DNA of 12,764 bases from an uncultured Oscillospiraceae bacterium (GTDB taxonomy: Bacteria > Bacillota > Clostridia > Oscillospirales > Oscillospiraceae), in the NCBI GenBank assembly GCA_934623545.1, contig CAKTVN010000021.1:1-12764 (forward strand), given 5' to 3'. The stretch's first letter is position 1. Each line of letters opens with the position of its first letter. This document shows positions 1-12,764 of the stretch, piece by piece. The notes beneath the pieces are model-generated. The model ran no database searches and had not been told where the DNA came from. It saw nothing but the letters and a program-made list of their open reading frames with translations. A program made the translations under genes and the position numbers.

Positions 1-585
1 CAGGGCGCGAAGAAACAGTATGATAAGGAGACCAAACGGTGCAAGAATTATCTCAACCAGCAGTTTACCGCAACGCGACCGAATGAGATCTGGGTCAGTG
101 ATGTAACCTGTTTCCGCTACGAGGAAAAGGAACTTTACATATGCGTGATTATTGACTTGTATGCACGCATGGTGGTTGGTTTCCGGATTGGTCTGAAAAA
201 CAGCACACAGCTTGTAAAAAGCACGTTTAAGCTTGCGTATGAGCAGCGTCAACCGCAGCTTCCAATACTGTTTCACACAGACCGCGGCAGCAACTACCGT
301 TCAAACGCTTTCTGCGCTTATCTGCAATCCCTTGGTGTAACGCAGTCGTTTTCCCGTGCGCACATCCCATATGATAATTCTGTCATGGAATCGTTCTTTG
401 CTTCAATGAAACGAGAAGAGCTTTACCGAACAAAATACCGCTCCGAGCAGGAACTCAGAGCGGCGATCGCAGAATATATCAAATTTTATAATGAGACCCG
501 TCCACACGTGAAGAATGGATACAAGACGCCTACGAAGAAAGAGCAGGAATACTACGAAAACTCCAAGCAAACCGAGAAGAAATAA
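1..585 (+). CDS. IS3-family transposase (OrfB), 5' truncated by window edge
   Basis: This is the catalytic part of an IS3-family DDE transposase, which cuts and joins the ends of its insertion sequence. The frame is open from base 1, so the start lies outside the window; the GTG at 145 is not the true start because homology-like sequence continues upstream of it. The retroviral-integrase-type core is visible: first Asp in WVSDVT (residue 34 of the visible part), second Asp in FHTDRGSNY (residue 94) and Glu in DNSVMESFF (residue 130). The last two are separated by 35 residues, the classic DD(35)E spacing of IS3 elements. The C-terminus has the usual FYNETRPH motif and a basic tail. All catalytic residues are present, so the visible part is not obviously broken. 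Base composition is clearly more AT-rich than the other genes here, consistent with acquisition. The IS ends could not be fixed because the left end is outside the window. Confidence 0.93.
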   Translation, partial: QGAKKQYDKETKRCKNYLNQQFTATRPNEIWVSDVTCFRYEEKELYICVIIDLYARMVVGFRIGLKNSTQLVKSTFKLAYEQRQPQLPILFHTDRGSNYRSNAFCAYLQSLGVTQSFSRAHIPYDNSVMESFFASMKREELYRTKYRSEQELRAAIAEYIKFYNETRPHVKNGYKTPTKKEQEYYENSKQTEKK

Positions 586-638
586 GCCGACCGCATGGTT
601 CGGTTTCCGTACTTTTCACGTTTTGCGGTCTGATTTTA

Positions 639-704
639 TGTGTTTTCCATTTTTACGTCTAAGATGCTTTGCACCAAGCAAGGCGTAAACGTACTGAAAA
701 CACA
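639..704. repeat. 66-bp nested palindrome between transposase and tRNA terminator
   Basis: Three nested inverted-repeat arms are seen: TGTGTTTTC (639-647) with GAAAACACA (696-704), TTTACG (652-657) with CGTAAA (684-689), and TGCTT (665-669) with AAGCA (676-680). No T-run follows on either strand, so it is not a convincing intrinsic terminator. It could belong to the right end of the insertion sequence or be an independent palindromic element. The arm at 695-702 (TGAAAACA) is also complementary to 761-768, so it could pair with the tRNA terminator region instead. Bases 586-638 hold only a weak hairpin just after the transposase stop. Confidence 0.6.
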
Positions 705-710
705 GAGAAA

Positions 711-767
711 ATAAGAAAAGCACCACTGTGTCCAACCCAAGCGGGTTCGGATTGCAGTGGTGTTTTC
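711..767 (-). terminator. Long rho-independent terminator of the tRNA-Gly unit
   Basis: A long interrupted hairpin lies immediately 3' of the tRNA on the minus strand. CACCACTG (721-728) pairs with CAGTGGTG (755-762), flanked by A4/T4 (716-719 with 763-766), and inner stems TCC/GGA (731-733 with 749-751) and AACCC/GGGTT (734-738 with 743-747) close an AAGC loop. On the minus strand it is followed by CTTTTCTTATTTT, a U-rich tract. Because the plus-strand side also ends in TTTT, it may also terminate transcription coming from the transposase. Confidence 0.85.
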
Positions 768-770
768 AGA

Positions 771-844
771 TGGAGCAGGATACGGGAATCGAACCCGCCT
801 CCTCGGCTTGGGAAGCCGATGTACTACCGATGTACTAATCCTGC
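771..844 (-). tRNA. tRNA-Gly, anticodon CCC
   Basis: Read on the minus strand this folds as a complete tRNA. The acceptor is GCAGGAT/ATCCTGC, the D arm GTAC-ATCGGTA-GTAC, and the anticodon arm TCGGC-TTCCCAA-GCCGA with anticodon CCC. A 4-nt variable loop follows, then the T arm GCGGG-TTCGATT-CCCGT with a G-T closing pair, discriminator T and a genomically encoded CCA. It decodes GGG glycine codons. It is the last of three related copies in transcription order and the only intact one. No separate promoter is evident directly upstream (845-875 holds a palindrome, arms ATCGCGC/GCGCGAT), so it probably depends on the promoter at 1285-1313 and on processing from a longer transcript. Confidence 0.97.
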
Positions 845-875
845 GTATTGACTTTTTGATCGCGCTTCGCGCGAT

Positions 876-1049
876 GATACGGGAATACTCCGGCGGCAAG
901 CCGCCTCCGTGCCGCAGCGCATTTTCTTCTGGCTTTGCCAAAAGTTGCGATGCTGCGCATCGCGACCGTCTGGCGACGGCAAAATGCTTGCGGTCGCCCG
1001 CGCCTCTTCGACTTGGGAAGCCGATGTACTACCGATGTACTAATCCTGC
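876..1049 (-). pseudogene. Split tRNA-Gly(CCC) copy 2 (5' portion, 92-bp insert, 3' remnant)
   Basis: On the minus strand, 1049-1001 reproduces the tRNA-Gly from base 1 through the variable loop into the T stem. The anticodon loop TTCCCAA is intact, with two substitutions in the anticodon arm and variable region. The T arm is then replaced by a 92-bp segment (1000-909). A 33-bp stretch (908-876) follows, starting with a GGAGGCGG block and ending in ATTCCCGTATC, matching the 3' T-arm/acceptor start of the intact tRNA, but the final CTGCTCCA is not retained. It cannot form a normal tRNA. The 5' portion is certain; assigning 876-908 as the displaced 3' part is inference. Confidence 0.7.
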
Positions 1050-1080
1050 ATATGAACTTTTTGACCGCGCTTCGCGTGGT

Positions 1081-1254
1081 GATACGGGAATACTCCGGCG
1101 GCAAGCCGCCTCCGTGCCGCGGCGCATTTTCTTCTGGCTTTGCCAAAAGCTGCGATGCTGCGCATCGTGACCGTCTGGCGACGGCAAAATGCTTGTGGTC
1201 GCCCGCGCCTCCTCGGCTTGGGAAGCCGATGTACTACCGATGTACGAATCCTGC
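1081..1254 (-). pseudogene. Split tRNA-Gly(CCC) copy 3, promoter-proximal
   Basis: The architecture matches the other split copy. 1254-1206 is the tRNA 5' portion with one change between acceptor and D stem (TA to TC) and an intact anticodon arm. 1205-1114 is the 92-bp hairpin-rich segment, and 1113-1081 is the candidate 3' remnant ending in ATTCCCGTATC. The segment is flanked by perfect 7-bp copies of GGAGGCG (minus strand; 1206-1212 and 1107-1113). Being closest to the promoter, it would be transcribed first. The lesion makes it non-functional as a conventional tRNA; a processed tRNA-like fragment remains possible but unproven. Confidence 0.7.
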
Positions 1255-1284
1255 GTAATGGTCGATATTTTCGATCGCTTTGCT

Positions 1285-1313
1285 ATTCTATCATCCCGCG
1301 CGGAAAAAAGCAA
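1285..1313 (-). promoter_or_regulatory. Sigma-A-type promoter for the tRNA-Gly array
   Basis: On the minus strand TTGCTT (1313-1308) and TAGAAT (1290-1285) are separated by exactly 17 bp. The -10 box lies about 30 bp upstream of the first (split) tRNA copy. The predicted start near 1278 gives a transcript of roughly 570 nt running to the terminator at 711-767. It is divergent from the promoter at 1408, and 1314-1407 shows nothing else recognisable. Confidence 0.65.
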
Positions 1314-1407
1314 CCGTTTTCTGTCACGAATATAAAATTTGAGGCAAGAATGGCAGGCTGCGGCGCGCGGTGCACCGCGAAATTTCGGCGTTTTCCGGCA
1401 ACAGCCA

Positions 1408-1436
1408 TTGAAATAGAATTGAGGAAATGGTACAAT
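1408..1436 (+). promoter_or_regulatory. Promoter of the binding-protein/kinase operon
   Basis: TTGAAA (1408-1413) and TACAAT (1431-1436) are separated by 17 bp, with an extended -10 TGG at 1428-1430. The expected start near 1443 leaves a short leader before the ribosome binding site AAGGGG (1455-1460) and the ATG at 1469. No operator was recognised. Confidence 0.75.
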
Positions 1437-1468
1437 AAACATTATTTACGGTCGAAGGGGAAATCACG

Positions 1469-2287
1469 ATGCGGAGGATGCGGGTTTTGAAGCTGCTGCT
1501 TGCGGCGGTTTGCGCCGCGGCGCTTCTGACCGCTTGCAGCGGTGCGGAAAATGCCGCAGTGTCCGGCGAAAATGCCGGGCTTCCGGTCATAACGGTCGGC
1601 TGTGACGCATATCCGCCCTTCAGTTATGTGGACACGGACGGCGACATGACCGGTGTGGACGTGGAGCTGGCGCGGGAGGCGTTTGCCCGTATGGGCTATC
1701 AGCCGGAATTCGTGCTCATCAACTGGGAAGAGAAAAAGGAACTGCTCCACAGCGGCGAGATCGACTGCATCTGGAGCAGCTTTACCATAGACGGACGTGA
1801 AACGGAATACCGCTGGGCGGGACCCTATATGCAGAGCCAGCAGGTAGTGGCAGTGAATGTGGACAGCGAGATCTATACGCTGCAGGACCTTGAAAACAAG
1901 ATCGTTGCCGTGCAGTCCACTACCAAGCCGGAGGATATCATCCGCAGCCACGACGGCACGCTGCCGCAGCTGTGCAAGGTCATCTCGACGCAGAAGCGCG
2001 ACCTGATCTTCGTTTTTCTGAGCAAGGGCTATGTGGACGCGATCACAGCGCACGCTACTGCCATCAGGGAGTTTATGGCGGAGACCGGGCTGGAGTTCCG
2101 GATCCTGGAGGAGCCGCTGCTGACAGTCGGGCTCGGCGTTGCGTTTGACAACGATGATACGCGCGGGCTGGACACAGCGCTGAACGAAGCGCTTGCCGGG
2201 ATGCGGGCGGACGGAACGGCAGCGGAGATCATCGGCAAATATCTGCCGGATGCGGAGCAGTATCTGGGAGGCGGCAATGAAGAATAA
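1469..2287 (+). CDS. Family-3 solute-binding lipoprotein (amino-acid-type), likely sensory partner
   Basis: A 272-residue extracytoplasmic solute-binding protein of the SBP_bac_3 family, whose members usually bind amino acids or similar small polar solutes. The N-terminus is a lipoprotein signal: a basic MRRMR start, a hydrophobic segment (about 7-20) and lipobox LTAC with Cys23 as the lipidated residue, so the protein should be anchored outside the membrane. The binding domain spans about 38-265, opening with ITVGCDAYPPFSYVD and GVDVELAREAF; Arg110 in the FTIDGRETEY segment is a candidate ligand carboxylate contact. The start is supported by AAGGGG eight bases upstream. No permease or ATPase gene is adjacent. 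Its stop overlaps the downstream kinase start by 11 bp, so the two are translationally coupled. This suggests ligand presentation to the kinase rather than uptake, though a transporter encoded elsewhere could share it. The ligand is not determinable here. Confidence 0.9.
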   Translation: MRRMRVLKLLLAAVCAAALLTACSGAENAAVSGENAGLPVITVGCDAYPPFSYVDTDGDMTGVDVELAREAFARMGYQPEFVLINWEEKKELLHSGEIDCIWSSFTIDGRETEYRWAGPYMQSQQVVAVNVDSEIYTLQDLENKIVAVQSTTKPEDIIRSHDGTLPQLCKVISTQKRDLIFVFLSKGYVDAITAHATAIREFMAETGLEFRILEEPLLTVGLGVAFDNDDTRGLDTALNEALAGMRADGTAAEIIGKYLPDAEQYLGGGNEE

Positions 2288-4478
2288 AACGACGCCGCAC
2301 TGGCGGAGGATCCTTCCGATTGAGATCATCATCGGACTTTTGCTGCTGATCACAGTAGCAGTGGTCTCAATGAGAGCGGATATGTCTATGGCAGAAAAAC
2401 ACCTCCTCAGTACGGTGGAGTATATCAAAAAGCAGTGCAACAACTCTCAGCTGCGCGATGCTGCTTCCGAGTCCAAAAGTCTGCTGCGGGTCACGCAGGG
2501 CGCGGAGCAGACGCAATGGCGGCTGAAGTACGGCGAAGCGACGCTCTCTGCGCAGCAGGAGCTGGAGGATGAGCTGAAGCTCTGCGCGATGGACAGCTAT
2601 CTGGACGGACTGTTCGTGCTGGACCCGGAGGGAAATGTTCTGGCGCAGTACGATGAGGCGGGCTTCACCGCGGAGGAGCTGCTGGAGAGGATCGACCGCG
2701 CGGCACTGCTGGATGTGAGCGGCTTTGCCGAAAAGCGCTACATGGTCCGTATCAGATTTGAGGACGATGCTTATATCGATCTTGCCGCTGCGCCCCGCGC
2801 AGATCAGCCGGGGGTGATCGTCGGCTACTATTATACCTCTGCGGCCTATGCACATACTTTCAACAATGCCATTTACATGCTGGCATCCGGCTATCAATCG
2901 GAGCTGGGCGGCGTCATTGCCATCAGCAGCGGCAAACGGATCGTTGCTTCCAACAAAGGCGCGCTGATCGGCACGGATGTGGATGAGATCCCGATCCTGA
3001 AGAAGCTGATGGAATCCGTCGGCAGCAACACGCTCATGCATGCCAGAAACGGAACAATCATCGAGCAGGATTTCGGCTTGGTGGACAAGGGACGGAGCTT
3101 TTATATCTACGCCTATATGAACGAGCGCGCTGTGTTCAGGATAACGCCGAAAAATCTGATCTACACGCTGTTCGCCTATCTGCTGATTCTGGTTGCGGTG
3201 CATATGCTCTGGAGGAGCGCAGAGCAGTCCTACCAGAAGAAACAGATCGCCGCTCAGAAGCACTACACGGAGATCTTGGAGGAAAAGAACCACGAGCTTG
3301 CCGAATCTGCGCTGCGGGCAGAGAAGGCGGCTGCGGCCAAGAGCAGCTTCCTTTCCCGTATGAGCCACGACATCCGCACACCGCTCAACGGCATCATCGG
3401 GCTGCTCAAGATCGATATGGCGCACTTCGAGGATGCCGGGCTCGTGTATGAAAATCATAAGAAAATGATGACCTCGGCAGACCATCTGCTGTCGCTTATC
3501 AACGACGTGCTGCAAACGAGCAAGCTCGAAGACGGCGCGACCCGGCTGACCCATGAGGTGGTGAACCTGGTACAGCTGACGCAGGAGATCGTGGCGATCG
3601 TGGGCGAGCGGGCTTCGGAGGCAGGGATCGAGTTGGAAATTGCCCCGCGATCGGCGCTGCCGTATCCCGACGTTTATGGCAGTCCGCTGCATCTGCGCCA
3701 GATCTTCCTGAACATTTACAGCAACTGCATCAAATATAACAAGCCCGGAGGAAAGATCTACAGCAGCGTCCAGTGTCTCGGCGCGGAGAACGGTACGGTG
3801 AGATACCGCTGGACGATCTCCGACACGGGCATCGGCATGAGCGAGGATTATCTGCGGCACATCTTCGAGCCCTTTACGCAGGAGCATTCCGACGCACGCA
3901 GCGTCTATCAGGGCACAGGGCTTGGAATGCCGATCGTGAAGGGACTGCTGGAGCAGATGGACGGTTCGATCTCCGTCACCAGCAAGGAGGGCGAGGGCTC
4001 GACCTTCGTGATCACCATCCCCTTTGAGATCGCTGAGGCTCCGAAAGCGGAAAAGCCCGGGGCAAGCGCCGGACCGGCGCCCAGTATCCGAGGGCTGCGT
4101 CTGCTGCTGGCGGAGGACAATGAGCTGAACGCGGAGATCGCGCAGACGCTTCTGGCGGACGCGGGCGCGGAGGTCACGGTCGTGAACGACGGGAAAGCCG
4201 CGGTGGAGCTGTTTGAAGGAAGCCCGGCGGGGACCTTTGACGCCATCTTGATGGACATCATGATGCCGGTCATGGACGGGCTTGCGGCGACCCGCGCCAT
4301 CCGCGCCATGCAGCGCCCGGACGCGAAGACCATCCCCATCCTTGCCATGACGGCGAACGCCTTCCGCGAGGACGCGGAGAAGTGTCTCGCCGCGGGCATG
4401 AATGCGCATCTGGCAAAGCCGCTGGAGATGGACAAGGTCATCGCGGCGATCGTGCAGAGCGTAAAGCCGCAGAAATGA
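2277..4478 (+). CDS. Membrane hybrid sensor histidine kinase with C-terminal receiver
   Basis: A 733-residue hybrid kinase. TM1 (about 12-32), an extracytoplasmic sensor region of about 260 residues that looks Cache-like, and TM2 (about 294-312) are followed by a coiled coil (315-358). The HisKA domain has the phospho-acceptor His364 in the SHDIRTP motif. The HATPase_c domain has an N box around Asn483, G1 SDTGIGM at 515-521 and G2 GTGLGM at 546-551. After an Ala/Pro linker comes a receiver domain (about 609-730) with an acidic pair near 613-614 and acceptor Asp660 in LMDIMMPVMDG. All catalytic residues are present. The frame stays open upstream to 2193, but the ATG at 2277 has GGAGG at 2267-2271 and leads straight into TM1, so it is preferred. 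No DNA-binding or HPt domain is present, so phosphate presumably passes from Asp660 to an HPt protein elsewhere. The signal is probably set with the overlapping binding lipoprotein. Confidence 0.93.
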   Translation: MKNKTTPHWRRILPIEIIIGLLLLITVAVVSMRADMSMAEKHLLSTVEYIKKQCNNSQLRDAASESKSLLRVTQGAEQTQWRLKYGEATLSAQQELEDELKLCAMDSYLDGLFVLDPEGNVLAQYDEAGFTAEELLERIDRAALLDVSGFAEKRYMVRIRFEDDAYIDLAAAPRADQPGVIVGYYYTSAAYAHTFNNAIYMLASGYQSELGGVIAISSGKRIVASNKGALIGTDVDEIPILKKLMESVGSNTLMHARNGTIIEQDFGLVDKGRSFYIYAYMNERAVFRITPKNLIYTLFAYLLILVAVHMLWRSAEQSYQKKQIAAQKHYTEILEEKNHELAESALRAEKAAAAKSSFLSRMSHDIRTPLNGIIGLLKIDMAHFEDAGLVYENHKKMMTSADHLLSLINDVLQTSKLEDGATRLTHEVVNLVQLTQEIVAIVGERASEAGIELEIAPRSALPYPDVYGSPLHLRQIFLNIYSNCIKYNKPGGKIYSSVQCLGAENGTVRYRWTISDTGIGMSEDYLRHIFEPFTQEHSDARSVYQGTGLGMPIVKGLLEQMDGSISVTSKEGEGSTFVITIPFEIAEAPKAEKPGASAGPAPSIRGLRLLLAEDNELNAEIAQTLLADAGAEVTVVNDGKAAVELFEGSPAGTFDAILMDIMMPVMDGLAATRAIRAMQRPDAKTIPILAMTANAFREDAEKCLAAGMNAHLAKPLEMDKVIAAIVQSVKPQK

Positions 4479-4502
4479 GTGGGCGAAGCGGCAAAGCGCG
4501 GC

Positions 4503-4531
4503 TTGACCGCATGAATATTACGCAGTATACT
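4503..4531 (+). promoter_or_regulatory. Promoter of the PH-domain gene
   Basis: TTGACC (4503-4508) and TATACT (4526-4531) are separated by exactly 17 bp, with a predicted start near 4538. It sits in the short gap after the kinase stop (4478), which has no clear terminator, so the downstream gene may be expressed both from here and by read-through. Confidence 0.75.
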
Positions 4532-4560
4532 GAAAGAAAAAAGAAAAGGGAGGCTGTGCC

Positions 4561-4968
4561 ATGAAAATGGGAATCGAAACGCTCTGGTCCGACCGGAAGC
4601 GCTTTCTCGGGATGCCGTTGACTTTTACGAAGTATTTCCTGTCAGAGGACCGGCTGTTCATGCAGACCGGGCTGCTGAACATGAAGATGGAAGAGGTCCT
4701 GCTCTATCGCGTGAGCGACATCAGTGTTCACGTATCGCTGGGGCAGCGGCTGTTCGGCGTCGGCACGATCGTGATCCACTCGTCGGACAAGAGCTCGCCG
4801 CATCTGGAGCTCAAGAACATCCGCGAGCCGCTCGTGGTCAAGGAGCTGATCCACAAGCACGTGGAAGCGATGAAGGACGCGCGCGGCGTCCGCGTGAGTG
4901 AGTTCCTGGACGATGGTCCGAAGCACTTTGATCCCTGTACGCCTCCGCCGCAGAAGGAAATGAGATAA
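4561..4968 (+). CDS. Small bacterial PH-domain protein (bPH_2/DUF304-like)
   Basis: A 135-residue protein matching the bacterial PH-domain family (YdbS/DUF304-like). The core runs from about 20 to 110: a Y-F-L-SEDRL strand, a turn with TGLLN, then the family-typical LYRVSDISVHVSLGQRLFG stretch, GTIVIHSS, an LKNIREP segment and a C-terminal helix. Known members are often membrane-associated, but this one has no transmembrane segment or signal peptide, so it is probably cytoplasmic, perhaps peripheral. The C-terminal 25 residues are polar and Pro-rich and outside the fold. The start is supported by GGGAGG seven bases before ATG. It forms a monocistronic unit with its own promoter and a terminator touching the stop codon. 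Its precise role is unknown. Confidence 0.85.
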   Translation: MKMGIETLWSDRKRFLGMPLTFTKYFLSEDRLFMQTGLLNMKMEEVLLYRVSDISVHVSLGQRLFGVGTIVIHSSDKSSPHLELKNIREPLVVKELIHKHVEAMKDARGVRVSEFLDDGPKHFDPCTPPPQKEMR

Positions 4969-4997
4969 AAAGCGCCGCCCGAAGGGGCGGCGCTTTT
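4967..4997 (+). terminator. Rho-independent terminator of the PH-domain gene
   Basis: GCGCCGCCC (4972-4980), loop GAAG, GGGCGGCGC (4985-4993), then TTTT (4994-4997). The upstream A-run overlaps the stop codon and can extend the stem against the T-run. It is immediately followed by a GTCACCCC palindrome. Confidence 0.93.
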
Positions 4998-5040
4998 GTC
5001 ACCCCGGAGGGGTGACATTCTATCCGCGCCAAAGGCGCGG
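4998..5040 (+). repeat. Two-hairpin palindromic module, copy 1
   Basis: GTCACCCC-GGA-GGGGTGAC (4998-5016), a 9-nt linker ending TATCC, and a second hairpin with arms CCGCGCC/GGCGCGG (5024-5040, loop AAA). The same arrangement is found at 5620-5659 (minus orientation) and from 12694. It begins at the first base after the terminator T-run. No coding content. Confidence 0.85.
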
Positions 5041-5056
5041 GGGGCGGTTCAACCCC

Positions 5057-5085
5057 GCTTTCTTTCTCAGCATGAGAAAGAAAGC
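5057..5085. repeat. 13-bp perfect hairpin, purine/pyrimidine-biased
   Basis: GCTTTCTTTCTCA (5057-5069) is perfectly complementary to TGAGAAAGAAAGC (5073-5085) with a 3-nt GCA loop. Outer arms TTCAACC (5048-5054) and GGTTGAA (5095-5101) can extend the structure. No T-run follows on either strand. Confidence 0.8.
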
Positions 5086-5111
5086 GCCGTTGACGGTTGA
5101 AAGAAAGAATG

Positions 5112-5143
5112 GCAAAGGGGGGATTTCGATTTCCCCCCTTTGC
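5112..5143. repeat. 12-bp perfect hairpin, G-run/C-run arms
   Basis: GCAAAGGGGGGA (5112-5123) pairs with TCCCCCCTTTGC (5132-5143) across an 8-nt loop. This is one of a series of unrelated-sequence hairpins in the gap after the PH-domain gene; no gene overlaps it. Confidence 0.8.
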
Positions 5144-5160
5144 AATCCCCCTTAAAACGA

Positions 5161-5190
5161 CCAAGAAGAGGGCTGATGCCCCCTTCTTGG
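5161..5190. repeat. Imperfect hairpin with CCAAGAAG arms
   Basis: CCAAGAAG (5161-5168) pairs with CTTCTTGG (5183-5190), and inside it GGGC (5170-5173) with GCCC (5178-5181) around a TGAT loop, with one mismatch. It lacks a T-run and so is probably not a terminator. Confidence 0.75.
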
Positions 5191-5493
5191 ATCATTCCCG
5201 GAGTTTGGTTTGTGCAAAGCAAATTTCAAATTAACAAAAAAACGCGATGCAGATGCGTATTTGATAGACCGGCGAGGTAGTTGAAATACTCTGCGTCTCT
5301 TTCGACTTCCATACGTCAAATATTCAACGGGCGCACACGTAACGATACGCAAGGCGTATCGTGCGCTCAGGAAACCCGATTCTACGGTCGCCCGAAGGGC
5401 GTTCCTTGACTGCCGGTGTAACGATAATACGCAGTGTGTAACGACTCGTTTTTCTGCGCGTAAGCGCTATTTCGCGTCCTGCGCCTCTTTTTT
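5191..5493. other. Gene-free intergenic stretch with two short hairpins
   Basis: This more AT-rich stretch holds no supported gene: the short open frames lack ribosome binding sites and resemble no family I recognise. Two compact hairpins are visible: ACGATACGC-AAG-GCGTATCGT (5342-5362) and CGCCC-GAA-GGGCG (5389-5401). No promoter, tRNA or other RNA gene was recognised. Confidence 0.6.
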
Positions 5494-5529
5494 GCATACT
5501 TTTTTCTGGCAAGACAGAAAAAAGTATGC
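5494..5529. repeat. 15-bp perfect hairpin beginning the hairpin train
   Basis: GCATACTTTTTTCTG (5494-5508) pairs perfectly with CAGAAAAAAGTATGC (5515-5529) across loop GCAAGA. It is preceded by a T-run and followed by GC-rich hairpins. Arm length and the homopolymer core resemble the hairpin at 5057-5085 in style, though not in sequence. Confidence 0.85.
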
Positions 5530-5543
5530 CCGCGGAGCGACAG

Positions 5544-5731
5544 TTGCGGTCTCACCGCAAAATCGGCACTCCGGTGAATCCGGAGAAAGCCTCCCGCGTC
5601 CTCCGGACGCAATTACCCTCGCGCCTTCGGCGCGGATAAGGTGTCACCCTTTGGGTGACGAAATCGCGTCCTTCGGGCGCAAAAACGTCCCCCTTTCGGG
5701 GGACGTAGAGGCGTCACCCCTTCGGGGTGAC
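5544..5731. repeat. Train of eight short perfect or near-perfect palindromes
   Basis: Consecutive hairpins with mostly 3-5 nt loops and 4-10 nt linkers: TTGCGGT/ACCGCAA (5544-5560), CTCCGG/CCGGAG (5569-5585), GCGTCC/GGACGC (5596-5610), CGCGCC/GGCGCG (5620-5634), GTCACCC/GGGTGAC (5643-5659), GCGTCC/GGGCGC with one wobble (5666-5680), ACGTCCCCC/GGGGGACGT (5685-5706) and GTCACCCC/GGGGTGAC (5713-5731). The pair 5620-5659 is module copy 2 in minus orientation. It is not CRISPR: the units differ in sequence and there are no spacers. It lies directly 3' of the DUF2804 gene terminator, in the gap between the convergent PH-domain and DUF2804 units. Confidence 0.85.
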
Positions 5732-5757
5732 AAAATGGCGTGCTTCGCTCACCATTT
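5732..5757 (-). terminator. Terminator of the minus-strand operon, overlapping the stop codon
   Basis: On the minus strand AAATGG (5757-5752) pairs with CCATTT (5738-5733), with further pairs inside around a GAA loop and one internal mismatch, ending in TTTT (5735-5732). The DUF2804 stop codon TGA (5751-5749) lies inside the stem, so translation termination and hairpin formation could interfere. The next base begins the GTCACCCC palindrome. Confidence 0.75.
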
Positions 5758-6786
5758 GTTCTCGACCTTCTCGGCGAAGCCGAAGAAGTCGCGCACGGGG
5801 AGGACCGTCCCATCGTCCAGCGTGACGCGCCCGGTGAAATGCCCGAAGACCTGATGCTGGTCGGATTTGATGACGAGCGCGCTGGTCAGGGCGCTGCGGT
5901 CGAGGACCGGCGTGAAATCCATGTAAAAGCGGTTGTCGTCGCTCGTAAAGGTCCAAGGCTTCAGATAGACCTCTTTGCCCTTCGCGTTTTTCGGGATGTG
6001 GAAGGTGACATCGCCGAGCTTATGGATCTTCCCGTCATAGAACAGGACGTTTTCGGTCGCGGCGGCGGTATTGCCGAAGCCATAGCCGATGTTCCAGCCG
6101 AACGGCACGCCGTCCAGCTCGCCCGAGGCGCTGCCCCAGTACCAGGTGTTGTGATAGGTCCAGACGCCTCTGCCCCAGTCCAGAACGGCAAAGAAGCGGT
6201 CGGGCGTGAGCTCAAAGCGGCGGCTGCCGACGCAGAGCCAGCCCTCGGCGCGCATACAGTTGATCTTCTGGTTGTAATAGAAATGTCCGGGCTTGTCAAA
6301 GGGCGTGGCGATGACCATGCTCTCCTCCGGTGCGCAGGTCAGAGTGATGCTGCCCTCGATGGCGTCGCCGTGCAGGAACTTGTCCATGTGGAAGCTCAGC
6401 CGCCGCGCGTCACCGTCATGATAGAACGCGAGGGCGTAGCCGCCGCGCGCGATCTCGGATGCGCCGCCGCAGGAGCTTTCGGGCAGACCGGTCTTTCCCA
6501 TTGGGAAAAGGCGCATGGGGCTTTTGGTCTGCTCCCATTTTTCGTCGAAGTCGAGGAAGGAGACCGAATCCAGCCCCATATAGCCGTTGTCCGCGATGGT
6601 CAGCGCGAGCCCGATGTGTCCGTCGGTGATGAGATAGTAATCCCACTCCTTGATGCGCATGGGGCTGACGCGGATGTCGGAGCGGCGGTAGACCGGCAGA
6701 AGCTGCTTTGCCCAGCCGGGCTCGGTAAGGTCGCCGGACGCATTCAGAAGCGGCGCGGCGCGCAGGATCTCATGATTTTGTCTCAT
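5749..6786 (-). CDS. DUF2804 family protein
   Basis: A 345-residue cytosolic-looking protein with no signal peptide or membrane segment, recognised as DUF2804 from its overall pattern: N-terminal ILRAAPLLNASGDL, central WYWGSASGELDGVPFGWN, GYGFGNTAA, KPWTFTSDDNRFYMDFTP, and C-terminal FGHFTGRVTLDDGT with a final FGFAEKVENKW. Families of this type are related to AttH/CrtC-like double-lipocalin folds that handle hydrophobic molecules; no enzymatic activity is established for DUF2804 as far as I know. The start ATG has AAAGGAGG upstream and shares an ATGA overlap with the hydrolase gene before it, so the two are coupled. It is the last gene of the operon after PAP2 and hydrolase genes, which makes a lipid-related role plausible but unproven. 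Confidence 0.85.
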   Translation of the reverse strand: MRQNHEILRAAPLLNASGDLTEPGWAKQLLPVYRRSDIRVSPMRIKEWDYYLITDGHIGLALTIADNGYMGLDSVSFLDFDEKWEQTKSPMRLFPMGKTGLPESSCGGASEIARGGYALAFYHDGDARRLSFHMDKFLHGDAIEGSITLTCAPEESMVIATPFDKPGHFYYNQKINCMRAEGWLCVGSRRFELTPDRFFAVLDWGRGVWTYHNTWYWGSASGELDGVPFGWNIGYGFGNTAAATENVLFYDGKIHKLGDVTFHIPKNAKGKEVYLKPWTFTSDDNRFYMDFTPVLDRSALTSALVIKSDQHQVFGHFTGRVTLDDGTVLPVRDFFGFAEKVENKW

Positions 6787-7736
6787 ACTGAATCCTCCTT
6801 TGGAAGATGATTTTCAAAGAACTCCTCCAGCGCGGACTGGACGCGCGGCTGGTCGACGGCGTAGCACACGGCGTGGTTTGCGCCGCTGATCAGAAGCAGC
6901 CGCTTTTCGCCCATACAGGCATTGCAGGCTTCCTCACTCATGCGCGGGGGAACAAAGCGGTCGGCGGTGCCGTGCAGGAACAAAACCGGCAGGGCGGAGG
7001 CGCGGACGGCGTCGACCGTCGAGCAGCCCTTCAGTGTGAAGCCGGCGAAGAGCGCAGCGTAAAGCCCGGAGAAAAACAGGAGCAGTCCCGCCGGAAGCTG
7101 CGGGCAGCGCTCATGCAGAACGTCCCTCATGATGGCATACGGCGAGGTAAAGCCGCAGTCGGCGACGATGCCGCGCACATTCGCGGGAAAATCGAAGCAT
7201 GAGGACATAAGCACCGTGCTCGCGCCCATCGAGATCCCTATGAGATACATCGGGTGCTGCTGCCCGAGCATCTGCGAGAGATATGTGACCCAGGACAGCA
7301 CATCATAGCGCTCGCGCGCGCCGAAGGTGATATAGCGCCCTTCCGACGCGCCGTGCGCGCGCTGATCGGGCAGCAGGATGTTGTAGCCCTGCCGGTGGAT
7401 GAACTGCACGGAAAGCCCGAAGTCGACCAGCCCGGAAGAGCGGTAGCCGTGGAACAGCAATACGGTGCCCTTGGCGTTTTCGCAGGGCAGGAAACGCGCC
7501 GCGAGACGCTTGCCGTCGTAGCTCATAACGTGCAGCTCCTGCGGGTCCTGCCGCAAAAACCAGTCTGCGCCCGCGCACACCTCCTCCGCCCAGCGCGCGT
7601 AGGAGGTGTGACGCACATACTCCGGCGTCGGCGGGACGGGCGGGACGCACTTGCGGACGCAGGCGATGCGAAAGCCTGCGTATCCGGCTGCGAGCAGCAG
7701 CACGAGCAGCGCGAGGAGAATATACAAAAGTATCAT
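6783..7736 (-). CDS. Membrane-anchored alpha/beta hydrolase
   Basis: A 317-residue alpha/beta hydrolase of the serine-hydrolase type (BAAT/Bem46-like). Residues 2-22 form one hydrophobic segment without a lipobox, probably a signal anchor that places the catalytic domain outside the membrane. The catalytic triad is readable: nucleophile Ser169 in GISMG, Asp259 in HGTADRF and His288 in GANHAV. An oxyanion-type HGYRSSG motif lies at 96-102, and the LPDQRAHGASEG block typical of this branch near 122-133. Substrate is unknown; esters or peptides at the cell surface are possible. It overlaps both neighbours by 4 bp (ATGA), so the three genes are one translationally coupled operon. Confidence 0.9.
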   Translation of the reverse strand: MILLYILLALLVLLLAAGYAGFRIACVRKCVPPVPPTPEYVRHTSYARWAEEVCAGADWFLRQDPQELHVMSYDGKRLAARFLPCENAKGTVLLFHGYRSSGLVDFGLSVQFIHRQGYNILLPDQRAHGASEGRYITFGARERYDVLSWVTYLSQMLGQQHPMYLIGISMGASTVLMSSCFDFPANVRGIVADCGFTSPYAIMRDVLHERCPQLPAGLLLFFSGLYAALFAGFTLKGCSTVDAVRASALPVLFLHGTADRFVPPRMSEEACNACMGEKRLLLISGANHAVCYAVDQPRVQSALEEFFENHLPKEDSV

Positions 7737-8674
7737 GCCTGACCCTTTCTGCCGTTTGCGCCGAGCTTCGCGAAGAAGCGGAACGTGAGCGGCCAGACGC
7801 AGCCCGCAAACAGCACGATGATAAAATACCGGACCGCGTCGGCGGGACCGGAGGGCAAAAGCGCGCGCAGCGGCGCCTTCAGAAGCGCTTTGATCGCGAC
7901 AACGAGCCCAAGTCCGAGCGCGACCTTGAGGAGCTGCGCATACCAGACGGCTTTGACCTCAAAGCGGACGTATTTTTTCTCGATAAAATACATGGGCAGC
8001 AGCGCCACGACTGCGCCTGCCAGCGTCCACGCGTTCTTGACGGCGGAGGCGAGGTTGGACGCATCCTCGGAGCCGGGGGCGAAATCGGCACGCAGCCCGC
8101 GCACATAGCCGAGGAAGCAGCCGGAGAATGCCAGCGCGGCGACGATCAGCCACGGCATGGCTTTGTGCATGGTCTGCTCCGTGCGGAACGCGGGATACAG
8201 CGCCGCGAGCAGCGCGAGCGCCATCGCAAACGCGACGCCGACATCCAGCGGCGTATGGACCCCGAGGTACATCCGCGAGAACGGTACGAGCAGCAGGAAG
8301 ACGATGCAGACCGTGCGCACCCATTTGCGCCTCGTCATCACAGCCGCCGCACCGAAGGTGCCGACGGCGTTCTGCGTGTGCCCGGACGGGAAGGAATAGC
8401 CGGTCGCCGCGGCGCGGGCGCGCTCCACGATGGTGAAGTCGGGGTCGAGCACCCACGGGCGCGGGATGCGGCAAGCGATCTTCAGGAACTGATTTGCAAC
8501 GGTCCCGAACAAGCCGACGAGGAAGGCATAGTAGCCAGTCCGCTTGTCAACGCACCAGAAAAGCACGAACGCGAGCACCATGAACGCGACCTCATCGCCG
8601 AGGTAGGTCACAGCACCGAAAAATGAATCCAGCGCGGGCAGGCGAATGCCCTCGAGAAGCCTCAGAAAATCCAT
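7733..8674 (-). CDS. PAP2-family membrane phosphatase
   Basis: A 313-residue polytopic membrane protein of the PAP2 (type 2 phosphatidic acid phosphatase) superfamily, which removes phosphate from lipid phosphates or undecaprenyl pyrophosphate. The three signature motifs are intact: KIACRIPRP (Lys65, Arg72, Pro73), SFPSGHT (Ser97, Gly98, His99) and SRMYLGVHTPLD (Ser133, Arg134, nucleophile His140, Asp144). The region after the core adds several more hydrophobic segments, so the protein is longer than minimal PAP2 enzymes. The frame is open upstream to 8869, but the ATG at 8674 is preceded by AAGGAGG and begins the family-like MDFLRLLEGI; a promoter lies inside the upstream extension, which rules out the longer start. 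It is the first gene of the PAP2-hydrolase-DUF2804 operon. The substrate cannot be told from sequence. Confidence 0.93.
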   Translation of the reverse strand: MDFLRLLEGIRLPALDSFFGAVTYLGDEVAFMVLAFVLFWCVDKRTGYYAFLVGLFGTVANQFLKIACRIPRPWVLDPDFTIVERARAAATGYSFPSGHTQNAVGTFGAAAVMTRRKWVRTVCIVFLLLVPFSRMYLGVHTPLDVGVAFAMALALLAALYPAFRTEQTMHKAMPWLIVAALAFSGCFLGYVRGLRADFAPGSEDASNLASAVKNAWTLAGAVVALLPMYFIEKKYVRFEVKAVWYAQLLKVALGLGLVVAIKALLKAPLRALLPSGPADAVRYFIIVLFAGCVWPLTFRFFAKLGANGRKGQA

Positions 8675-8704
8675 AAAAATCCTCCTTGCGGAACGATATG
8701 ATAT

Positions 8705-8713
8705 ATTATACCA
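8705..8713 (-). promoter_or_regulatory. Extended -10 promoter of the PAP2-hydrolase-DUF2804 operon
   Basis: On the minus strand TGG directly precedes TATAAT (8710-8705), a perfect extended -10; no good -35 is seen at 17 bp. The predicted start near 8698 gives a leader of about 24 nt to the ATG at 8674, which fits the ribosome binding site position. Confidence 0.7.
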
Positions 8714-8855
8714 CTTCCTCGGCAAAAAGGGAATACGCTGCGCCGTTTTTGGCTGATCAAGGGCGGAAATCGCTCGCAGATGTGCGGAAAACGCGCAAAA
8801 ATATAAGAAAAACACGGAAAATACATTGCTTTTTCGAAACCGCTGTGTTAGCATA

Positions 8856-8861
8856 TATAAT
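8856..8861 (+). promoter_or_regulatory. Candidate -10 element for the ABC exporter operon
   Basis: A perfect TATAAT lies at 8856-8861. The hexamer 17 bp upstream (TTCGAA, 8833-8838) is only a half match to a -35, and a better TTGCTT at 8826-8831 is too far. If used, it starts a transcript with a leader of about 165 nt, divergent from the PAP2 operon. Lower certainty than the other promoters. Confidence 0.5.
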
Positions 8862-9034
8862 TGCTGCATTTCACGGCGGCAAATTCGGCGGCGCTTGGGG
8901 TGTGCGCCGCCGGACTATCGCACAGGGAAGATCTGAGAAGACCGGCGGAGGGGAGACGCCGGAGACCAGAGACCATTTTCTCAGAGGCTCCCAAACCATT
9001 TGATCCAATCTGAAAACGAAAGCGAGGGGAAGAA
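8862..9034 (+). other. Structured untranslated leader before the ABC exporter genes
   Basis: No gene is supported between 8675 and 9034. The leader contains a 9-bp GC hairpin, arms CGGCGGCGC (8886-8894) and GCGCCGCCG (8904-8912). Downstream, an 8-bp outer stem TCTGAGAA (8932-8939)/TTCTCAGA (8978-8985) encloses a hairpin CCGGCG/CGCCGG (8942-8947 with 8957-8962). The ribosome binding site GAGGGG (9024-9029) lies about 40 nt after the last stem. It matches no riboswitch class that I can recognise. There is no T-run after the last stem, so a transcriptional attenuator is not evident. Confidence 0.5.
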
Positions 9035-10843
9035 GTGAAAGCGAATACGCAGAAAAAGAAGGGCAATGGGCGCACGCTGCGCAGGCTGCTGCATGGAAGC
9101 GGACGCTATTTCGCGGCGTGCATCCTGTCGGGCATCATCTTTACCGCCTGTGAGCTGGTCGTGCCGCAGATCATCCGCGTGAGCGTGGACTCCTTCATCG
9201 GAAACAAGCCCGTGCAGCAGGCGCTGGCGCAGCGGCTGACCGATCAGTTCGGAGGACTGGAGTGGATCCGGGCGAACCTCTGGGCTCCGGCGGCGCTCAT
9301 GGCGGCGTTCGGGCTGCTGTCGGCGCTGTTCCGCTACTGGACGAATCTTTACAGCGCCAAGGCGGGCGAGACGCTCGTCAAGACGAGCCGCGACCTTCTG
9401 TACCATCACATTCAGCATTTGCCGTGGAAATGGCACATGGAAAACCCGACCGGCGACATCATTCAGCGCTGTACCTCGGATGTAGAGCGCATCAAGACCT
9501 TCTTCCAGGAGCAGTTCGTCTCTGTGTTCCGGATCATCGTGATGATCGTGCTGGCGCTGCTGTGCATGATCCTGATGAACTGGAAGCTGGCACTGGTGCC
9601 GCTCATCATGTTCCCGATCGTGGTCGTCTATTCCATCCTGTTCCACAACTCTCTGCGCGACAGCTTCACCGACTGCGATGAGGCGGAGGGCGTCCTGTCC
9701 ACGATCGCGCAGGAGAATCTGACGGGCGTGCGCGTGGTGCGCGCGTTCGGGCGCGAGGAATTTGAGCGCGAGCGCTTTGAAAAGCAGAACCAGGAATATA
9801 CCGGACTGTGGGTCAAGCTCTGCCGGCTGATGTCCGACTTCTGGGCGATCGGCGACGTGTCGAGCTGCCTTCAGACGATGCTGGTCGTCGTCATCGGAAG
9901 CGTTCTGTGCGTGAAGGGCGAGCTGTCAGAGGGCGACTTTGTCTCCTTCTGCATTTACAACAGCATGATCATCGGACCAGTCCGCCGCCTCGGACGCATC
10001 ATCTCGGAGATGAGCAAGGCGAGCGTCTCGGTCGCGCGCATCGCGGAGGTGCTGGACGCGCCGGTCGAGACCGACGCGCCGGACGCGCAGGAAAAGCCAA
10101 TGGACGGAGACATCGTCTTCGACCATGTCACCTTCCGCTATGAGACGGGACCGGACGTGCTGAGCGACGTGTCCTTCAAAATTCCTGCCGGTACGAGCTT
10201 CGGCATCCTTGGCGGCACCGGCTCCGGCAAGAGCAGCCTGCTTCTGATGCTGTGCAGGCTCTATGCGCCGTCCTCCGGACGTGTGACGGTCGGCGGGGAG
10301 GATATTGCGTCCATGCCCGCGCAGTGGGTGCGCGATCATGTGGGCGTCGTGCTCCAGGAGCCGTTCCTGTTCTCCAGAAGCATCGAGGAGAACATCGGCA
10401 TCTGCGGCGCGGACGACGAGACCATCCGCCGCGCGGCGAAGACCGCGTGCATCCATGACGACATCGAGCAGTTCACACAGGGCTATGAGACGATGGTCGG
10501 CGAGCGCGGCGTAACGCTGTCGGGCGGTCAGAAGCAGCGCGTGGCCATCGCGCGGATGCTGACGAAAAAGACACCGGTCATGGTCTTCGACGACTCGCTC
10601 TCCGCAGTCGATACGCAGACGGACGAAAAGATCCGCGGCGCGCTGAGCCGCGATCTGAAGGATGCCACGACGATCATCATCTCGCACCGCATCACGACGC
10701 TCATGGACTGCGACAACATTCTGGTGCTGGAGCACGGCAAGGTGCTTCAGCTCGGTACGCCGCAGGAGCTTCTGGCGCAGGACGGTCTGTTCCGCCAGAT
10801 CTATGAGATGCAGATGTCTATCGGAGAGGAGGAGACGGCATGA
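9035..10843 (+). CDS. ABC exporter subunit with degenerate Walker B (heterodimer half 1)
   Basis: A 602-residue half-transporter with six predicted membrane helices (about 25-320, type-IV exporter fold) followed by an ATPase domain (about 355-590). Motifs: Walker A GGTGSGKSS with Lys399, Q-loop in VVLQEPFLFS, canonical signature LSGGQ at 495-499, Walker B VMVFDD with Asp519, D-loop SAVD, and switch His551. The residue after the Walker B Asp is Asp520 instead of the catalytic Glu, so its own Walker site should be weak or inactive, as in the TM287/LmrC/BmrC type. The start is GTG at 9035 with GAGGGG upstream; no in-frame ATG fits nearby. The stop overlaps the next gene in ATGA, so the two subunits are made together. 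Substrates are typically drugs, lipids or peptides and cannot be named here. Confidence 0.94.
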   Translation: MKANTQKKKGNGRTLRRLLHGSGRYFAACILSGIIFTACELVVPQIIRVSVDSFIGNKPVQQALAQRLTDQFGGLEWIRANLWAPAALMAAFGLLSALFRYWTNLYSAKAGETLVKTSRDLLYHHIQHLPWKWHMENPTGDIIQRCTSDVERIKTFFQEQFVSVFRIIVMIVLALLCMILMNWKLALVPLIMFPIVVVYSILFHNSLRDSFTDCDEAEGVLSTIAQENLTGVRVVRAFGREEFERERFEKQNQEYTGLWVKLCRLMSDFWAIGDVSSCLQTMLVVVIGSVLCVKGELSEGDFVSFCIYNSMIIGPVRRLGRIISEMSKASVSVARIAEVLDAPVETDAPDAQEKPMDGDIVFDHVTFRYETGPDVLSDVSFKIPAGTSFGILGGTGSGKSSLLLMLCRLYAPSSGRVTVGGEDIASMPAQWVRDHVGVVLQEPFLFSRSIEENIGICGADDETIRRAAKTACIHDDIEQFTQGYETMVGERGVTLSGGQKQRVAIARMLTKKTPVMVFDDSLSAVDTQTDEKIRGALSRDLKDATTIIISHRITTLMDCDNILVLEHGKVLQLGTPQELLAQDGLFRQIYEMQMSIGEEETA

Positions 10844-12660
10844 AGGAGCAAAACCGTAAGAGTCTTCCCTGGTTCGGCATTCCGAAGCTCTTCCCGTATC
10901 TGAAGGGCTATGCAAAGCTGTTTTTCTGGATGGTCCTGATGGGACTCGTGGCAAGCGGCATGGATGTCGTCATCCCGCTGTTCCAGCAGTACGCCATCGA
11001 CCACTTTATCGCAGACAAGACCATGCAGGGCGTCGGCATGTTCATCGCGCTGTATCTGCTGGTCATGGTCGTGCAGACCGTATCGAACTACATTTCCGCC
11101 TACGGCGCGTGCAAGGCGGAGCTCTATGTCGGGCGCGACCTGCGCCGCGCGGCGTTTGACCATCTTCAGACGCTCTCGTTCTCCTATTTCAACCAGAACA
11201 GCGTCGGCTACATCCATGCGCGCGTGATCTCGGACACCGACCGCATTGCGGGCACGCTCGCATGGGGCGTGATGGAGGGCGTGTGGTACATTGCGTACCT
11301 CGTGTTCGCCATCGTCATGATGTTCATCCTGAACTGGAAGCTGGCGCTGTGCGTGATGGTGATCGTGCCGGTGCTCGCCGTGTCGAGCGCGTTCTTCCAG
11401 AAAAAGCTCGTGTTCTACCACCGCAAGGTGCGCGAGCATAACTCACAGATCACCGGCTCGTTCAACGAGGGCATCGTCGGCGCGAAGACGACGAAAACGC
11501 TGGTCATCGAGGACAAGGTCGAGCGGGAGTTCGACCAGCTGACGGGCGAGATGAAGCGCGTCAGCGTCCGGGCGATGCACTTCCGCAGCGTCTTCATGTC
11601 CACGACGGCGTTCGCCGCCTCCATCGCGCTGGCGATCGTGCTCTGGCGCGGCGGCATCATCACCCGAAACGGCGTGATGCTGATCGGCACGCTGTCGGTG
11701 TTCATGAACTATGCGCAGGGCATGATGGAACCGATCCAGTGGCTCGTACAGGTCATCTCGTCGCTGGTCAACGTACAGGTCAACGTCGAGCGCTTCACGC
11801 GCCTCATGGAGACCGAGTCCGATGTGCGCGACACGCCGGAGGTCGTCGAAAAATACGGCGACGCCTTCCACCCGAAGAAGGAGAACTGGGAGCCGCTGCA
11901 CGGCGACATCGAGTTCCGCGACGTGACCTTCCACTATCCGGACGGCGAGGAGAACATCCTCGAGCACTTCAACATGAAGGTCCCGCAGGGGACGAACGTC
12001 GCCATCGTCGGCGAGACCGGAGCGGGCAAATCGACGCTGGTCAATCTGGTCTGCCGCTTCTTCGAGCCGACCGAGGGGCAGGTCCTCATCGACGGGCGCG
12101 ACGCGCGCGAGCGCAGCCAGCTCTGGCTGCATTCCAACATCGGCTATGTGCTTCAGACGCCGCATCTGTTCTCCGGAACGGTGCTGGAAAACCTCCGCTA
12201 CGGCAAGGAGGACGCGACGATGGAGCAGATCGAGGCTGCGGTCAAGGCGGTCTCCGCCGAGGAGATCATCGCCCGGCTGCCAGAGGGCTACAATTCAAAC
12301 GTTGGCGAGGGCGGAAGCAGCCTTTCGACCGGCGAAAAGCAGCTGCTGTCCTTTGCGCGCGCGCTGCTGGCCGACCCGCGCATCTTCGTGCTGGACGAGG
12401 CGACGTCCTCGGTCGACACCGTGACGGAGCGGCTGATCCAGAACGCGATCGAGAAGGTGATGTCCGGACGGACCTCTTTCATCATCGCGCACCGCCTGTC
12501 CACCATCCGCCGCGCGGATGTTATCCTGGTCGTGCACGACGGCAAGATCGTCGAGAGCGGCTCGCACGCGGAGCTGATGGCGGCGAAGGGCGCCTATTGG
12601 CAGCTCTATACGCGGCAGTACCGCGAGGAGCAGCTGCGCAGCATCATGGAAGAGCAATAA
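10840..12660 (+). CDS. ABC exporter subunit with catalytic Walker B (heterodimer half 2)
   Basis: A 606-residue half-transporter: six predicted membrane helices (about 26-325) then an ATPase domain (about 355-590). Walker A is GETGAGKST with Lys397, the Q-loop is in YVLQTPHLFS, Walker B is IFVLDE with Asp519 and catalytic Glu520, and the switch is His551. The signature is LSTGE at 495-499 in place of LSGGQ. The pattern complements the upstream subunit: Glu520 here works with the canonical LSGGQ of the partner, while the partner's Asp520 faces this deviant signature. This is the hallmark of TM288/LmrD/BmrD-type subunits of asymmetric exporters. The ATG has GGAGG seven bases upstream inside the preceding gene, and a terminator follows the stop. 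Confidence 0.94.
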   Translation: MKEQNRKSLPWFGIPKLFPYLKGYAKLFFWMVLMGLVASGMDVVIPLFQQYAIDHFIADKTMQGVGMFIALYLLVMVVQTVSNYISAYGACKAELYVGRDLRRAAFDHLQTLSFSYFNQNSVGYIHARVISDTDRIAGTLAWGVMEGVWYIAYLVFAIVMMFILNWKLALCVMVIVPVLAVSSAFFQKKLVFYHRKVREHNSQITGSFNEGIVGAKTTKTLVIEDKVEREFDQLTGEMKRVSVRAMHFRSVFMSTTAFAASIALAIVLWRGGIITRNGVMLIGTLSVFMNYAQGMMEPIQWLVQVISSLVNVQVNVERFTRLMETESDVRDTPEVVEKYGDAFHPKKENWEPLHGDIEFRDVTFHYPDGEENILEHFNMKVPQGTNVAIVGETGAGKSTLVNLVCRFFEPTEGQVLIDGRDARERSQLWLHSNIGYVLQTPHLFSGTVLENLRYGKEDATMEQIEAAVKAVSAEEIIARLPEGYNSNVGEGGSSLSTGEKQLLSFARALLADPRIFVLDEATSSVDTVTERLIQNAIEKVMSGRTSFIIAHRLSTIRRADVILVVHDGKIVESGSHAELMAAKGAYWQLYTRQYREEQLRSIMEEQ

Positions 12661-12693
12661 AAAGAGGGCGGACCCGGAAGGGTCCGCCCTTTT
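12661..12693 (+). terminator. Rho-independent terminator of the ABC exporter operon
   Basis: AGGGCGGACCC (12665-12675), loop GGAA, GGGTCCGCCCT (12680-12690), then a T-run to 12693. An A-run lies upstream, directly after the TAA stop. The base after the T-run starts another GTCACCCC palindrome. Confidence 0.95.
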
Positions 12694-12759
12694 GTCACCC
12701 CGAAGGGGTGACGCCTTATCCGCGCCGGAGGCACAGGGGCTGCCGCGCCCGAAGGACGC
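12694..12759 (+). repeat. Two-hairpin palindromic module, copy 3, plus a further hairpin
   Basis: GTCACCCC-GAA-GGGGTGAC (12694-12712), a 9-nt linker ending TATCC, and a degraded GCGCC hairpin follow the same order as at 4998. Then GCGCCC-GAA-GGACGC (12745-12759) is identical to the minus strand of the hairpin at 5666-5680. This suggests another hairpin series continuing past the right edge. Confidence 0.8.
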
Positions 12760-12764
12760 GGAAC

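Follow-up and report, generated by a model that had tools for sequence, protein, structure and literature searches.

The two incomplete tRNA-Gly copies that precede an intact tRNA-Gly(CCC) gene in the window (the whole stretch of 12,764 nucleotides analysed here) are likely to be tRNA-Gly genes interrupted in the T-loop by a small, structured and non-coding element that belongs to a TLR-like family. The best reading of the array is that of a collapsed and duplicated form of this TLR-like family in Firmicutes. The family would be a second one of the TLR type: its core differs, the succession of its parts agrees, and with its range of target tRNAs, its tandem arrays and its filled and empty sites it offers a comparative handle on how tRNA-linked repeats (TLRs) arise.

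Organization of the tRNA-Gly array

The tandem array was recovered by TRF as a single detection (positions 796-1254, period of 205, 2.2 copies, 94% matches). Together with the ARAGORN call and the sequence itself, this bore out the preliminary description of an array with an exact 205-bp spacing and one intact copy (Table 1). The two full units were identical at 192 of 205 positions, i.e. they differed at 13. In transcription order, each split copy consisted of the tRNA 5' part, the motif CGGGCGA, a 108-nt core of nested hairpins, and the 10 nt TTCCCGTATC. As CGGGCGA precedes the core and TTCCCGTATC follows it, the core occupies the expected place of the T-loop. This core, of which copies exist in other genomes, accounted for most of the 156 bp separating the 49-nt tRNA parts.

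Table 1. Features of the tRNA-Gly array, with positions in the window and the evidence for each.
Feature	Position	Strand	Basis
Intact tRNA-Gly(CCC) gene with encoded CCA, last in transcription order	771..844	-	ARAGORN; Rfam RF00005, 63.5 bits
Unit 1, full 205 bp	1254-1050	-	Sequence, TRF
Unit 1, tRNA-Gly 5' part up to T-loop remnant	1199..1254	-	47/48 identity with the first 48 nt of the intact gene
Unit 1, core element	1091..1198	-	Within R2 match 1073-1217, 50.7 bits
Unit 1, remnant of tRNA 3' side, TTCCCGTATC	1081..1090	-	Sequence
Unit 1, spacer, runs into unit 2	1050..1080	-	Sequence
Unit 2, full 205 bp	1049-845	-	Sequence, TRF
Unit 2, tRNA-Gly 5' part up to T-loop remnant (CGGGCGA)	994..1049	-	46/48 identity with the first 48 nt of the intact gene; sequence
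Unit 2, core: P1, P2 with three inner hairpins, P3; ends GGAGTA	886..993	-	Within R2 match 868-1012, 56.8 bits; helices, fold
Unit 2, remnant of tRNA 3' side, TTCCCGTATC; remaining acceptor strand and CCA lost	876..885	-	Sequence
Unit 2, spacer, 31 nt, runs into intact tRNA	845..875	-	Sequence
Probable terminator of the transcribed tRNA, a long hairpin before a T-rich stretch	712..762	-	By eye

According to the preliminary description, only the last copy had a T-arm and a 3' acceptor. The distal acceptor strand and the CCA are indeed lost in the sequences of the other two, but their T-arm is split by the core rather than absent outright. The displacement of the 3' third, also reported there, was confirmed; what had been overlooked is the conserved hairpin element lying in between, which is found beside several tRNA genes in relatives.

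ARAGORN called a single tRNA in the array, the intact tRNA-Gly(CCC) (771-844, minus strand). The covariance-model scan that had been proposed for this region was run with the Rfam tRNA model and returned 63.5 bits for the intact gene and 31.1 bits for the copy at 978-1049 on the minus strand (cut-off of 29), where core sequence was taken as T-arm and acceptor; no call was made for the copy starting at 1254. Neither split copy possessed the closed acceptor stem and CCA end of a functional tRNA, their acceptor 3' strand being replaced after ATC, and because of this replacement of the distal strand they should not work as tRNAs. As the interrupted copy at 978-1049 nevertheless passes the Rfam cut-off, a false tRNA may end up in automatic annotations, a warning that an interrupted tRNA copy can exceed the cut-off of a tRNA model. 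Possible roles of the split copies include that of a recombination substrate or of a source of tRNA-like fragments.

The hairpin at 712..762 was not listed by a simple terminator scan with a loop limit of 8 nt. The promoter scan of the window returned three promoter-like sites compared to 0.9 in shuffles; one of them (9/12 matches), at 1356-1329 on the minus strand and approximately 75 bp upstream of unit 1, is by itself no evidence.

Distribution and structure of the core family

The family sampled for relatives was the one holding G008 (the genome of L012), Firmicutes bacterium CAG:176. With the whole array as a DNA query, a match was obtained in 248 of 300 sampled family genomes, mostly to tRNA-Gly relatives (up to 97%), and the best match was a core relative without a tRNA (L021, 86%). 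Searched alone, the core matched 13 of 400 genomes at E <= 1e-3 (two candidates scored per genome), some weak matches, e.g. L081 and L082, being judged non-elements by eye. Model R1, built from an alignment of 14 core copies including two from the window, found the core in 17 of 400 sampled family genomes (eight candidates scored per genome, stricter filters). A fuller R1 search covered 25 genomes, i.e. these 17 carriers and 8 genomes reached via relatives of the neighbouring solute-binding protein (at most 59% identical), and found the core in 17 of the 25, with none in the 8. Four Faecalibacterium and Gemmiger genomes (G003-G006) gave no matches in this fuller search. At the order level, R1 detected the core in 4 of 345 genomes, the new ones being G421 and G451. 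Tandem arrays of the core were also present in G113 (five units), G123 (two units) and G421 (three units). The comparison with relatives suggested in the preliminary description as a test of the locus thus revealed that the core recurs beside tRNA genes in related genomes.

Model R2, built from 22 core copies with neither window row included, detected both window cores (56.8 and 50.7 bits), the next match in the window reaching 13.8 bits. A chance or low-complexity repeat was ruled out by this leave-out model together with the covariation. In a first alignment with three named helices, 97.8% of the cells were paired and two-sided changes occurred in 11 of 16 pairs, with 24 two-sided cells compared to 5.2 in shuffles (0/500); sliding the partners gave no more than 4. 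In a second alignment, restricted to two helices as P3 had been shifted by the aligner, and composed of rows nearly all found via R1 and hence biased towards the structure, 97.3% of the cells were paired, with 23 two-sided cells compared to 4.8 in shuffles (0/500) and at most 1 in the slid-partner control. One of the five covariation measures, the further pair types in the second alignment, was unexceptional, being reached by 41 of 500 shuffles. The inner hairpins were variable in both number and sequence.

Several other candidates were rejected. The 14-nt pattern CCGGAGTATTCCCG matched in 20 of 300 genomes compared to 2 for a reversed control pattern, and it was discarded as an element marker since, by eye, L056 and L057 were elements and the other 18 of the 20 loci were without the rest of the element. 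A phage origin was set aside because the match of the array to 12 phage records concerned the tRNA part only; the unit spacer had no match among phage or plasmid records, and viral contigs contained no exact match to the tRNA 5' pattern or to any of three core patterns. With Rfam, only tRNA matches exceeded the gathering threshold in the window (one of them overlapping the core edge), and only tRNA genes did so in the relatives searched (9 loci and 6 loci), so that no known RNA family was assigned to the core itself in either set. No description of such repeats in Firmicutes was recognised among the titles and abstract openings surveyed, and the portions of PMC8040213 and PMC2864571 consulted mention no such tRNA-adjacent motif.

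A different repeat of approximately 134 bp, made of ATGATG-spaced hairpins, follows a tRNA-Thr array at L076/L133 (G290:C3) and has mainly the last hairpin of the core in common with the family. Gut-1 RNA scored 31 bits against a cut-off of 50, and did so solely in this different part of the repeat at L076.

tRNA genes beside the core and tRNA-matched ends

Genomic context was compared at 43 loci, drawn from 52 places of the fuller search, 4 new places of the order search, and the window, with one row per tandem array. Upstream of the core, 21 loci had a called tRNA on the same strand, 9 had a partial tRNA, 7 lay near a contig end, and 6 had no tRNA within 900 nt. Sixteen of the 21 called tRNAs were located 41-58 nt before the start of the model, and one of the 21 (L128) had lost its own CCA end. 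Nine anticodons were represented among them (Gly-CCC, Glu-TTC, Leu-CAA, Leu-TAA, Ala-CGC, Ala-GGC, Thr-CGT, Val-GAC and Ser-CGA), the Ser-CGA case being G451 from the order search.

The tail following the core resembled the 3' end of the tRNA at the same locus: over 12 nt, 10.0/12 positions matched compared to 6.7/12 for tRNAs of other kinds, and none of 10,000 permutations was as good (18 loci, namely the 21 with a called tRNA minus L128, L153 and L154). The match was clear or intermediate at 13 of the 18 loci (L133 being intermediate) and not better than with other tRNAs at the remaining five (L074, L075, L107, L108 and L117), although at L074 and L075 the acceptor part, beyond the 12 nt tested, matches by eye. 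Between the tRNA and the core, the tRNA 3' end was also found as an inverted copy (7.9 compared to 5.5; 0/20,000; 18 loci, with L153 included and L128, L133 and L154 left out), the values at L052 and L104 falling below the mean of other tRNAs. In relatives including L052, L104, L106 and L125, the 3'-end copy extended over 17-19 nt up to the CCA.

The usual layout in relatives, which holds for most but not all tested loci, is tRNA, terminator (by eye), inverted 3'-end copy, GGTTCGA (T-arm-like), core, and a second, direct 3'-end copy; in several relatives, a hairpin and a T-run could be read from the sequences both before and after the unit. Neither the inverted copy nor a full copy of the tRNA 3' end was found in the window, and the canonical layout is thus absent there.

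Comparison with the TLRs of Escherichia coli

The TLRs of E. coli were first described in 1978 (Egan and Landy 1978; Rudd 1999, as cited in PMC8144298). According to the sections of PMC8144298 consulted, they comprise 22 repeats at ten loci, with one to five per locus, are linked to tRNA or rRNA genes, and end in 18-19 bp that repeat exactly the 3' end of the RNA gene upstream; the function of those in tRNA operons is given there as still not known, while the rRNA-linked ones (the rrA/rrB/rrF small RNAs) are transcribed and bind Hfq and CsrA.

The copy numbers of the core family, two in the window and one to five in relatives, fall in the same range. The tyrT repeats of strain K-12 (rtT; Rfam RF00391) also present the same succession of parts, with an inverted T-stem, GAGAAGC...GGTTCGA, hairpins, GAGTA, and then a 3'-end copy starting from the T-loop. 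In contrast, the sequence and helices of the core are unlike those of the E. coli repeats, the window core is situated within tRNA copies that lie upstream of the intact one, and the identity of 18-19 bp with the 3' end is reduced in the window to TTCCCGTATC, i.e. 10 nt (11 with the preceding A). The array behaves like TLR-type repeats and probably descends from them; the window copies were not classed as TLR members, as this defining full 3'-end copy is missing.

In the tyrT region, the three rtT copies ranked first with R1 (15.9, 15.8 and 12.7 bits), several P1/P2 pairs remaining unformed, and again with R2 (21.4, 19.9 and 16.7 bits, with 6.9 bits for a fourth repeat). These R2 matches are weak, with E-values of 8e-5 to 9e-4 for three of the four repeats and 0.15 for the fourth, all rough estimates for the 2.4 kb searched. 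Because R2 did not find the rrB TLR and the argQ/argZ-adjacent repeats, and plain tRNAs scored up to 10.9 bits, homology between the core family and the E. coli TLRs is suggestive only. RF00391 was absent in all three carrier genomes searched (G384, G206 and G290). A more tentative proposal is that both families could be products of one process, in which hairpin elements would be placed exactly in tRNA T-loops, with 3'-end copies on both strands, in at least two bacterial phyla.

Integron attC sites and cassette arrays likewise consist of tandem imperfect palindromes whose structure is more conserved than their sequence, a trait shared by the array. They differ in their end sequences, and neither cassettes nor an integrase were seen in the window.

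The cores may act as RNA, in the manner of the E. coli rrA/rrB/rrF TLRs, with arrays raising the dose. The two-sided changes within base pairs are consistent with this, as are the hairpins and T-runs read on both sides of the unit in several relatives. The E. coli small RNAs, which are structured, lie behind an RNA gene and between two terminators, and include a copy of that gene's 3' end, provide a precedent (PMC8144298, in the sections consulted). However, hairpins of single-stranded DNA would covary too, the inner hairpins differ in number and sequence, and the window cores lie upstream of the tRNA rather than between its terminators. A further difference is that the E. coli RNAs come after 5S rRNA and are bound by Hfq and CsrA.

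Filled and empty tRNA-Ala sites

A tRNA-Ala(CGC) gene in G384 (L145) and a tRNA fragment in G206 (L146) both had a plain tRNA 3' end followed by the flank CACGAGAAGATAATCCG. The same flank was found in G384 at L144, after a T-loop holding the core and a tRNA 3' end altered at a few positions past the core, and at L150, after a canonical unit with terminator and core and an unchanged 3' end. L144 and L145/L146 thus share the downstream flank and differ by the core in the T-loop; the left flank is common to L144 and L146 and not to L145. From the comparison of L144 and L150 with L145 and L146, the sites therefore differ by the core, or its unit, at the T-loop, and we infer that this difference reflects a gain rather than a loss. 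L144, L146 and L150 are tRNA fragments at apparent ends of integrated elements, and for L144 the comparison therefore shows no insertion into a working gene.

Such tRNA-Ala 3' fragments of approximately 40-60 nt, preceded by non-tRNA DNA and resembling the ends of integrated elements, were observed at L144, L146, L148, L149 and L150, with repeated AACCCATAC motifs alongside at L148. The core could be regarded as the leftover attachment region of integrative elements targeting tRNA genes, an improbable explanation. The cores in which a 3' tRNA fragment of that length follows non-tRNA DNA (L144, L148, L149 and L150), the AACCCATAC motifs, and a left flank common to L144 and L150 would fit it. 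A tRNA was however called upstream at 21 of the 43 loci, 16 of these lying at the 41-58 nt given above, and five of the nine partial tRNAs start near tRNA position 30 and not in the T-loop.

Proposed origin of the array

Under the preferred reading, in which a TLR-like element occupies the T-loop of tRNA genes, the element would insert at the T-loop, the incoming unit giving the tRNA a new 3' end and a terminator while the old 3' end would be pushed downstream. The window array would lack the middle part (3' end, terminator and inverted copy), owing either to a deletion between the two GGTTCGA motifs or to direct insertion into the T-loop. The tRNA-core unit would then have been duplicated by unequal exchange between tRNA 5' parts. 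The tRNA would be supplied by the last, intact copy, and the two split copies, in which no full acceptor stem could form, would at most be transcribed as a structured leader RNA. Some of the layouts could also be explained by duplication and deletion without mobility.

Neutral decay, i.e. a tandem tRNA duplication in which two copies lost their 3' ends around an accidental spacer, is a very remote prospect. The interrupted copies do carry point changes and lack a full acceptor stem, yet the spacer belongs to a conserved family located beside tRNA genes of nine anticodons, with ends that are mostly tRNA-matched; the suggestion of the preliminary description that the split copies are simply decay leaves this recurrence, the covariation and the matched ends unexplained. 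An assembly artefact is more doubtful still, as 13 of the 205 positions distinguish the two units and the same core forms tandem arrays in other assemblies too (the five, two and three units of G113, G123 and G421).

Two further features were observed in the window. Positions 1-585 on the plus strand hold a partial IS transposase with integrase-core domains of the rve type (Pfam rve, rve_3 and rve_2), which is open at the window edge and ends approximately 185 bp from the intact tRNA. A second hairpin repeat, of the CACCCCTTCGGGGTG type, is located at 4978-5043, 5594-5740 and 12674-12761, where its two direct copies show 80% similarity and its inverted copies are complementary at 77% and 97%.
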